In this document: positions 1 to 64,000 of the stretch, piece after piece
Layout: each line of letters begins with the position of its first letter
Numbering within the stretch: the first letter of the stretch is position 1
Source of the DNA: Lactobacillus crispatus
Lineage (GTDB): Bacteria; Bacillota; Bacilli; Lactobacillales; Lactobacillaceae
Length of the DNA stretch: 64,000 bases
NCBI RefSeq assembly: GCF_018987235.1
Contig: NZ_CP072197.1
Span: 930,001-994,000, forward strand
Direction: 5' to 3'
Translations under genes and position numbers: made by a program
The notes under the pieces: model-generated
What the model saw: only the letters and a program-made list of their open reading frames with translations
What the model was told of the DNA's origin: nothing
Databases searched by the model: none

Positions 1-513
1 ACTGATCGTGGCACAATTATGGTTGATGATTATCTAAGAACTAACGTAGAAAATGTTTGGGCAATTGGTGATGTCAAAGGCGGTCCGCAATTTACCTATA
101 TTTCACTTGATGATTTCCGGATTATCAAGGATCAATTATATGGGGATGCTCAAAGAAGAGTCAGTGATCGAATCAATGTACCATACAGTGTATTCATTAC
201 GCCGACATTATCTCGCGTCGGCTTGAATGAAAAGGAAGCAAAATCCCAAAATATCAAATATGAATTAAAGAAACTGCCAGTAACTGCAATTCCTAAGGCT
301 CAAGTATTGAAGGATCCACGCGGTTTATTTAAAGCATTAATTAATCCTGCAAACAACCAAATTCTTGGCGTCACTCTTTATGGTGCCGAATCTTATGAGC
401 TAATTAATCAAATTAGTATGGCAATGAAAATGAAGATTCCAGCAAATATTTTGCGTGATCAAATCTATACTCACCCAACAATGAGCGAAAGTTTTAACGA
501 TTTATTCAAGTAG
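1..513 (+). CDS. FAD-dependent pyridine nucleotide-disulfide oxidoreductase, C-terminal part
   Basis: The reading frame is open from base 1, so the gene begins before the window and only about 170 C-terminal residues are seen. The segment TNVENVWAIGDVKGGPQFTY is the second FAD-binding motif (GD) of class I flavin disulfide reductases. The rest is the dimerisation domain, ending in HPTMSESFNDLF, where the His-Pro pair is the usual active-site base region. Family members move electrons from NAD(P)H through FAD and a CXXXXC disulfide to a substrate; the CXXXXC part is outside the window. Glutathione, mercuric and RclA/hypothiocyanite-type reductases share this tail, so the substrate cannot be told. 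A strong terminator follows directly. Confidence 0.85.
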   Translation, partial: TDRGTIMVDDYLRTNVENVWAIGDVKGGPQFTYISLDDFRIIKDQLYGDAQRRVSDRINVPYSVFITPTLSRVGLNEKEAKSQNIKYELKKLPVTAIPKAQVLKDPRGLFKALINPANNQILGVTLYGAESYELINQISMAMKMKIPANILRDQIYTHPTMSESFNDLFK

Positions 514-514
514 A

Positions 515-556
515 AAAACACCTCGTGTCTACAGATAATGACATGAGGTGTTTTTA
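515..556. terminator. Bidirectional rho-independent terminator
   Basis: AAAACACCTCGTGTC and GACATGAGGTGTTTT form a long stem around a short loop, with A-runs and T-runs on both sides. It serves the oxidoreductase on the plus strand and the convergent DUF871 gene on the minus strand. Confidence 0.85.
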
Positions 557-1651
557 TTATTTGTTACCGATTAATTTAAATTTTGACCATGGTTTAATAA
601 AGTCGAGCAGGAATAATTCGTCTGATCTAATAGAACCGACTTTGTTCATCCTTGATTCCTTATGAGGTTCAAGGACAATTTGTAGTTCATTTTTGTAATG
701 ACCAAAGTTGTCGTTACCAATGATAATATCTCCGCGTTGGAATTCTACATTGTTGTCGTGTACTGGATTAGGAATATCTGCATAAGTTACACGGGGCATG
801 GTTGAACGAATTACATCCTTAGTGATATCACCACGGCGGAAATGTTGAGGCGCTTCTACGATAGTTTTCTCAATCTTATTAACATCAGTAACGTAGTTTA
901 CGTGCAACATCAATTGATAGCGATTAACTTTAGATAAGGCTTTTAACTCGGCTTCACTGGCATAAGCATTACCGATGATTACATCATCAATCAACCCAGA
1001 AGCCCAGAGATGCATTGCTTGCACATCAATTGGTAAATTACGGTCTTGCTCAAGCGTTGGTAAACCATCTTCCACGTTCCAAGGTCCCATTTGACCTACT
1101 TGACTTGAGACAAAAGCGGCTGAATGAATGCCAAACTTTTTGAAGCGTTCAGAACAAGCGATAAAGAAGTCGTAAGGTAAGCCAGTACCGCGTTGAGGAT
1201 AAAAATTGTGACAGCCATAAATAAACGGTGTATTAGCTTGGTAAGAAATAATATTGTTAAGATAGTCAACATTATTACTCATGTTGAGTTCAATGATTAG
1301 ACCATATGGGTTGTAAGAAAGCATTGCTTCAATTGCACCATCAAATGTTGTGTCAAGACGGATGCCTGCTGCACCAATATCAGCAAAAAATTTCAGGTCA
1401 TCATAGCTGACACCTAGTTGTTTGAAGATTGCAGGATTAACATCTAAAAAAGTTTGAAATCCCAATTTATTGCCATATTCAATGATTTTTTTATACTTAG
1501 CTTTGGTTTCTTCAGGGCTGCCTTGTACTTCAAGCATACTCATGAAGATACGAGAAAAGCCATATTTGTGAGCTAAGTCCAGATAGTGAGCGTTGCCTTC
1601 AAATTTGCTGTGGCCTGGATAAATTGACAGACCTAAAGATCTCATTGTCAT
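557..1651 (-). CDS. MupG-like (DUF871) TIM-barrel protein
   Basis: A 364-residue protein whose start (RSLGLSIYPGHSKFEGN) and TIM-barrel-like N-terminal two thirds, with a smaller C-terminal domain, match the DUF871/MupG family. The characterised member, MupG of Staphylococcus, is a cytoplasmic 6-phospho-N-acetylmuramidase that splits MurNAc-6P-GlcNAc during recycling of cell-wall sugars. The start at 1651 is supported by GAGGT seven bases upstream. No PTS transporter or murQ-like gene is adjacent, so the recycling role is taken only from the family. The protein has full family length and no visible damage. Confidence 0.8.
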   Translation of the reverse strand: MTMRSLGLSIYPGHSKFEGNAHYLDLAHKYGFSRIFMSMLEVQGSPEETKAKYKKIIEYGNKLGFQTFLDVNPAIFKQLGVSYDDLKFFADIGAAGIRLDTTFDGAIEAMLSYNPYGLIIELNMSNNVDYLNNIISYQANTPFIYGCHNFYPQRGTGLPYDFFIACSERFKKFGIHSAAFVSSQVGQMGPWNVEDGLPTLEQDRNLPIDVQAMHLWASGLIDDVIIGNAYASEAELKALSKVNRYQLMLHVNYVTDVNKIEKTIVEAPQHFRRGDITKDVIRSTMPRVTYADIPNPVHDNNVEFQRGDIIIGNDNFGHYKNELQIVLEPHKESRMNKVGSIRSDELFLLDFIKPWSKFKLIGNK

Positions 1652-1825
1652 AATAGTACCTCATTTTTGATAATTGTCTATACCAATTATATGATATTTT
1701 TTATTATAGGTCTAGTCCAAAAGCGACGAGATAGTTTATATTTTGGTAGGGTGTCTCGCTACGTTTTTAATTAAGCAGGTGTTATATTTAAAGTACAGGG
1801 TATGTGTTAAGAAGGAGAAATTAAG

Positions 1826-2369
1826 ATGGATAATTTTGATCAAGAATCTGGTCAACAGCAATATGCTAATGATTCAGGATTAAATGTTTTTTTAGCAAAA
1901 TATATGGTTATATGGCCTTAGCGGTTTTCGTTTCAGCAATTAGTGCATATTTGACAATGACGGTTTTTGCGGGACCTATCTCTGCCTTTATTGCACAACA
2001 CCAATTGTTTACGGCGTTACCTTTGCTTTTATTGCAGGTGCCTATAGTGGACAAAATATTGCTTCAGCATTTGTAGCTTCGGCAACCGTCTTTGTAACAA
2101 TGGCGATTTTAGGAACAATTACCAAAAAAGATTTGAGTCGAATAGGGTCCTATGCTTCTGCTGCGTTAATTGGGTTGATTGTAGCCATGTTAGTTAATTT
2201 GTTTTTACATAATCCAATCATTGACTACGTTTTTTCGATTATTGCTGTGATTATATTTACTATTTTAACTGCGTGGGATGCACAAAGAATGAAAGATATT
2301 TATTTACAATATGGTGATGATCTTTCAACTAATGGGCTTGCAGTTTTAGGTGCAAATGAAGATAAGTAA
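1826..2369 (+). pseudogene. BAX inhibitor-1 (BI-1/YccA-like) membrane protein, frameshifted
   Basis: A good site (GAAGGAG) precedes ATG at 1826 and the frame reads MDNFDQESGQQQYANDSG. It breaks near 1897, where gca-aaa-tat would give the family sequence AKIYGYMALAVF if one more A were present. It breaks again near 2003, where CACCAATTG needs one more C to give QHPIVYGVTF. Downstream the frame is clean to 2369 and keeps several membrane segments plus the typical WDAQRMKDIY end. BI-1 proteins are about 230-residue, seven-helix membrane proteins linked to ion leak and stress. Both lesions are one-base losses in short homopolymers, so sequencing error is as likely as true gene loss. Confidence 0.75.
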
Positions 2370-2456
2370 TTGAAACTAGTTTCTAATAAACGTAGGAACA
2401 CTTCATATATAAGCGTATACTATATAAATATAGTGACATATTAAGGGAGTGTTTTT

Positions 2457-2771
2457 ATGAAAAGATGCAAGAATTGGGTTGTGACTATTGTTGCATTGCT
2501 GATGTTAGTGGGAGAAATCAGTGTTCTGCCTGCAAATTTGCAGGGGTCGACATCAGTTGTTAATGCAGCTATTCATCACAGAAGGAGAAAGCATCAATAT
2601 CGTGATAAAACTAAGATTTATACCGGTAATTACAGAATTGTTGGTAATAAACGATCAAAAATCTTTCACGTAATGCGCGGTCATAATTATCGAATGAATC
2701 GTGAAAATGCGGTTTTCTTCAAGAGTAAAGCAGCAGCACGTGCAGCAGGATATCGTGAATCAAAAAGATAA
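2457..2771 (+). CDS. Small secreted protein with sunset-type C-terminal domain
   Basis: 104 residues. A signal peptide (basic MKRCKN, hydrophobic VVTIVALLMLVGEISV, cleavage expected near VNAA) is followed by a very basic linker (HHRRRKHQYRDK). The final 40 residues (IVGNKRSKIFHVMRGHNYRMN...VFFKSKAAARAAGYRES) follow the pattern of the small domain found at the end of secreted nucleases and Ada-like metal-binding modules, in which a residue trace is read as GNKRSKIYH...FxSxxEAxxAGYR. The usual cysteine between the halves is missing here. It is a single-gene unit with AGGGAG upstream and a terminator just after the stop. The function is unknown; DNA or surface binding is a guess from charge. Confidence 0.7.
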   Translation: MKRCKNWVVTIVALLMLVGEISVLPANLQGSTSVVNAAIHHRRRKHQYRDKTKIYTGNYRIVGNKRSKIFHVMRGHNYRMNRENAVFFKSKAAARAAGYRESKR

Positions 2772-2773
2772 AT

Positions 2774-2817
2774 TAAAAGACTTCTAAGAGTTCAAAGTTC
2801 CTAGAAGTCTTTTAATT
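2774..2817. terminator. Bidirectional rho-independent terminator
   Basis: TTAAAAGACTTCTA and TAGAAGTCTTTTAA pair almost perfectly around a loop, flanked by A- and T-rich tracts. It separates the small secreted protein from the convergent ATPase gene. Confidence 0.8.
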
Positions 2818-2838
2818 TATAAAATTTATGGTAATAAT

Positions 2839-5112
2839 CTATCTGTTTTTCATCACAGGTTGGTAAATTAAGTCGATTATTATGGCAGCAATAATCGCTA
2901 CAATTACGGTGATTGCTAGATTTTGAATAGAAATTTGGACCATTGCCCAACCACAAAGAGCTAAGATAAAGGTCAATAGAACATCTGCAATTTGAACACT
3001 ACCAACCAACTTGGATGGGTAATCTTGCCAAAAGTACTTACGAGTTCTAGTAATCAAAACAATCAACATTGCGCTAAGAACTAGGTATACGTAAACCATA
3101 GTAGAAACAGCACCGTGACTCCAACCGTGTGTGTTTAAGAACCAAACAAACCCAATACCAATTAAAGTCCAACCAGCAGCTAGTGAAAAGGCGATCTTAG
3201 CAAGCTTAGCCATATTCCAGTTTTCTGGCTTATAAGTAATGTGAGTCCGGTCCGTCCCAATCATCATCGTAACCATATTGTTCATAATGGTATAGATAAC
3301 CATTGCATTCAAGGCCATTGGGATGTAGTCAAAGAAAAGATAGCCAAAAGTTAACAGCATCGTTAATTCAGCAGTTCTAGCAAGCTTGGTTAGTGACCAA
3401 GTAGTCATTCTTTGGTATACGCGATGTCCAGCGTCTAAAATTTTAACAATTGAGCCTAGACCATCGTCTAGTAATACCATTTTACCCGAACGCTTAGCTA
3501 CGTCAGCAGCATTTGAAACCGCGATTCCTACTTCAGCTTGTTTTAATGCAGGTGCGTCGTTAACTCCGTCACCAGTCATCCCTACGATATAGCCTTTTTC
3601 TTGGAAAAGCTTTACCATCTTGAGTTTATCTTCTGGTAAAACATCAGCAATACCGGCCAAATCATTAATATCAGTATTTTCATTGAAATCGTGAATCGAA
3701 ATTACTTCACCAGTTAAATCAACTTGTTCTGCCACTGCAGCAGCGGTCTTTTGATTGTCACCAGTTAACATAATTGGGCGAACGCCACGTTTCTTGAGTT
3801 CAGCCAAAGCTGCTTTAGAGTCTGTTCTAACTTTATCTTGTAAGATGAAGACACCAGCTAACTTATCGTCAATCAAGACTGCCACTGAGCGTCCTGCCTT
3901 GAAATTAATTCCAGAAATTTCTTCATCGGCATGTTTATCGATCAAGGATAATTGCTTAAATGAACCAAGCTTTACATTATGTCCAGCAACATCAGCCATA
4001 GAATAACCAGTGTCAGAAGTAAATGGAGTAAAGTTTTCAGCATTCATGACTGGAATGTTATTTTCTACTAAGTATTCATCGATTGCTGTATCGATAATAC
4101 CAGCATTACGTTTATCAGTTGCGGCTCCAGCTAAAGCAAGCACGTCTTTATCAGGCAAGTCACTTAGATCAGTCCAAGCGGCCACGGCAGTTTTGTTTTC
4201 CGTAATTGTTCCAGTCTTATCGAGTAAAAGCAAGTTCAAGTTAGCTGCGTCCTGAATTCCAGTTAGGTCAGAAGTCAGGACCCCTTCTTTACTTAAGCGG
4301 GTTGCTTCAAATGAGTTGGATAAAGCAAAAGTTGATGGCATTGCTACAGGAATTGAAGCAATAAACATCATTGCCAGGAATGGCAACATATTAATAAAGG
4401 TATTGAAATTACCGCCTTTGAAGAAGGAGGCGATAATAATAACTAAGGTTAAAACACCATCTAGTAAGCAAAGGTAGTAGATAATCTTAGTCAAAAGTTG
4501 TTGTAAGTGACCAGGAGCAGCGGAATTGTTGATCAAATTAATCGTCTTACCGCTTCTAGAATCTTTACCTGTAGCAGTAACAACAGCTAGGCCATCACCT
4601 TCAACAACTGTAGTACCGGCAAAGGCGGTGTCATCAATTGCTTTCTTAACTGGTTTAGATTCACCTGTAATTGAGCTTTCATCACAAGCTAAGTTACCGT
4701 CAACAATTTTAACATCTGCTGCGAGTACGTCCCCGCGTTTAAGTGAGATTAAATCGCCTTTAACTAGTTGTTTAGAATCAAGTTTGATCCACTTGCCATC
4801 GCGTTCAACTGATACAGTAGGAGTCAACTTGTGTGAAATATTATTTAAAACTCGTCTTGATTGCTTTTTCTTAGATGCACCGTTAAATGCAGCAAATAAA
4901 AGCATCAACAACACGAATAATGATTGGACCCATTTGCCCAAGATACATTCTAGAATTAAAGCAGCTTCTAGAATCCAAGCGGATAGGTTCCATAACTTAG
5001 ACAAGAACTCTTTAAAGAAATTGTATTCAGGCTCTGGTACTTCATTTAAGCCATCTTCTTTTAAGCGCTTGTCTGCTTCGGCTTGAGTTAAGCCGTGAAA
5101 TTTATCAGACAT
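2839..5112 (-). CDS. P-type cation-transporting ATPase, P3A (proton-ATPase-like) subfamily
   Basis: 757 residues with the full P-type layout: a short N-terminal cation-ATPase motif (FHGLTQAEADKRL), two helices, the actuator motif DESSITGESKP, the phosphorylation motif DKTGTIT (Asp acceptor), the hinge MTGDGVNDAPAL, and six C-terminal helices. The short length and the lack of heavy-metal cysteines put it with plasma-membrane H+-ATPases of the P3A type. In lactobacilli this branch has also been linked to Mn2+ transport, so the ion is undecided. A single gene with GGAGGG before ATG, divergent from the LysR gene with about 130 bp between them. Confidence 0.85.
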   Translation of the reverse strand: MSDKFHGLTQAEADKRLKEDGLNEVPEPEYNFFKEFLSKLWNLSAWILEAALILECILGKWVQSLFVLLMLLFAAFNGASKKKQSRRVLNNISHKLTPTVSVERDGKWIKLDSKQLVKGDLISLKRGDVLAADVKIVDGNLACDESSITGESKPVKKAIDDTAFAGTTVVEGDGLAVVTATGKDSRSGKTINLINNSAAPGHLQQLLTKIIYYLCLLDGVLTLVIIIASFFKGGNFNTFINMLPFLAMMFIASIPVAMPSTFALSNSFEATRLSKEGVLTSDLTGIQDAANLNLLLLDKTGTITENKTAVAAWTDLSDLPDKDVLALAGAATDKRNAGIIDTAIDEYLVENNIPVMNAENFTPFTSDTGYSMADVAGHNVKLGSFKQLSLIDKHADEEISGINFKAGRSVAVLIDDKLAGVFILQDKVRTDSKAALAELKKRGVRPIMLTGDNQKTAAAVAEQVDLTGEVISIHDFNENTDINDLAGIADVLPEDKLKMVKLFQEKGYIVGMTGDGVNDAPALKQAEVGIAVSNAADVAKRSGKMVLLDDGLGSIVKILDAGHRVYQRMTTWSLTKLARTAELTMLLTFGYLFFDYIPMALNAMVIYTIMNNMVTMMIGTDRTHITYKPENWNMAKLAKIAFSLAAGWTLIGIGFVWFLNTHGWSHGAVSTMVYVYLVLSAMLIVLITRTRKYFWQDYPSKLVGSVQIADVLLTFILALCGWAMVQISIQNLAITVIVAIIAAIIIDLIYQPVMKNR

Positions 5113-5240
5113 TATTTTCCCTCCAAATCTACCTTAATAAGGTAGCACAGATATTGCTATGAATAAAATACTAAAATACAATATAAGATATTAAATATTT
5201 TAATATCACTATCAATTGAAATAAAAAAAGGATAAATAAT

Positions 5241-6089
5241 ATGAATCTAAAACAGTTACGTTATTTTCTAGTTGTAGCAGAAGAAAAGCAGATTACAGCA
5301 GCTGCTAAGCGCTTGTATATTGCACAGCCACCATTAAGCTATCAATTAAAACAATTAGAGAAAGAGTTGGGCGCGCAATTATTTAAAAGAACGGCACATG
5401 GTATTGAGCTAACTGATGTGGGACAAATTTTTCAAAGCTATGCCAATGAAATTATTTCTCTAGCTCAAAATGCTGAAAACCAAGTACATAAGACTATTTC
5501 CGGTGAATTGGGAACGATTGCAATTGGAATGGCATCTTCCTCAACGGGCTTGATACCAATGAATTCTTTTAATGAATTACGAAAATATTATCCGGAAATT
5601 TCTTTTGATATTTATGAAGATAATACTTATGGCATCCTGGATAAATTAGAAAAAAAGACAATCGATCTAGGCATTGTACGAACGCCTTACAACCAGACAG
5701 GTTTAAATACTAAGACTTTAACAACTGAAAAAATGATGGCTATTAGTGTAGACCCAGATTTTCAGCAAAAAAAAGAATTACGCATTAAAGATCTAGCAGA
5801 TCAGCCATTGATTATTTATCGCCGCTTTGAGGATATTTTTAATCAAACTTTTGCACATCATGGGCTTAAGCCATTTTATGCGGTTAAGTGTGATGATTCA
5901 CGGACAGCAATTACTTGGGCCAAGAGAAAAATGGGAGTAGCGCTAGTACCAGAATCAATTGCGACAACTTATGCCCAAGAAAATATGATCGCAATTAAAC
6001 ATGCTAATTGGATAACACATTTGCAGCTGGTTTGGCGTAAAGATCATCAAGTTACACCTTTAATGAAAAAAATCATTGATGCAATATGA
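5241..6089 (+). CDS. LysR-family transcriptional regulator
   Basis: 282 residues. The N-terminal winged helix-turn-helix is typical (MNLKQLRYFLVVAEEKQITAAAKRL, then QPPLSYQLKQLEKELGAQLFKR at about residues 30-50). It is followed by a two-lobe effector-binding domain. It is divergent from the P-type ATPase and directly upstream of the arc cluster, so either could be its target; the sequence does not decide. The start is preceded by AAAAAAGGAT. The protein looks intact although the downstream arginine genes are broken. Confidence 0.88.
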   Translation: MNLKQLRYFLVVAEEKQITAAAKRLYIAQPPLSYQLKQLEKELGAQLFKRTAHGIELTDVGQIFQSYANEIISLAQNAENQVHKTISGELGTIAIGMASSSTGLIPMNSFNELRKYYPEISFDIYEDNTYGILDKLEKKTIDLGIVRTPYNQTGLNTKTLTTEKMMAISVDPDFQQKKELRIKDLADQPLIIYRRFEDIFNQTFAHHGLKPFYAVKCDDSRTAITWAKRKMGVALVPESIATTYAQENMIAIKHANWITHLQLVWRKDHQVTPLMKKIIDAI

Positions 6090-6125
6090 TAATACTGTAA
6101 CTTTTGCCTAATTGATCCATAATAA

Positions 6126-6140
6126 ATGTAAACGGATACA
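6126..6140 (+). promoter_or_regulatory. Catabolite-responsive element (cre) before arcA
   Basis: ATGTAAACGGATACA fits every fixed position of the CcpA operator consensus WTGNAANCGNWNNCA. It lies 23 bases before the arcA start, where bound CcpA would block transcription. Arginine deiminase operons of lactic acid bacteria are known to be under carbon catabolite control. Confidence 0.75.
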
Positions 6141-7002
6141 ATAATTAATAGAAGGTGGTTGAATGTCGAGTCCGATTCATGTTTATTCAGAAATTGGTAA
6201 GTTAAAAACGGTGATGTTACATCGACCGGGAAAAGAACTAGAAAATCTAGCCCCAGATATTTTGCATCGAATGTTAATTGACGATATTCCTTATCTGAAG
6301 ATTGCCCAAGAAGAACATGATGCTTTTGCGCATGTATTGAGGCAGCAGGGGATCAAAGTATTATATCTTGAGGATTTATTAGCAGAATCTTTAACAGATG
6401 AGAAAGTTCGTCGGGCATTCTTAGATCAGTTACTGGATGAATCAAGTATTAAAAAACAGGATCCTTTGCATCAATTATTGCTGAACTATCTCCAAGAATT
6501 GCCAACTAAGGAAATGGTAAAAACGGTGATTGCTGGAATTAGAAAAAGTGCGATTCATAATTCTACCCCATCTTTAGCAGATTTGGCTGAGGACCCAGAT
6601 TACCCTTTTTATCTTGATCCAATGCCAAATGTATATTTTACTCGAGATCAACAGGCTGCAATTGGTTCAGGGATGACCATTAACCGGATGACTTTCAGAG
6701 CTAGACGACGTGAATCATTATTTATGGAAACAATTTTGAAAAATCATCCTGATTTCAAGAACGCAACTATTCCAGTTTGGCGTGACCGTTATCATCATGG
6801 TCGCCTTGAGGGCGGGGATGAACTAGTTCTAAATAACCATGTGTTAGCTGTAGGTATTTCACAACGCACTTCTGCAACTGCAATTACTGACTTAGCTCAT
6901 AATTTATTTGGTCATTCAAGTTATGATACGATTTTAGCGATTAAGATTCCGCACAATCATGCTATGATGCACCTTGATACAGTTTTTACAATGATTAATT
7001 AT

Positions 7003-7967
7003 ACGCGTGGTGCTAGTTAAATCGTTTTAGTTAATAAAAAAATCCAATCTTGTTAGACTCGACTTGTAAATAGTAATAATAGAAAAGAGTCTGATCTGAT
7101 TGAACTGCCTTAAGCTTAAGCGTTTTAGCCACCATTTACAAGTTAGTTTTAAAGATTTAGTGATAATTTGTCGGCACTGGTATCGTTTGTATGCACCGGC
7201 TGAGTTTACTCATCGGCGAAATATTGATCAAATTAAAACTACGGACAGTCTGATTTTGGCTTTACTTATCTGGCAAGCTAAGACAGGAATTGAATCACAA
7301 AGAAGATTCTGTGAATGTTTCAATTGTTTATCACACTCACGTTTTAATCGGCGTTCACGTCAGCTATTGCAATTGATTTATCAGATACGGCAAGAAATGA
7401 ATAAAAAGGTTGACCTGAATGGACATTTCTTGATCATTGACAGCTTTCCGGTACCTGTTTGCCAACCAATTCGCAACTATCGTGCTAAAATTTTTCGCGG
7501 TTATGCCAACATTGGTTATAAGGCCACCAAGAAAATTTACTTCTATGGTTTCAAAGTTCATGCCATTGTTAGCGATGACGGTTACATTCTTGATTATGTC
7601 GTAACAAAAGCATCAGTTCATGATGCCAAGGAGACAGTTGAACTGATGGAAAATGCACATCCATCTAATTACTATCTTCTTGGCGACGAAGGCTATTTAG
7701 GCAAAGAACTGCATCAACAGCTAAAACAAATGGGTTATGAACTTTGGACACCATATCGTAAAAATATGACAGGAGCTAAAAAGCACAATGATCATCAATT
7801 GATGGCTATTCGCAGAACAATTGAAAGCGACTTTTCGCTTCTGACCTATTACAATGCCGAGAACAATCGAGCACGTAGTCTGATAGGCTTTCAAAGCCGG
7901 TTGGAAATTGCAATTTTAGCTTATAATTTGGCTTATTGTCTAGAAAGATTTAACTAGCACCACGCGT
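7003..7967 (+). mobile_element. IS982-family insertion sequence
   Basis: 965 bp. The 21-bp terminal inverted repeats are identical (start ACGCGTGGTGCTAG on both ends), and the element is bordered by a 9-bp target duplication ATTAATTAT at 6994-7002 and 7968-7976. Size, single ORF and transposase type fit IS982. The perfect repeats and clean duplication indicate a recent insertion. Confidence 0.93.
7100..7957 (+). CDS. IS982-family transposase
   Basis: 285 residues read from a TTG start; no better start lies inside the element. The family signature is clear: [22 protein letters not shown] contains the first catalytic Asp, [14 protein letters not shown] the second, and [11 protein letters not shown] the Glu of the DDE triad. 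The C-terminus reaches nearly to the right inverted repeat, as usual in IS982. The gene is complete and probably active. It lies in the same direction as the arcA gene it interrupts. Confidence 0.9.
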
Positions 7968-8376
7968 ATTAATTATGATCAATTTACGGTTCATCCCTTT
8001 ATTTTAGATAAAGCCGGCAAAATTGATATTTATGTTCTACAGCCCGATGATCACAACGGTGTAAAAATTACAGAAAAGAATGATTTGGTGCAGGTTTTGA
8101 AAGAAAACTTGCATTTAAGCGAATTGGATTTAATTCCAACTGGCGGTGGTGATCCAATTGCCGCACCACGTGAGCAATGGAATGACGGCTCAAATACCTT
8201 GGCAATTGCACCAGGTGAAGTCGTTACTTATGATCGTAATTATGTATCCAATGATTTGCTAAGAAAACATGGCATCATCGTTCATGAGATTCGGTCTAGT
8301 GAACTCTCACGTGGTCGTGGCGGTCCTAGATGTATGTCGTGTCCGTTGGTTCGTGAAGATTTATAAGAGGCAAAAA

Positions 8377-9671
8377 ATGAAATATTTACAAAATGTTTTT
8401 CAAGGTAGAAGTTTTCTCGATTGTAAAGACTATACTCCAGCTGAAATTTCATATTTAATTGATTTTGCATTACATTTAAAAGAACTTAAAAAAGAGCATA
8501 TCCCGCATGAATATCTGAAAGGTAAAAATATTGCACTACTTTTTGAAAAAGCATCAACTAGAACGCGATCTGCTTTTGTAGTAGCTTGTAATGATTTAGG
8601 CGCTCATCCAGAATATCTAGGCGCAAGCGAGATCCACTTAGGTAAAAAAGAAAGCGTCAAGGATACGGCTAAAGTCCTAGGCTCAATGTATGATGGAATT
8701 GAATATCGCGGTTTTGCTCAAGAAGATGTAGAATAGCTGGCTAAATATTCTGGCGTTCCTGTTTGGAAATGGGTGATGGCCGCGATAATGTTGCCGACAG
8801 TCTTTTAGTTTGTGGCTCAATGTTAGGTGTTAATGTACATATTGTTACACCCAAGCCTTTGTTTACACATCCTGATGTACAAAAAATTGCTCAAAATTTT
8901 GCCCAAGATTCAGGTTCAAAAAATTTGATCACAGATGATATTGCTCAGGGCGTTAAAGGAGCCAATGTTGTTTATACCGATGTTTGGGTTTCGATGGGTG
9001 AAAATGATTGGTCTGAACGAATTAAATTATTAAAGCCATATACGGTCACAATGAAAATGATGCAAATGACTGGTACACCAGATGACCAATTGATCTTTAT
9101 GCATTGTTTGCCAGCTTTTCATGATCGAACAACTCAGGTGGGAGAAGAAATCTATGAAAAATATGGCTTAAATGAGATGGAAGTAACTGATGAGGTCTTT
9201 AATTCAAAGTATGCTTGGCAATTTACAGAAGCTGAAAATCGATTGCATTCAATTAAAGCAGTGATGGCGGCTACTTTAGGAAATTTATTTATTCCGATTG
9301 CCTGTGGCGGTGGTGGCATCCCTGTTATTGTGAAAGATGGGCATCTCAGAGGTGTTGCCGGCGTAATTGATAAAGATTTTTCCGCTGCTAAAATGGCAGA
9401 AGATATCAACGCTGATGAATTAGTAATTCTAACAACGGTGGATCATGCATTTTTGAATTATGGCAAAGAAAATCAACAAGCAATTGGTAAAATAAAAGCT
9501 GAACAGCTCAAACAATACCTAGCAGAAGGTTATTTCGCAGCTGGGAGTATGAAGCCTAAGATAGAAGCTGCAATTGAATTTGTAGAAAAAACAGGTAATT
9601 TAGCAATTATCACCTCTTTGAGCAATGCCAACAAACTAGCAGACGGAGTCGGCACAATCGTTTATAATTAA
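8377..9671 (+). pseudogene. Ornithine carbamoyltransferase remnant fused to carbamate kinase tail
   Basis: The start at 8377 reads [19 protein letters not shown] and keeps the carbamoyl-phosphate motif [10 protein letters not shown], so it is arcB. A TAG at 8734-8736 replaces a sense codon in [14 protein letters not shown]. Right after, about 30-35 residues between GVPVW and [11 protein letters not shown] are deleted with a change of frame. From 8768 the frame continues through [10 protein letters not shown] to the arcB end ([15 protein letters not shown]) and then runs in frame into [21 protein letters not shown], which is the last third of carbamate kinase (arcC). The first roughly 200 residues of arcC are missing. 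At least three independent lesions show long-standing decay. Confidence 0.9.
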
Positions 9672-9684
9672 CTGGGTGATAAAA

Positions 9685-10221
9685 ATGAATATTTTTAATG
9701 AAGGAAAAAAGCAGGATATTGCCCAAGTTTTAGCAGCTAAAGATAGGCGAGTAGCTGTACAACATAAGATTTTTAATAAGTATCCTAATCAAACTCTAGT
9801 CGACATTAAGATGAATATCCCAGGACCAATCAAGAATAATCGCTATTTAACTAAAATGTTTATGTTTGGTATCAATGAGCTGGAAAATGCTTGGACTAAC
9901 CTAGGTTATCATTTTAAATTGGTGACACAGCTTAATGATGATAGTGGCTGTGAAAACTTCTATGTATTATCTTTGTCAATTGAAAAAGTAAAGCGCTCAA
10001 CAATTGATTTTGAAGATCAGACATCATTGGGACGTCTCTTTGATGCAGACGTGTTGGTAAAAAATAAACAAGCTGCAATTTCACGCAGAGATTTGGGCAG
10101 GCAACCACGTAAGTGCTTTTTATGTGATCGCCCTGCTAAAGAATGTGCTCGCAGCCGGAGACATTCAGTGGAACAGATGCAGGCATTTATCTCTCAGCTT
10201 TATCAAGAATACGTTGCGTAA
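9685..10221 (+). CDS. CitX-family apo-citrate lyase phosphoribosyl-dephospho-CoA transferase homologue
   Basis: About 178 residues. The C-terminal motif RQPRKCFLCDRPAKECARSR followed by RHS carries the Cys/Arg/His pattern of CitX and of the CitX part of CitXG. These proteins attach the 2'-(5''-phosphoribosyl)-3'-dephospho-CoA prosthetic group to the acyl carrier subunit of citrate lyase. I chose ATG at 9685, preceded by GGGTGAT, rather than GTG at 9676. It starts just after the arcC remnant and ends in a terminator, so it was probably the last gene of the arc transcript. No citrate lyase gene is in the window. The protein is undamaged although all arc genes before it are broken. Confidence 0.75.
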   Translation: MNIFNEGKKQDIAQVLAAKDRRVAVQHKIFNKYPNQTLVDIKMNIPGPIKNNRYLTKMFMFGINELENAWTNLGYHFKLVTQLNDDSGCENFYVLSLSIEKVKRSTIDFEDQTSLGRLFDADVLVKNKQAAISRRDLGRQPRKCFLCDRPAKECARSRRHSVEQMQAFISQLYQEYVA

Positions 10222-10258
10222 AATAAACCGGGATTTTATGATTCCGGTTTATTTTTAT
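10221..10258 (+). terminator. Rho-independent terminator after citX-like gene
   Basis: AATAAACCGG and CCGGTTTATT pair around GATTTTATGATT, followed by TTTTTAT. Confidence 0.8.
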
Positions 10259-10336
10259 GAAAAATCTAGTTAAAAATTAAAAAAATGAACTAAAATAGTA
10301 ATGAATAAATTTATAGATGTACGTATAGGAATAAGC

Positions 10337-11503
10337 ATGAAATTAAAGAAAAATAAGAATAATTTAAAGCAAATTACGGCATTAATTCAATATGCATTTT
10401 TGAAAAATAATGATTTGACTAAAGATGAAAATTTTATGAGTCGTTATGATCATAGTACAGGTTATGGCTATTTTGATAAGGAAAAATTAGCTAGCTATAT
10501 TATGGTTAATCGATTTAAAAGTGATGTTTTTGGGCATCATTTACCGATGGCTGGAATAGGTTATGTAGCTTCATATCCTGAGTATCGTAGCCAAGGTCAT
10601 ATTTCCCAATTAATGAAAGAAATTTTGCATGACTTACATAGGCAAGATATTCCGTTTGCTAACCTGGCACCATTTTCGGAGAGCTTTTATCGCCAGTACG
10701 GGTTTAGCAATAGTATTTATCAAAAAGAATATCGCTTTGATGGAAGCGCATTGCGTAGTTTTAAATTACCACGTTCTGGTCATATAGTGCGTGGCAAGTG
10801 GGACAATTTAGCTGTTCAAAATGGTGTGATTCAACTTTATGAACGTCAACTGCATAATGATGATGAACGTAACACGGTTATACGTGAGGCATGGTGGTGG
10901 AATAGACTTGATTCTTATTATCATCACCGCAATGTAGCCGTTTATTTTGACGCGGATGAGCGGCCAATTAGTTACTTGATTTATCGCATTAGAGACAATA
11001 CTTTTTTAGCTGATGAAATGTACGCAATTACGCCGCAGGGATTACTGAGTATGTTTGGTTTTATGGGTTCGCACGCGGGCAGTGTTAAGCAATTTAAAAT
11101 GAGCGTACCAGAGAAATCGTTACGAGCTGAACTTTTTCCTGAACAAAACGAACTCCAAGTTGATTTGCGTCCTTATATGATGAGTCGAATTATTGATTTT
11201 GAAAAAGTTTTGGCTTGTATGCGGCCAATGCAAGAAGGTGATTTTAATCTGGAAGTCAATAGCGATGAACAGTGTCCTTGGAATATTGGAGTTTGGCAAT
11301 TAAGTAATCATGGACGTAAGGTAGCGGTAGAACGTAAGGAAGATGCATTGGTTGATTTTTCGGGATCAATTACCGCGTGGACCCAGGTGCTATTAGGTAG
11401 ACTAACCATGAATGCTGCTGTTAAACTAGGATTAATTACAGATTACCGCATCAAAAAATTAGATTTTGTTAAAGGCGATGTATCATTTTATGATTATTTT
11501 TAG
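10337..11503 (+). CDS. GNAT N-acetyltransferase, Eis-like
   Basis: 388 residues from the ATG at 10337, which has AGGA nine bases upstream; an in-frame ATG at 10301 has no site. The N-terminal GNAT fold carries the acetyl-CoA loop motif around VASYPEYRSQGHISQLMKE. This is followed by FSESFYRQYGF, typical of Eis-type proteins, a second GNAT-like half and a C-terminal sterol-carrier-like domain. Eis proteins acetylate amines, including aminoglycosides in mycobacteria; in lactobacilli the substrate is unknown. A 53-codon membrane peptide gene begins 15 bp after the stop and is likely co-transcribed. Confidence 0.82.
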   Translation: MKLKKNKNNLKQITALIQYAFLKNNDLTKDENFMSRYDHSTGYGYFDKEKLASYIMVNRFKSDVFGHHLPMAGIGYVASYPEYRSQGHISQLMKEILHDLHRQDIPFANLAPFSESFYRQYGFSNSIYQKEYRFDGSALRSFKLPRSGHIVRGKWDNLAVQNGVIQLYERQLHNDDERNTVIREAWWWNRLDSYYHHRNVAVYFDADERPISYLIYRIRDNTFLADEMYAITPQGLLSMFGFMGSHAGSVKQFKMSVPEKSLRAELFPEQNELQVDLRPYMMSRIIDFEKVLACMRPMQEGDFNLEVNSDEQCPWNIGVWQLSNHGRKVAVERKEDALVDFSGSITAWTQVLLGRLTMNAAVKLGLITDYRIKKLDFVKGDVSFYDYF

Positions 11504-11518
11504 TTGTGAGGTTAAAAA

Positions 11519-11680
11519 ATGAGTAAAGAAAAGAAACTCAATTTAATAAAATTATTTGGCATTGTAGTTAGTGGTTTGAATTTGATCTTTTTTGCCTTGA
11601 TGGCACTTAATAAGCATGAAGATACTAAGGATAAAAGAAGAGTAGCAGAAGAAGGACACGCACCGCTGGATGAAAAATAA
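11519..11680 (+). CDS. 53-residue membrane peptide
   Basis: MSKEKKLNLIKLFGIVVSGL continues into a single hydrophobic helix (about residues 9-30) and a charged tail (HEDTKDKRRVAEEGHAPLDEK). TGAGGT precedes ATG. It lies between the Eis-like gene and the substrate-binding-domain gene with tight spacing, which supports a real operon member. Family unknown; single-pass topology is inferred only from hydrophobicity. Confidence 0.6.
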   Translation: MSKEKKLNLIKLFGIVVSGLNLIFFALMALNKHEDTKDKRRVAEEGHAPLDEK

Positions 11681-11681
11681 A

Positions 11682-12287
11682 ATGACGGAATTAAAGATTG
11701 CATATTTTGACCAATTAGGTCGTAAGGAATTAGATCAGGCAGTGCAGCATTTTGTGTTAAAACATCCTAATGTAGATGTAAAACTACTTGCGACTAGTCA
11801 TGATGGTGCTTTTGCAAAACTGAATGAAGATGAAGCAGACATAGCAATCAATGATTTGCGTGACGAGAATCTTAACTTTGATGAAACAGAATTGACTCAA
11901 GCTGGTGTAATGGCAATTTTGCCCAAGGGAATGTATCCTAATGGCATTCAAATGATTGAAAAAGACGAGCTCAATGATATGACTTGTTTTATTGTGGCTA
12001 AACCTGAAGAAGAGGTTAGTGAGCTACATTTATTTAAAGATTTGTATCAAATTGGCAGTCAATTCATCGCTTCTAACTCGGTTGAAGAAGCAGCACTGTT
12101 GGTCGCCTCTGGGTCTGGCTATTTTATTTTAAATGAGAATACGGCTAGGTTAATTAATACTGCAGATTTGCAGCCACTTTTCTTGCTTGATCATGGTCAG
12201 TTAATAAAGCAAAAGATAATGGCTTTTTATAAGTCAAATTCAGCGTTAAGTAGTGAGTTTATAAAGCTATTGCAGCAAGAATATTAA
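11682..12287 (+). CDS. Stand-alone LysR-type effector-binding domain protein
   Basis: About 201 residues. It starts as an effector-binding lobe (LKIAYFDQLGRKELDQAVQ, then FVLKHPNVDVKLL) and continues with the alternating strand/helix pattern of the LysR effector domain (ADIAINDLRD, VMAILPKGMY, FILNENTARL). The DNA-binding winged helix is absent. An in-frame ATG at 11670 overlaps the stop of the upstream small gene and is an alternative start. Neither start has a strong ribosome site, so translational coupling to the upstream gene is likely. It may be a ligand-binding relic of a regulator or a modulator of one; the function is not known. Confidence 0.65.
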   Translation: MTELKIAYFDQLGRKELDQAVQHFVLKHPNVDVKLLATSHDGAFAKLNEDEADIAINDLRDENLNFDETELTQAGVMAILPKGMYPNGIQMIEKDELNDMTCFIVAKPEEEVSELHLFKDLYQIGSQFIASNSVEEAALLVASGSGYFILNENTARLINTADLQPLFLLDHGQLIKQKIMAFYKSNSALSSEFIKLLQQEY

Positions 12288-12342
12288 TCTGTAAAGTTAA
12301 AAATATCTTGTCTAAGTACTATAAGATACTGTAAAATATATT

Positions 12343-12357
12343 ATGAAAGCGGATTCA
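12343..12357 (+). promoter_or_regulatory. Catabolite-responsive element (cre)
   Basis: ATGAAAGCGGATTCA matches WTGNAANCGNWNNCA at every fixed position. It sits just downstream of a plausible promoter (TTGTCT at 12308, TAAAAT at 12332) and 29 bases before the secreted-protein start, which predicts repression by CcpA. Confidence 0.7.
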
Positions 12358-12385
12358 TATATTTTACATTCTGGAGATGATTTTT

Positions 12386-12925
12386 ATGCTAAAAAGAAAT
12401 TTGTTACCTTTAACATCAATGGTACTTGTTTTAGGATTAACTGGTTTGGCTAGTCAAGTTGAGACTGTTGATGCTTCAACTTATGGTAATGGTGTACAGG
12501 TTACTATTCCAAAAAAGATGCAGGGTACTTGGTACTCTTATGATCGTAATGCACATAATGGCACAAAGATCACCTTTACTGAACATACTGTTAATGGCAA
12601 ACCAATATTTACCCAGGAGGCTTCGACAATTAGTGATTACTTCAATGGTAGAATTGCTAACCAGAAGAACTTTGATAAGGTAACGCAAAACTGGATGTCT
12701 GGTAAAACTACCAAAATGAAGAATGATACATTCTATGAGATTGATCCGTGGATTACTTTTGAAAATTGGAGTCTTTATCGAGTGGTACCACAAACCATTA
12801 ATGGTAAAAAGCATAACGTGCTGGTTTATTCTAGTAGATATGATGGTGGTAACTACTTCAGAAGCAAGAAATTAGCTAAAAAAATGAAGGACTACAAGTT
12901 TAAGAAAGTTAATTACACGTTATAG
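12386..12925 (+). CDS. Secreted protein of unknown function
   Basis: 179 residues from the ATG at 12386, which has GGAG nine bases upstream; the in-frame ATG at 12377 abuts GGAG and is unlikely. A signal peptide (MLKRNLLPLTSMVLVLGL, cleavage near VDAS) is followed by VQVTIPKKMQGTWYSYD, a lipocalin-like opening seen in many lactobacillar extracellular proteins. The rest is basic and rich in Tyr, Trp and Lys (RSKKLAKKMKDYKFKK near the end). There is no anchor motif. It is a single-gene unit with a cre in front and a terminator behind. The family is not recognised beyond this. Confidence 0.7.
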   Translation: MLKRNLLPLTSMVLVLGLTGLASQVETVDASTYGNGVQVTIPKKMQGTWYSYDRNAHNGTKITFTEHTVNGKPIFTQEASTISDYFNGRIANQKNFDKVTQNWMSGKTTKMKNDTFYEIDPWITFENWSLYRVVPQTINGKKHNVLVYSSRYDGGNYFRSKKLAKKMKDYKFKKVNYTL

Positions 12926-12931
12926 TTTTGT

Positions 12932-12959
12932 GACATCCCTTAACTAAGGGATGTTTTTT
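12932..12959 (+). terminator. Rho-independent terminator
   Basis: ACATCCCTTA and TAAGGGATGT form a compact hairpin followed by TTTTT. Confidence 0.85.
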
Positions 12960-13020
12960 ACTAATAGACGCGGTAAAATTTAGTATAATAGTGACAAAAT
13001 TAATTCTTGGAGGAGAAGTT

Positions 13021-13683
13021 ATGAAATTAAAACAAACACCAATTTTGCGTTTATATAAACTAGAAACTAATAAAGAGGATCATGCAAAGTTCGTTAAGGC
13101 GGGGCAACATAATATGCTTACTTCTCAAGAAAACGAACCAGGCACATTGTTTATGCAGACAAGTCATGACGAAGAAACTACTAATTTTGTAGTAGAATGC
13201 TATCAAGACGAAGCAAGTTATGATACTCATGCTAATTCAAAGCAATTTAAGGATTTTACTGACGTTGCTAAAGATATTTTAACTAGTCGAGTAAAGGTAG
13301 AATTGTTTCCGGAATTTATTTCTACAAAGGCAGAAAAACTAGCAGTTACCGGATCAAATGATTATGTTATTTATCTGACTGAAATTGGTGTTTCTTTAGG
13401 TAAGGGCGATGAGTTTGCTCATGCTGTAATGAAAGAAATGAAAACGGCAGTCGAAGAAGAAAAAGATATTTTGGCAATGATTGCAGGAACTGTTGCCGAT
13501 CAACCAAATGAATGGTTAGCTATTGAAGTTTATCGTAATAATGAAGCTTACAAGCAGCACTTGGAAACTAAGAACTTCAAAGAGTATTTGAAAAATACAA
13601 AATATTGTGTTGAAAGTAAGAGTTTACGTAAGTTGCAACCAGATGTAATTGTTGACCAAGGTGCAATTTTCTACCAACCATAA
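13021..13683 (+). CDS. Tandem antibiotic-biosynthesis-monooxygenase (ABM) domain protein
   Basis: 220 residues from ATG at 13021, directly behind a strong GGAGGAGAAGTT site (the in-frame ATG at 12991 has none). Two related halves of about 105 residues each show the ABM ferredoxin-like pattern: a helix with HAKFVKAG or FAHAVMKE, a Glu/Pro turn (NEPGTLFM in half one), and EVYRNNEAYKQHLETKNFKEYL or ECYQDEASYDTHANSKQFK near the end. Single ABM proteins dimerise, so a fused pair can make the barrel alone. Family roles include quinol oxidation and haem breakdown; the substrate is unknown. Confidence 0.75.
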   Translation: MKLKQTPILRLYKLETNKEDHAKFVKAGQHNMLTSQENEPGTLFMQTSHDEETTNFVVECYQDEASYDTHANSKQFKDFTDVAKDILTSRVKVELFPEFISTKAEKLAVTGSNDYVIYLTEIGVSLGKGDEFAHAVMKEMKTAVEEEKDILAMIAGTVADQPNEWLAIEVYRNNEAYKQHLETKNFKEYLKNTKYCVESKSLRKLQPDVIVDQGAIFYQP

Positions 13684-13698
13684 AGAATAAGACGAAAA

Positions 13699-13736
13699 GA
13701 AGACCAGGCTATGTGGAGTACATAACCTGGTCTTTC
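13699..13736 (+). terminator. Rho-independent terminator
   Basis: AGACCAGGCTATG and CATAACCTGGTCT pair with one bulge around a short loop, then TTTC. Confidence 0.75.
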
Positions 13737-13781
13737 TAGTTAGAGGGGAAAAAGATTTATTAATATATATTATTCTGGTTT

Positions 13782-13910
13782 TTAGTGGCGATGTTTTACC
13801 TTTGCTACTGCTGGTTTATTAATTAATACTGAGCTGATGGCCATTAAACCAAGCGTTAAAAATGATCCACCAATTAAGAGTAGTTTAATCAAGGTTCTCA
13901 TTCCTTTCAT
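13782..13910 (-). CDS. Putative 42-residue membrane peptide
   Basis: The minus strand reads MKGMRTLIKLLLIGGSFLTL then GLMAISSVLINKPAVAKVKHRH, a single hydrophobic stretch between basic ends. An internal ATG at 13901 is possible, but its AAGGA overlaps the start codon. There is no strong ribosome site at either ATG. It is annotated because its composition is membrane-like over the full length; no homologue is recognised. Confidence 0.35.
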   Translation of the reverse strand: MKGMRTLIKLLLIGGSFLTLGLMAISSVLINKPAVAKVKHRH

Positions 13911-14253
13911 CTTAATTGATCTTATAATAGCGAAATAATATTAAGAATTTATATGTAAAACCTAATGGATTAGTTAAGAAAATAAAACTAGAAAAAAGGC
14001 TGGTTAGCACGTAAAATAGAAATAGAGTCAAAGTCTAGTGCAACTGCGCATAAAATAAAGCAGTATCGATGGGATGTTGCTTGTTTTGGTTAAAAAATAG
14101 AGAATATGCTTGTAGCCCTTTTCGTAAATAGCGTTAATGTTGTAAAATGGAAAGTGCATTAAGTTTATTAATGAGAAAATTGATATATTATTGCAAAAAA
14201 GGCCGTAATGGCCCTTTTTGTTGTGAAAAAACTAAAAGAATATAGGATTGGAA
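13911..14253. other. Intergenic region with a terminator hairpin, no gene seen
   Basis: AT-rich, about 340 bp. It contains a possible -10 (TGTAAAAT near 14140) and a compact hairpin with T-run at 14195-14219 just before the Asn-rich gene. No ORF with a credible start was found. Confidence 0.5.
14195..14219 (+). terminator. Compact hairpin plus T-run upstream of the Asn-rich gene
   Basis: AAAAAAGGCC-GTAAT-GGCCCTTTTT is a textbook intrinsic terminator located 35 bp before ATG 14254, with no gene before it on this strand for about 500 bp. It could end a short leader RNA or act as an attenuator for the next gene. Confidence 0.6.
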
Positions 14254-15291
14254 ATGCCAGGAATAGTAGAGCAAACATTATTAGAACAACAAAATATTGA
14301 TTTAAATGAAATGGTAACAATGAATCAAATGATTGATCAATTGTTGCCTAATGCAAGTAAAGAATTACAACAAAAACTAAAGATTAAAATTTATAACTTT
14401 GTGCGTACACGTAAACAACCAAGTATTACTGTGCGAAGAAGAAAATATTTTAAGCCGGCTGTTGCTAAATTAATTATTGGTAATGTACAAGATTACGCAG
14501 ATGCAATTGAACGTCGTGCTAAGGAAGCCCCAGCTAAAGAGGATGCTACTGATAAGAAGCCAGCTTCTAAATCTAAGCGGGTTAAGACAATTACTAAGCG
14601 TAAGATTTTAGCTAAAGTTATAAAGAATGATAAGATTGATAAATCTATTCAAAAGAAATTAGAAGATAAGATTGCTTCAATTGTAAAGACCAACTTTATT
14701 AAGCCAGTTAACAAGCGGGGAAGTTTTTCGGTTGAAGATGGTGAAAAAGTTATAGCTGAACTTAGTCCTTTTTATCAAAATATCAAGATTGATCAAAAGT
14801 ATCGCAAGAATGCTGAAAAAGCGGCTGAAAATAAGGAAACAGAAACTAAAGAAAAGCCTGAGCAACATTCTAAGGATCAGAATGAAAGTCGTGAAGGTCA
14901 ATCTAAGGACTTTGAGCGTAAGAATAATCAGAAGAATAGCAATAATCGAAATAATAATCAAACGCAAAATCAACGTAAGCGACAAAATAAGCATCCTTTT
15001 GAGATCAGAAGAGAAAATAATAACCGCTCACGTAATAATCAGTCTAACCGCCGCTATAATAATCGAAATAATTATGATAGTCGGAATAATTATGAATTTG
15101 ATGAAGCTAGCGGTTTGCGTGAACGCTACAATACAGTAATCAGAAATTACAATCAACTGGAGCAAAGATATAATGCTTTGCAAGATAAATATAATCAGGC
15201 TTTAGATGATAAAGCTAGATTGATCGAAGAAATGGGTAAGAAGAACGAAGACTTACGTCGTGTATTGATCGACGTTTTGCGAAAAATGTAG
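14254..15291 (+). CDS. Asn/Arg-rich low-complexity protein with C-terminal coiled coil
   Basis: 345 residues from ATG 14254, with AGGA six bases upstream; the TTG at 14248 is less likely. There are four parts. An N-terminal about 75-residue folded segment (MNQMIDQLLPNASKELQQKL) is followed by a Lys/Ala linker. A second related folded segment of similar type follows (ITKRKILAKVIKNDKIDKSI, residues about 110-180). Then comes about 100 residues of Asn/Arg/Gln repeats (NNRNNNQTQNQRKRQNK), and last a heptad coiled coil (LEQRYNALQDKYNQALDDK). It is strongly basic and likely binds nucleic acid or the cell envelope. No signal peptide, no recognised family. A terminator follows. Confidence 0.65.
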   Translation: MPGIVEQTLLEQQNIDLNEMVTMNQMIDQLLPNASKELQQKLKIKIYNFVRTRKQPSITVRRRKYFKPAVAKLIIGNVQDYADAIERRAKEAPAKEDATDKKPASKSKRVKTITKRKILAKVIKNDKIDKSIQKKLEDKIASIVKTNFIKPVNKRGSFSVEDGEKVIAELSPFYQNIKIDQKYRKNAEKAAENKETETKEKPEQHSKDQNESREGQSKDFERKNNQKNSNNRNNNQTQNQRKRQNKHPFEIRRENNNRSRNNQSNRRYNNRNNYDSRNNYEFDEASGLRERYNTVIRNYNQLEQRYNALQDKYNQALDDKARLIEEMGKKNEDLRRVLIDVLRKM

Positions 15292-15307
15292 TTTTTGGTA
15301 AAGAAAG

Positions 15308-15347
15308 AGACTAGTAGTCAATTTGAATTGATTACTAGTCTTATTTT
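15308..15347 (+). terminator. Rho-independent terminator
   Basis: GACTAGTAGTCAA and TTGATTACTAGTC pair with one mismatch, followed by TTATTTT. Confidence 0.8.
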
Positions 15348-15464
15348 ATGTTTATGAAATATGATTTAGCTTAAAAATTAAAAAAATATGTGTAAAAAAT
15401 TATTTTTGTGTAGTAATATTAAAGGATGATAAATGTTTTTATTAATGATTAATGGAGGAGAAGT

Positions 15465-17063
15465 ATGAGTTTAAAAGAGCTATTTAAAAGCAATGTGTTT
15501 CGAGCCTGCATTATTATCTTATTGTATGTTTTATACGCATTATTTGGGAGTTTTAGTGAATATTTATTTAAATATGCTCTGAATTCAATTACTGCTGGTA
15601 ATTTTAATACATATGTTTATTGGCAAATAATGCAGTTTGTTTTAGCATTATTCACTTCGTTGCTTTTACCAATTACTACCGTTGTTTTCACTAGGCAGAC
15701 GCAAAACTATCTGCATAAAATTCGGCAAGAAATCATGCATCATTACTATGATGAAAAAAGTGATGAAAAAGTCTCTAGTATGCAGAACCGATTAACAGCC
15801 AATTTAAAAATCTTATCAGATGATTATGCTACACCTTGGATTACTATTTTAAGTGGGGTTTTAGAGATTGTGATTGCTATTGTTTTACTAGCAAGCATGA
15901 ACTGGATTCTAATTTTGGTTACTGCCATTTTAGCTGTGATTACACTTTTTGCTCCTAAAATTATGGAGAAGAAAACATCAGCTGCCACAGATAAAGTAAA
16001 TAAAAAGAATGAAAAGCTGTTAAATACAATTGCTCATTGGCTTGGTGGATTGCAGGAACTACGTCGTTATAGTGCATACAGTCGTTTGGTTAAGCAAATT
16101 CATCGATCAAGTAGTGATTATGTGGACGCAAGTAAGGGTAGTGCAAAATTAAGAAGTGTAAGTTATTTGATTAATGCTTTTAGCAATTCAATTGCACAAA
16201 TTGGTATGAGCTTTATTGCTGGAATCATGTTTTTGCTTAATATGATTTCATTCGGTGATTTTGCAGTTGCTAGTGGTTTTGCATTTACGATTTTTTCAGC
16301 AATTTGGAATATTACTCAGTCGTTAACGCAAGTTAAGTCAACTAAGGCTTTACGCGAACAGATTACCGATTTAAGAAAGCAAGTTCCTGATGAAAATAAA
16401 GATAAAGTATCAGCCTACGGTCTTAAAGTTTCAGGCTTGTCTGTAAAATACGATCAGGGGGAAACAATTTTTTATCCTGATTTTACAATAAAAAAAGGGC
16501 AGAAAGTTTTGCTTACTGGCGATTCAGGAACAGGAAAATCAACCTTGTTTAATGTTTTGTTAGGTAAGCTAAAACCTGAATCTGGTACGGTGACCTATCT
16601 AGATGAAAATGAAACTATCATTCCTGAAGGAAAAGCTAGAATTGGCAATATGCCGCAAAATCCAGTAGTTTTTCCCGCAACGATCAAAGAGAACATTACA
16701 ATGTTTAACGAAAATTTGCAGGATAAGCTTCAAGATGTTGTTCAAGCAGTTCAACTCCAATCCGACTTAGCCAAAATGCCAGATGGTGTTAATACAACAA
16801 TTGATCTAAAAAGTGAAAATTTGTCTGGTGGACAACGGCAAAAAGTTGTTTTAGCGCGAACGGAAATACACGAGCAATCGTTTGTTTTAATGGATGAAGT
16901 AACTAGTGCGATCGATCAAAAAGCTACCGAAAAAATCATTGATGAATTGCTCAAAACAGATCAAACTATTTTGATGATTGCTCACAACTTTACGCCAGAA
17001 TTAAAAGCAAAATTTGATCAAGAAATTAAATTAAAAAGTAAGAAAGGGGATAAAGTAAGATGA
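15465..17063 (+). CDS. ABC exporter half-transporter, first subunit
   Basis: 532 residues, permease and ATPase in one chain. About six membrane segments occupy residues 1-300, then the nucleotide-binding domain has Walker A GDSGTGKST, Q-loop NMPQNP, signature LSGGQ, Walker B FVLMDE with the catalytic Glu, and the switch His in MIAHNF. A strong GGAGGAG site precedes ATG. The stop overlaps the start of the next gene by four bases (ATGA), so the two are translated together and should form a heterodimer. The family exports lipids, peptides or drugs; nothing here fixes the substrate. Confidence 0.88.
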   Translation: MSLKELFKSNVFRACIIILLYVLYALFGSFSEYLFKYALNSITAGNFNTYVYWQIMQFVLALFTSLLLPITTVVFTRQTQNYLHKIRQEIMHHYYDEKSDEKVSSMQNRLTANLKILSDDYATPWITILSGVLEIVIAIVLLASMNWILILVTAILAVITLFAPKIMEKKTSAATDKVNKKNEKLLNTIAHWLGGLQELRRYSAYSRLVKQIHRSSSDYVDASKGSAKLRSVSYLINAFSNSIAQIGMSFIAGIMFLLNMISFGDFAVASGFAFTIFSAIWNITQSLTQVKSTKALREQITDLRKQVPDENKDKVSAYGLKVSGLSVKYDQGETIFYPDFTIKKGQKVLLTGDSGTGKSTLFNVLLGKLKPESGTVTYLDENETIIPEGKARIGNMPQNPVVFPATIKENITMFNENLQDKLQDVVQAVQLQSDLAKMPDGVNTTIDLKSENLSGGQRQKVVLARTEIHEQSFVLMDEVTSAIDQKATEKIIDELLKTDQTILMIAHNFTPELKAKFDQEIKLKSKKGDKVR

Positions 17064-18643
17064 ATTTGAAAGCTTTTATTAAAACCAATCCAGTTCGTTT
17101 CTGGTTAACTGCAATTGGTTGGATTATTATTCCTGCTTTATCAATTACCAATACTTACGTTGTACAAGAAGAGACGAATATCCTTTTAAGTCGTAATTGG
17201 ACTAAGTTTATTTTAATCAATGTTCTTGCTTTTCTGATTATGTTAGTTGACTATGGTGTGAGTGCTTTAGTTGATTATCAGCAGCAGGCTCAGGTACAAG
17301 ACTTAAATGATCAAGTTAGAGATAAAATTGTTAAGCGATATTATTATGACGGGAAAAAGCATACTGTTGCACAGATGCAAAATCGTTTGACTAATGATTT
17401 ACAAATGCTTAACAATAACTACTTTATTAATGTCTTCTTATTGATTTATGGTGTGTCAACGATCGTTTTTGTTTTAATTTATCTTATTTTATTGAGTTGG
17501 CAATTATTGCTGGCTATTTGTTTGATGGTAGCTATTTCTTTTTTGCTGCCAAAGTTAACAGAAAAGCCGTTACAAAAAGCAACAGAATTAATTTCTGACA
17601 GCAATCAAAAATATTTAGATACATTAAATGATTGGTTATCTGGTCTGGATCAACTTCAACAATTTTTATCTGGAGCTAAACTATTTTCCGTAATAGAAAA
17701 AACATCAAAAAAATTAGAAGATGCTAATGTTAAGCAAACGGCTTATATTAAACTGCTTAATGCTGTAAATGGAATTGTTTCCGCGGCTTTTGGTTTAGCA
17801 TTGTTTGTGCTTGCTGGTTGGTTGGTTAAAAATCATCAAATTCCAATTGGTGCCTTATTGGTAGTCGGTAATTTTCGGTATTACTTAAATGGAGGAATTG
17901 ATACACTTACTAACGGGTTAGGAGCAATGAAAGGTAGTAAAGAATTACTTGCCGAAGTTGATAAATCTGCTAGTGATATTCCGATGCAAGCTGAAAAAGA
18001 TGTAGTTATGCCTAATGTAATTAAAACAAAAGATCTAGTTTTAAAGTTCCCTAATGGAGAAAAATTGACTTATCCTGATCTGGAGATTAAGCAAGGCGAA
18101 AAGATTTTATTAACTGGCGATTCTGGTGCAGGTAAGTCTACTTTGTTTAAACTAATTTTAGGTGAACTTAAGCCTAGTGCAGGTAAAGTTGTTTATGAGG
18201 ATAAGGCTGGTAAGAAAATTAATCCTGATTTGAGTAAGATAGGTTATTTACCGCAAGATCCAGTAGTTTTTCCAGCATCGATTGAAGAAAATATTACGAT
18301 GTTTAATGAAAAACTGAATGGAAAAGTTAAACAAGTAATAAATGAAGTGAACTTTGCTGATGATATCGCTAAGTTTACTGAAGGACTAGATGAAAAGATT
18401 AATCTTGATAAGCTAAATATTTCCGGAGGTCAAAGACAAAAAATTGTATTGGCTAGAGCAAAAGTTCACAATAGTGATATTATCTTGATTGATGAGGGAA
18501 CTAGTGCAATTGATCAGAAAGCTACAATGTTGATTTTGAAGAATTTATTGAAAAGCAAAACGACGATTGTTTTTATTGCCCATAACTTTAATGAAGGAAT
18601 GCATCAGTTGTTTGATCGAGAGATTCATTTAGTAAAAGAATAG
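17060..18643 (+). CDS. ABC exporter half-transporter, second subunit
   Basis: 527 residues with the same permease-ATPase plan as its neighbour. Walker A is GDSGAGKST, signature ISGGQ, Walker B DIILIDE and switch His FIAHNF. Both subunits keep the catalytic Glu and a normal signature, so neither ATP site looks degenerate, unlike many heterodimeric exporters with one inactive site. The two proteins are clearly paralogous (shared PVVFPA and ENITMFNE segments), pointing to an old duplication. The terminator right after the stop closes the two-gene operon. Confidence 0.88.
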   Translation: MNLKAFIKTNPVRFWLTAIGWIIIPALSITNTYVVQEETNILLSRNWTKFILINVLAFLIMLVDYGVSALVDYQQQAQVQDLNDQVRDKIVKRYYYDGKKHTVAQMQNRLTNDLQMLNNNYFINVFLLIYGVSTIVFVLIYLILLSWQLLLAICLMVAISFLLPKLTEKPLQKATELISDSNQKYLDTLNDWLSGLDQLQQFLSGAKLFSVIEKTSKKLEDANVKQTAYIKLLNAVNGIVSAAFGLALFVLAGWLVKNHQIPIGALLVVGNFRYYLNGGIDTLTNGLGAMKGSKELLAEVDKSASDIPMQAEKDVVMPNVIKTKDLVLKFPNGEKLTYPDLEIKQGEKILLTGDSGAGKSTLFKLILGELKPSAGKVVYEDKAGKKINPDLSKIGYLPQDPVVFPASIEENITMFNEKLNGKVKQVINEVNFADDIAKFTEGLDEKINLDKLNISGGQRQKIVLARAKVHNSDIILIDEGTSAIDQKATMLILKNLLKSKTTIVFIAHNFNEGMHQLFDREIHLVKE

Positions 18644-18649
18644 TTGAAG

Positions 18650-18683
18650 AAAGACACTGCATTTTTAGGGTTGCAGTGTCTTT
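18650..18683 (+). terminator. Rho-independent terminator
   Basis: AAAGACACTGCA and TGCAGTGTCTTT pair perfectly around TTTTTAGGGT. Confidence 0.88.
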
Positions 18684-18686
18684 ACT

Positions 18687-19406
18687 TTAGTTTGGAAAGA
18701 TATAGGTATTGAAACTGTTATTCTTATTTATTTTAAAATAGCTTAATAATTGATAAGCCATCCAGTCAGTATCGTCTGCTTCAAAAAATATTGAAGGATA
18801 ATTTTGAAACATTTTAACTAGAATAGTTTCAATAAAATTATTAGAACTAAACCTATCCCAAGAACAGATGTATGCAATCTCGTTGTTTTCAGTGAATACA
18901 AGATTATCTATTTCTCCGAGTTCATTAGTACTATAATATCCAGTTTTTGTTGGAACTTCTTGGATAAACGTGTCAATATTAGCAGTTAATGGTGACACAG
19001 ATTGATGAACTTGTTTGTAATATTTATAAAGTAATTGGCAACATGTTCTGTAATCGGGACTTTCTGTATTGAAAAAATGAAGAGATAATTTGTTATTGAT
19101 CTCAATTTTTAAATCTTTTTTGTTAACGGTAAGCGTATAACAGTGTCGTTTGCAGATAAAACCATTTCTTAATAAAAAATCTACGATTGGATTTTCATTT
19201 GAATCAATCATGACTTGCAATGCTTGGTGCTCTGCTTGAACTATTTTTGAAAATGGAATATTTACAGAGTAATCACTTAGATTGAATTTTAGATAAATAT
19301 ATTTGTTATGAAAAAGATTGTGATAAGTAGAAATAGTGCCTAGATGCTTATCGTTATCAGTTACTTTGTAGATTTTAGGAGATATTTTTTCAATTTTTGT
19401 AGTCAT
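18687..19406 (-). CDS. GNAT-like acetyltransferase
   Basis: 239 residues. Two halves are visible. The N-terminal half ends in MIDSNENPIVDFLLRNGFIC, resembling the end of a GNAT domain (position at the final helix and GF). The C-terminal half contains NELGEIDNLVFTENNEIAYI and ends in a fast-diverging segment. No clear acetyl-CoA R/Q-x-x-G-x-G/A loop is seen, so activity is uncertain. Its ATG lies inside the last codons of the upstream rpiB-like gene (17-bp overlap), which makes the pair an operon. The substrate is unknown. Confidence 0.5.
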   Translation of the reverse strand: MTTKIEKISPKIYKVTDNDKHLGTISTYHNLFHNKYIYLKFNLSDYSVNIPFSKIVQAEHQALQVMIDSNENPIVDFLLRNGFICKRHCYTLTVNKKDLKIEINNKLSLHFFNTESPDYRTCCQLLYKYYKQVHQSVSPLTANIDTFIQEVPTKTGYYSTNELGEIDNLVFTENNEIAYICSWDRFSSNNFIETILVKMFQNYPSIFFEADDTDWMAYQLLSYFKINKNNSFNTYIFPN

Positions 19407-20034
19407 TTTTTATCCTTTTGATAATTGAAATTAATTTTTGATCGGTTCCGTTTTTAATTATGAAGTTATAAATCGGTTCATAATTGAGCACAGGGAAAAT
19501 AAGATCAGGATCAATTTTAGGTATAATGTCAATCATTGATTTCTTACTAATTACGTTGAGATTTTTAACTTCTTGAGCATTTCTTATCTTTCTTTTTGCT
19601 TGTGAAGGAGGATAACCTTGTCCCCAAGGCTGTTCAAAAAGATTTTTTATAGTCTGCTCAAAATTGATTTCACCACTCCAACCCCAATTAAGTCCTAGTG
19701 GAAAGGAGACAACACTGCCGTTATTGATATGACCAAAAAGAAAAGCATCTTGTGGAGTGGGGATATAACCACATTGAATATTAGGAAAAGTATTTCATGC
19801 AAGCATCATTCCTTGTCCAGAAGTACATCCTGTCACAATGAAGTCAGTCGCCTTGCTATTAATTAATAATGCAACAGCTAGGGAAACTTGCACGTAAGAT
19901 AGACTAGCCGAACTATCTTGATAAATACCAAAATTGAATACTTGATCATTGGATCCTACAGATTCTTTGATATACTTCTCTAATATGAAATTTTTACTTT
20001 TTTGCGATGTAGCTTGAATAATACCTATTTTCAC
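19390..20034 (-). pseudogene. RpiB/LacAB-family sugar-phosphate isomerase with in-frame TGA
   Basis: The gene reads MKIGIIQATSQKSKNFILEK and continues to the family motif TGCTSGQGMMLA. There a TGA at 19796-19798 stands where the family has Cys (GMMLACNxFP). After the TGA the same frame stays open for about 134 codons (NTFPNIQCGYIPTPQDAFLF and on) to 19390, with family-like sequence. Members interconvert ribulose/ribose-5-P or galactose/tagatose-6-P. With the stop the product is only 79 residues and lacks most of the fold. One base change (TGC to TGA) explains the lesion, so it is recent or a sequence error. Confidence 0.8.
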
Positions 20035-20109
20035 AAATTTTACCTCAAAGGTTTATTTTGAAAAAGCTTTATAATATTGCGTAGGAAAATAAATAAGAAG
20101 GTGAGCACA

Positions 20110-20679
20110 ATGAAAGACAGAATTATTGTTGGAACTCCTGTTAAATTGAGTCATGTTTTAATCGGTATAATTGTGGTGATTTTTCTTTCACTGTTTTTAA
20201 CAGGATTTGGTTATCAACCTTGGTGGCTATTTCTTATTGTACTAATTTTAGGCGTATTTGTCACTTTACCGACTTGTTTCAGTTCATATTGGCAAATTGA
20301 TAGTAAGAATATCACATCTATCACTTATGATAGCAATGATGCACTAAAATTGCTACAGTTACTTGGTTTGCGTAAAAAAGATAAGCAAATCATTAATTTG
20401 TCAGAGATAAAAAATGCTTCTGTTGTTTATCGTAAAAATTTGCGTCTCAGTCCCGTTGATTTTAATCCCGACTATCTAGATTTAATCTTAGATCTAAATA
20501 AAGGAACAAAAGTTACCTTATCACTTGGAAGTATTGATTATCAGAAATTAGATTCTATTCTAACTTTATTGGAGGATAAGGATATTGCAGTACATGATAA
20601 GCAGGGAGTTCAGCAATTATTGAAGGAAAATAAAAATTTGTTTAATCATTTTCACAGGAAAGAATGGACATCACTTTAG
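20110..20679 (+). CDS. Two-helix membrane protein of unknown function
   Basis: 189 residues from ATG 20110, preceded by AAGAAGGTGAG; the in-frame ATG at 20077 has no site. Two close hydrophobic segments (about residues 12-55: LIGIIVVIFLSLFLTGFG and WWLFLIVLILGVFVTLP) precede a cytoplasmic C-terminal domain resembling a PH-like bacterial module (WQIDSKNITSITYDSND then NLSEIKNASVVYRKN). It is divergent from the rpiB-like gene. GTG of the next gene follows the stop directly. No function assigned. Confidence 0.65.
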   Translation: MKDRIIVGTPVKLSHVLIGIIVVIFLSLFLTGFGYQPWWLFLIVLILGVFVTLPTCFSSYWQIDSKNITSITYDSNDALKLLQLLGLRKKDKQIINLSEIKNASVVYRKNLRLSPVDFNPDYLDLILDLNKGTKVTLSLGSIDYQKLDSILTLLEDKDIAVHDKQGVQQLLKENKNLFNHFHRKEWTSL

Positions 20680-21051
20680 GTGAGTAAAAAACAGATAATT
20701 AGAGACTATTTCCAGGCATGGCTTAAACCAAATATTGAAGTTATTAAATCTATCTTTGATAAAAATGCTACATATAGTGAGTGCTATGGACCTATTTATA
20801 GAAATAAAAAGGAGATAATATCTTGGTTTGAAAAATGGAACAAGCAGGGAAAAGTAATTGCTTGGCCAATAGAAAAGATATTAATTAATGAAAATACATG
20901 TATTGTTGAATGGCATTTTAAATGTAATTACCAGAAAAAAATTAGTGAATTTGACGGCGTATCAATTATAGATTTTAATGATCAAAATAAAATAATTTCA
21001 GTAAAAGAATATCAATCTAAATCTCAACATTATTATCCATATAGCAAATAA
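20680..21051 (+). CDS. SnoaL/NTF2-like protein
   Basis: 123 residues starting at a GTG immediately after the stop of the upstream gene, so translation probably re-initiates. The layout is that of SnoaL-like folds: an N-terminal helix with KKQIIRDYFQAW, FDKNATYSECYGP, then WFEKWNKQGKV and the strand pair CIVEWHFKCNY/FDGVSIIDF, ending in VKEYQSKSQHYYPY. Such small cone-shaped proteins act as isomerases, hydrolases or binding proteins; no substrate can be named. It is intact. Confidence 0.7.
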   Translation: MSKKQIIRDYFQAWLKPNIEVIKSIFDKNATYSECYGPIYRNKKEIISWFEKWNKQGKVIAWPIEKILINENTCIVEWHFKCNYQKKISEFDGVSIIDFNDQNKIISVKEYQSKSQHYYPYSK

Positions 21052-21098
21052 GACTTCAAGTCATGATAGGTTAGAAGCCTTATTTTGAATGATACAAT

Positions 21099-21398
21099 CT
21101 AATTTCTATGGAAGAGATTACCAAACCAACTATGGTTCTTTTTAGCCTCTTCTTTTCGTCGTTGTTCACGATCTTCTAACATTGCCTTAGCCAGCATATC
21201 AACTGTTTGAGTTAATTGTGCTTGATTGTCTCGTTGTTGCTTATCTCTAAATGAACTACTATTTTGATACTTATTCATTAACGTATCATCATCAAGCCAT
21301 TTATCAAAGTTTTCCACGTCAAGGATAAAGCCAGTACTAGTTTGTTGTGATGCAATGTGATATTTTCTAGGCAAATATTTAAAGTAGCGATCAAGCAT
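21099..21398 (-). CDS. Small charged partner of the PLD-NTPase gene
   Basis: 99 residues. The start overlaps the end of the upstream 672-residue gene by eight bases, indicating translational coupling. The first half (MLDRYFKYLPRKYHIASQQT) looks folded. The second half is a long charged, Gln/Glu/Arg-rich helix (LTQTVDMLAKAMLEDREQRR), likely coiled coil, ending in WFGNLFHRN. No family is recognised. The tight coupling suggests that it works with the nuclease/NTPase, for instance as an adaptor. Confidence 0.6.
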   Translation of the reverse strand: MLDRYFKYLPRKYHIASQQTSTGFILDVENFDKWLDDDTLMNKYQNSSSFRDKQQRDNQAQLTQTVDMLAKAMLEDREQRRKEEAKKNHSWFGNLFHRN

Positions 21399-23409
21399 AG
21401 TAGAGCCACTTCGCCGTTTGATCGGAGATTTTATTGAAAAGCTCTTTATTGATTTGAGCTTTTAGCCGGTCATCTTGTTTAATAAATAAGATATCGCTAC
21501 CAATTTTTGCTTGATTGATTAACATTCCCCAGTCATTTCGACCAACGAATAGGGAATAATCGTAATTTTCTTCAAAATACTTGCTGACTTGGTTATACAT
21601 ATCAAATTTATCAAGTGCAGTTTTTAAAACATGCTTGATTGGATATAAGAAGTCTCTTTCAATCTTCTGCGCGTCTTCAACACTAACGTTAGTAAAGAAT
21701 TTTGCTAATTCAACTTGACAATATTTAAAAAGATCATCATTTGCACGGCTAAATAAGCTAGTTAATGCTGCATTACGTTGATCACTTTCACCTGAAAAAG
21801 TAGATTCAAAGCTTAAGTACCATAAACGACGCATAATTTCAGGCTTTAGTGAAAATTGTGATTTAATAGAGCTTTCTTGTCTATTCATCGTGAAAATGAA
21901 TGCTGGTGAGGGATGAGTTAAATTACGGTTGTTAGTAACTTCCTTGATGAATCTTTCAAAGTAAGTACGCGTTGTAAGTTCAGGACTGACATCATCAATC
22001 ATTAATGGACTTACAGGACCATTTGTATATACATAGTCACTTAGCGTGTTGGTAATTGTCATATTGATATTACTCTTGCCAAAGGCATAATTCTTTGGAT
22101 CCATCATTCCACTATCTAAGAAATTATGAGCACCAATTAATTTAGCGGCTAGTCTTTTCCCTAGGGTGGACTTACCAGTTCGACCTTGTCCGATTAGTGC
22201 TGTAGCAATAGGCACGTCCTCTCTAGATACGTTGCTTCCAGATAATTCATATAAATTGCGGATTTTCCAAAGCCATGGTGATTCATACAGAAACAACATA
22301 AAGTCACAAGCTTGCCAGCCTTCACCAACTTCTTTGTAAGTATTATATTCATGAGTGATATCACAGAAAAGCTGAAGTGCATTTTTTAATTGCTCTTCAG
22401 TTAAATCAGAAGTAATAACTTCAGAAGGGATGTTATCACCAATTTTAGAGGCTTGGAATAATTGACCATTATTGTAAAACTGAACAGGAACAGGGAAGAG
22501 ATCTTCTTCTTTTTCAATTTGTGTTGTATCTGCTTTTGCCTTTTTGTCTTGACGAATAATGTGCTGAGTTAAGCTATATAAATCTTGCCCGATTGTATCT
22601 AGCTTACGTCTTTTATTGCCACCTTCACCAAATAAAGTAACTGTTTGTGAAGCAACAAGCTTTTCATTTTCAGATAATTTCTTTAATTCATCATCTTTGC
22701 TGTAATGGTCACGATACTTTTTGATCTCTTCAGCTGGAAGAATGATGATGTCTTTACCAGTTGAATTAGGACTATTTTTAATTTCTAGAGAAGAATCCTG
22801 CATCACATGAATGCGTAGCTCTTCTTTATCTTTGTCTTTTAAATAACCAGATAATTTTTTAGCATCAATGTATGTTGCAGCTTGATCAAGGTTATCCTGA
22901 AACATTTGTTGGTAGCAATTGAACAATGGATCAGAAGTATTGCCGTAGTCCCAAACTAATTGCTCCATATTTTTATTAACAGCCGCATCGGTAAGATTCA
23001 TTGAACCCGAAAAGACGGAGTACTTGCTTTGATTTCTCATTAAATAAAGCTTAGTGTGAATCAAATTCTGTTTGGTGAAGAAAAGTTGTAAACTACCATC
23101 TAAAATGCGTTTAGTGAAGGTACTATCTTGGTGCTCGTAACTATATTCAATCAAATCACGACGCTTATTTAAAATTTGGTCAATTCTTTTGCCAATTGAA
23201 TTTGATCCATTATCAGTTAGTCCAAGAATTAGTGTGATCTGGTCAAAACGTGGTAGAAGATTTTTCTCAATAAATTTAATGTTGGAAACAAAGGAAATAC
23301 CTTTAAACTCAGAGAATTTATTTGATTCTCTTTGAAAATCAACTAATTGCCAAAAATCGGCATTGGAAATTAATTTTTGATCAGTATGATTGAGTATTTC
23401 TAATCCCAT
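21391..23409 (-). CDS. Phospholipase D-like domain fused to a P-loop NTPase (candidate defence protein)
   Basis: 672 residues from the ATG at 23409, which has AAAGGA six bases upstream; an upstream in-frame extension to 23532 lacks a site. Residues about 35-160 form a PLD-type domain with one HxK...GSxN motif (His118, Lys120, then FSGSMNLT), as in PLD nucleases that dimerise to complete the site. Residues about 400-560 form a P-loop ATPase with Walker A GQGRTGKST and Walker B PLMIDD, close in style to SF3/viral primase-helicase ATPases (FTMNRQ sensor-like segment). PLD nuclease plus NTPase fusions occur in anti-phage modules, but no named system is recognised here. Confidence 0.65.
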   Translation of the reverse strand: MGLEILNHTDQKLISNADFWQLVDFQRESNKFSEFKGISFVSNIKFIEKNLLPRFDQITLILGLTDNGSNSIGKRIDQILNKRRDLIEYSYEHQDSTFTKRILDGSLQLFFTKQNLIHTKLYLMRNQSKYSVFSGSMNLTDAAVNKNMEQLVWDYGNTSDPLFNCYQQMFQDNLDQAATYIDAKKLSGYLKDKDKEELRIHVMQDSSLEIKNSPNSTGKDIIILPAEEIKKYRDHYSKDDELKKLSENEKLVASQTVTLFGEGGNKRRKLDTIGQDLYSLTQHIIRQDKKAKADTTQIEKEEDLFPVPVQFYNNGQLFQASKIGDNIPSEVITSDLTEEQLKNALQLFCDITHEYNTYKEVGEGWQACDFMLFLYESPWLWKIRNLYELSGSNVSREDVPIATALIGQGRTGKSTLGKRLAAKLIGAHNFLDSGMMDPKNYAFGKSNINMTITNTLSDYVYTNGPVSPLMIDDVSPELTTRTYFERFIKEVTNNRNLTHPSPAFIFTMNRQESSIKSQFSLKPEIMRRLWYLSFESTFSGESDQRNAALTSLFSRANDDLFKYCQVELAKFFTNVSVEDAQKIERDFLYPIKHVLKTALDKFDMYNQVSKYFEENYDYSLFVGRNDWGMLINQAKIGSDILFIKQDDRLKAQINKELFNKISDQTAKWLYYA

Positions 23410-23585
23410 ATGAAATCCTTTCGTGAGTATACAAATATTTGCTTTTAGTGTATCGTGAAAAATTGAATTAGAGCAAGGAAAAATTAAATTATCATTGAAT
23501 TTATAAATTGGATTAAGTAAAATTTGATTCAAATAACGGTAGTAAAAAAATATATAATATGTTATTGCTTGGGAGACAATTATGA

Positions 23586-24957
23586 GAGACTGTAAAATAG
23601 TTTGTGTAAGGATGAATGATTCCTTAAATTTATTTCTTTAAACATTAGAAAAAGGAGTTCCTTTCTCGTATGATTGGTTTGAACAAAAAAACACATACAG
23701 AAAGAAGAACTCCTTCATGAATGATTTTACCAAAGATTTTGCTCAAGCTCTATTCAATCCAGACAAAATAAATGATTTATTGCGCAAAGAGCTACAACAG
23801 GCTGTTAATAACTTGCTAGAAGCTGAGTTGACTGCCTTTCTAGGCTATGATCCCTATGCCAGAAATGGCTGGAATACTGGCAATTCTAGAAATGGTGCTT
23901 ATTTCCGCAAGGTTGATACCCAGTTTGGACCAATTGAAGTGCAAGTGCCTCGAGACCGCAACGGTCAGTTTCATCAGCACACGCTGCCTGACTACAAGCA
24001 GCACTCTGATGTTTTGGAAAGCACGATTATCAAGCTATACTCCAAAGGCGTAACTACCAGAGAAATCGCTGACTTGATTGAGAAAATGTATGGCAGTCAT
24101 TATAGTCCAGCTCAAGTATCAAATATTTCCAAGCAGATGCTCCCCAAGATTGAGGCTTATCACAAGCGCAAGCTAAGCGACAAGTTTTTCTGTGTCTATT
24201 TGGATGCGACATACCTTCCTTTGCGCCGAGAAACGTTTGAGCGTGAAGCAGTATATATTGCCATTGGCATTAAACCTAATGGACATAAGGAAGTCATTGA
24301 CTACTGCATTGCTCCTAGTGAGAACATTGAAGTTTGGACAGAGATGCTTCAAAACATGAAGTCCAGAGGCTTGAAGCAAGTTGAGCTTTTTCTTTCTGAT
24401 GGTGTTGTTGGCATGAAAACAGCCTTGGCCAGGACTTATCCTAAAGCTCATTTTCAACGCTGCCTGGTTCATGTCATGCGCAATATCTGCGCTAAAGTAC
24501 GCGTCGACGATCGTGAAAAGATCATGAACGAATTCAAGCAGATACATCAACAGACAAGCAAAAAAGAAGCTGCAGCTGTCTTGCACAAATTCTATGCCAA
24601 ATGGAATAAAGCTTATAGCCATGTCATCAAAGGTTTGAAGGAAATTGAGCCCGATCTGCTAGTCTTCTACAATTATCCCAAACAAATCAGAGCTTCAATT
24701 TATTCAACCAATATGATTGAATCCTTTAACAACGTCATCAAGCGTAAAGCTAAGCCTAAGGCAGAATTTCCAACTGAACAGTCGCTTGATGCATTTATTG
24801 GCATCCAGGCAATGAGCTACAATGACCGTTATTTCAATCGAATTCATAAAGGCTTTGGTCAGGTTCAGGACACCTTAGAATCCTACTTTGATTAAATAAA
24901 TAATTAAAAAATCAATTTACGAGAAAGATCTATTTACACAAAAGATTTGACAGTTTC
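23586..24957 (+). mobile_element. IS256-family insertion sequence
   Basis: 1372 bp. Imperfect inverted repeats (GAGACTGTAAAATAGTTTG at left; the right end read in reverse is GAAACTGTCAAATCTTTTG) are flanked by an 8-bp target duplication AATTATGA at 23578-23585 and 24958-24965. The duplication contains the ATG of the next gene. The right end carries an outward TTGACA. Confidence 0.93.
23717..24895 (+). CDS. IS256-family (mutator-type) transposase
   Basis: 392 residues, normal for IS256. Family blocks are clear: FLGYDPYARNGWNTGNSRNG near the start, then YLDATYLPL with the first catalytic Asp, FLSDGVVGMKTAL with the second, the HFQRCLVHVMRN block, and STNMIESFNNVIKRK with the Glu. The frame is complete and the element has fresh ends, so it may be active. 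Confidence 0.94.
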   Translation: MNDFTKDFAQALFNPDKINDLLRKELQQAVNNLLEAELTAFLGYDPYARNGWNTGNSRNGAYFRKVDTQFGPIEVQVPRDRNGQFHQHTLPDYKQHSDVLESTIIKLYSKGVTTREIADLIEKMYGSHYSPAQVSNISKQMLPKIEAYHKRKLSDKFFCVYLDATYLPLRRETFEREAVYIAIGIKPNGHKEVIDYCIAPSENIEVWTEMLQNMKSRGLKQVELFLSDGVVGMKTALARTYPKAHFQRCLVHVMRNICAKVRVDDREKIMNEFKQIHQQTSKKEAAAVLHKFYAKWNKAYSHVIKGLKEIEPDLLVFYNYPKQIRASIYSTNMIESFNNVIKRKAKPKAEFPTEQSLDAFIGIQAMSYNDRYFNRIHKGFGQVQDTLESYFD

Positions 24958-24961
24958 AATT

Positions 24962-25522
24962 ATGACAACAGTATATTTTGTAAGACATGCTCAACCTGAT
25001 TTATCAGTTCATGATGATTTAACACGTCCTTTGACAGAAAAGGGGTTGCAAGATAGAAAAAAAGTAACTGATTACTTTAGAGATAAACACATCGACCAAG
25101 CTTTTTCTAGTCCATTCAAGCGTGCAATTGATACAATTCAACCAGTTATAGACGAGAAGGAACTAACATTATCATCTATTTCTGACTTTAGAGAAAGAAA
25201 AATTGGTGATGAGTGGATTTCTAATTTTCATGAATATTGTAAAAGACAGTGGGAAGATTTTGATTATAAGCTAAAAAATGGCGAATCTTTAAAAGAGACG
25301 CAGAAGAGAAATGTTGCAGCTTTGAAGCTAGTTTTGTCCAAATATCAAGATCAAACTATGATTATTGGTGGACATGGTACAGCAATTGGATCAGTAATTA
25401 ATTACTATGATCCAAACTTTAAATATGAAGCCTTTGCTATGATCCAGCCAAAGAATCCATTTATTGTGAAAATGAACTTTGATGGAGAAAAATATTTGGA
25501 GTATAAAGTAGTTACTTTTTAG
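24962..25522 (+). CDS. Histidine phosphatase family protein, separated from its ribosome site
   Basis: 186 residues from ATG 24962. The phosphoglycerate-mutase-like motif is VYFVRHAQPD (His acceptor), and the second catalytic His lies in IIGGHGTAIG; Glu in FRERKIGDEW. Such proteins remove phosphate from sugars, nucleotides or proteins. The IS256 sits with its duplication across the start codon: the likely native ribosome site GGGAGA (near 23572) is now 1.4 kb away, and nothing similar precedes 24962. The coding frame is intact, but translation should be weak. A bidirectional terminator follows. Confidence 0.82.
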   Translation: MTTVYFVRHAQPDLSVHDDLTRPLTEKGLQDRKKVTDYFRDKHIDQAFSSPFKRAIDTIQPVIDEKELTLSSISDFRERKIGDEWISNFHEYCKRQWEDFDYKLKNGESLKETQKRNVAALKLVLSKYQDQTMIIGGHGTAIGSVINYYDPNFKYEAFAMIQPKNPFIVKMNFDGEKYLEYKVVTF

Positions 25523-25544
25523 TAAAAAGATAATCTCATAAAGT

Positions 25545-25591
25545 AAAAATGGTAAATCAAGGTACTAATAACCAGATTTACCATTTTTTTA
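25545..25591. terminator. Bidirectional rho-independent terminator
   Basis: AAAAATGGTAAATC and GATTTACCATTTTT pair perfectly; T-runs exist on both strands, serving the phosphatase gene and the convergent lysC. Confidence 0.88.
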
Positions 25592-25612
25592 TTTGTTATA
25601 TTATAGCTTATG

Positions 25613-26980
25613 TTAAATTTTATCCTGAGCAATGAAATTATCATAAATGGTTTTGATAACTACTTCTTCATCTTGCCGTCTGGTACCAATCATAATTGAG
25701 ATTTGGGATGCACCCTGGTTAATCATTTGAATGGAGATGTTCTTTTTACCAAGAGGGTAAAGCAGGCTAGCACATAAAGTCAGCTTGTCCTTCATCCCTT
25801 CACCTACCACCATTGTGATCGCATAATCATCAATCCACTGCATTTGATCAGGATTTAGACTAGTTTGAATTTCATTACAGATAACATCAATTAACTGATC
25901 AGTTAGGACATCTTTTTTGAAAATAATGGTAATATCATCAATTCCAGATGGCATATGTTCATATGAAACGTGATGTTTTTGCAAAATTTCCATTAACTTC
26001 AAGGTGAAACCAGCACCTTTATTTAACATATATTTTCTTAAATAAAGGGCCGCGAAGTTTTTGCCTCCGGCAATACCTGTGATTGTGTGTTTAGGTATAA
26101 AGCCGTCCTCTGGTACGATCATTGTCCCAGGTTTTTCTGGAGCATTAGTATTTTTAACATTGACAGGAATTTCGCCTTGAATAGCAGGAATTAAGGCTTC
26201 ATCGTGAAAGACGGAAAATCCCGCATAAGATAGTTCCCGCATTTCTTGATAAGTCATTCTTTTAATTGGCTTGGGCTGATCAACGATATGGGGATTGGCT
26301 GAAAAAATAGCATCGACATCGGTGAAGTTTTCATAAAGATCAGCGTTTAACCCCCTAGCTAGAATAGCACCGGTAATGTCAGAACCACCGCGAGAGAAAG
26401 TAGCAATATGTCCTGATGGTGTAATGCCATAGAAGCCAGGAAAAATGATCTTTTCATCTTTTGCAGCCTTAATTCTTTTTAAGTTCACATAAGTTTCAGG
26501 ATTGACTTCAGCATTATTAGAAGTGCCAGTGACAATTAAACCTACATCTTTTGGCTCTAAAAATCGTGCTTTAATTCCTTGATGATTTAAAATTTTAGCA
26601 ATCAAAATTGCATTAAGACGTTCTCCGTGTGCTTTAAAGGTTGCCATGCGGTAGTCATTATTAGGGTAACTTAGCTTCGGCAATGTAAGTAGAAGCTGCT
26701 TAATATCCTCTAATTCTGCTTCAGGCAGCTCAAAATATTGGGCAATTAATTCATAACGCTTAAAAATACGGGTAGCGATGTCTTGATAATTATTACTCCT
26801 CAAGCTCATATATGCGTAAGTGATCATTAGATCGGTTACTTTAATATCATCCTCAGTTCTTTTGCCCGGTGCTGAGACTACAACGACTTGTCTTTCGGGA
26901 TCGGCATTAATAATACTTAGGGCCTTATCTACGCTATTACCTGAGGCTAGGGAAGAACCTCCAAATTTAACAACTTTCAT
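25613..26980 (-). CDS. lysC: Aspartate kinase
   Basis: 455 residues. The kinase domain opens MKVVKFGGSSLASG and has FSRGGSDITGA (aspartate and ATP site) near residue 200. The C-terminal third carries two ACT regulatory domains (motifs around FTLKLMEILQKHHVSYEHMP and GKKNISIQMINQGASQISIM). It phosphorylates aspartate, the first step towards threonine, methionine and lysine. It follows thrC by 19 bp on the same strand with its own AAGGA, so the two form an operon. With thrC, hom and thrB alongside, feedback by threonine is likely but not shown. Confidence 0.92.
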   Translation of the reverse strand: MKVVKFGGSSLASGNSVDKALSIINADPERQVVVVSAPGKRTEDDIKVTDLMITYAYMSLRSNNYQDIATRIFKRYELIAQYFELPEAELEDIKQLLLTLPKLSYPNNDYRMATFKAHGERLNAILIAKILNHQGIKARFLEPKDVGLIVTGTSNNAEVNPETYVNLKRIKAAKDEKIIFPGFYGITPSGHIATFSRGGSDITGAILARGLNADLYENFTDVDAIFSANPHIVDQPKPIKRMTYQEMRELSYAGFSVFHDEALIPAIQGEIPVNVKNTNAPEKPGTMIVPEDGFIPKHTITGIAGGKNFAALYLRKYMLNKGAGFTLKLMEILQKHHVSYEHMPSGIDDITIIFKKDVLTDQLIDVICNEIQTSLNPDQMQWIDDYAITMVVGEGMKDKLTLCASLLYPLGKKNISIQMINQGASQISIMIGTRRQDEEVVIKTIYDNFIAQDKI

Positions 26981-26999
26981 ATCTATTTTTCCTTAACTA

Positions 27000-28490
27000 T
27001 TATTTCAAATCTAAAATTGAACTGATTTCTTTTTCCATATCATTTGGTTCAATAATTTTTTCGGTCTTGGGTTCACGATCAAAAAGGGCACGCACACCGA
27101 TTGATAATTGACCGCCTAATTCATCAAGCAATTCTTTAATTGCACCGACGCCAGTTTGCATACTAGGACCACCAGTGATGGCTTCATACACCGTTTCTGG
27201 GAACTTATATGGACTGGCTGTTGAAACAATGACCATTGGGGTTTGATCGCCGGTCTTCTTTTGATATTGATTTGCTACAAAAGAGCCAACAGCAGTATGT
27301 GGATCAATTACATAGCGGTCATAATTGTAGACCCGTTTGATTTCTGATTTAACCTCTTCTTCTGTTGCAAAACCAGCTGCAAAATTTTTTTGTAATTTAG
27401 TGAAAACTTCACCGCTAACTTGATAATGACCGCGTTGAGTCAATTGATTCATTAAACTAGCGACTTCATAGTTATTTTCGTCATAAAGGTCAAATAAAAG
27501 TCGTTCCAAATTGCTGGAAACTAGGATATCCATTGCTGGTGCATTGGTTAAATGGAACTTACGTCGCTTATCGTAGACACCATTATTAAAGAAATCAGTC
27601 AATACATTGTTTTCATTAGATGCACAAATCAACTTTTTAATAGGCAAACCTAATTTCTTAGCATAATATCCAGCTAGGATGTCACCAAAGTTACCTGTTG
27701 GCACAGCAAAGTTAACTTCGTCTCCTAGTTTAATTTCTTGTCTGCGTACTAATTGTCCATAGGTGTAGAGGTAGTAAGAAATTTGCGGAACCAGACGACC
27801 AATATTCATCGAATTAGCTGAAGAAAATTGATAGCCATTAGCATTAAGTCGGTTTTTGAAAGAATCATCGTTGAAGATTTTTTTAACTTCAGTTTGAGCA
27901 TCGTCAAAGTTACCTTTGATTGCAATTGCACGCAAATTGTTGCCGCGTTGGCTGAGCATTTGCTTAAGTTGAACAGGACTAACGCCACCTTCAGGATAAA
28001 AGACTATGACATCGGTACCCTTTTGATTAGCAAAGCCACGCATTGATGCCGTACCAGTATCGCCAGAAGTAGCGGTTAAAATAATAATATCTTTATCAAT
28101 CTTTTCAATTTGAACAGCTCTGGTCATTAATTGTGGCAACATTTGCAAAGCTATATCTTTGAAGGCAAGGGTAGGACCGTGAAAAAGCTCCATGTAAAAA
28201 CGGTTATCGTGCTTTTCGATTGGAACAATGCTGCGATCATCCCATTGTTCACTATAAGCGCTTTGAACTGCAGTGGTGATTTGCTCCTTAGTAAAGTCAT
28301 CAAAGAATAAGCTAATAACCATGGCAGCGATTTGCTTGTAGGAAAGTTTGGATAAATCTTCTAACTTAAAATTAGCTTGAGGAAAGGCAACAGGCACGTA
28401 AAGCCCACCGTCTTGAGCCAAGCCTTGAATAATTGCTTGAGGTGCAGTTAAAGTGTTTTCTTTTGAACCTCTAGTACTACGATATTGCAT
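27000..28490 (-). CDS. thrC: Threonine synthase
   Basis: 496 residues from ATG 28490 (AGGAAG seven bases upstream; the TTG at 28496 is rejected). N-terminal QYRSTRGSKENTLTAPQAI and the PLP-lysine motif FHGPTLAFKDIALQM are diagnostic. Other conserved blocks are ATSGDTGTASMRG and VPTGNFGDILAGYYAK. It converts O-phosphohomoserine to threonine using PLP. It is of the longer, bacterial/yeast-like type. It begins the thrC-lysC operon and is divergent from hom-thrB with about 110 bp between, giving a compact threonine regulon. Confidence 0.95.
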   Translation of the reverse strand: MQYRSTRGSKENTLTAPQAIIQGLAQDGGLYVPVAFPQANFKLEDLSKLSYKQIAAMVISLFFDDFTKEQITTAVQSAYSEQWDDRSIVPIEKHDNRFYMELFHGPTLAFKDIALQMLPQLMTRAVQIEKIDKDIIILTATSGDTGTASMRGFANQKGTDVIVFYPEGGVSPVQLKQMLSQRGNNLRAIAIKGNFDDAQTEVKKIFNDDSFKNRLNANGYQFSSANSMNIGRLVPQISYYLYTYGQLVRRQEIKLGDEVNFAVPTGNFGDILAGYYAKKLGLPIKKLICASNENNVLTDFFNNGVYDKRRKFHLTNAPAMDILVSSNLERLLFDLYDENNYEVASLMNQLTQRGHYQVSGEVFTKLQKNFAAGFATEEEVKSEIKRVYNYDRYVIDPHTAVGSFVANQYQKKTGDQTPMVIVSTASPYKFPETVYEAITGGPSMQTGVGAIKELLDELGGQLSIGVRALFDREPKTEKIIEPNDMEKEISSILDLK

Positions 28491-28601
28491 AAACAATCTT
28501 CCTATCTTATGAAATATTAATATTATAACTATTGTACCTTGATTAGCAGCTATGATACAATCATAAAAATAAGAAAATCATTAAAAAGAGGATAAGATCA
28601 A

Positions 28602-29837
28602 ATGGCCATCAAAATTGCATTGCTTGGATTAGGAACAGTTGGTTCAGGTGTTTTAAAAATAATTAAAAATAATAAAAAGAAGATTAGACAAACAAGTGGT
28701 GAAGAAATCATCATTGAAAAAGCTCTAGTACGTAATCCAGAAAAACATCGTAATTTAGTTAACGAAGTGATGCTAACTACAGATTTCGATTCGATTTTGC
28801 AAGATCCCGAAATTAAAATCGTAGTTGAATTAATAGGTGGGCTTCATCCTGCTAAGGAATATATTACTGCAGCAATCAATGCTGGAAAAAATGTAGTTAC
28901 GGCCAATAAAGACTTAATGGCAACTTTTGGTTCGGAATTGATTAATTTAGCTGCAAGTAAAAAGTGTGATTTAATGTATGATGCTAGCGTTGCAGGCGGG
29001 ATCCCTATTTTGCGGACCTTGGCTACCTCTTATTCCAGTGACATTATTTCCGAAATTCAAGGAATTATTAATGGTACGACGAATTATATTTTGTCACAAA
29101 TGGGGGAAAAGGGACTAAGCTACGAGGAAGCGCTGAAAAATGCTCAAGAGCTGGGCTTTGCGGAGGCTGATCCCACTAACGATGTTACAGGTAAAGATGC
29201 AGCATACAAGATTGTAATTTTAAGCAAGTTTGCTTTTGGTACCAAGATTAGTATTGATGATTTTACTATTCAAGGGATTAATAATCTAAAGGATTTTGAC
29301 ATTAAACAGGCTCAGAAGTTAGGCTATGTCATTAAGCTGGTTGGGATTGCCAAAAATATTAATGGTAAATTATTTGTAGAAGTTGCTCCATGTTTGTTGC
29401 CAGAAAATGCGATTATGGCGCATATTAAAAATGAACTAAATGCTTTACAAATTAAGAGCCAAAGCCTAGGAACAGCAGTATTCACAGGCCCTGGTGCGGG
29501 TAGCTCTGCAACGGCTAATTCAGTCATGAGTGATGTGATTACTGAAATAAAAAACGTAGTGAAAAAGACCACCGGTCAGCCATTTAGTAATTTCTCCCAT
29601 GTTATGCAATTAACAAGTTCGGAGGATGTGAAGTATTCCTATTATTTATCTTTCGAAGCAGAAGAGACCTTGTTTGATTTGAGTAAATTACTCTCTGATT
29701 TGGAAATTCCGGTTCGTGAGATTAAACAAGTACAATCAAGAATTGTAGTTGTAACCGAAAATATTAGTCGACAACAGCTCCAAGATTTAGCAATTCAAGA
29801 TCAATATTTAAAAGCTAGCTATAAGATTTTACAGTAA
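28602..29837 (+). CDS. hom: Homoserine dehydrogenase
   Basis: 411 residues. The NAD(P)-binding motif GLGTVGSGV is at the start. Catalytic-domain blocks include VTANKDLMA, YDASVAGGIPILRTL, NGTTNYILSQM and FAEADPTNDVTGKDAAYK with the catalytic Lys/Asp. A short C-terminal ACT domain (EETLFDLSKLLSDLEIPVRE) suggests threonine feedback. It reduces aspartate semialdehyde to homoserine. GAGGAT precedes ATG. thrB starts 15 bp after the stop. Confidence 0.95.
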   Translation: MAIKIALLGLGTVGSGVLKIIKNNKKKIRQTSGEEIIIEKALVRNPEKHRNLVNEVMLTTDFDSILQDPEIKIVVELIGGLHPAKEYITAAINAGKNVVTANKDLMATFGSELINLAASKKCDLMYDASVAGGIPILRTLATSYSSDIISEIQGIINGTTNYILSQMGEKGLSYEEALKNAQELGFAEADPTNDVTGKDAAYKIVILSKFAFGTKISIDDFTIQGINNLKDFDIKQAQKLGYVIKLVGIAKNINGKLFVEVAPCLLPENAIMAHIKNELNALQIKSQSLGTAVFTGPGAGSSATANSVMSDVITEIKNVVKKTTGQPFSNFSHVMQLTSSEDVKYSYYLSFEAEETLFDLSKLLSDLEIPVREIKQVQSRIVVVTENISRQQLQDLAIQDQYLKASYKILQ

Positions 29838-29852
29838 AGGAAGGGAGAAAAA

Positions 29853-30716
29853 ATGATTATTAAAGCACCAGCTTCAACGGCAAATTTGGGCCCTGGCTTT
29901 GATTCACTTGGCATGGCGGTTTCACTTTATTTGGAAGTAGAAGTTTTAAGCGTAGCTGATCGCTTTCAGGTGGATCATGTGATGAAAGGAATTCCACATG
30001 ATGAAAAAAACTTAATTGTTAAGACTGCACTAACAGTTTATCCAGGTTTACAACCGCTTCATTTACGCGTCAAAAGCAATATTCCGTTGGCTCATGGTTT
30101 AGGCAGCAGTTCAAGTGCTATTGCTGCCGGAATTGAATTGGCTAATCAAATTGGTAAGCTGGGACTATCAGATGAAGAAAAGGTTCAATTAGGAGCTAAA
30201 ATCGAGGGACATCCTGATAATATTGCACCGACTATTTTGGGCGGCTTGGTTGTTGGTGCTGAAGTTAACCATCATTTTGATGCAGTTGAAGCACCACTTC
30301 CTCCATATGCGTTGGTGGCTTATGTACCCGATTATAATTTGGAAACTAAGACAGCTAGAGCAGTTTTGCCTAAAGAATTGGCTTTTGGCGTAGCTACGCA
30401 TGGCTCAGCAGTTGCTAATACTTTAATTGCTAGTTTGTTTGCTCAAGACTACCCTAAAGCAGGAGAATTAATGGAACAAGATGTATTCCATGAAGTTTAC
30501 CGAGAAAAACTAGTGCCAGAACTTGTAAAAGTGCGGGAGGTAGCTCATTCAAAACATGCCTTGGCAACTTATTTGAGCGGCGCAGGTTCAACTATTATGA
30601 CGTGGATTGAAGATAAACATGTAGCTGGATTTTTGTCGGGCTTACGTAAACATGATTTAAAAGATGAGACATTGATCTTACATCCTGATGAACAAGGTGT
30701 CCAAGTTATCCAATAA
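29853..30716 (+). CDS. thrB: Homoserine kinase
   Basis: 287 residues of the GHMP kinase family. Signature pieces are the N-terminal APASTANLGPGFDSLGMAV, the ATP loop PLAHGLGSSSSAIAAG, and C-terminal YLSGAGSTIMTW. It phosphorylates homoserine for thrC. It is the second gene of hom-thrB, with a strong AAGGGAG site and a terminator right behind. The aspartate-to-threonine branch after aspartate kinase is here except for the semialdehyde dehydrogenase. Confidence 0.95.
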   Translation: MIIKAPASTANLGPGFDSLGMAVSLYLEVEVLSVADRFQVDHVMKGIPHDEKNLIVKTALTVYPGLQPLHLRVKSNIPLAHGLGSSSSAIAAGIELANQIGKLGLSDEEKVQLGAKIEGHPDNIAPTILGGLVVGAEVNHHFDAVEAPLPPYALVAYVPDYNLETKTARAVLPKELAFGVATHGSAVANTLIASLFAQDYPKAGELMEQDVFHEVYREKLVPELVKVREVAHSKHALATYLSGAGSTIMTWIEDKHVAGFLSGLRKHDLKDETLILHPDEQGVQVIQ

Positions 30717-30744
30717 AAAAGACTGACCAAACGGTCAGTTTTTT
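30715..30744. terminator. Bidirectional rho-independent terminator
   Basis: CTGACC-AAAC-GGTCAG flanked by A6 and T6. It ends hom-thrB and the convergent minus-strand gene. Confidence 0.88.
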
Positions 30745-31390
30745 AGTCATCAAAGGTTGCGGCAAAACTATCACCATCAACTAGCATTCTTTTAGCATTG
30801 ACAGCATACCAATAAGGAATAACCTCAGTGCCATTTTCTTGCTCGAATTCGCAGTCGGCCATTTTTAAAATTTGATCTAAATTTTTAGCACTGACGTTAG
30901 GGTAGAGCTTCAGCAAAGCTTCTTGAGTAATGCCACTTTGCGTAAAGCCACTAGCGGGATAGTTGGCAGAAAAAATATCAGAAAAATCATCTAAGTCATA
31001 TCTAGGCTTAAATTCTTCATCAAAGTATTTGATTTCGATGTTTTCAATTTCCATAAAGGCACCAAGCTGTTTTGCCATGTAAGGGAACTTATTAGCTAGT
31101 TGTTCAACAGTAAAACCATTGTTTGCTTTAGTTTGTGCATTGGGATGCAGTTTAAGCCAAGCTTCACGTATATTATGACTATCTTTTCTTGCAATAAGAA
31201 GGTCTTTGACTTTTTGAATAGCTGCATTGTGTCTGTTTACGGCTTTTTGCCAGTCTAATCGATTAGGATATAACTGTCTATAGCGGACAGACAAGGGATG
31301 ATCGATTGCGTTGTAGATAAAATTCAGCTTGTCAGTGGTATAAGAAGTTAGTTCATCGTTACGCCACATTAATTCATAGTAAGAACTCAT
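30743..31390 (-). CDS. Protein of unknown function, Trp/Tyr-rich
   Basis: 215 residues from ATG 31390, which has AAAGGTG six bases upstream (an in-frame GTG at 31399 overlaps that site). It opens MSSYYELMWRNDELTSYTTD and repeats a motif of the type LYPN/LHPNAQ (RQLYPNRLDW, WLKLHPNAQTK, LLKLYPNVSAK) before helices, which may mark repeated small units. No signal peptide or membrane segment. No family recognised. A single-gene unit sharing a terminator with thrB. Confidence 0.6.
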   Translation of the reverse strand: MSSYYELMWRNDELTSYTTDKLNFIYNAIDHPLSVRYRQLYPNRLDWQKAVNRHNAAIQKVKDLLIARKDSHNIREAWLKLHPNAQTKANNGFTVEQLANKFPYMAKQLGAFMEIENIEIKYFDEEFKPRYDLDDFSDIFSANYPASGFTQSGITQEALLKLYPNVSAKNLDQILKMADCEFEQENGTEVIPYWYAVNAKRMLVDGDSFAATFDD

Positions 31391-31560
31391 GAAAGACACC
31401 TTTCTATTTGGATAGACTAATTAATATTAACTGAATAGTATCATTTTTTGCCCCGATTAACAAAAGTGATAAAAATGTCTATTTAGATTGGTCAGAAGCA
31501 AAACTTTTGTTAAAATTAATGTGTTTACTATTAGTATTTGCTCAAAGGATTTGACAAACT

Positions 31561-32439
31561 ATGGATCAACTTGATAAGTTCAACCGACGCTACAATTTTC
31601 TTTCAAAATTGTCAGCTGCCTTCTTTTATTCAATTGCGGTTGCAGTAGCCCTGAACTTTTTTTGGACGCCGGGGCATATGTACTCGTCAGGAATCACGGG
31701 TTTTGCGCAGTTAATTAATACTGTAAGTGAAAGATATCTACCGTTTACGTTATCAACATCAATGATGTACTTTCTTTTGAACTTCCCTCTATTTATATTG
31801 GCTTGGTTCAAGATAGGGCGTAAATTTACTTTCTTCACCATCGTTGCTGTTGTTCTGGGTTCTATCATGATGCACGCTATTCAACCTTGGCAAATGCACC
31901 TGGATCCACTGGTTTGTGCGATTTTTGGTGCTTCAATCAATGGTATTGGAACTGGGATGGCATTGAAAAATGGTATTTCAACTGGTGGACTGGACATTAT
32001 TGGGATTGTAATTAGGCAAAAAACGGGCATTAGTTACGGTAAGTTCAACATTTTTATTAATTTGATTATTATCGCTGCTGCGGGATACATGTTTGGTTGG
32101 CCACGTGCTCTTTATTCCGCCTTGACTATTTTTATTAATGGGCGAGTAATTGACGCGGTTTACACCCAACACCAGAAGATGCAAGTAATGATTGTTACTC
32201 AGCACCCACAGCATATTATCGATGGAATTCAGAATCGAATGCATCGTGGAATCACTATTTTGCACGATGCTGAAGGTGCATATAGTCATATTGAAAAGAC
32301 AGTTTTGATTACCATTATTGATCGATATGATATGTATGATATTCGCCAAATCGTGCAAGGAGCAGATCCGTATGCTTTCATGAGTGTTAGTGAAGTTGAA
32401 AAAGTATATGGTCGCTTCAAGGAGCAAGAAATCGTTTAA
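31561..32439 (+). CDS. YitT-family membrane protein (DUF161/DUF2179)
   Basis: 292 residues. Five to six membrane segments fill residues about 15-190, with the family block NFFWTPGHMYSSGITGFAQL and the GISTGGLDIIG motif. A C-terminal cytoplasmic DUF2179 domain (MQVMIVTQHPQHIIDGIQNR, then GAYSHIEKTVLITII) completes the YitT plan. Family members are membrane proteins with unproven transport or regulatory roles. The start is poorly supported by a ribosome site, but this ATG gives the family start. A terminator follows at 32521. Confidence 0.85.
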   Translation: MDQLDKFNRRYNFLSKLSAAFFYSIAVAVALNFFWTPGHMYSSGITGFAQLINTVSERYLPFTLSTSMMYFLLNFPLFILAWFKIGRKFTFFTIVAVVLGSIMMHAIQPWQMHLDPLVCAIFGASINGIGTGMALKNGISTGGLDIIGIVIRQKTGISYGKFNIFINLIIIAAAGYMFGWPRALYSALTIFINGRVIDAVYTQHQKMQVMIVTQHPQHIIDGIQNRMHRGITILHDAEGAYSHIEKTVLITIIDRYDMYDIRQIVQGADPYAFMSVSEVEKVYGRFKEQEIV

Positions 32440-32520
32440 TGGATAGCCCTTAAACCTTGATATATAAGGATTTATAAATGAAATTTGAATCCTAGGGGCA
32501 CTTTGGGAGCAAAACTATTC

Positions 32521-32548
32521 AAAAAGAAGCAGAAATGCTTCTTTTTTA
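32521..32548 (+). terminator. Rho-independent terminator after yitT-like gene
   Basis: AAAAAGAAGCA-GAAA-TGCTTCTTTTTT. Confidence 0.85.
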
Positions 32549-32655
32549 TTTGGAGTGGCTTTTTGTAATTATGGCTTTATTATTGGTCTTTGTTAAAAGT
32601 GATTAAAAATGATATTATTTCGATTGAGAGATGTTGATATATCGTGGATCATTTA

Positions 32656-32927
32656 GTATTCTCCACGAGTGTGGAGGTGATCCTTGTCGATACTGAAAAT
32701 TATTTTGACGAGGTCGGTATTCTCCACGAGTGTGGAGGTGATCCCAAGTCAAAAGTACGCAAACAGCAACCCTAATTGTATTCTCCACGTATGTGGAGGT
32801 GATCCCTTGTTGACGCTCCCACATCAAATGCAAAATCAGTATTCTCCACGTATGTGGAGGTGATCCTGAGCCTTCCTGACGGCTGACTACGTGACACTAG
32901 TATTCTCCACGTGAGTGGAGGTTAAGT
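32656..32927 (+). CRISPR. CRISPR array 1 (type I-E repeats), 5 repeats and 4 spacers
   Basis: 28-nt repeats begin at 32656, 32717, 32778, 32839 and 32900, with all spacers 33 nt. The repeats share GTATTCTCCAC at one end and GTGGAGGTGATCC at the other, but the four loop bases differ: GAGT in repeats 1-2, GTAT in repeats 3-4 and GTGA in repeat 5. The last repeat loses the handle (GTGGAGGTTAAG), marking the leader-distal end. An AT-rich leader precedes repeat 1 and resembles that of array 2 (AAAAATGATAT... before ATTTAGT). The array lies 23 kb from the cas genes in this window and belongs to the same repeat family. Confidence 0.95.
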
Positions 32928-33428
32928 TATATGGAGAAAGATATGTTTACAAAGCAAGAATTTAAGCCGCAGGGTTATAAGGAAAATGTCGAAAGGCTTA
33001 AACTTTTTTATCACAGTGAATTTTATCAAGACTTGAAAAAGTTATATCCTAATTATTTGAATAAAGTTGAAGATGCTTTATATCAAGATCCGGATTCTAG
33101 TGATGAATTTCTTTATATTGCATTAAGTGAAAAATATAAACTCGATGTTTCTAAGAAAAATAACTCTTTTTGTCTTATTGATAAGGTGGGAAACAGTGAA
33201 ATTGCATTAGGTGCGGATGCTATTTGCGGAGTAAAATGTTTAGCTAAATACTATCCTGATCTCGATGACTGGATCGATGCTTATGAAACAATACGAAGTC
33301 AAACATCCCTGCATTTTGTATGGCCAAGACATAAATTACCAGCGATCAATACTCTTAGATACATTAAATATTTGGACCGTATTGATTTTACTTTATTTGA
33401 TTTAAAAAATTATTTTCCCGGATTTAAA

Positions 33429-34568
33429 ATTGAAGTGCAACACCAAGTGTTAAACAAAAAGGCCATGAAGACCTAAACTTGAAGTGACGAAAAATCAAGA
33501 AAGGAAGATCTTCATGACCAATTCAAATTCTAGCATTTCTAAGCACTATCATCAATTAACCAGCGTACAACGTGGACAAATTCAAGCAATGCTGGATTCC
33601 GGCATAACTTCCCGTACTGTTATCGCTCAAGAAGTCGGCTGCCATAAGTCGACAATCAGTCGCGAAATCAAACGCGGAAGCGTCCTGCAAAGAGACAGCA
33701 GCTATTTATTGTATGAGCACTATTACGCTGATACTGCACAGCTTTATTATGAGAAGCGTCGCAAAAACTGCTATCAGCGCAATCCATTGAAGCATTATGC
33801 TGTCTTTTTGAGAATGCTCTCCAGACGCTTCAAAGCTAAATTTGATGCCACCAGCATCGATGAATTCGTTGGTGAATTCAAAAGGACTATGCCAGGCTAC
33901 CCTTGTCCCAGCACACCAACTGTCTATCGCTATATTGATCAGGGCTTGCTGGACATAAGCAATATTGATCTGCCTATGAAGCTCAAAAGACGCAGGAACA
34001 AGCGTCATCACGGCCAGAGCGGTCATGCTTTGCACAAGAAGAATCTTGGCAATTCCATTGAACAGCGTCCTAAAGAGATTGAAGACAGAAAAACGCCGCT
34101 GCACTGGGAAGGAGATCTGGTTAAAGGCGTCAGACGCAAGAATCAGCCTGCTTTAATGACTTTGACCGAAAGAACCACACGCTTTGAAGTAGTTATCAAG
34201 ATTCCTGACTATCGGGCAAGCACATGCCAAAGGCTGCTTCAAAATGAGATTGACAGACATCCTGCCTGGTTTAAATCGATCACGTTTGACAATGGCTCTG
34301 AGTTTGCGGATATGACCAAGATCAAAGGCTGCCAGATCTACTTCGCCCACCCATATTCTCCATGGGAAAGAGGCACCAATGAGAACTGCAATGGACTTCT
34401 GCGTCAATTCTTCCCTAAAGGCAAAAGCATGAAAGATAAGTCAGCTGCTTATGTTCAACAGGCAACTGATGCCATTAACCGCAAACATCGTCGAATCCTT
34501 CAATATCACACAGCAGAAGAACTCTTCAAGCAATATATTTCCTCATAGCCTAACTGTTGCACTTAATT
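33429..34568 (+). mobile_element. IS30-family insertion sequence
   Basis: Ends are marked by ATTGAAGTGCAACA at 33429 and its near-inverse TGTTGCACTTAATT at 34555, which differ by a one-base gap. About 1.14 kb with one transposase ORF. The exact ends and a short target duplication could not be fixed to the base. Confidence 0.8.
33514..34548 (+). CDS. IS30-family transposase
   Basis: 344 residues from ATG 33514 behind AAAGGAAG; an in-frame upstream start at 33484 has no site. The N-terminal helix-turn-helix (LTSVQRGQIQAMLDSG and HKSTISREIKRG) is typical. The catalytic core has HWEGDLVKG (Asp), TFDNGSEFAD (Asp) and SPWERGTNENCNGLLRQFFP (Glu), which is the IS30 hallmark. The frame is intact. Confidence 0.93.
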   Translation: MTNSNSSISKHYHQLTSVQRGQIQAMLDSGITSRTVIAQEVGCHKSTISREIKRGSVLQRDSSYLLYEHYYADTAQLYYEKRRKNCYQRNPLKHYAVFLRMLSRRFKAKFDATSIDEFVGEFKRTMPGYPCPSTPTVYRYIDQGLLDISNIDLPMKLKRRRNKRHHGQSGHALHKKNLGNSIEQRPKEIEDRKTPLHWEGDLVKGVRRKNQPALMTLTERTTRFEVVIKIPDYRASTCQRLLQNEIDRHPAWFKSITFDNGSEFADMTKIKGCQIYFAHPYSPWERGTNENCNGLLRQFFPKGKSMKDKSAAYVQQATDAINRKHRRILQYHTAEELFKQYISS

Positions 34569-35001
34569 TGACAATTCAGGAAAAAATTATTTTGAAGGTA
34601 ATGAAAACACGCCGCTTGCTAGAGCTTATAAAAATGAAGTGACTAATCTATGGTTATCTCAATTTTATGATTTTCCATCCTTTGTAAAAAAGATGCAATT
34701 AGGACGTTTTGTTGATAAAAAATATAACGTTTTGAATATTGCTAGTCGGCAAAATGAAATCATTAAAAAATTTCTTGCAAAATCAGAATCATCTAATTCT
34801 ATGCCTATATATGCTAACTCCCTGATTTCTTTAGTAAAAGACAATATAATTTAATGAATGACCAGGCTGAAATAATTTGCAAGCACTTTGTGTAGGTTCT
34901 TTTTTATATCGATAGATATTAAAGAAACACTTTGTGTTAAAAGCAATAAAAAATGCTATGATTTTAGGTAGGGATTGTTGCTGTAGCGGGATTCATTTAG
35001 T

Positions 35002-35145
35002 GTATTCTCCACACATGTGGAGGTGATCCTCAACAGTGGCAGAATGCCTTTAATGATCTTAAGTATTCTCCACACATGTGGAGGTGATCCTAATATGGAC
35101 TTATAAACGCTGGTCTAATTCTAGTATTCTCCACACATGTGGAGG
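35002..35145 (+). CRISPR. CRISPR array 2 (type I-E repeats), 3 repeats and 2 spacers
   Basis: Repeats at 35002, 35063 and 35124, spacers 33 nt. All repeats have the loop ACAT (CTCCAC-ACAT-GTGGAG), unlike array 1. The last repeat is cut after GTGGAGG. The leader contains AATAAAAAATGCTATGATTTTAGG, related to the array 1 leader, then ATTCATTTAGT before repeat 1. The repeat family is identical to that near cas3. Confidence 0.93.
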
Positions 35146-35774
35146 CTAAATAGCTGCTCTGAAAATATGTTCTATAGAGTGACTGTTTTTGTATATTATT
35201 TAAAAATATTGTTGATGGTGCACGGAGATTGCGTTCACTTATATAGTGAAAAGATGCTAAGAAATCTAAAATAGAATCGAGATGAATTGGTAATCTGGTA
35301 ATCGTAAGAAGGACTTAGCTACTAATCGTTGTATTCAATTTTGATAACAAATTAGTTAAAGAGCAAAAAATATGAAGAATTATAAATTTAATAAGTTTAT
35401 GTAAAAACAGTGTCATTAAGTTAGGCTATTGATTTTGGTGAAAAAACAATTAAAGCATCATTTGGCTTTAGACGGCCAGATTGATGCCTTTTTGGCATAT
35501 TTTTCTAAATATCATTCGCGTTACACGTAAAAGCGTGTGTTGTATATAGTGAAAGGAGGCTAAGAGAATCGGAGCTAAGAGGTGACAAATATGCCGAAAG
35601 CCCAATTGCAAAGTGCAAAAGAAAAAACCACAAATCAAAGTTCACTTCAAGTTAAATCTTTGGATCCTGGTTTTTGAAATTTCCATTAATTTGGAATGAA
35701 TAATTGAAGAGGGGGACCGGAACTCCCTTCCTTTTCTATATTTTCATTTTAGTAAATTGAAAGTATTTTTACAA
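35146..35774. other. Region with an imperfect direct repeat and only very short ORFs
   Basis: About 630 bp with no normal gene. An imperfect 26-nt motif occurs twice, ATATAGTGAAAAGATGCTAA at 35241 and ATATAGTGAAAGGAGGCTAA at 35544, each followed by GA and AATC. Two tiny ORFs are readable: 35438-35530 (GTG start, 30 codons, KKQLKHHLALDGQIDAFL) and 35591-35677. They look like gene remnants or leader peptides. No terminator is certain. Confidence 0.4.
35591..35677 (+). CDS. Possible 28-residue peptide
   Basis: MPKAQLQSAKEKTTNQSSLQ then VKSLDPGF, from ATG with AGAGGTG seven bases upstream. Hydrophilic, no signal sequence, no recognised family. It is reported because of the good ribosome site; it may be a remnant of a larger gene. 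Confidence 0.3.
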   Translation: MPKAQLQSAKEKTTNQSSLQVKSLDPGF

Positions 35775-35909
35775 ATGAAAAATATAAAATTAACTCATAC
35801 TGGCAAAAATACTAAATGGTCATTAAAGTTCTATCCTAAAAGAGCTTTGTTAACTGGTGTTTTGATTGTGATTGCTATAGCATTATGGAAAGTGATTTTT
35901 AATGGCTAA
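35775..35909 (+). CDS. 44-residue single-pass membrane peptide
   Basis: MKNIKLTHTGKNTKWSLKFY followed by a hydrophobic helix (ALLTGVLIVIAIALWKVIF). Its stop overlaps the start of the next small gene by eight bases, so the two are probably coupled. No strong ribosome site is visible. Family unknown. Confidence 0.45.
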   Translation: MKNIKLTHTGKNTKWSLKFYPKRALLTGVLIVIAIALWKVIFNG

Positions 35910-36069
35910 ATATACAGAAGTAAATAAAAAGTGGAATGATAAAAATGAGGCCCGTAAGCTTTACATTAATAAGAGGTCAACGACGAAAAACTTTATTTTA
36001 AATCTTGCTATCGAAGATGATTTAGAACAGATTGAAAAGTATATTGAAGAAAGACACAATAATTTGTAA
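35902..36069 (+). CDS. 55-residue charged protein
   Basis: MAKYTEVNKKWNDKNEARKL then NKRSTTKNFILNLAIEDDLE and a charged tail. The pattern (NKRSTTKNFILNLAxxxDLxxI.x.I) resembles short phage or plasmid proteins of unknown role. It overlaps the preceding membrane peptide gene, and a terminator follows at 36079, so the pair forms a small transcription unit. Confidence 0.5.
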   Translation: MAKYTEVNKKWNDKNEARKLYINKRSTTKNFILNLAIEDDLEQIEKYIEERHNNL

Positions 36070-36078
36070 AGAAATAAA

Positions 36079-36118
36079 ATGGGATGCATCAGGTAATAAA
36101 AAGTGCATCTCATTTTTA
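36079..36118 (+). terminator. Rho-independent terminator
   Basis: ATGGGATGCA and TGCATCTCAT pair with one mismatch, followed by TTTTTATT. Confidence 0.7.
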
Positions 36119-36185
36119 TTTGTATATAATACTAGTTAACTTAAAAAAACAATAAAATTCAAATAAAATGGAGGTATTTCAAAGA

Positions 36186-36752
36186 ATGACAGAGAATAAT
36201 AAACAAGCCGAAGGCACTGATACCAAGGCAAAAGCCAACTACGACACAGCAATCTTCGCTGGCGGTTGTTTTTGGTGCATGGTCGAACCTTTCGATACAG
36301 TTGACGGGGTAGAAAAAGTAGTTTCTGGTTATACTGGTGGTCATGTTGCTAATCCAACATATGAGCAAGTCTGTTCAGGTACGACTGGCCATACTGAAGC
36401 TGTTGAGATTACCTTTGATCCAGCAAAAATATCGTATGATCAATTGCTAAACTATTATTGGCAAGTGACTGATCCCACAGATGCAATGGGGCAATTCCAA
36501 GATCGTGGTGATAATTATCGACCAGTAATTTTTTATAATTCACCTGCTCAAAAAGAAGCAGCTGAAAAATCTAAGCAAAGATTACAAGCTAGTGGCAAAT
36601 TTGATAAACCAATCGTAACTAAAATTGAACCAGCTAAGCCATTTTATCCAGCCGAGGAATATCACCAAGATTTTTATAAAAAAGATCCACTTAGATATGA
36701 AATGGAAGAAGCAGGTGGAAGAGCTAAGTTTATCAAGGAACATTGGGATTAA
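36186..36752 (+). CDS. msrA: Peptide-methionine (S)-S-oxide reductase
   Basis: 188 residues from ATG 36186, with GGAGG eleven bases upstream (the ATG at 36168 is part of that site). The active-site motif [16 protein letters not shown] contains the catalytic Cys, followed by [32 protein letters not shown] and the [10 protein letters not shown] end block. It repairs the S-epimer of methionine sulfoxide with thioredoxin. The usual length, intact. A single-gene unit with a terminator. Confidence 0.94.
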
Positions 36753-36754
36753 TA

Positions 36755-36798
36755 AAAAGCAGATCATAACTGTTATAAGCTGTGACCTGCTTTTTTAC
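36755..36798. terminator. Terminator between msrA and the convergent M23 gene
   Basis: AAAAAGCAGATCA and TGACCTGCTTTTT form a long imperfect stem with a T-run on the plus strand and an A-run at its start that can serve the minus strand. Confidence 0.7.
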
Positions 36799-36822
36799 TT
36801 TCAATATTTTAGATTATGTTAA

Positions 36823-37446
36823 CTATTTCTTTAAGTTGCTTTTGATAACCTCGATTGGATTGAGCCAAGTTCCGTTGTTAACGTTCCAATTCTTACATGG
36901 AAAACCATATTTGTTTATGTAATCTTTATTTGTTTGAGTAACGCCAAGGTGTAAGTGTGAGCCAGTTAGCTTACCGATCTTTTGACCTAATTTAATCTTT
37001 TGACCAGTCTTAACATAAATGTCTTTTTTCTTATTAAAGCCTTCTTGGTAAACTTCAACGTAATTATCAGGACTAATAACCCAGATGAACCAGCCAAGGC
37101 CGTTGCCATAAGCAACCTTTTTAACAGTACCTTGATGAATTGCATATATGTTAGAATGCCCAACTTCTGAAAAACCAAAATCCCAACCATCATGGAAGTA
37201 GGAAGGGGGTGTAGTAGAACGCATATAGTTAGTTATGCCAAAAGTTTGTGCATTATACATTGGACGAACACCATTTTTCTTGTTGGCTTTAAACGGATAA
37301 GCCCACTTGAGATTCTTGGGTTGAACTTCAGTTGTATTTTGTGAGTCATCAAGCGTATCAGCAGAAGCAGTGGCAGTTGATAAAACAACGCTTGAAGTTA
37401 ATAATGCAGTACCTAACAAAGAAATTATTAATTTACGAAATTTCAT
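36823..37446 (-). CDS. Secreted M23-family metallopeptidase
   Basis: 207 residues. The signal peptide (MKFRKLIISLLGTALLTSSV, cleavage near ASA-DT) targets it outside. The M23/LytM domain keeps FHDGWDFG (metal His and Asp), IYAIHQGTVKKVAYGNGLGW, the GQKIGKLTGSHLHLGVT block (catalytic H-x-H), and a C-terminal WLNPIEVI typical of lactobacillar members. These enzymes cut peptide cross-links of peptidoglycan. There is no cell-wall binding module. No ribosome site directly precedes the ATG; GAGGAG lies about 34 bases upstream with a hairpin between (see 37456-37476). Confidence 0.85.
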   Translation of the reverse strand: MKFRKLIISLLGTALLTSSVVLSTATASADTLDDSQNTTEVQPKNLKWAYPFKANKKNGVRPMYNAQTFGITNYMRSTTPPSYFHDGWDFGFSEVGHSNIYAIHQGTVKKVAYGNGLGWFIWVISPDNYVEVYQEGFNKKKDIYVKTGQKIKLGQKIGKLTGSHLHLGVTQTNKDYINKYGFPCKNWNVNNGTWLNPIEVIKSNLKK

Positions 37447-37878
37447 TATAAAAACAAACCAGATAAGATCTGATTTTTGTCTCCTCTCTTAATTCACGTA
37501 CACTATTGTAGCTCAGGAGTTTTACGATAAAGTTACAATTAAATTTCGATTGATAACAAAAAGTTAGTATAGGTATATGTGAATATGCTTTTGGTTAGGC
37601 TAGTTAAAAGCGGATGATAAAGCAGTGTCATGGCTAAAGTGTTTGGATGAAATTCTTAATCGTGAGCGATAAAGATTGGCAGACAAATAATATTTTTGTT
37701 TATTTGTTTAGGAGAAATCATAGCAGAATGATATTATGATTCCTCTTTTTATTTGAATATTATGTCCAGCAGATATTGTCTATTTAATAAAAATCGATAT
37801 ACTTGGTAGTAGGATCAAAGTGATGAAAAAATGGTGTTTGCGTATTTTCATTTGGCGCTATAAAGGGATTTGTTTACT
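37447..37878. other. Intergenic region: 5' leader of the M23 gene and degenerate CRISPR leader
   Basis: 430 bp. Near 37447-37500 on the minus strand are the M23 leader elements: GAGGAG (37481-37486) and a hairpin AAATCAGAT-CTT-ATCTGGTTT (37456-37476). The rest is AT-rich. The last 80 bp before 37879 (GATGAAAAAATGGTGTTTGCG, ending in TTTACTGTATTC) resembles a decayed CRISPR leader. No gene seen. Confidence 0.45.
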
Positions 37879-37961
37879 GTATTCTCCACACATGTGGAGG
37901 TGATCCCAATCAATCTGTAAATATTCAATCAGGTGCGATGTATTCTCCACACATGTTGAGA
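37879..37961 (+). CRISPR. CRISPR array 3, minimal: 2 repeats and 1 spacer
   Basis: One perfect repeat with ACAT loop at 37879-37906, a 33-nt spacer at 37907-37939, and a second repeat at 37940 that is sound for GTATTCTCCACACATGT and then decays (TGAGAGTG). It is the shortest array with a full repeat and is probably a contracted locus. Confidence 0.85.
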
Positions 37962-38047
37962 GTGTTACTGTCCTTGAGCGCACAGATAAATAGCCTGTAA
38001 ACGCCGGTATGCCAGCATTTTTGATAGATGAAAAGTGTAATAATTCC

Positions 38048-38108
38048 GGCTCTTTGTCAGATCCTGTTGATAATGAGTAAATGAATAGAATTAAGCAACC
38101 ATTAAAAG
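38048..38108 (+). repeat. Isolated ISL3 end fragment
   Basis: GGCTCTTTGTCAGATCCTGT and on to AAGCAACCATTAAAAG matches, with few differences, the ISL3 left end at 52327-52387. No transposase part remains. It forms the 5' part of the ORF at 38081. Confidence 0.75.
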
Positions 38109-38293
38109 ATTTACAAGCAAAATTTAAGCAAGCATTTGGTAGTGACGATCTTCAATTGGATAAACGAGTAGTTTATGTTCACGGCGTACCAGCGGATCTT
38201 AAATTACCATCTAGCGTTGCCGGTAATGTTATGAGTTATGATGCACATACAACTTTGCCAATTGCTGCTGGAGAGATTAAATTGGCACATTAA
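38081..38293 (+). pseudogene. 3' gene fragment joined to an ISL3 end
   Basis: A 70-codon frame whose first nine codons (MNRIKQPLK) come from the ISL3 end. From there on (DLQAKFKQAFGSDDLQLDKR, VVYVHGVPADLKLPSSVAGN) it looks like the C-terminal part of a normal soluble enzyme or binding protein, which I cannot name. It ends in a terminator. There is no ribosome site, so it is probably not expressed. Confidence 0.55.
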
Positions 38294-38318
38294 TTTTTAT
38301 AGAATTGAAATTTGAAAG

Positions 38319-38358
38319 CTAGAGTCTATGCTTTTTGCATGGTTTCTAGTCTTTTTTT
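38319..38358 (+). terminator. Rho-independent terminator after the gene fragment
   Basis: CTAGA..ATGC and GCAT..TCTAG pair across a four-base internal mismatch, followed by TCTTTTTTT. Confidence 0.65.
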
Positions 38359-38929
38359 GTATATTCTCTCTTTTATTAAACGAAATTTACACGATAAAAC
38401 TGTGATTTTTTGCTTAAAAGATAAATATAAAAAGACACTAGTATCTTGATAACAGTCAAGTCACCTAAATTGTTTTTTACCTATGATATGTAGTGTCAAG
38501 AAAGGGAGAGGTGAAGTTTGAAAAAACTAGTGAGTTGAAAAGTATTTTAAATAAAAAAAGGACACACCAGATAAAGGTTAACATTAATTCAAAAAATTAA
38601 ATATTAACCATAAAACCTTGACTTTGAGCAAATCTAATAGCCTGCTTAAAAAATTGAGAAAGCAAGTTAAACATTGACTGCGAAACCCTACACAAACGAG
38701 TCGTTTATACAAAAATAAGTTTACGTGCTCAAAGTCACATTCAGTTGTGCTTGAAAGGTTAAGCTACATATATATAAATTCGAGGTAATAGAGGAACTAT
38801 TCACTCACCTCCCCATGATTTGTAGTGTGTAAAACCGCTTCCTCACAACTAATATATTAAAAAGTAAGAGTAAGGGACAACGGATTTGTTTTTCATGGCT
38901 CTGTTGTCCTTGAGTCAAAGACGAAAGGA
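38359..38929. other. 570-bp intergenic region with predicted RNA structure
   Basis: No normal gene. Two internal inverted repeats are strong. GGTTAACATTAATT pairs with AATTAAATATTAACC (about 38577-38613). AACCTTGACTTTGAGCA (38614-38630) pairs with TGCTCAAAGTC (38726-38736) and AAGGTT (38755-38760). A motif ATGATATGTAGTGT (about 38491) recurs as ATGATTTGTAGTGT (about 38815). It may hold a small RNA or the regulatory leader of the metal ATPase operon; strand unknown. Confidence 0.45.
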
Positions 38930-38941
38930 ATGTTTATAAAA

Positions 38942-40786
38942 ATGATTAAGTTACAACAATTTTTTATGAGGTACAAAAAGCAGGTTTTGCTTGTTAATAC
39001 TATTCTGCTGTTGCTTGCTGAAGGATCTAAATGGCTATTGCACATGAATTTACCATACCAGGCTTTAATGCTTATCGTGGGGATTGTCGGAGTGCTTCCA
39101 ATTGCTTTGACGGCTATTTCATCTTTAAGGGTTAAATTAATTCCTATTGATGTTTTAGTATCGCTGGCGGTAATCGGTGCCTTCATTATTGGTGAATTTA
39201 ATGAAGCAGCCATTGTTACTTGGCTATTCATGTTAGGAGATGTACTGGAAGAATTAACCCTAAAGAAAACGCGGTCAGCCGTTGCTGATTTAACCAAAAT
39301 GGCACCACAGACTGCGTTAGTTGTTCAAGATGATGGCTCAACTGAGAAAGAAGACGTCGATTTCATTGATCCTGGTGAGAAGATTTTAGTTAAAACTGGT
39401 GATCAGGTTCCAGTCGATGGCAAGGTTATTTCAGGTTCTGGTTATCTTAATGAAGCCAGTGTTAACGGTGAATCTAAATTAGTTAATAAAAAAGCCGGTA
39501 ATGAAGTATATGCAGGAACTATCCTTGAAAACGGTACATTGACTGTCGAAACTACCGCAGTCGGTGAAGATACGACTTTCGGTAAAATTATTGAAATGGT
39601 TGAAGAAGCACAAGATACAAAGTCACATACAGAAAAGTTAATTAACCGGTTTTCCAAATATTACACTCCTGCCGTACTTGTAATTGCGATTGCTGTGGGC
39701 CTAATTACTAAAGATCTTAAGTTAGCTATTACGGTCATGGTGCTAGGCTGCCCAGGTGCTTTAGTTATTGGTGTGCCAGTATCTACAGTTGCTGGTATCG
39801 GTAATGGTGCTAAAAATGGCATTATGTTTAAAGGGTCGCAAGTAATGGATCAAACTCACCGGATTGATGAAATTGCTTTTGATAAAACCGGCACTTTGAC
39901 TGTTGGACATCCAGAAGTTAGTGCAATTGAGGTATTAAATGGGCCCAAAGATGAAATTATTAAATTAGCTGCTCAAATTGAGCGTCAAAGTAACCACCCC
40001 TTAGCTCAGGCAATTGCCAAATTAAATAAACAAAAGCCAGCTTCAATTAAAGTGGAAACTGTTAAGGGTAAGGGAATCATCGCCACTTTAAATAATCAAA
40101 AATATTATTTAGGTAACCAAGACTTAATCGTTGAAAATACCCGTACCAATGCAAAATTAGATAAGACAATTAATCATTTGAGTCAATTAGGTACTTCAAT
40201 TGTCGCTTTTGCTAATGAAGATCAAAGTCAATTAGCTGTTTTTGGCATTAAAGATCAATTGCGCCCAGAAGCTAATGATGCTTTAACCCGCTTAAAAGAA
40301 TTAGGGGTTAAAAAGTTAGTTATGCTTTCTGGAGACAATCAAGAAACTGCTGAACGAATTGCGGCGAAGTTGCCAATCGATGAAGTTCATGGTCAAATGT
40401 TGCCACAAGACAAGGCTGCTTTTGTTAAAAAAGAAAGAGCCAAGGGACACCATATTGCTTTTATTGGTGATGGGATCAATGATAGTCCGGCCTTAGCTAA
40501 TGCTAATGTTGCAATTGCCGTTGGTAGTGGGACGGATGTTGCCATTGAAGTTTCAGACATAGTTTTAGTTAAAAATGACTTGCGGAAGATCGCTTATGCC
40601 CTTGGCTTATCCAAGAAGACAATTTTGAACATGAATGAAAATATCGTGATGGCTTTACTGACAGTCTTATTGTTGTTCATCGGTTTGTTTGCGGGTTATG
40701 TTGAAATGGCAAGTGGGATGTTTATTCATGAATTTAGTATCTTAATTGTTATCTTGAACGGAATGAGATTAATCAAATTTCAATAA
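38942..40786 (+). CDS. Heavy-metal P1B-type ATPase
   Basis: About 614 residues; ATG 38930 overlaps the AAAGGA site, so ATG 38942 is favoured though the spacing is long. Motifs: actuator GYLNEASVNGESKLV, phosphorylation site AFDKTGTLTVGHPE, the HP motif QSNHPLAQAI in the nucleotide domain, and FIGDGINDSPALANANVAIA. The membrane metal site is VLGCPGALVIG, that is CPG rather than the CPC or CPH of typical copper/silver and Zn/Cd pumps. There is no N-terminal HMA domain; the separate HMA protein two genes on supplies it. It exports a heavy metal or haem-linked ion; specificity not settled. Confidence 0.85.
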   Translation: MIKLQQFFMRYKKQVLLVNTILLLLAEGSKWLLHMNLPYQALMLIVGIVGVLPIALTAISSLRVKLIPIDVLVSLAVIGAFIIGEFNEAAIVTWLFMLGDVLEELTLKKTRSAVADLTKMAPQTALVVQDDGSTEKEDVDFIDPGEKILVKTGDQVPVDGKVISGSGYLNEASVNGESKLVNKKAGNEVYAGTILENGTLTVETTAVGEDTTFGKIIEMVEEAQDTKSHTEKLINRFSKYYTPAVLVIAIAVGLITKDLKLAITVMVLGCPGALVIGVPVSTVAGIGNGAKNGIMFKGSQVMDQTHRIDEIAFDKTGTLTVGHPEVSAIEVLNGPKDEIIKLAAQIERQSNHPLAQAIAKLNKQKPASIKVETVKGKGIIATLNNQKYYLGNQDLIVENTRTNAKLDKTINHLSQLGTSIVAFANEDQSQLAVFGIKDQLRPEANDALTRLKELGVKKLVMLSGDNQETAERIAAKLPIDEVHGQMLPQDKAAFVKKERAKGHHIAFIGDGINDSPALANANVAIAVGSGTDVAIEVSDIVLVKNDLRKIAYALGLSKKTILNMNENIVMALLTVLLLFIGLFAGYVEMASGMFIHEFSILIVILNGMRLIKFQ

Positions 40787-40868
40787 AAATTGACGATCAT
40801 CAAGTTTATAATCAACAAAACAAAGTAGCATTAGATATGTAAATTAATAAGGAAGGGTGAATCTAATC

Positions 40869-41099
40869 ATGAAAAAAGTAATGATGAAATTATCTGGCAT
40901 GACCTGTCCTTCATGCTTAAGCAAAATTGAAAGGGCGGTTGGTAGTTTGGATGGAACCGACCAAATCAAAGTTTTATTCAATGCAGGAAAGCTAAAATTT
41001 ACGCTGGATCCTGATAAGACTAAAACTGTTGATGTCAAGACAGCTATTGAAAAAATGGGTTATGAAGTACAAGGAATTAAGGAAAAGGAGCTTAACTGA
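40869..41099 (+). CDS. HMA-domain metallochaperone (CopZ-like)
   Basis: 76 residues from ATG 40869 (GGAAGGGTGA upstream; the GTG at 40857 is rejected). The motif MKLSGMTCPSCLSKIERAVG contains the CxxC metal site. A ferredoxin-like fold of one HMA domain length follows (VDVKTAIEKMGYEVQ). It delivers a soft metal to the P1B ATPase. The stop overlaps the next ATG (TGATG), so the operon is tightly coupled. Confidence 0.88.
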   Translation: MKKVMMKLSGMTCPSCLSKIERAVGSLDGTDQIKVLFNAGKLKFTLDPDKTKTVDVKTAIEKMGYEVQGIKEKELN

Positions 41100-41644
41100 T
41101 GAATGCAGAAGAAAAATACCAGGCGGAATTGAAGCAAAGCGACCTTGATCACCATCAGCCAACTGCAGCTGCCATGACTGGTCACATTATTTCTAACTTG
41201 TTAATCCATTCTTTAAAGATTAACCAAGCTAACTTATTTGCTAAAGGATCTGCTAGTCTTTTTTTAGCCGAAAAAGCTGCTGGTTGGATTGCTTATGAAC
41301 GTCAGGAATTTGACCAATTGAATCACTTATTGGTTAATAATGGTGAAAGTATTCCAACAATTACAGCTCAATTTAAGGAATATACTATGCTAGAAGAAGA
41401 TGGCAGTAGTAAATATTTAGCAGGTGATAAGCAATTATTTGCTTTGGTAAAAGATTTTGATACGCAAACGCTCTTCATTACTAAGGCAATTGCTTTAGCT
41501 AATAATGAAAGTTGGCCAGAATTATCTGCTAATTTAACTAATTTAATGGCTTGGATTAAGGAGCAAATTCGGGTAACTCAAGACTTCTTAGGTCATGAAC
41601 TAAAAGAAGGATTGTATGTCGAAGACGACGATGATGACTTTTAA
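41099..41644 (+). CDS. Ferritin-like (Dps-like) protein
   Basis: 181 residues, mostly helical. Blocks resemble a Dps-like four-helix bundle: HHQPTAAAMTGHIISNLLIH, LFLAEKAAGWIAYERQEFDQ, LNHLLVNNGESIPT, and a fourth helix EQIRVTQDFLGHEL, with an acidic tail VEDDDDDF. Such proteins store iron or protect DNA during metal and oxidative stress. The metal ligands of the ferroxidase site cannot be assigned confidently. The gene overlaps the HMA gene by one base and precedes the Crp/Fnr gene. Confidence 0.65.
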   Translation: MNAEEKYQAELKQSDLDHHQPTAAAMTGHIISNLLIHSLKINQANLFAKGSASLFLAEKAAGWIAYERQEFDQLNHLLVNNGESIPTITAQFKEYTMLEEDGSSKYLAGDKQLFALVKDFDTQTLFITKAIALANNESWPELSANLTNLMAWIKEQIRVTQDFLGHELKEGLYVEDDDDDF

Positions 41645-41663
41645 TTAAAGGACGATGAATTTA

Positions 41664-42299
41664 ATGGCTGATTTATGTGTTAACTTAGTACCACTATTTA
41701 ATGCTTTACCTCAGGATGAGAAGATGCAAATCGAAAAATTAGTTCAGCATAAAAACTATCAAAAGGGTGAAGTAATAATTGATCCAACGATAAATGATAA
41801 TTTAGTAATTATCGCTGATGGTAACGCTAAGCAGTACACCTTAGATGAAAACGGCTATGAGAATGTTTTGCAAATCTTGCATACGGGTGATTATATTGGT
41901 GAGGATTGGCTTTTTGGTCAAAAAAATATCAATAATTACCTCGAGGCTACGGAACACAGTGAAATTTGTTTATTAAAACGGCAGGATCTACTGAAGCTAT
42001 TGCATAAACAGCCAGAATTAAGTATTCGATTATTGGAACTAAATATTGTTAAAGTTTCGGAAATGCAAAAACAAATTCACTTGTTGGCTTTGCCGAAGGT
42101 TGAAGACCGGTTATTAAAGTATTTACAAACATATGCAGATGAAATTGGTAAAAATAATTTTACCTTACCCTTAAAAATGAAGGACTTAGCTTTATACCTT
42201 GGAACAACACCTGAGACCCTGTCTCGTAAATTTGCTTTATTAGAAAAGCAAGGTCAACTGAAGCGTCAATTACGTCGAATTGAATTATTCGAAAATTAG
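41664..42299 (+). CDS. Crp/Fnr-family transcriptional regulator
   Basis: 211 residues from ATG 41664; ATG 41655 is only two bases from AAAGGA and is less likely. The N-terminal cNMP-like beta roll (GEVIIDPTINDNLVIIADGN, LHTGDYIGEDWLFG) is followed by the long dimer helix and a C-terminal winged helix with LPLKMKDLALYLGTTPETLS as recognition region. No Fe-S cysteine cluster is evident, although Cys occurs at the N-terminus (DLCVN) and in the roll (SEICLL), as in FLP-type redox switches. As last gene of the metal operon it probably controls that operon. Confidence 0.88.
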   Translation: MADLCVNLVPLFNALPQDEKMQIEKLVQHKNYQKGEVIIDPTINDNLVIIADGNAKQYTLDENGYENVLQILHTGDYIGEDWLFGQKNINNYLEATEHSEICLLKRQDLLKLLHKQPELSIRLLELNIVKVSEMQKQIHLLALPKVEDRLLKYLQTYADEIGKNNFTLPLKMKDLALYLGTTPETLSRKFALLEKQGQLKRQLRRIELFEN

Positions 42300-42348
42300 T
42301 TTAATTAGGCAATGATTGCTTAGTTGATAATATACACGTTATATCATT

Positions 42349-42537
42349 ATGTTAATTTGGGGATGCATGTTTCCACTAATTCAGGGTAGTGATGTTTGGT
42401 CATCGATAGTGGGGATGTTATGGATTGGCGCTTGGATACTAATAGGACCGTTGAAAAAGGGATTAACTATTAAATTTGTTACTCCTAAACTCGATAAGAA
42501 ATACCAATTAACAATCAACCCCATTGATAAGAATTAA
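42349..42537 (+). CDS. Small membrane protein, 62 residues
   Basis: MLIWGCMFPLIQGSDVWSSI then VGMLWIGAWILIGP gives one or two hydrophobic segments followed by a polar tail (TPKLDKKYQLTINPIDKN). No good ribosome site. It lies between the Crp/Fnr gene and an ISL3 remnant and could be a 5'-truncated gene. Function unknown. Confidence 0.4.
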   Translation: MLIWGCMFPLIQGSDVWSSIVGMLWIGAWILIGPLKKGLTIKFVTPKLDKKYQLTINPIDKN

Positions 42538-42596
42538 GAATAACGGAAATTTTCAGGAAGTTTAAATACCAGCAATTAATTGTGATTAGGGGCAAC

Positions 42597-43583
42597 GGCT
42601 CTTTGTCAAATCATATTGATGGATAAGTTTAATGAGGAATTAAGCAGCGAAGAAAAAGCTTGATTCCTTTTCTTTTACAATATTTTCTTCAAGTCTAATT
42701 AAGAGATGACTAAAATTTCTATAGCCATAAGCAGTACGTTCAATTTGTTTAATCTTACGGTTAACTCCTTCAAGACAACCATAAAGTCTTGCATCACCCA
42801 ATAAGTATTTTCTAAGGTTTGGTCACAATCTAAACTATCTAAGACAACATGTTCCTGAGTGAGATAATCTTTAAAGTGCCAATCGTAATATGGGGTAGTC
42901 CTATTAAGCCTGTCATACCTCATGAGATAAAGCTTCCAAGGAGACTTTAAGAGCTTATATTCACGGCTGCTTTTATTAAATTGCTTCATGATTTGAACTC
43001 TAAAAATATTAAACGATCTAGTAAGCATTTGAACCATGTGAAAACGATCAATACTAGCGATGCAGGTCATTGAGCGATCTTCAGTAAGAGCAGAAAGTAT
43101 TTTTCGCTTAGAAGTGTTAGAGATATAGCAGCCTTTATTAATAAGATTAGATTGAGCCATAGATCTTTTAAGGCAAGCATTGCATAAAACGCGCTGTTTT
43201 TTAAGTCTGATTATAACTGGATAGCTAGCATCAGCAGTAATAAAGCACATGTTAGAAGTAGAATGACCAGTATGCTTAAGATTAGATGAATGGTAGTAAG
43301 GACAATGCGGGGTGAATAAGTTCGGCTACATAGAGATTATGATATTTGCCGTTAATACATTTTTTAAAATAATCAAAAAAAATAATATTAGAATCTTCAA
43401 TATTGAGATGAAATTTAATACAGTCATTAAGAAAGGACATAGCAAAAACTCCTAGTAAACTTAATTGAATTGGTCGAAGAAGGATTTTAAGTTAAGAGAG
43501 GCTATGGCCTCTTTCTTTATGCAATAAAAAATCCTGTCGATAGAATATCATAAATATTCATCAACAGGAAAAATTATACAGCC
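42597..43583 (-). mobile_element. Decayed ISL3-family element
   Basis: The ends are GGCTCTTTGTCAAATCATAT at 42597 and, inverted, ...CATCAACAGGAAAAATTATACAGCC ending at 43583 (10 or more bases of the end shared with the element at 54786). It is about 0.4 kb shorter than a full ISL3 element and its transposase is broken. An inner hairpin after the transposase-like region is also seen at 43535-43570. Confidence 0.8.
42699..43440 (-). pseudogene. ISL3 transposase remnant
   Basis: Reading from 43440: MSFLNDCIKFHLNIEDSNII then stops; the frame changes near 43270 (NMCFITADASYPVIIRLKKQ, the zinc-finger part). At about 43070 SMTCIA joins directly to SIDRFHMVQMLTRSF, so the central roughly 90 residues (first catalytic part) are deleted. 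The C-terminal part (SPWKLYLMRYDRLNRTTPYY) ends early in a new frame at 42699. Compared with a normal about 430-residue ISL3 transposase it cannot be active. Confidence 0.8.
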
Positions 43584-44063
43584 ATTTAAATCTTCTGGTG
43601 TAACGGATCTAATGTGGTAATTCATATTCAAAATTCATTCACTTCCATAATAATGTTATATTATGACTATAACATTATTATTTAATAATTTGATGTCTAG
43701 CAACCACTGTATGTTTAAAATTTATATTTTATACTTCAATTCACTAACCCATAGGCTTTTGAAAAGCCTAATGTAAGCTTATAAAAATAGGATTGGTTCA
43801 GTTGTTATTACTTTACTTTTTCATTGATATATGTAGATTATTTTCAGTGTAGCAACACATATTTGAACTATTTAGGAAATATTTTATAATAAAGATAGTA
43901 AACGATCTATTAGAAATTAGACATGGAAGTAGATCAGTTTTCAATTGAAAATTTTTATGTATAAAACATAAAGTCACAATAAAGAAAGGAAAAGTATAAA
44001 TTTCTATAAGGTTAAAAGTCGGATAGTCACAACCTAATTCCATGTTATATATGGCAATGAACA
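43584..44063. other. 480-bp leader of the adhesin gene, no gene seen
   Basis: Strongly AT-rich. A perfect small inverted repeat AGGCTTTTGAAAAGCCT lies at about 43752. A ribosome-site-like GAAAGGAAAAG occurs at 43983 but no ORF follows. A long 5' region is common before surface-adhesin genes. The minus-strand 83-codon frame here has no ribosome site and no recognisable features. Confidence 0.4.
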
Positions 44064-47000
44064 ATGTTATTCAATAAGCATTCTGAAACCAAGCAACGCT
44101 TTGGAATTCGTAAATTAACAATTGGTGTAAGTTCAGTTTTGTTGTCAACCTTATTCTTAACTGTAAACAATGGTCAAAAGGTTAACGCTGCAACAGGTGA
44201 TACTGTTACTAATGCAGATAGTAATAAGGCTGATGCATCTGTTACAAAAGAAACTGAAGCTAACAAGTCAAATAATGATAGTAGCAGTGTTAGCTTAACT
44301 AATACCTCAAATGGTACTGATAGTACCGAAAAGCAAACAACTGAAGTAGAAGATAAAAGTGCAGATACAACTACTAACGGTAGTGCTAAAGCAGATGACA
44401 CTAAGGTGACTGAAGATAAACCATCTGACAGTAGTAGTGATCAAAAGCTAACCGAAGATAAAACAGCTAACAATGATAATGAAAAGCAAAATCAGCAACC
44501 AGATAAGACAGCTATTGATGCTAAAAGCTCAGATACTAGTGAAAAAAGTGAAAAAGCAGTTACACCAGCTAATAATGAGCTAGCTAAAGCAACTGTTAAT
44601 AAATTAGTAGCTATACCAGCTAATAATAAGCTAGCTAAAGCAGCTGTTAATAAATTTACAACAGATGCTTCTACACCGGTATTATCACAATCTGCTGAAA
44701 ATGGTAATATGACTCTCTCGATTAGTTTGCCAGAACTTTCAAATAAAGATTATATTCCTCAGACGATTAAGTTAAACGCAACTAATGTAAATTCTGGTGA
44801 CAAAATTGTTATCAAAGTTAAAAAAAGCTCAGCGTACGGTTTTGCTAAAGAGAACTTTCCAATTGGAACAGTTACCGAATTCGATCAAGGGGCTTATAAG
44901 GTATTTCAAATAGTTCTCAATACTACTGGTAAATTTGAATATAAAATTACAGCTAAAAGGACCAATAATTATCAGGGACAAGCCAGTCCGATGCAAGATA
45001 CAGGAGTAACTACAAAAGATATTCAGTGGTCTATCAACGGTGAAGATCAAGCACCATTGTCATTTAAACAGACAATAATTCCAGAGTTAATTTCAAACGG
45101 AGTTAGTCTAGCAAAAGCAACTGGAGATAAAAACACTGATTTTACAGAAGTTGCTCCTAATGAAGATTACAACTTTGTTTATTACATGGGTGAAAATGAT
45201 GGTCTGGTTCATGACGGATCATATATGGCAGGCGTTGTTAATAGTGCGGTTAATTATGGTACGACAATTACAATTCCAGTTCCTGAAAATTTCCTTTTAA
45301 ATCAGGAAGTAAGTGATAAGGCCAATAAAGAGCGTGGCTTAACTGGCTTTACCATGACACAAGATGGGATGGGCAAAGATGTAATTATTACTGTTCCTAA
45401 AGGTCAGAGCGCGCAAGGCTGGAATAGCGGTGGTAGATATTATACATTAACTGGTAAATTTGTTTATGATCAGATTCCAGAAGAACCTACTACCGTGACA
45501 GCTAAAAGAGATAGTGTCATTGATCAAATTTATACTTCAGATGGTCAGAGAATTACCGCCAAAGGAAAGCCATTTAGTGTAACTATTTCTGGTAAAAAGG
45601 GTAGACCTGCTTCAGGACCACTTAGTCTTTCAGCTTCAGGAGCGATTTCTAATAATCAACTTTTATTAGATTCAAATCCTAATAATGATCCGGTAGCTGT
45701 AAACTGGTTTGGTTATAGCAATGATTACGATAATATTGAGAATGCCAAAATAAAGTTAGATTTGGCAGATGGCTTGTATGTAACTGGGATTAAGACCCCT
45801 AAAGACCTAGGAACTGTCTATAACAATATTGGTAATATTCAGAGTTATACATATGAAATGACATTAACTAATGGTCAGAAAATTACGGGTACAGTAAAAG
45901 CTGGTGATATTGCTAAGTCTACTGCCACCACTACGGATGCAGATAACAATCAAACTATTATCGGTATTAGAAGCATTGTTTTTACACCAGACACCAATAC
46001 AATTGGTAAGGATACCAAAACAGATAATCTCCCTAACCCTGGACGTATTGTTGACCAAGAGGATAGAATAGATGGTAAAAATCCATCAAATGTCTTTATT
46101 GCCTTGGGACATTTGAGTCATACATATGATAATGGATCACAAGTAAAGGCTAATGATAAATTAACTTCAAGTATTACTATTTTTGGTAGTAATTTTAGAC
46201 CAGATAGGTATAATAACAAGCCAATAGTTTCATATACAAGTAGTAACACTCAAACAGTATTTGATACATCTCAATATAAAGCATCGCTGAGCACTTATGG
46301 TGGACAAAATTCAACCAATCCAGGAAACCAAAATGCCGGAGGCATTTCTTTAGGCGACGGTGGTGGTGGATCAAATTATGATTATATTTTTGAGCCAATC
46401 TTTTATTATGTAGTACCAGATAATGCGGTATATAGTGGTGGTGCAATTAGTAGATTAAATTCTAACGGTAATGAGTCGCCAGTTCCTGTAGTGACTAAAT
46501 ATTTCGTTAATGGTCACCAGGTAGTTAAGCTTGATTATAGTAACACAAACTATTACTATAATACTAAATATGGAACTAACAATGGTATTCCTTTAGATAA
46601 TGCAAATAACCAACCATCGAATACTAGGTCATGGGAAATCTATGCATACAGTAAAGACATTCCTCTTTTGAATAATAGTTATACATCCGGTAAGTTTTTA
46701 ACACCTGAAAATGCAGAAAAATCAGGTTCAACTGTGAAGCTAGACCCTAGCAAATTCTACTATGTTGGTGGAGGAACCTGGACAATTAATACAGCATCAG
46801 CTGTAGTTCTAGCCGATGCTGCGAATGGTAATAAAAATCCTGATGGTCTTTATGCTCAAAATGGTACATCTGATGATAAAGGATCAGATGGGATGAACTT
46901 TAGAGTAAATGTAGTAAATTACGATATGACAACAGATCTAAAAGATCTAACTGGATTTATCAATTTACCAGTCAAAGGATACAACAATACCACAACTAAC

Positions 47001-49848
47001 TTCTTTTTGAGTGGTCCAGTTGATGTTCCAGATGGTACAGTTTTGTATTCAACTAGCTCAACTGATTTACCATCAGGTGTACATGCGAAGACACCTTCAA
47101 CTGATAACTTTTTAACTAAAGAACAAGTTGAAGCAAAGATTGCTAGTCGTGAGATGAGTTGGTCTGATGTTAAGTCAATTGCAGTAAAATATGATACTGT
47201 CAAGGCTAATTCCGCAACTAAAGACATTTATATCCACGGAACAGATCCAGATATTACTAAAGATGCAGGTAAAGTTGCTCAAATCTCTTGGGGATTATAT
47301 GGTGGTAACGATATGCCACCATTGGTAAAGAAAAATGCTTCTACGATAGTTATTTCTGGCTCATCAACAGTAAAAACTAGATTGCACTATGTTGATCCAA
47401 AAGGTAAGGATCAATATGTTGATGTTCCAACAATGTCAAAAACTTATAAAGATAATGTTGACACCATGCGGGATTCAGATTTTAATGAGAAGAATATTCC
47501 TGCAAGCCTGATTCCTCAAGGATACGAATTAGTACTACAAAATGAAAATGGTAAGGCTGTTGCCGTAAAATCAATTATTGATAATGGTGGTAAGACTTGG
47601 GTAACTGATGCAGAAGACGGTTCAGCTCAATTTGGCAAACTAGTTCTTTATAATTTTGATGGTGATACTGTTCAATTTGAGTTGACGCCAAAAATTGATA
47701 AGGCTACTCAAACAGTTAACCGTACTGTGCATTTTGTTAGTGATGGTGATAGTCCACAAAAGCTTGCTAATGATGTATATGAAACTGCAAAAATAACTGA
47801 ATTGACTAATGAAGTTACTGGTGAAAAGCAATATTCAGCTACTATTACTGCTGGTGGTGTTACAATTGATGCTCCAGTAGTTGTAGGTCAAGATGGTCAG
47901 ATATCCATATCTTTTCCAGCAACTACAATTCCAGAAGTGAATAAGTATTATGTTGTTGATAGTACTAAGAGTGAAGCTGACGCAATTAGCCCTACATTTA
48001 CTTTCACTAAAGATGGTAATTTAGTTATCGAAAATACTGTGAAATATGCTCCAGTTAAGCAAGAATTACAAGTCCAAGTTTACGATGATGATGCAAACGA
48101 TCCTAGTCAAGCATTAGATACCACCGACAGTTGGCAAAAAGGTACCTGGAACAGATGCTGAATTTCCACCAAATGAATGGAGCGAAGCTAATGCAACCAG
48201 TACTTCAACTAGAACCATTCACTACGTATACGATGATAATACTTTTGTAAATGGGGTTAACGTAAGCGGACAAGCTGTCCCTGGATTAAACGACATTATT
48301 CAAAAAGTTAACTTTGCTCAATCTGCTAAAATCAATCTAGTAACCGGTGATGTTTCATATCAAGGAGACTGGAATGCAATTAGTTCAACAACCACTAATC
48401 AACAGGGTGAAAAAGTGGCTAACCAAGAGAATGGTAACTATGCAGAAGTTATTTCTCCATCTTCTAAGACCGGCTATCCTGAACTTAAAGGATATACAGC
48501 TCACCAAGAAGTAGTTAATGCTAGTCAAGCAACTCATGGTGTTGATATTGGACAGGTTTTAGTTAAATACACTGCAAATGATTCTTTAGTTCAAATAGAA
48601 TATGTCGATCAAGATACTGGTCTTGCACTTAAAGTTGATACTAAGAATGGTAAGAGTGGTGAAACATTCGACTATTCAACTACTGATACAATTGCAGACT
48701 ATGAAAAGAGCGGATATGAATTAGTTCATGATGGATTTACTGAAAATGACGGTAATCTTAATAATAAGACTTTTGATTCATATGATGATGTTCCAGATAA
48801 TCACAGACCAGAAACGATTAATCAGAAGTGGAAAGTAACTTTAAAACATAAGAAGATAACTGTAACTAATGATGATCCAAAAGATCCAGATGGTAAGATT
48901 ACTACTGATAAGGGATATGATCATAACTATCCAACTGGTGTGAGTGAAACTGACTTAAACAATACAGTTAGAAGAAATATTTCCTTTATTTATACTGATA
49001 AACCAGAAGGTAGAAACCAAGCTTTCCCTACTGAAACACAAGAAGTAGCTTATAAACGTCAAGCTACAATTGATTTAGTTAAACTTGCCAATGGTGATAG
49101 TGATGCTGTTTCATATTCAAACTGGGAACCTAAAGAAGCAGGCAAAGAAAGTTTTGACAGTTATCAAGTTAAACCGATTAAGGGCTATGTAGCTAATTAT
49201 GAACTGGTTCCAAGTGCTGATGTTCATAAAGACCAAGATGGTAAAGCTGAAAATGGACAGGATGTTGTAGTTAAGTATTCACCAGTTGGGAAGATCATCC
49301 CTATCGATAAAGATCGTAACGAAATTCCTAATGCACCAACTCCTGAATACAACAACGATCCAACTGATCCAACTAAGACTACAACAACCGATGTTCCTGA
49401 AATTCCAGGCTATCATGCTGAAGTGCCAAACGTAACTCCAGATAATCCACTTGAAGATACTAAGGTAGTTTACGTTAAGAATACGCAGGTCATTGATTTA
49501 GTTTATGTTGATACAAAGACCAATACAACTTTAACTACTCAAAACGACGTAGCACATGGTGATTCTGGTTCAACGATCCCAACTAGTGTAACCGATACTC
49601 TGAATTCAACTATTCAAAGTTACTTAGATAAAGGCTATGTAATTGATCCAGATAAAGTTAGCGGAACAGTTCCTGATACTTTTGACTTTAGTGATCAAGC
49701 CGCTAATGGTGCAGATAAAGAACATCAAGTTGTGACGATCTACTTAACTCATGGTACTGTAACAGTTACTGGTAATGATCCAAAGACCCCAGGTAAACCA
49801 ATTAATCCTGAGGATCCTAATGGAAGTAAGTATCCATCAGAAGCTGGA

Positions 49849-50400
49849 AAAGATAATTTAGTAATTTCTAGCCAAAATATTATTCATTATTATGATGAGG
49901 CTGGTAATAAGATACATGATGATAAAGTGACTACTGACGATAGTACATTAACTAGAACAGTAACTATTGATAAAGTTACAGGCGACGTAATCAATCCTGG
50001 TAAATGGACTGGTGGCAAGGAATATGGCAATGTTAATACACCGGTAGTTAACGGTTATTATGTTGATAAAGCCAGTGCCAGTGCCGGTGCAAGTACCGTA
50101 ACTCCTGCTGATGCTGATCCTAATAGTGGACGCGTACATAATGGAGTAATTACTAATGAAACTACAGTGATTTACCACCCAATGGGTCACATTATTCCAA
50201 TAGATAAATCAGGCAACCCAATTCCAGGTGCTGAAACTCCAATCTTTAATAATGATCCTAATGATCCAACCAAAGGATCTACAACTAAGTCACCAATTAT
50301 TCCTGGTTATCATCTTGAAACTCCTAGTGATTCAGCAATCACTCCTGATGAACCAGGTAAGGATCGTCCAGTAATTTATGTAGCTGATACTCAAGAATTG
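49849..50400 (+). repeat. Long direct repeat in adhesin gene, copy 1
   Basis: 552 bp (184 codons) encoding one MucBP-type unit (DNLVISSQNIIHYYDE ... VIYVADTQEL). It is nearly identical to copy 2 at 50761, offset 912 bp at the start and 906 bp at the end because copy 2 lacks two codons in the SASAGA stretch. Such repeats vary in number between strains by recombination. Confidence 0.92.
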
Positions 50401-50760
50401 AAGGTTCAAGTCTTTGATCTAGATGGAGATACTCCTGATGAACCGCTTAAGACTGATAAAACAGGTGCAACTGTTGACTTTACAGGTGACTCCTTCACTA
50501 ACTTCTCAAGTGATGTAGCAACTAACGTAGACTCATTGATTAAGTACTATACTGATCGTGGCTACCTAGTTAAAACTAAACCAAGCGATGAAGAATTATC
50601 TGGCAAGTTTGATGGAGATAAAACTCAAACACAGTATCTGAAATTACAACTAGTGCATGATAAAGCGACAGTTAGCGGTGAAGATGAAAATACTCCAGCA
50701 CCTGATACTCCAATTAATGAGAATGATCCTGATAGTGTTAAGTATCCGTCTGACGTAAGT

Positions 50761-51306
50761 AAAGATAATTTAGTAATTTCCAGCCAAAATATTATTCATT
50801 ATTATGATGAGACTGGTAATAAGCTACGTGATGATAAAGTTACTACTGACGATAGTACATTAACTAGGGAAGTAACTATTGATAAAGTTACAAGTGACGT
50901 AATTAGTACTGGTAAATGGACTGGTGGTAAGGAATATGAAAATGTTAATACACCGGTAGTTAATGGTTACTATACTGATAGAGTCAGTGCCGGTGCAAGT
51001 ACCGTAACTCCCGCTGATGCCGATCCTAATAGTGGACGCGTACGTAATGGAGTAATTACTAATGAAACTACAGTGATTTACCACCCAATGGGTCACATTA
51101 TTCCAATAGATAAATCAGGCAACCCAATTCCAGGTGCGGAAACACCAATCTTTAATAATGATCCTAATGATCCAACCAAAGGATCTACAACTAAGTCACC
51201 AATCATTCGTGGTTACCATCTCGAAACTCCTAGTGATTCAGCAATCACTCCTGATGAACCAGGTAAGGATCGTCCAGTAGTTTATGTAGCTGATACTCAA
51301 GAATTG
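50761..51306 (+). repeat. Long direct repeat in adhesin gene, copy 2
   Basis: 546 bp. Same order of segments as copy 1 (DNLVISSQNIIHYYDE ... VVYVADTQEL), differing at scattered bases, including the stretch that encodes GKWTGGKEYENV against GKWTGGKEYGNV. Confidence 0.92.
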
Positions 51307-52326
51307 ATTCTAAAGGTCCATGATGAGGATACTCAAAGCTACTTAGGAGATCCGGTAATTTTTGATGGTTATACTGATCAAGAGGTTGGCAATTCTCCAG
51401 TAGATAAGCTTGAAGAATTAAAGAAGAAATATCTCGATCTTGGCTATGAAATTGTTGAGATCCCTCAATTGGATAAGAACTATGATGATACACCAAATGT
51501 AGGTGGAGAACCAGATAAAGAGCCACAAGTTTTTGTTCTTAAGGTTAAACATCGAATTGTACCAGTTACTCCTGATGATCCAAAGACACCTGATGATATC
51601 ATTCCAGATAGTAATCAAAATTATCCAGGAGGATTAACTGAGACTGATCTTTCTAGAACTATCACTCGTACGATCGTTGTTAACTTCCCAAGTGGTACAA
51701 GTCAAGAAATCAAACAAGTGGTTACCTATACTAGAACGGCAACTGTTGATGCTGTAACTAAGGAAGTAAAATATTCAGCTTGGACAACTAAGAATAGCGA
51801 TTGGCCTAAATATGTTGCTCCAGTTGTTCCAGGATATACTCCTGATAAGGATATGATCGAATTGACTTACGTTCCGGCTGATGGCAAGGATGTGACAGTT
51901 GAAATTAACTATACTGCTGATCCTGAGCCTGATGAACCGGCAACTCCAGTTAAGCCAGGCGAGCCTATTACTCCAGTTACGCCAACTAAGCCAACTACAC
52001 CAACTAAGCCGGTTAAGCCTACTAAGCCAAGTAAGCCTAAAAAGCCAGCTAAGCAGACAAAGCCTGAAGTTGTGAAACCTGTTAAAGAAACAAAAGGCAA
52101 GCAACTTTATGGTAGTGCTCAAGCTAAAGTTGACAGTAAGGCTGCTCAGAATGTTGTAGACAAAAACAAAGCTAATGGAACTAACGATAAGAAGTTACCA
52201 CAAACTAATGGTGAAAGTAATTGGCAGCTTTCACTTCTAGGTGTGGGTGTACTTGCACTTGCATTATTAGTTTTGAAGAAAAAGAGAGACGATGAATAAT
52301 CGTTAACAAAAAGACTTACAATTAGT

Positions 52327-52437
52327 GGCTCTTTGACAAATCCTGTTGATAATGAGTAAATGAATAGAATCAAGCAACCATTAAAAGGCTGTTTGGTTCT
52401 TTTTCTTTGTACAGATTTTCTTCCAAACGAATTGTAA
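52327..52437 (-). mobile_element. ISL3 left fragment next to IS66
   Basis: Begins GGCTCTTTGACAAATCCTGT, the ISL3 inverted repeat, and reads on the minus strand as the transposase C-terminus (RLEENLYKEKEPNSLLMVA). It is cut at 52437 by the IS66 element. Confidence 0.8.
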
Positions 52438-52505
52438 GTAAGCGTCAAATAACCGGGTATCTGTTTTAGCCTTCATTTTTCAGGTATTCTAATCTCATCA
52501 AATTA

Positions 52506-52697
52506 ATGGAGGTTACGAATATGATCGAAAAACAACAACCCATTGTGTCACTTGGACATTCAACTAAGCCTAAAAAGGCTCGTCCACCACGTAATAATTT
52601 ATTGCTTAATCTAAAAAAGGATGACTTAGAACTGAAGTTCTACAGTAGTTTAGATACTGAAATTATGAATAAGCTGCTTGAGAAAGTCTTATTATGA
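52506..52697 (+). CDS. IS66 accessory protein TnpA
   Basis: 63 residues reading MEVTNMIEKQQPIVSLGHST and ending in DTEIMNKLLEKVLL, the end pattern of IS66 OrfA. Shorter than most OrfA proteins. It overlaps the next ORF by four bases. Required for transposition in IS66 elements, mechanism unclear. Confidence 0.65.
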   Translation: MEVTNMIEKQQPIVSLGHSTKPKKARPPRNNLLLNLKKDDLELKFYSSLDTEIMNKLLEKVLL

Positions 52698-53041
52698 TTA
52701 GGCTCAGTGATTTGGGTCAAGTCTACATCGTTTGCGGTAAGACGGATCTGCGTAAAGGCATTGATGGCCTAGCAACTTTAGTTAAAGAACAGTTTGAACT
52801 TGATCCTTTTAGTGGTAAAGTTTTCCTCTTTTGCGGCGGAAGCAAGGACCGCTTCAAAGCCCTTTATTGGGACGGACAAGGTTTTTGGCTGCTCTACAAA
52901 AGATTTGAAAATGGAAAATTGAACTGGCCCAGGAATCAAAATGAAGTTCAAGCTTTATCTTCTGAGCAGGTCGACTGGCTAATGAAGGGCTTCGCAATCA
53001 ATCTAAAAATAAAGAACACGAAAGCGTGCGAATTCTACTAA
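52694..53041 (+). CDS. IS66 accessory protein TnpB (Orf2)
   Basis: 115 residues with the diagnostic start VYIVCGKTDLRKGIDGLATL and the block FLFCGGSKDRFKALYWDGQG then FWLLYKRFENGKLNWP. Family Orf2 length, undamaged. The start overlaps the stop of TnpA. Confidence 0.93.
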   Translation: MIRLSDLGQVYIVCGKTDLRKGIDGLATLVKEQFELDPFSGKVFLFCGGSKDRFKALYWDGQGFWLLYKRFENGKLNWPRNQNEVQALSSEQVDWLMKGFAINLKIKNTKACEFY

Positions 53042-53105
53042 CACTTGACATCGCGCGCTTTTTTGATATTCTTTTAACTAATAAATTTAGGAGGAAGTTT
53101 ATTAG

Positions 53106-54519
53106 TTAAAAGAAAATTTAGAAAAGACTATTGCTCAACAAGCAACTACAATTCAAAACTTAACTGATGAAATCAAGCTCCTCCGTGAACAAGTAGCTTA
53201 CTTGACGCAGAAGCGTTATGGCAAATCTTCAGAATAAATGCCTTTAAATGGACAAACAAGTCTCTTTGATGAACCTGATGCTCAAGATGACGGAGAACGT
53301 CCCCGACGCCGCAGTTCAGACTATTACTTATAACAGAAAAACTCAGCGCAGGAAAAGAGCCGACCTGCTAGCTGCCCTTCCAGCTGAAGAAGTTCACCAT
53401 GAATTAGGCGACAAGCATTGTCCTGATTGTCATTATGAACTGATTGAGATAGGCAAGCAGTCAGTTCGCCAAGAATTATTGTTTATCCCAGCTCAACTTA
53501 AAAGGTTAGACCATATCCAACATGCTTACAAATGTAAATATTGCAGTCAAAGAAATCTTAGCGACAAGATCATTAAAGCTGCAGTACCTAAAGCTCCCCT
53601 AAACCATGGTCTAGGTTCAGCTTCACTCATCGCTCATTCACTTTATCAAAAATATGAAATGAAGGTGCCGGACTATCGCCAAGAAAGCGACTGGAAGAAG
53701 ATGGGACTAGAAGTTTCAAGACAGATGTTAAATTATTGGGATTTGAAAAGCAGTCAATACTACTTTAAACCAGTGTATGATCTGCTTAAGCAAAAGCTGT
53801 TAATGCGGCCAATTTTACATGCCGATGAAACTTATTATACAGTCTTAGAAAGTAAAACAATCAAGACTTACTATTGGGTCTTCCTTTCAGGCAAACATGA
53901 TCAATACGGGATTACACTCTATCATCATGATCCTTCCCGGAGTGGCAAGGTTGCCTTAAACTTTTTAGGAAACTATCCCGGTTATTTGCACTGTGATATG
54001 TGGCAGGCTTATGAGCAATTGCCAAAAGCAACTTTAGTTGGCTGCTGGGCTCATGTTAGAAGAAAGTTTCACGAAGCCGTACCACAACAGGCTTCTGAAA
54101 AGTCCCTTGCCCAAAAAGGACTCAACTACTGCAATCGCATGTTTTACTTAGAACAAACCTGGGAGAATTTGAGCAAACAAGAACGTTACCAGCTAAGACA
54201 AGCAAAGCTCAAGCATCAAGCTACTTTTGAGCATGTCTTGCTTGATGGCAATTTAGAATTATCTAACAATAAGGCCGAACGCGCTGTAAAATCACTCGTC
54301 ATGGGCCGGAAGAATTGGTTATTTTCTCAAAGTTTTGAGGGTGCTACTGCAAGTGGCTTTATTCTAAGCTTAATTGAAACTGCCAAGAGAAATGGCCTTG
54401 ATCCTGAAAAGTACTTGAATTATTTGCTTCAGAAATTACCGAATGAAGAGATTCTGGATTCGGAACCCCTTGAAGCTTATTTACCGTGGCAAGAGAAGAT
54501 CCAGGTAAATTGTAAATAA
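53106..54519 (+). pseudogene. IS66 transposase TnpC, N-terminus disrupted
   Basis: The N-terminal coiled part is readable (LEKTIAQQATTIQNLTDEIK, then QKRYGKSSE) but lacks a start codon and ends in TAA at 53235-53237, continues in frame (MPLNGQTSLFDEPDAQDDGE), then shifts frame near 53300. From there the main part is open to 54519 with the zinc-ribbon KHCPDCHYEL, then HADETYYTV (Asp), LHCDMWQAYEQLPKA (Asp), CWAHVRRKF and NNKAERAVKSLVMGRKNWLF (Glu). The 423-codon ORF from 53248 keeps the catalytic core but not the DNA-binding N-terminus. The element is probably immobile. Confidence 0.85.
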
Positions 54520-54592
54520 AAGAACTTAAATAACCGTCTCAGTATAACAGTAACTGGGACGGTTTTAAGTACACTATTTTATTTGACGCTTA

Positions 54593-54786
54593 TTCTTTAT
54601 CTTTAATATCAAGCTCGAATTTGATACAATGGTTAATTGAGGACATAGAAATCACCTTTATTTATAAGAATTTGTGTGGAAACGATTTTTATTAAAGAGG
54701 ACTATGTCCTCCTTTTTTAATGCAATAAAAAACCTGTTAACAGCTTATCATATTGATAAGTCATCAACAGGAAAAATTATAGAGCC
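54593..54786 (-). mobile_element. ISL3 right fragment next to IS66
   Basis: Reads on the minus strand as the ISL3 transposase N-terminus (MSSINHCIKFELDIKDKE, start near 54647) and, beyond a hairpin, ends in TCATCAACAGGAAAAATTAT with AGAGCC, the other inverted repeat. The inner end meets the IS66. Confidence 0.8.
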
Positions 54787-54857
54787 ATAAAAATCAGCAA
54801 AGCAATTATGAAGGTTGCGAATGCCAACATTAGCATGAGTACCTGGTAGACGCTCAC
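54777..54857 (-). CDS. Truncated putative holin-like type I toxin peptide
   Basis: From GTG 54857 (AAGGA nine bases upstream) the frame reads MSVYQVLMLMLAFATFIIAL then LIFMAL and stops where the ISL3 end begins. The start (MSVxQxLxLMLAFATFIIALL) is that of the small holin-like toxins of lactobacilli and related Firmicutes (TxpA/PepG-like), which insert into membranes and are held by an antisense RNA. The usual polar C-terminal tail is lost because the ISL3 end supplies the stop. An extended -10 TGGTATAAT lies upstream (54946-54954, minus). Confidence 0.5.
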   Translation of the reverse strand: MSVYQVLMLMLAFATFIIALLIFMAL

Positions 54858-54945
54858 GGGCTGTAATCCTTTTTAAAGAATAGTCCATTGGAACCACCCC
54901 ATTTCAAGAAGACAGCCATCGCCCATAAAACTTCTCGCAACGAAG

Positions 54946-54954
54946 ATTATACCA
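54946..54954 (-). promoter_or_regulatory. Extended -10 promoter for the toxin-like transcript
   Basis: On the minus strand TGGTATAAT (TG-n-TATAAT) is a perfect extended -10. No clear -35 precedes it. A transcript from here would carry GGGGTGG and the GTG at 54857. Confidence 0.5.
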
Positions 54955-54962
54955 TACGGAGA

Positions 54963-55124
54963 CTATTGATTGGGTTCTTTTTTAGCTAACTCTTCTCGGC
55001 GCTTCTTGATGACTTCTTCAATTTTGACTAGATCTTCCTCTTTAGCAAAAGTAAGGATGAATTGCCGAGTGCGAAAGAGTTCACCAGCTCTATTCCACTT
55101 GGATACAAAACTAAACATTCCCAT
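54963..55124 (-). CDS. 53-residue hypothetical protein
   Basis: MGMFSFVSKWNRAGELFRTR, then QFILTFAKEEDLVKIEEVIK and a charged tail (KRREELAKKEPNQ). GGAGGG eight bases before ATG is a strong site. A single small helical charged protein without signal or membrane segment. It ends close to the toxin promoter. Function unknown. Confidence 0.55.
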   Translation of the reverse strand: MGMFSFVSKWNRAGELFRTRQFILTFAKEEDLVKIEEVIKKRREELAKKEPNQ

Positions 55125-55393
55125 TAAATTCCCTCCGCGATGTTCGATAACTAAATTATAGCACCGATTTTTGAACCATTGTTGTAGCGCACTCGACAGA
55201 CACCAAGTACGCTATAACATAGTAGCGTTCATTGAGTTCCCGTTAGTTAATAAAATGCTAAAATAGTGAGACTGGATATGATAAGCAAGCACTCATCTTA
55301 GTCAAATTGCTGTAGAAATTAATCCTTAGAAAGCAGCAACAAACCGCACTGTCTCAGTGTTTGAGGCAATGTGTGATTGGGATGAGTCGGACA
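55125..55393. other. Region with degenerate CRISPR leader
   Basis: AT-rich. AATAAAATGCTAAAATAGTG (from about 55250) resembles the leader of array 2 (AATAAAAAATGCTATGATTT), suggesting a leader that now precedes a truncated array. No gene seen. Confidence 0.45.
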
Positions 55394-55474
55394 ACACATG
55401 TGGAGGTGATCCTTTGAGCGTCAAGTTTGGCAATTTTTGAGTTATTGTATTCTCCACACATGTGGAGGTGATTA
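55394..55474 (+). CRISPR. CRISPR array 4, remnant: partial repeat, one 34-nt spacer, decayed repeat
   Basis: The first repeat keeps only ACACATGTGGAGGTGATCC (55394-55412), its 5' third being replaced. A 34-nt spacer follows, then GTATTCTCCACACATGTGGA from 55447 with GGTGAT and a decayed end. It is the array closest upstream of cas3. Confidence 0.85.
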
Positions 55475-55577
55475 AAAAAGTGATAACTGTGTTCTGATAT
55501 TCATTGGTATGAAGTAAACAAGTATACGAATTCTAATATGTATGAATTAAAGATTGTAAATTATACGAGAGAAAAGA

Positions 55578-55850
55578 ATGATGAAATTAAAATATATAGG
55601 TGAAACTTTAGGGGTAACTGGCTTAACAAATGGCAAAATCTATGAATGTATAGCTGAAGAAGGACCTTTTTATAGAGTCATTGATGACAGTGATGAAGAT
55701 TATTTATATTCCCAAAACAATCCAGCACCACTTGATGGTTCATCTAAGGGCGGAAAATGGGAAGATTTTAGCATTTGGTATTATGATAAATATGATCAAG
55801 TAATAAAAGGCATCGATTATTCTATGTATATAAATAAAAATAGATTGTAA
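55578..55850 (+). CDS. 90-residue hypothetical protein upstream of cas3
   Basis: MMKLKYIGETLGVTGLTNGK then IYECIAEEGPFYRVIDDSDE, acidic, with GGKWEDFSIWYYDKYDQV at the end. The start-Y-x-x-K-x-Y-x-c-i pattern of a small beta-rich domain resembles SH3-like proteins of lactobacilli that occur near mobile DNA. GAGAGAAAAG precedes ATG. No CRISPR role is known. Confidence 0.6.
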   Translation: MMKLKYIGETLGVTGLTNGKIYECIAEEGPFYRVIDDSDEDYLYSQNNPAPLDGSSKGGKWEDFSIWYYDKYDQVIKGIDYSMYINKNRL

Positions 55851-55906
55851 AATAAAAAGTAATTATAAATATTAGATTAAGTAGATAGTATAAACTAAGG
55901 AGAAAC

Positions 55907-58657
55907 ATGACAATTTTATCAAATACCACCCTGTCTTTATGGGGTAAAAAGAATATTAATAAAGATAGCGAAGAAGTATGGTTACCCTTAATTGCTCACT
56001 TAATTGACACAAAAAATGTTATTGGATGGTTATATAATCATTGGCTTAATGACGGCCAAAGACGCATTTTGAGTCAGGGATTTGAAAACTCAAATGAAGT
56101 TCAGAATCTTGTTGAATTTATTGGATACATTCATGATATTGGTAAGGCTACACCAGCTTTTCAAATTAAGCAATCGTTTATCCACAATGAAGACTTAGAC
56201 CAGGATTTGTTAGAAAGATTATTACAAAATGGGTTTGATAATTTAGAAGAATTAAAGGCAAATATGGATACTAGACACTGGCTCCACGCTCTGGCCGGTG
56301 AAGTGATCTTAGAAAATAGTGGGTTAAATGAAAGTATTGGCGCTATAGTTGGCGGGCACCATGGTAAACCACAAAATAAGTATTTTGACTATGAAGATCA
56401 ACTGATGGATGATACTTCTAAATATTATCAATCAGATTCTTGGGCCGAAAATCCAACTAGAGAAAAATGGGAAAATGTACAAAAAGAGATCATCAATTAT
56501 GGTTTAGATTTGTGTAATTTTAAAAATTTAGAAGATATACCTACAGTTACTGACTCACAAGCAGTAATTTTAGAAGGCCTAGTAATTATGGCCGACTGGT
56601 TGGCATCTAGTGAATATACAATTAAAGATGGTAAGCGTGTTAGCATGTTTCCATTAATCTCGATGGATCAAGGTTTTAGCGATATTGATATGACATCAAG
56701 ATATCAACAAGGAATTTTAAATTGGCTTAAAACAGATTCCTGGACGCCTCAATTGATAGTCGATACTAAAGAGCAATATCAAAAACGCTGGAATTTTGAT
56801 CCAAGACAAGTTCAGGAACAAATGTCTCAAGCAATCGGAGATAGTGTGGATCCTAGCATGATTATCGTTGAAGCCCCGATGGGTATTGGTAAAACTGAAA
56901 TAGCTCTAACTGCTGTTGAGCAATTAGCTGCTAAGACCGGTATCAATGGCCTGTTTTTTGGCTTGCCAACCCAGGCTACTGCAAATGCAATGTTTGATAG
57001 AGTAGATAACTGGTTGGGGAATATTGCCAAAGAACAGAGCGAAAACCTCTCTATTAAATTGATGCATGGAAAGGCACAGTTTAATCAAAAATATCACAAT
57101 ATTCCTGATGCTGATGATATTGAAACCGATGAAGGTGCAGTTGTTGTTAATCAGTGGTTTAATGGTAAAAAGTCAATATTAACTGACTTTGTAATTGGAA
57201 CTATTGATCAATTGCTTTTGATGGGCTTGAAGCAAAAGCATCTGGCCTTAAGACATTTAGGGCTAAGCGGAAAAATAGTTGTAATTGACGAGGTTCATGC
57301 TTATGACGTATATATGAGTTCCTATCTTGAAAAGGCAATAGAGTGGTTGGGGGCATATCATGTACCAGTTGTTGCTTTGTCGGCTACGCTTCCAGTTGAT
57401 AAAAGAAATGAACTTCTTACAGCATATTGTAGAGGAAAATATGGCAGTGAAAAATTTAAAGCTCAAAATACTAATTGGCAAACTTGTCAAGCATATCCCT
57501 TATTAAGTATTTTGGATGGCAAAGTTTTAAAACAAAAGTCAGACTTTTCTACTAAAGCTGATGATACTACAGTTAAAGTTACTCGCTTAAACATTGAAAA
57601 TTACGATTTAATTGAAAAGATTAATGATCAAATTGAAGATGGCGGTGTCGCAGGTGTCATAGTTAATACGGTAAAGCGAGCACAAGAATTGGCAAAAATT
57701 GCTGAAAAAGAGTGTTCTGAAGATACGCAAATTTTGGTGCTTCATTCCGCATTTTTGGCTAATGATCGTAGTAATTTAGAGTCCAAATTGGAAAAGTCAA
57801 TTGGAAATCACCAAAAACGTCCAAAGAAAATGATAGTAATTGGCACGCAAGTGCTCGAACAATCTTTGGATATCGATTTTGATGTTATGTATACGGATAT
57901 TGCACCAATAGACTTGATTTTACAAAGAGCGGGTCGTTTGCATCGTCATCAAGTTAAGCGCCCAGACAAATTAATTGAGCCTCAACTATTCATTATGGGT
58001 ATTAATTCTAATGGGGACTATGGGGATGCAAATCAAGCAATTTATGAGAAATATCTTTTAATTAAGACGGATCATTTCTTAAAAGACAAGATCAAATTAC
58101 CTAGTGATATTTCTAATTTGGTTCAAAAGGTATATTCAGCGGATACTGATAATGAAGTACAAGATCTTCAGGAAGCGGAAGTTAAGAAATTCAACATTGA
58201 TCAAGAAAAGGCAGAACAAAAATCAAAAGGGTATCAAATTAGATCCCCAAGAGTTGAAAAAACTTTACATGGTTGGCTTGATAATGATAGTGACACTGAT
58301 CTAAATGATGTTAAAGCAGAGGCTGCTGTCAGAGATACGAATGAAACAATCGAGGTTCTTTTGCTAAAAAAAGATGCCGATGGATTTTATTTAATGGATG
58401 GGCGAAAAGTGGATGAAGAAGTTCCTGATAGCGTTGTTGCTCAGCAGTTGATTAGGCTGCCCCATGCATTAACGATGAATATAAACCAATCTATACGAAA
58501 TTTGGAACGAGATACTATTAGTAATTTTCCTGAATGGCAGAACAGTTCCTGGTTAAAGGGCTCGGTAGCTTTAATTCTTGATGCCAATAATGAGACAGAA
58601 TTTAATGGATATAAAATTAAGTATTCATCTGACTTGGGGTTATCGTACGAAAAATAG
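55907..58657 (+). CDS. cas3: CRISPR-associated helicase-nuclease Cas3 (type I-E)
   Basis: 916 residues. The N-terminal HD nuclease has His31, HD at 76-77 (YIHDIGKA), HH at 151-152 (GGHHGKP) and Asp230. The SF2 helicase has Walker A APMGIGKTE (about 323-331), DEVH at 461-464, SATLP and the motif VI QRAGRLHRH. A C-terminal accessory domain follows. It unwinds and degrades the DNA marked by Cascade. AAGGAGAAAC precedes ATG. The first gene of the locus; the Cascade genes follow after 195 bp holding the lone repeat and terminator, so cas3 and Cascade are likely separate transcripts. Confidence 0.96.
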   Translation: MTILSNTTLSLWGKKNINKDSEEVWLPLIAHLIDTKNVIGWLYNHWLNDGQRRILSQGFENSNEVQNLVEFIGYIHDIGKATPAFQIKQSFIHNEDLDQDLLERLLQNGFDNLEELKANMDTRHWLHALAGEVILENSGLNESIGAIVGGHHGKPQNKYFDYEDQLMDDTSKYYQSDSWAENPTREKWENVQKEIINYGLDLCNFKNLEDIPTVTDSQAVILEGLVIMADWLASSEYTIKDGKRVSMFPLISMDQGFSDIDMTSRYQQGILNWLKTDSWTPQLIVDTKEQYQKRWNFDPRQVQEQMSQAIGDSVDPSMIIVEAPMGIGKTEIALTAVEQLAAKTGINGLFFGLPTQATANAMFDRVDNWLGNIAKEQSENLSIKLMHGKAQFNQKYHNIPDADDIETDEGAVVVNQWFNGKKSILTDFVIGTIDQLLLMGLKQKHLALRHLGLSGKIVVIDEVHAYDVYMSSYLEKAIEWLGAYHVPVVALSATLPVDKRNELLTAYCRGKYGSEKFKAQNTNWQTCQAYPLLSILDGKVLKQKSDFSTKADDTTVKVTRLNIENYDLIEKINDQIEDGGVAGVIVNTVKRAQELAKIAEKECSEDTQILVLHSAFLANDRSNLESKLEKSIGNHQKRPKKMIVIGTQVLEQSLDIDFDVMYTDIAPIDLILQRAGRLHRHQVKRPDKLIEPQLFIMGINSNGDYGDANQAIYEKYLLIKTDHFLKDKIKLPSDISNLVQKVYSADTDNEVQDLQEAEVKKFNIDQEKAEQKSKGYQIRSPRVEKTLHGWLDNDSDTDLNDVKAEAAVRDTNETIEVLLLKKDADGFYLMDGRKVDEEVPDSVVAQQLIRLPHALTMNINQSIRNLERDTISNFPEWQNSSWLKGSVALILDANNETEFNGYKIKYSSDLGLSYEK

Positions 58658-58672
58658 TAAACTGTATTAAGT

Positions 58673-58733
58673 GTATTCCTCACTTAGGTGAGGGTGATCC
58701 CATTAATTAATCATTTATTAAAGTAATCCCCAT
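58673..58733 (+). CRISPR. Lone altered CRISPR repeat plus pseudo-spacer (crRNA-like guide candidate)
   Basis: 58673-58700 is a 28-nt repeat, GTATTCCTCACTTAGGTGAG and GGTGATCC. It keeps GTATTC and the 8-nt handle GGTGATCC of the standard repeat, but the stem is CCTCAC/GTGAGG instead of CTCCAC/GTGGAG, with all pairs preserved by compensating changes, and the loop is TTAG. The 33 nt after it (58701-58733) hold ATTAATTAATCATTTAT at spacer positions 2-18, identical to the segment at 58814-58830 next to an AAA. No clear second repeat follows. It would be cut by Cas6e to a Cascade-loaded guide aimed at the cas8e promoter. Confidence 0.8.
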
Positions 58734-58746
58734 GAAAATGGGCTTG

Positions 58747-58780
58747 GCGGTTTCATAAACTGAAATCGCTTTTTATTTTA
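58747..58780 (+). terminator. Rho-independent terminator between mini-array and cas8e
   Basis: GCGGTTTCA-TAAAC-TGAAATCGC (one G-T pair) followed by TTTTTATTTTA. It can end a transcript that carries the lone repeat and guide, and isolates cas8e transcription from cas3. Confidence 0.8.
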
Positions 58781-58809
58781 TTGTAAATTAAAAGGAAAAG
58801 TTTTATTAT
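58781..58809 (+). promoter_or_regulatory. Predicted cas8e (Cascade operon) promoter
   Basis: -35 TTGTAA (58781-58786), 17-bp spacer, -10 TATTAT (58804-58809). Transcription would begin near 58816, inside the guide-matching segment. Confidence 0.5.
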
Positions 58810-58845
58810 AAATATTAATTAATCATTTATGAATTGGAAGAGATG
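58810..58845 (+). promoter_or_regulatory. Putative Cascade target site in the cas8e promoter
   Basis: AAA at 58810-58812 sits where a PAM is expected (5'-AAA-3' is the PAM I recall for L. crispatus type I-E). The next base T differs from the guide's first base C, and then 17 bases match the pseudo-spacer exactly (58814-58830). Similarity ends after position 18. A bound Cascade would cover the transcription start and the leader to the ribosome site. Confidence 0.75.
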
Positions 58846-58852
58846 GTGATAT

Positions 58853-60562
58853 ATGAGTAATGATTTAAGTTTCAATCTGGTTACTGATCCTTGGATTAAA
58901 GTCCTGAAAAAGGATTATACCGAAAGTGAAGTCTCTTTAAATGAACTTTTTAGTAATTCTGAAGATTATCTTCAGCTTGCCGGTGATATGAAATCGCAGG
59001 ACTTAGCGATTCTCAGATTATTGTTGGCTATCTTACTGTCAGTTTATACTAGATTCGATGCAGATGATACGCCATACTCATGGCTGGATTTAGATGACAA
59101 ATGGCGAGTGACTCGGACAGATAATGATGGCTTCAACTCTCAAAAACTAAAACTGGGAGACACTTGGAGAAGTCTATATGATCAAAAAACTTTTTCAAAA
59201 AAAGTATTTGATTATCTAAATCTTTATCAGGCTAAGTTTAATTTATTTGGTGAAGATCCTTTTTATCAAGTTAATCGTCAAGTCTATGACCAAAATGTGC
59301 CGGAAAATAAAAAGGTAGCTAAAGGTGCGGGTACAGTATCAGTTAAACAAATTAATCGACTTATTTCTGAAAGCAATAACAGCCCGGCACTGTTTTCACC
59401 TAAATCAGGTATTGAAAAAGATAGTGTTAATAATGCGGAATTAGTTCGCTGGTTAATTACTTACCAAAACTTCACAGGTGTTACTGATAAGACCAAAGTT
59501 AAGTCAAAGGATAAGTTCTCTGTTTCTCCTGGTTGGTTGTATTCAATTAATCCTGTTTATATTAAAGGTAAAACTTTATTTGACACTTTGATGTTAAATC
59601 TAAGCTTAGTTACCAATGATTCTGCAGATGGAACAAACTGGCTAAACTCACAAAGACCAGTGTGGGAATACGATGATATTAATGATTATCTTCAACAAAG
59701 ATTGAATGGAGTATATCCTGACAATTTATCTGAATTATACACTGTTTGGTCTAGAATGATTCATATTGATTGGCAAAATGGTCAGCCAGTTATATTTAGC
59801 GCAGGACTGCCTAAGTTAGATAGTGAAAAACAATTCCTAGAGCCAATGACGACTTGGCGTAAAAATAAAGATGGTGTTGTATATCCAGCTGCCAAGAATA
59901 AAAATAATATAAATGTCGCTATGTGGCGTAATTTTGGTCAGTATATAAGAACTAAAGCTAACGAAGATGAAAAAAGAATTCCAGGAATTGTTAGTTGGAT
60001 TCAGGAATTGAAAAAAGAAAAATACATTTCTAAGCATACTAACATCAATATAGCTACAGTAGCTATGATAAGTGATGGAAATGCTACATCTCAATCACCT
60101 TATGCGGAAATCACTGATAATATGCAAGCTAAGGCAGGAGTTCTTTTTGATGATGAGCCTATGCTTGAAAATCGGTGGCAAGATAAGATTGAAGAAGAAG
60201 TATTATTAGCACAAAAGGTTGTGGCTTATTTCTATTGGTTTGCAAAAGATATATCGAACATTCAAACCCATAGCGAGAAGAAAAAAAGTAATGATGATTG
60301 GGCAAGTCGAAAGGTAGCGCAACTTTATGACGAACTGAATCAGCCATTTTACACTTGGCTTTCTGGATTAGATATAAATCAAGACCGTAATGTCAAAATT
60401 AAAGAATGGCGTGAAACTTTAAATCGTCTTGTTGCAACGCAAGCTAAAAATATTTTTGTCAATGCAACTGCTGATGAAATCATTGGCGGGAAGGAAGACA
60501 ATATTTTTACAATTTATAATAAACTACGCAGAAACGTCTATGTTTGTCTCGGATTAAAGTAA
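58853..60562 (+). CDS. cas8e: Cascade large subunit Cas8e (Cse1/CasA)
   Basis: 569 residues. The start MSNDLSFNLVTDPWIKVLKK and the block LNLYQAKFNLFGEDPFYQVN are typical of Cse1. It is the Cascade subunit that reads the PAM and hands the R-loop to Cas3. The C-terminal four-helix bundle is helical as expected (EEEVLLAQKVVAYFYWFAKD). The site GATGGTGA precedes ATG. It heads the cse operon, with cse2 starting 10 bp after. Its promoter appears to be the target of the lone-repeat guide. Confidence 0.95.
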   Translation: MSNDLSFNLVTDPWIKVLKKDYTESEVSLNELFSNSEDYLQLAGDMKSQDLAILRLLLAILLSVYTRFDADDTPYSWLDLDDKWRVTRTDNDGFNSQKLKLGDTWRSLYDQKTFSKKVFDYLNLYQAKFNLFGEDPFYQVNRQVYDQNVPENKKVAKGAGTVSVKQINRLISESNNSPALFSPKSGIEKDSVNNAELVRWLITYQNFTGVTDKTKVKSKDKFSVSPGWLYSINPVYIKGKTLFDTLMLNLSLVTNDSADGTNWLNSQRPVWEYDDINDYLQQRLNGVYPDNLSELYTVWSRMIHIDWQNGQPVIFSAGLPKLDSEKQFLEPMTTWRKNKDGVVYPAAKNKNNINVAMWRNFGQYIRTKANEDEKRIPGIVSWIQELKKEKYISKHTNINIATVAMISDGNATSQSPYAEITDNMQAKAGVLFDDEPMLENRWQDKIEEEVLLAQKVVAYFYWFAKDISNIQTHSEKKKSNDDWASRKVAQLYDELNQPFYTWLSGLDINQDRNVKIKEWRETLNRLVATQAKNIFVNATADEIIGGKEDNIFTIYNKLRRNVYVCLGLK

Positions 60563-60572
60563 GGAGAAAAAG

Positions 60573-61178
60573 ATGAGTGATGCTTATACTGCTACGGCAC
60601 GAATAATTAATCAGCTGTATGGTGATGGAACTCCTGATAAAGGTGCTTTGGCTGAACTTAGAAGGACAACAGCTATCACCGATAAAGGCGCTGAAAAAAT
60701 CTGGCCTTTAATTTTTTCAGCCGTGCCTAAATTAAGTACAAATGGAAAACCTACAAAGCTTGAAACAGCAGTTTATACTGCTCTTCACTGTTATGCTGCA
60801 TTTCAACAAGGGAATGATTCATTTGTCTTTGGTCAAATTCCTAGATCAAAAGATAAGGAAGAATCTGGAGAAAATGGTGTATCTCTTTTTACTGCACTGA
60901 AGAAAATGAAAATAAACGACTCTAACGAAAAGAAGGCTTTAGATAGGCGAGTAACAGCTTTATTAGCAACTACAAATATCAGCAGTGCCACCAATTCAAT
61001 TAATCATCTAGTAAGTATTCTTAAAGGAAAGAAAATGGGTGAAAAGATTGACTTTGCTCAATTGGCGGAAGACTTGTATAACTTTCAGTGGAGTACGAAA
61101 AATGCAAGATTCGTTGCCTTGAAGTGGGGAAAAGATTACTACTGGAACGTTTATAAGCTGGCATCAGACAACGATTAG
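60573..61178 (+). CDS. cse2: Cascade small subunit Cse2 (CasB)
   Basis: 201 residues, all-helical with the Cse2 blocks GDGTPDKGALAELRRTTAIT and ETAVYTALHCYAAFQQGNDS, and near the end LAEDLYNFQWSTKNARFVAL then KWGKDYYW. Two copies line the Cascade belly and hold the displaced strand. AAGGAG precedes ATG. Full family length. Confidence 0.95.
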   Translation: MSDAYTATARIINQLYGDGTPDKGALAELRRTTAITDKGAEKIWPLIFSAVPKLSTNGKPTKLETAVYTALHCYAAFQQGNDSFVFGQIPRSKDKEESGENGVSLFTALKKMKINDSNEKKALDRRVTALLATTNISSATNSINHLVSILKGKKMGEKIDFAQLAEDLYNFQWSTKNARFVALKWGKDYYWNVYKLASDND

Positions 61179-61205
61179 TGAACAAAAAGCAAGGAGAAAA
61201 TCAAA

Positions 61206-62315
61206 ATGAATAAGAATCTTTATATGGACATTAATGTATTGCAAACTGTACCATCATCAAATATCAATAGAGATGACACTGGTTCACCTAAAACAGCTAT
61301 TTATGGTGGCGTGACTCGGTCAAGAGTTTCTTCACAAAGCTGGAAGAGAGCAATGCGTTTAGCCTTTAAACAAGACTCAGAAAATGAAGAATGGCTTAAG
61401 AGCTATAGAACTTTGAAAACAGCTAGTCTTTTGGCGAATAAGTTACAAGAACTAGATTCAAATTTAAGTGAAGAAGATGCTTTAAAGAAAGTTGAAGAAG
61501 TCTTTAAAGTAGCTGGAATCAAATTAAAAAAGGACAAGAAAACGGGCGAAATGTTAACTGGAGCACTACTACTAGTAAGTGAAGGGCAACTCGAAAAGAT
61601 CGCTAAACTTGCTTTGTCTGTTGATCAAATAGATAAAGATACAGCTAAAGAAATTAAGAAAAATTTGATGGGAGATCAATCTCTAGATTTAGCTTTATTT
61701 GGAAGAATGGTGGCAGATAATCCAGAATTGAATGTGGATGCTTCTAGTCAAGTGGCTCATGCAATTTCCACTCATGAAGTTACTCCAGAATTTGATTATT
61801 ACACTGCAGTTGATGATGCAAATGCGAAAAGCCAAACAGGTTCTGCAATGCTTGGTACGATTGAATATAATTCATCTACTTTATACAGATATGCCAATGT
61901 TAACATTCTTGATTTATTGCACAATCTTGGTAATAAAGCTTTGACTATTGAAGGAATTAAGCTCTTTATCAAAGAATTTGTTTTGACAATGCCGACTGGT
62001 AAGGAAAATACTTTTGCTAATAAAACACTCCCTCAATACGTTATGATTAATGTTCGTACTGATACACCCGTTAACCTAGTATCTGCATTTGAAACACCAG
62101 TTAGATCTGAAGGTGGCTACGTTGATAAATCTATCGATCGATTAGAGGATGAATATAAAAATTCCTTGAAATTTGTAGATAAGCCTGTGTTTAATGTCGA
62201 ATTGACGAATAGTGAGAATATAGTCGACAATCAGGCTGAAAATATTGATGATTTAATTAATCAAACTGCTGAATTCGTAAAACAGGAGTTAGAAAATGAA
62301 GACAGCAACGATTAG
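61206..62315 (+). CDS. cas7e: Cascade backbone Cas7e (Cse4/CasC)
   Basis: 369 residues. The start NLYMDINVLQTVPSSNINRD and GVTRSRVSSQSWKRAMRLAF are the Cas7e family signature (RRM-like fold, crRNA grip). Six copies would cover the 32-33-nt spacer seen in the arrays. A central thumb region has SSQVAHAISTHEVTPEFDYY. The 3' end overlaps cas5e by 20 bp, forcing translational coupling. Confidence 0.96.
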   Translation: MNKNLYMDINVLQTVPSSNINRDDTGSPKTAIYGGVTRSRVSSQSWKRAMRLAFKQDSENEEWLKSYRTLKTASLLANKLQELDSNLSEEDALKKVEEVFKVAGIKLKKDKKTGEMLTGALLLVSEGQLEKIAKLALSVDQIDKDTAKEIKKNLMGDQSLDLALFGRMVADNPELNVDASSQVAHAISTHEVTPEFDYYTAVDDANAKSQTGSAMLGTIEYNSSTLYRYANVNILDLLHNLGNKALTIEGIKLFIKEFVLTMPTGKENTFANKTLPQYVMINVRTDTPVNLVSAFETPVRSEGGYVDKSIDRLEDEYKNSLKFVDKPVFNVELTNSENIVDNQAENIDDLINQTAEFVKQELENEDSND

Positions 62316-63021
62316 ATTGACTGCGCCACTTCAGTCTTATGGTAATTCTGCATCTTTTAATCAAAGAACTAGTGATAGTTATCCAACCAAAAGTGCTATT
62401 GTAGGTATGATTGCAGCTGCATTGGGCTACTCAAGAGAAGATAATGAAAAAATTTTGGAGCTAAATAATTTATTATTTGCTGTTCGAATTGAGCAATCAG
62501 GCAAAATGTTGACAGAGTTTCAAACAGTGGAATACAGAAAGAGTGCAAGCAAGACTGCTCGAAAGTTAACGTATCGTGATTTTATTCAAGATGGAGTTTT
62601 CATGGTAGCGATTGGCAGCGATGATGATCAATTGATCGAAAACATCAAAGAAGCACTTGAACATCCAAAATTTCAGCTTTATTTAGGAAGACGGTCTAAT
62701 CCGCCAGCTGGTCCACTTAAAATTGATATTTTTGATGGAAAAAATCCCTTACAAGTACTAGAAGATATGCCCTGGCAAGCTTCAGATTGGTATAAGAGGA
62801 GCTTTAAGTCGTCACAATTTCTAACTAGAATAATTGCTGATGCTAGTTTAGATCCTGAAAGTACCCCCTTAATGAAAAAAGATAAAGTGGGCTCTTTTGA
62901 TCAAAAAGATAGATATTATCAATATCGTCCTATCGTAATCAAAAAAGCAGTTAAACTTAAAAATTCAGAAAATAATCAGACATCAGATAATACTGATTGG
63001 GATTTTTGGTCATTTGTGTAG
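62296..63021 (+). CDS. cas5e: Cascade subunit Cas5e (CasD)
   Basis: 241 residues with the Cas5 opening TIRLTAPLQSYGNSASFNQR, then SYPTKSAIVGMIAAALGYSR, and the YLGRRSNPPAGPL motif of the fold. It binds the 5' handle of the crRNA, here GGTGATCC or its equivalent. It starts inside the end of cas7e. Its stop leaves nine bases to cas6e. Confidence 0.95.
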   Translation: MKTATIRLTAPLQSYGNSASFNQRTSDSYPTKSAIVGMIAAALGYSREDNEKILELNNLLFAVRIEQSGKMLTEFQTVEYRKSASKTARKLTYRDFIQDGVFMVAIGSDDDQLIENIKEALEHPKFQLYLGRRSNPPAGPLKIDIFDGKNPLQVLEDMPWQASDWYKRSFKSSQFLTRIIADASLDPESTPLMKKDKVGSFDQKDRYYQYRPIVIKKAVKLKNSENNQTSDNTDWDFWSFV

Positions 63022-63030
63022 GAGGGTAGA

Positions 63031-64000
<970 letters not shown>

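Follow-up and report, generated by a model that had tools for sequence, protein, structure and literature searches.

With the Cas9 tracr-L and the Francisella scaRNA, a guide of short pairing directs the effector to repress transcription; these RNAs use a type II single-protein effector, which sets them apart from the type I-E locus described here. The closest described systems are the CreRs, which autorepress I-B, I-E and V-A systems by partial complementarity to the promoter (PMC13131331) and are widespread in type I and V-A systems (PMC12737573). The element analyzed here lies in a 64,000-nucleotide stretch of Lactobacillus crispatus DNA (the window), and it resembles the CreRs in that a mini-CRISPR RNA and a partial match to a cas promoter are combined with a predicted autorepression of Cas expression (PMC13131331, PMC12737573, PMC12948488). 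It differs from them in its location between cas3 and cas8e, which would leave cas3 outside the repression, and in having a 22-nt guide that is matched to base 21. A preliminary description of this locus had referred to CreRs as described for other subtypes; a CreR has already been reported for type I-E as well (PMC13131331). Judged by title or opening lines of the abstract, none of the papers listed dealt with a CreR of lactobacilli, although the primary CreR paper could contain one. The element is also similar to CreTA and its CreA RNA, in which ectopic degenerate repeats provide a guide that sends Cascade to repress a promoter (PMC9458426). In contrast with CreTA and CrePA, no toxin gene was found here among plus-strand ORFs of at least 80 aa between the mini-CRISPR and cas8e, and the target lies just upstream of cas8e. 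Finally, the short-spacer repression of Haloarcula hispanica was engineered in a I-B system (PMC10989794), whereas the short guide of the window is natural and belongs to a I-E system.

The features of the locus are listed in Table 1. The cas3, cas11, cas7, cas5 and cas6e genes of a type I-E Cascade locus were recognized above the cut-offs of their models and Cas8e below its own, and a cas1 (cas1e) gene starts after cas6e and is cut by the window end. The cas3-cas8e gap, of 195 nt, contains in this order a repeat, a pseudo-spacer, a degenerate second repeat, a terminator, a predicted promoter and the target. As in the CreRs, a mini-CRISPR made of repeat, pseudo-spacer and second repeat (58673-58750) adjoins cas genes, and its guide has a limited complementarity, next to a usable PAM, to a cas promoter, the promoter itself being predicted. 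The sequence, read together with the comparison of related loci given below, argues at a probability of about 0.91 that the mini-CRISPR is a CreR-type guide with which Cascade would repress its own operon through the predicted cas8e promoter, cas8e being the first gene under the predicted repression. A search of Rfam with positions 58500-58950 returned nothing up to an E value of 1. When 58600-58900 was searched as DNA in 75 Lactobacillus genomes, no homologous intergenic stretch outside the own genome was found among the matches listed, the best of which covered 25 bases (E value 9.5e-5), the others being short AT-rich or CRISPR-repeat matches.

Table 1. Features of the cas3-cas8e region (positions in the window)
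Feature	Positions	Strand	Details
cas3 (type I-E)	55907..58657	+	NCBIfam cas3_core and cas3_HD above cut-off
First pseudo-repeat GTATTCCTCACTTAGGTGAGGGTGATCC	58673..58700	+	28 nt; stem 58678-58683 with 58688-58693
Handle GTGATCC of first pseudo-repeat	58694-58700	+	7 nt
Pseudo-spacer (guide) CATTAATTAATCATTTATTAAA	58701..58722	+	22 nt
Degenerate second repeat GTAATCCCCATGAAAATGGGCTTGGCGG	58723..58750	+	hairpin kept, handle lost; L. hamsteri (L090) has a like layout
Intrinsic terminator	58746..58779	+	10-pair stem, then T-rich tail
Predicted cas8e promoter	58781..58809	+	TTGTAA at 58781, 17 nt, TATTAT 58804-58809; 9/12 consensus
Target PAM AAT	58811..58813	+	AAA then T if spacer counted as 33 nt
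Guide target	58813..58834	+	20/22 match; mismatches at guide bases 1, 19, 22
cas8e	58853..60562	+	NCBIfam Cse1 53.4 bits, below the 70.05 cut-off; homologues adjoin cas genes
cas11, cas7, cas5, cas6e	60573..63687	+	NCBIfam models above cut-off; downstream, same direction as cas8e

The array repeats of the same genome read GTATTCTCCACNNNNGTGGAGGTGATCC, except for degenerate last copies, and follow the layout GTATTC TCCAC NNNN GTGGA GGTGATCC. Three short CRISPR clusters of 5, 3 and 2 repeats (32656-32927, 35002-35151 and 37879-37967) are spread over about 5 kb of the window, and the first two are separated by a stretch that by eye is IS transposase-like. Upstream of cas3, at 55385-55474, there is an array remnant, in which a spacer is flanked by a truncated and a full repeat and the last handle ends in GATTA, and a further array lies beyond the window at genome position 1001230-1001690.

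The preliminary description had reported a 28-nt repeat at 58673 with a new stem whose pairing is kept, and both points hold: the ectopic stem is CTCAC/GTGAG, which differs from that of the array repeats in two swapped pairs, both of them compensated, and the repeat folds with -10.2 kcal/mol (z -2.03). The handle, given there as 8 nt, has 7 nt when the repeat is counted as 28 nt, and the repeat is not a lone one, as a degenerate second repeat follows at 58723-58750. The hairpin of the latter is by itself no better than those of shuffles (z -0.95), and its reading as a second repeat is supported by relatives with a like layout. The covariation of the stem was analyzed in 14 of the 20 ectopic first repeats that the comparative scan described below yielded, i.e. 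that of the window and 13 others of equal length, leaving out two identical to that of locus L188 and four with another loop or stem. All 84 cells of the 6-pair stem were paired, as compared with 44-62% of the cells in slid stem controls, and both sides changed in five of the six pairs. None of 500 shuffles came up to the observed percentage of paired cells, count of cells changed on both sides or covariation score, whereas the two weak measures of the five, the number of pairs with a double change and that of pair types, were reached by 16 and 439 of the 500. The 100% pairing is partly circular because the scan demanded a fully paired stem of at least five pairs; the kinds of stem pair were unselected by the scan beyond a minimum of two G-C pairs. 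Of the evidence for the earlier view that the RNA fold is under selection, the compensated changes in 14 repeats stand, and the complete pairing has to be discounted in part as a product of the scan.

Within the window, the 17-mer ATTAATTAATCATTTAT is found at 58702-58718 and at 58814-58830, which confirms the recurrence noted in the preliminary description, and with up to one mismatch it occurs nowhere else in the 2.24-Mb genome. Since a reversed-letter control of the 17-mer also had two matches in the genome, an AT-rich word of such kind is not rare by itself; it is the adjacency, the register and the PAM of the two copies that are rare. Guide bases are numbered here for a repeat of 28 and a spacer of 33 nt, so that base 1 is the third PAM base and bases 7, 13 and 19 are those flipped out in Cascade, in which every sixth crRNA base is flipped out (PMC5904413); the numbering would be shifted by one base with respect to that of E. 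coli (29+32). The guide fits its target at 17 of 17 read positions (guide bases 2-21 without 7, 13 and 19) beside AA, a score that was not attained when 58729-58879 was subjected to 20,000 dinucleotide shuffles; the best shuffled score, 15, was seen in four of them. Because the mismatches at 1 and 19 fall on the third PAM base and on a flipped-out base, every read base from 2 to 21 pairs. This revises the earlier view of a match that ends after position 18 with a sole mismatch at base 1, since pairing resumes at bases 20-21 after base 19, and also that of a full spacer, the guide having only about 22 nt. The AAA PAM proposed at the same time is valid for a spacer counted as 33 nt and becomes AAT in the 29/32 count; AAT is a validated PAM of the I-E system of Ligilactobacillus salivarius, and AAY has been tied to three self-target sites of that system (PMC11288051).

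These data bear on the possibility that an ordinary CRISPR array has decayed to the present element, in which case the promoter match would be a product of chance in AT-rich DNA. In its favor, real array fragments are present within the window, the second repeat has degenerated, and at one mismatch such AT-rich 17-mers recur about twice per genome. Nevertheless, a decayed array is very unlikely in view of the shuffles, none of which reaches the observed match, of the two stem changes, both compensated, and of the terminator that follows, as well as of the like anatomy with other guides in 20 of 87 regions and the guide-target co-changes between related species that are described next.

To compare the locus across Lactobacillaceae, Cas8e was searched for in 397 genomes of the family (75 with a match) and in 75 genomes of the genus (24 with a match), two sets that overlap, and 101 cas8e loci were oriented. 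A long upstream frame ends no more than 30 nt from cas8e or inside it in 92 of these loci, so that the idea of an element kept between cas3 and cas8e in relatives was discarded; the other nine have a gap, or no long frame that reaches cas8e. Seven of the 92 loci were seen twice, which left 85 distinct ones, and the DNA before cas3 was taken for 78 of these and that before cas8e for the nine, giving 87 scanned regions; in two of the seven loci left out, the stretch before cas3 fell off the contig end. The scan looked for a hairpin plus handle and compared the bases that follow, at positions 2-18 minus 7 and 13, with sites beside AA in the own region. There were 103 repeat-like candidates, in 47 of the 87 regions, and a fit of at least 13 of the 15 scored bases in the own region was obtained for 19 of the 103, as against 14 of 8858 cross-locus pairings, some of which probably join close relatives. 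With locus L076, lost to one filter and added by hand, a guide with a fit in its own region was thus found in 20 regions (13 once similar guides were removed) and no such match in the other 67. The figure of 20/87 depends on the threshold and is a lower bound, because the method misses divergent handles and sites without AA.

In the loci that lack a cas3-cas8e gap, the element, where found, sits before cas3, and this is the case for 16 of the 20; the others, which precede cas8e, are those of the window, L. hamsteri (L090/L206), Ligilactobacillus agilis (L073/L269) and L076. The target sites are located 31 to 282 nt ahead of the start codon. Conservation of the guide-promoter pairing in relatives, a test that the preliminary description had itself suggested, is therefore borne out across species by 13-15 of 15 bases in 20 of the 87 regions. 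Loci L036 and L156 scored 12 and were excluded from the count. Upstream of cas3 in L184, a guide matches 14 of 15 bases on the opposite strand, upstream of the repeat; this arrangement is unlike the 20 counted, and the locus was excluded. A second scan, of 80 named loci, gave 18 loci with a score of at least 12 as against 5 of 8062 control pairings, and its count was not used, since the hit in L223 belongs to the repeats of an array, further ones are open to doubt, and the majority come from species already present in the main set.

Once similar guides were removed, mismatches counted by leave-one-out amounted to 11/12 at base 1, 0/12 at each of bases 2-6, 6/13 at base 7, 0/12 at 8 and at 9, 2/13 at 10, 1/13 at 11, 1/12 at 12, 8/14 at 13, 0/12 at 14, 1/12 at 15, 3/13 at 16, 1/13 at 17, 6/13 at 18, 8/12 at 19, 6/12 at 20, 8/12 at 21, 9/12 at 22 and at 23, and 12/12 at 24. 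They cluster at bases 1, 7 and 13, which are bases that type I-E Cascade does not read. The third PAM base, which was outside the selection criteria, is C in 11 and T in 9 of the 20 regions, i.e. AAC or AAT everywhere. These observations are relevant to a second possibility, that a protein regulator with affinity for direct repeats uses the two 17-bp copies as its operators, as a perfect 17-bp direct repeat with copies 112 bp apart, one of them at the predicted promoter, might suggest. A protein would not account for a first copy that lies behind a repeat hairpin and a handle in 20 cases (although this was part of the search criterion), for a sequence that differs among most of the 20, or for mismatches at 1, 7 and 13 and a third base before the match that is always C or T, and such operators are just as unlikely as a decayed array.

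The guide-promoter pairing is also kept through change of both partners, a supporting test of our own that is outside the published definition of a CreR. The clear case is that of the related Lactobacillus loci L188, L192 and L193, in which guide changes at bases 4, 12, 15 and 16 are mirrored in the target. Base 7 changes in guide and target together between L188 and L192 and is free in L193, the pairing of base 1 is not kept, and base 10 shows a mismatch in all three alike and a change in the target alone. The evidence from L170, L175 and L191 is mixed and weaker, as co-changes are accompanied by unmatched ones at 11, 16, 18, 20 and 21. L157, L176 and L189 share a single guide, and the differences among their targets within bases 1-21 fall at 1, 7, 13, 17, 19 and 20. 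The CreR-type design put forward in the preliminary description thus gains support from the guides that fit their own cas upstream regions (20/87) and from the co-changes in one related group.

The closest relative of the window is L. hamsteri, with a Cas8e that is 56-58% identical. The two share a like layout, a 22-nt guide and a second repeat that starts with GTAATCCC, and their guides are unrelated: the window guide scores 17 and the L. hamsteri guide 16 out of 17 at their own sites, and 8 and 10, respectively, when swapped. That the guide matches the cas8e upstream region, as it does in relatives, also bears on whether the element could be an RNA anti-CRISPR (Racr) acquired from a phage, in which a solitary repeat serves to sequester Cas proteins. 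Repeat mimics are indeed encoded as solitary units in viral genomes (PMC10651486), but a decoy needs no such guide, and this element sits inside the cas locus of a complete chromosome together with a guide and a second repeat, which makes a Racr the least probable of the readings considered here.

The pseudo-spacers of the 20 regions have 22 nt in ten cases, 21 or 23 nt in five and 32-33 nt in four, one guide being without an assigned length. Guides of the 22-nt class are matched at base 20 and at base 21 in 9/10 cases each and at base 22 in 0/10. Removal of similar guides left matches at bases 20 and 21 in 5/5 guides of this class at both bases and in 2/8 and 0/8 of all others (Fisher p = 1e-5 for the two bases pooled, which are not independent, the pattern having been noticed before the test). 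The pairing of the 21-, 23- and 32-33-nt guides stops near base 17-18. Because 21- and 23-nt guides are unpaired at their ends, length alone is not the rule, which counts against a simple short-guide class.

Cascade binds with as few as 5 bp and reaches its maximal affinity with no more than 18 bp (PMC5904413), and interference and priming need more than 18 bp (PMC5904413, Cooper et al.), a requirement that the guides stopping at 17-18 would fit. In the engineered I-B system of Haloarcula hispanica, spacers of up to 24 bp caused repression and triggered neither interference nor priming (PMC10989794). In I-E complexes, however, slow cleavage by Cas3 persisted with spacers shortened by 6 or 12 (PMC7296934), so a well-paired 22-nt guide on its own chromosome is not obviously safe. 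Moreover, promoter repression by Cascade drops strongly with six PAM-distal mismatches (PMC5904413), which counts against the 32-33-nt class. The earlier suggestion that a match ending at 18 keeps Cas3 from cutting is right only in part, since the guide is short and pairs almost to its end. We tentatively propose, at somewhat less than even odds, a short-guide repressor for Lactobacillaceae I-E systems, in which a 22-nt guide pairing to base 21 would form a truncated Cascade for regulation only, guides of other lengths would stop near 17-18 in other species, and guide and promoter would co-evolve, with drift mainly at the flipped-out bases.

With regard to the signals around the target, two terminator-like sites were found as against a shuffle mean of 0.1, and the fold of the terminator has a z of -4.95. 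Promoter-like sites in 401 bases were three as against a shuffle mean of 2.2; as matches to the consensus arise in shuffles too, the call of a cas8e promoter is weak evidence by itself. A search for a promoter of the guide RNA itself gave no good candidate, the sole weak site being inside cas3. The PAM starts at 58811, with a single base between it and the end of the predicted -10 box (58809), so that an R-loop would open over the start site, and the earlier placement of the match just after the predicted cas8e -10 is thus correct. In the best promoter-like matches of L188, L190 and L193, which like the others are consensus matches only, the -10 is at the same offset, and other offsets are found elsewhere. 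This crowded arrangement is pertinent to the idea of a CreTA/CrePA-like addiction module, in which the guide would serve to keep a toxin repressed and the cas genes would be repressed as a side effect. Such modules have a similar anatomy (PMC9458426, PMC12737573); here, however, the roughly 100 nt from the second repeat to cas8e are occupied by the terminator, the predicted promoter and the target, and no plus-strand ORF of at least 80 aa starts within them ahead of cas8e, a limit below which a tiny toxin or a toxic RNA would fall. An addiction module is more unlikely still than a decayed array.

According to the preferred reading, that of a CreR-type guide, the mini-CRISPR would be transcribed into a crRNA-like RNA whose first repeat would be processed by Cas6e, leaving a GUGAUCC handle. 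Cascade loaded with the short guide would be truncated, and its pairing over guide bases 2-21 would keep RNA polymerase from the start site. As to how the window guide avoids self-damage, we infer that a short R-loop would license Cas3 poorly, and the chromosome would thus be spared. Expression of cas8e-cas6e would go up whenever Cascade is claimed by other crRNAs or by phage inhibitors, and because cas3 is upstream of the mini-CRISPR, the loop would control the Cascade genes and not cas3.

If this is true, autorepression of Cascade by a built-in guide would be common in the type I-E systems of lactobacilli, and the comparison provides evolutionary evidence for the bases that the I-E complex reads in a repressive target, i.e. 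the PAM, 2-6, 8-12 and 14-17 (33-nt numbering). One way in which a cell can aim Cascade at its own chromosome is suggested by the 22-nt class, which also makes it testable how short an R-loop must be to avoid Cas3. For the use of endogenous I-E systems of lactobacilli, removal of the guide should raise Cascade levels.

Some further observations were made around the loci compared. In 11 loci of Lactobacillales outside the family, the surroundings of cas3 were scanned in a similar way, allowing for several variants of the handle, and yielded no such unit; at least four further listed cas3 places lay outside this set, and a cas8e promoter elsewhere would be missed. In L. hamsteri (L114), a gene at 12197-12994 lies between cas3 and the mini-CRISPR that precedes cas8e, and it contains what we take by eye to be a Fic-like motif. 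In Peptoniphilus duerdenii (L282), a similar unit about 2.9 kb upstream of cas8e reaches 12/15; bases 2-12 of its guide agree with a site further downstream whose PAM is AAC, and next comes a hairpin with a T run. Ectopic repeats 3-4 kb upstream of cas8e were also seen in L232, L247 and L262, where the guides match sites in long gaps (22 of 24 bases in L232); instead of aiming at cas promoters, they may belong to guide-controlled modules of another sort, for example CreTA.
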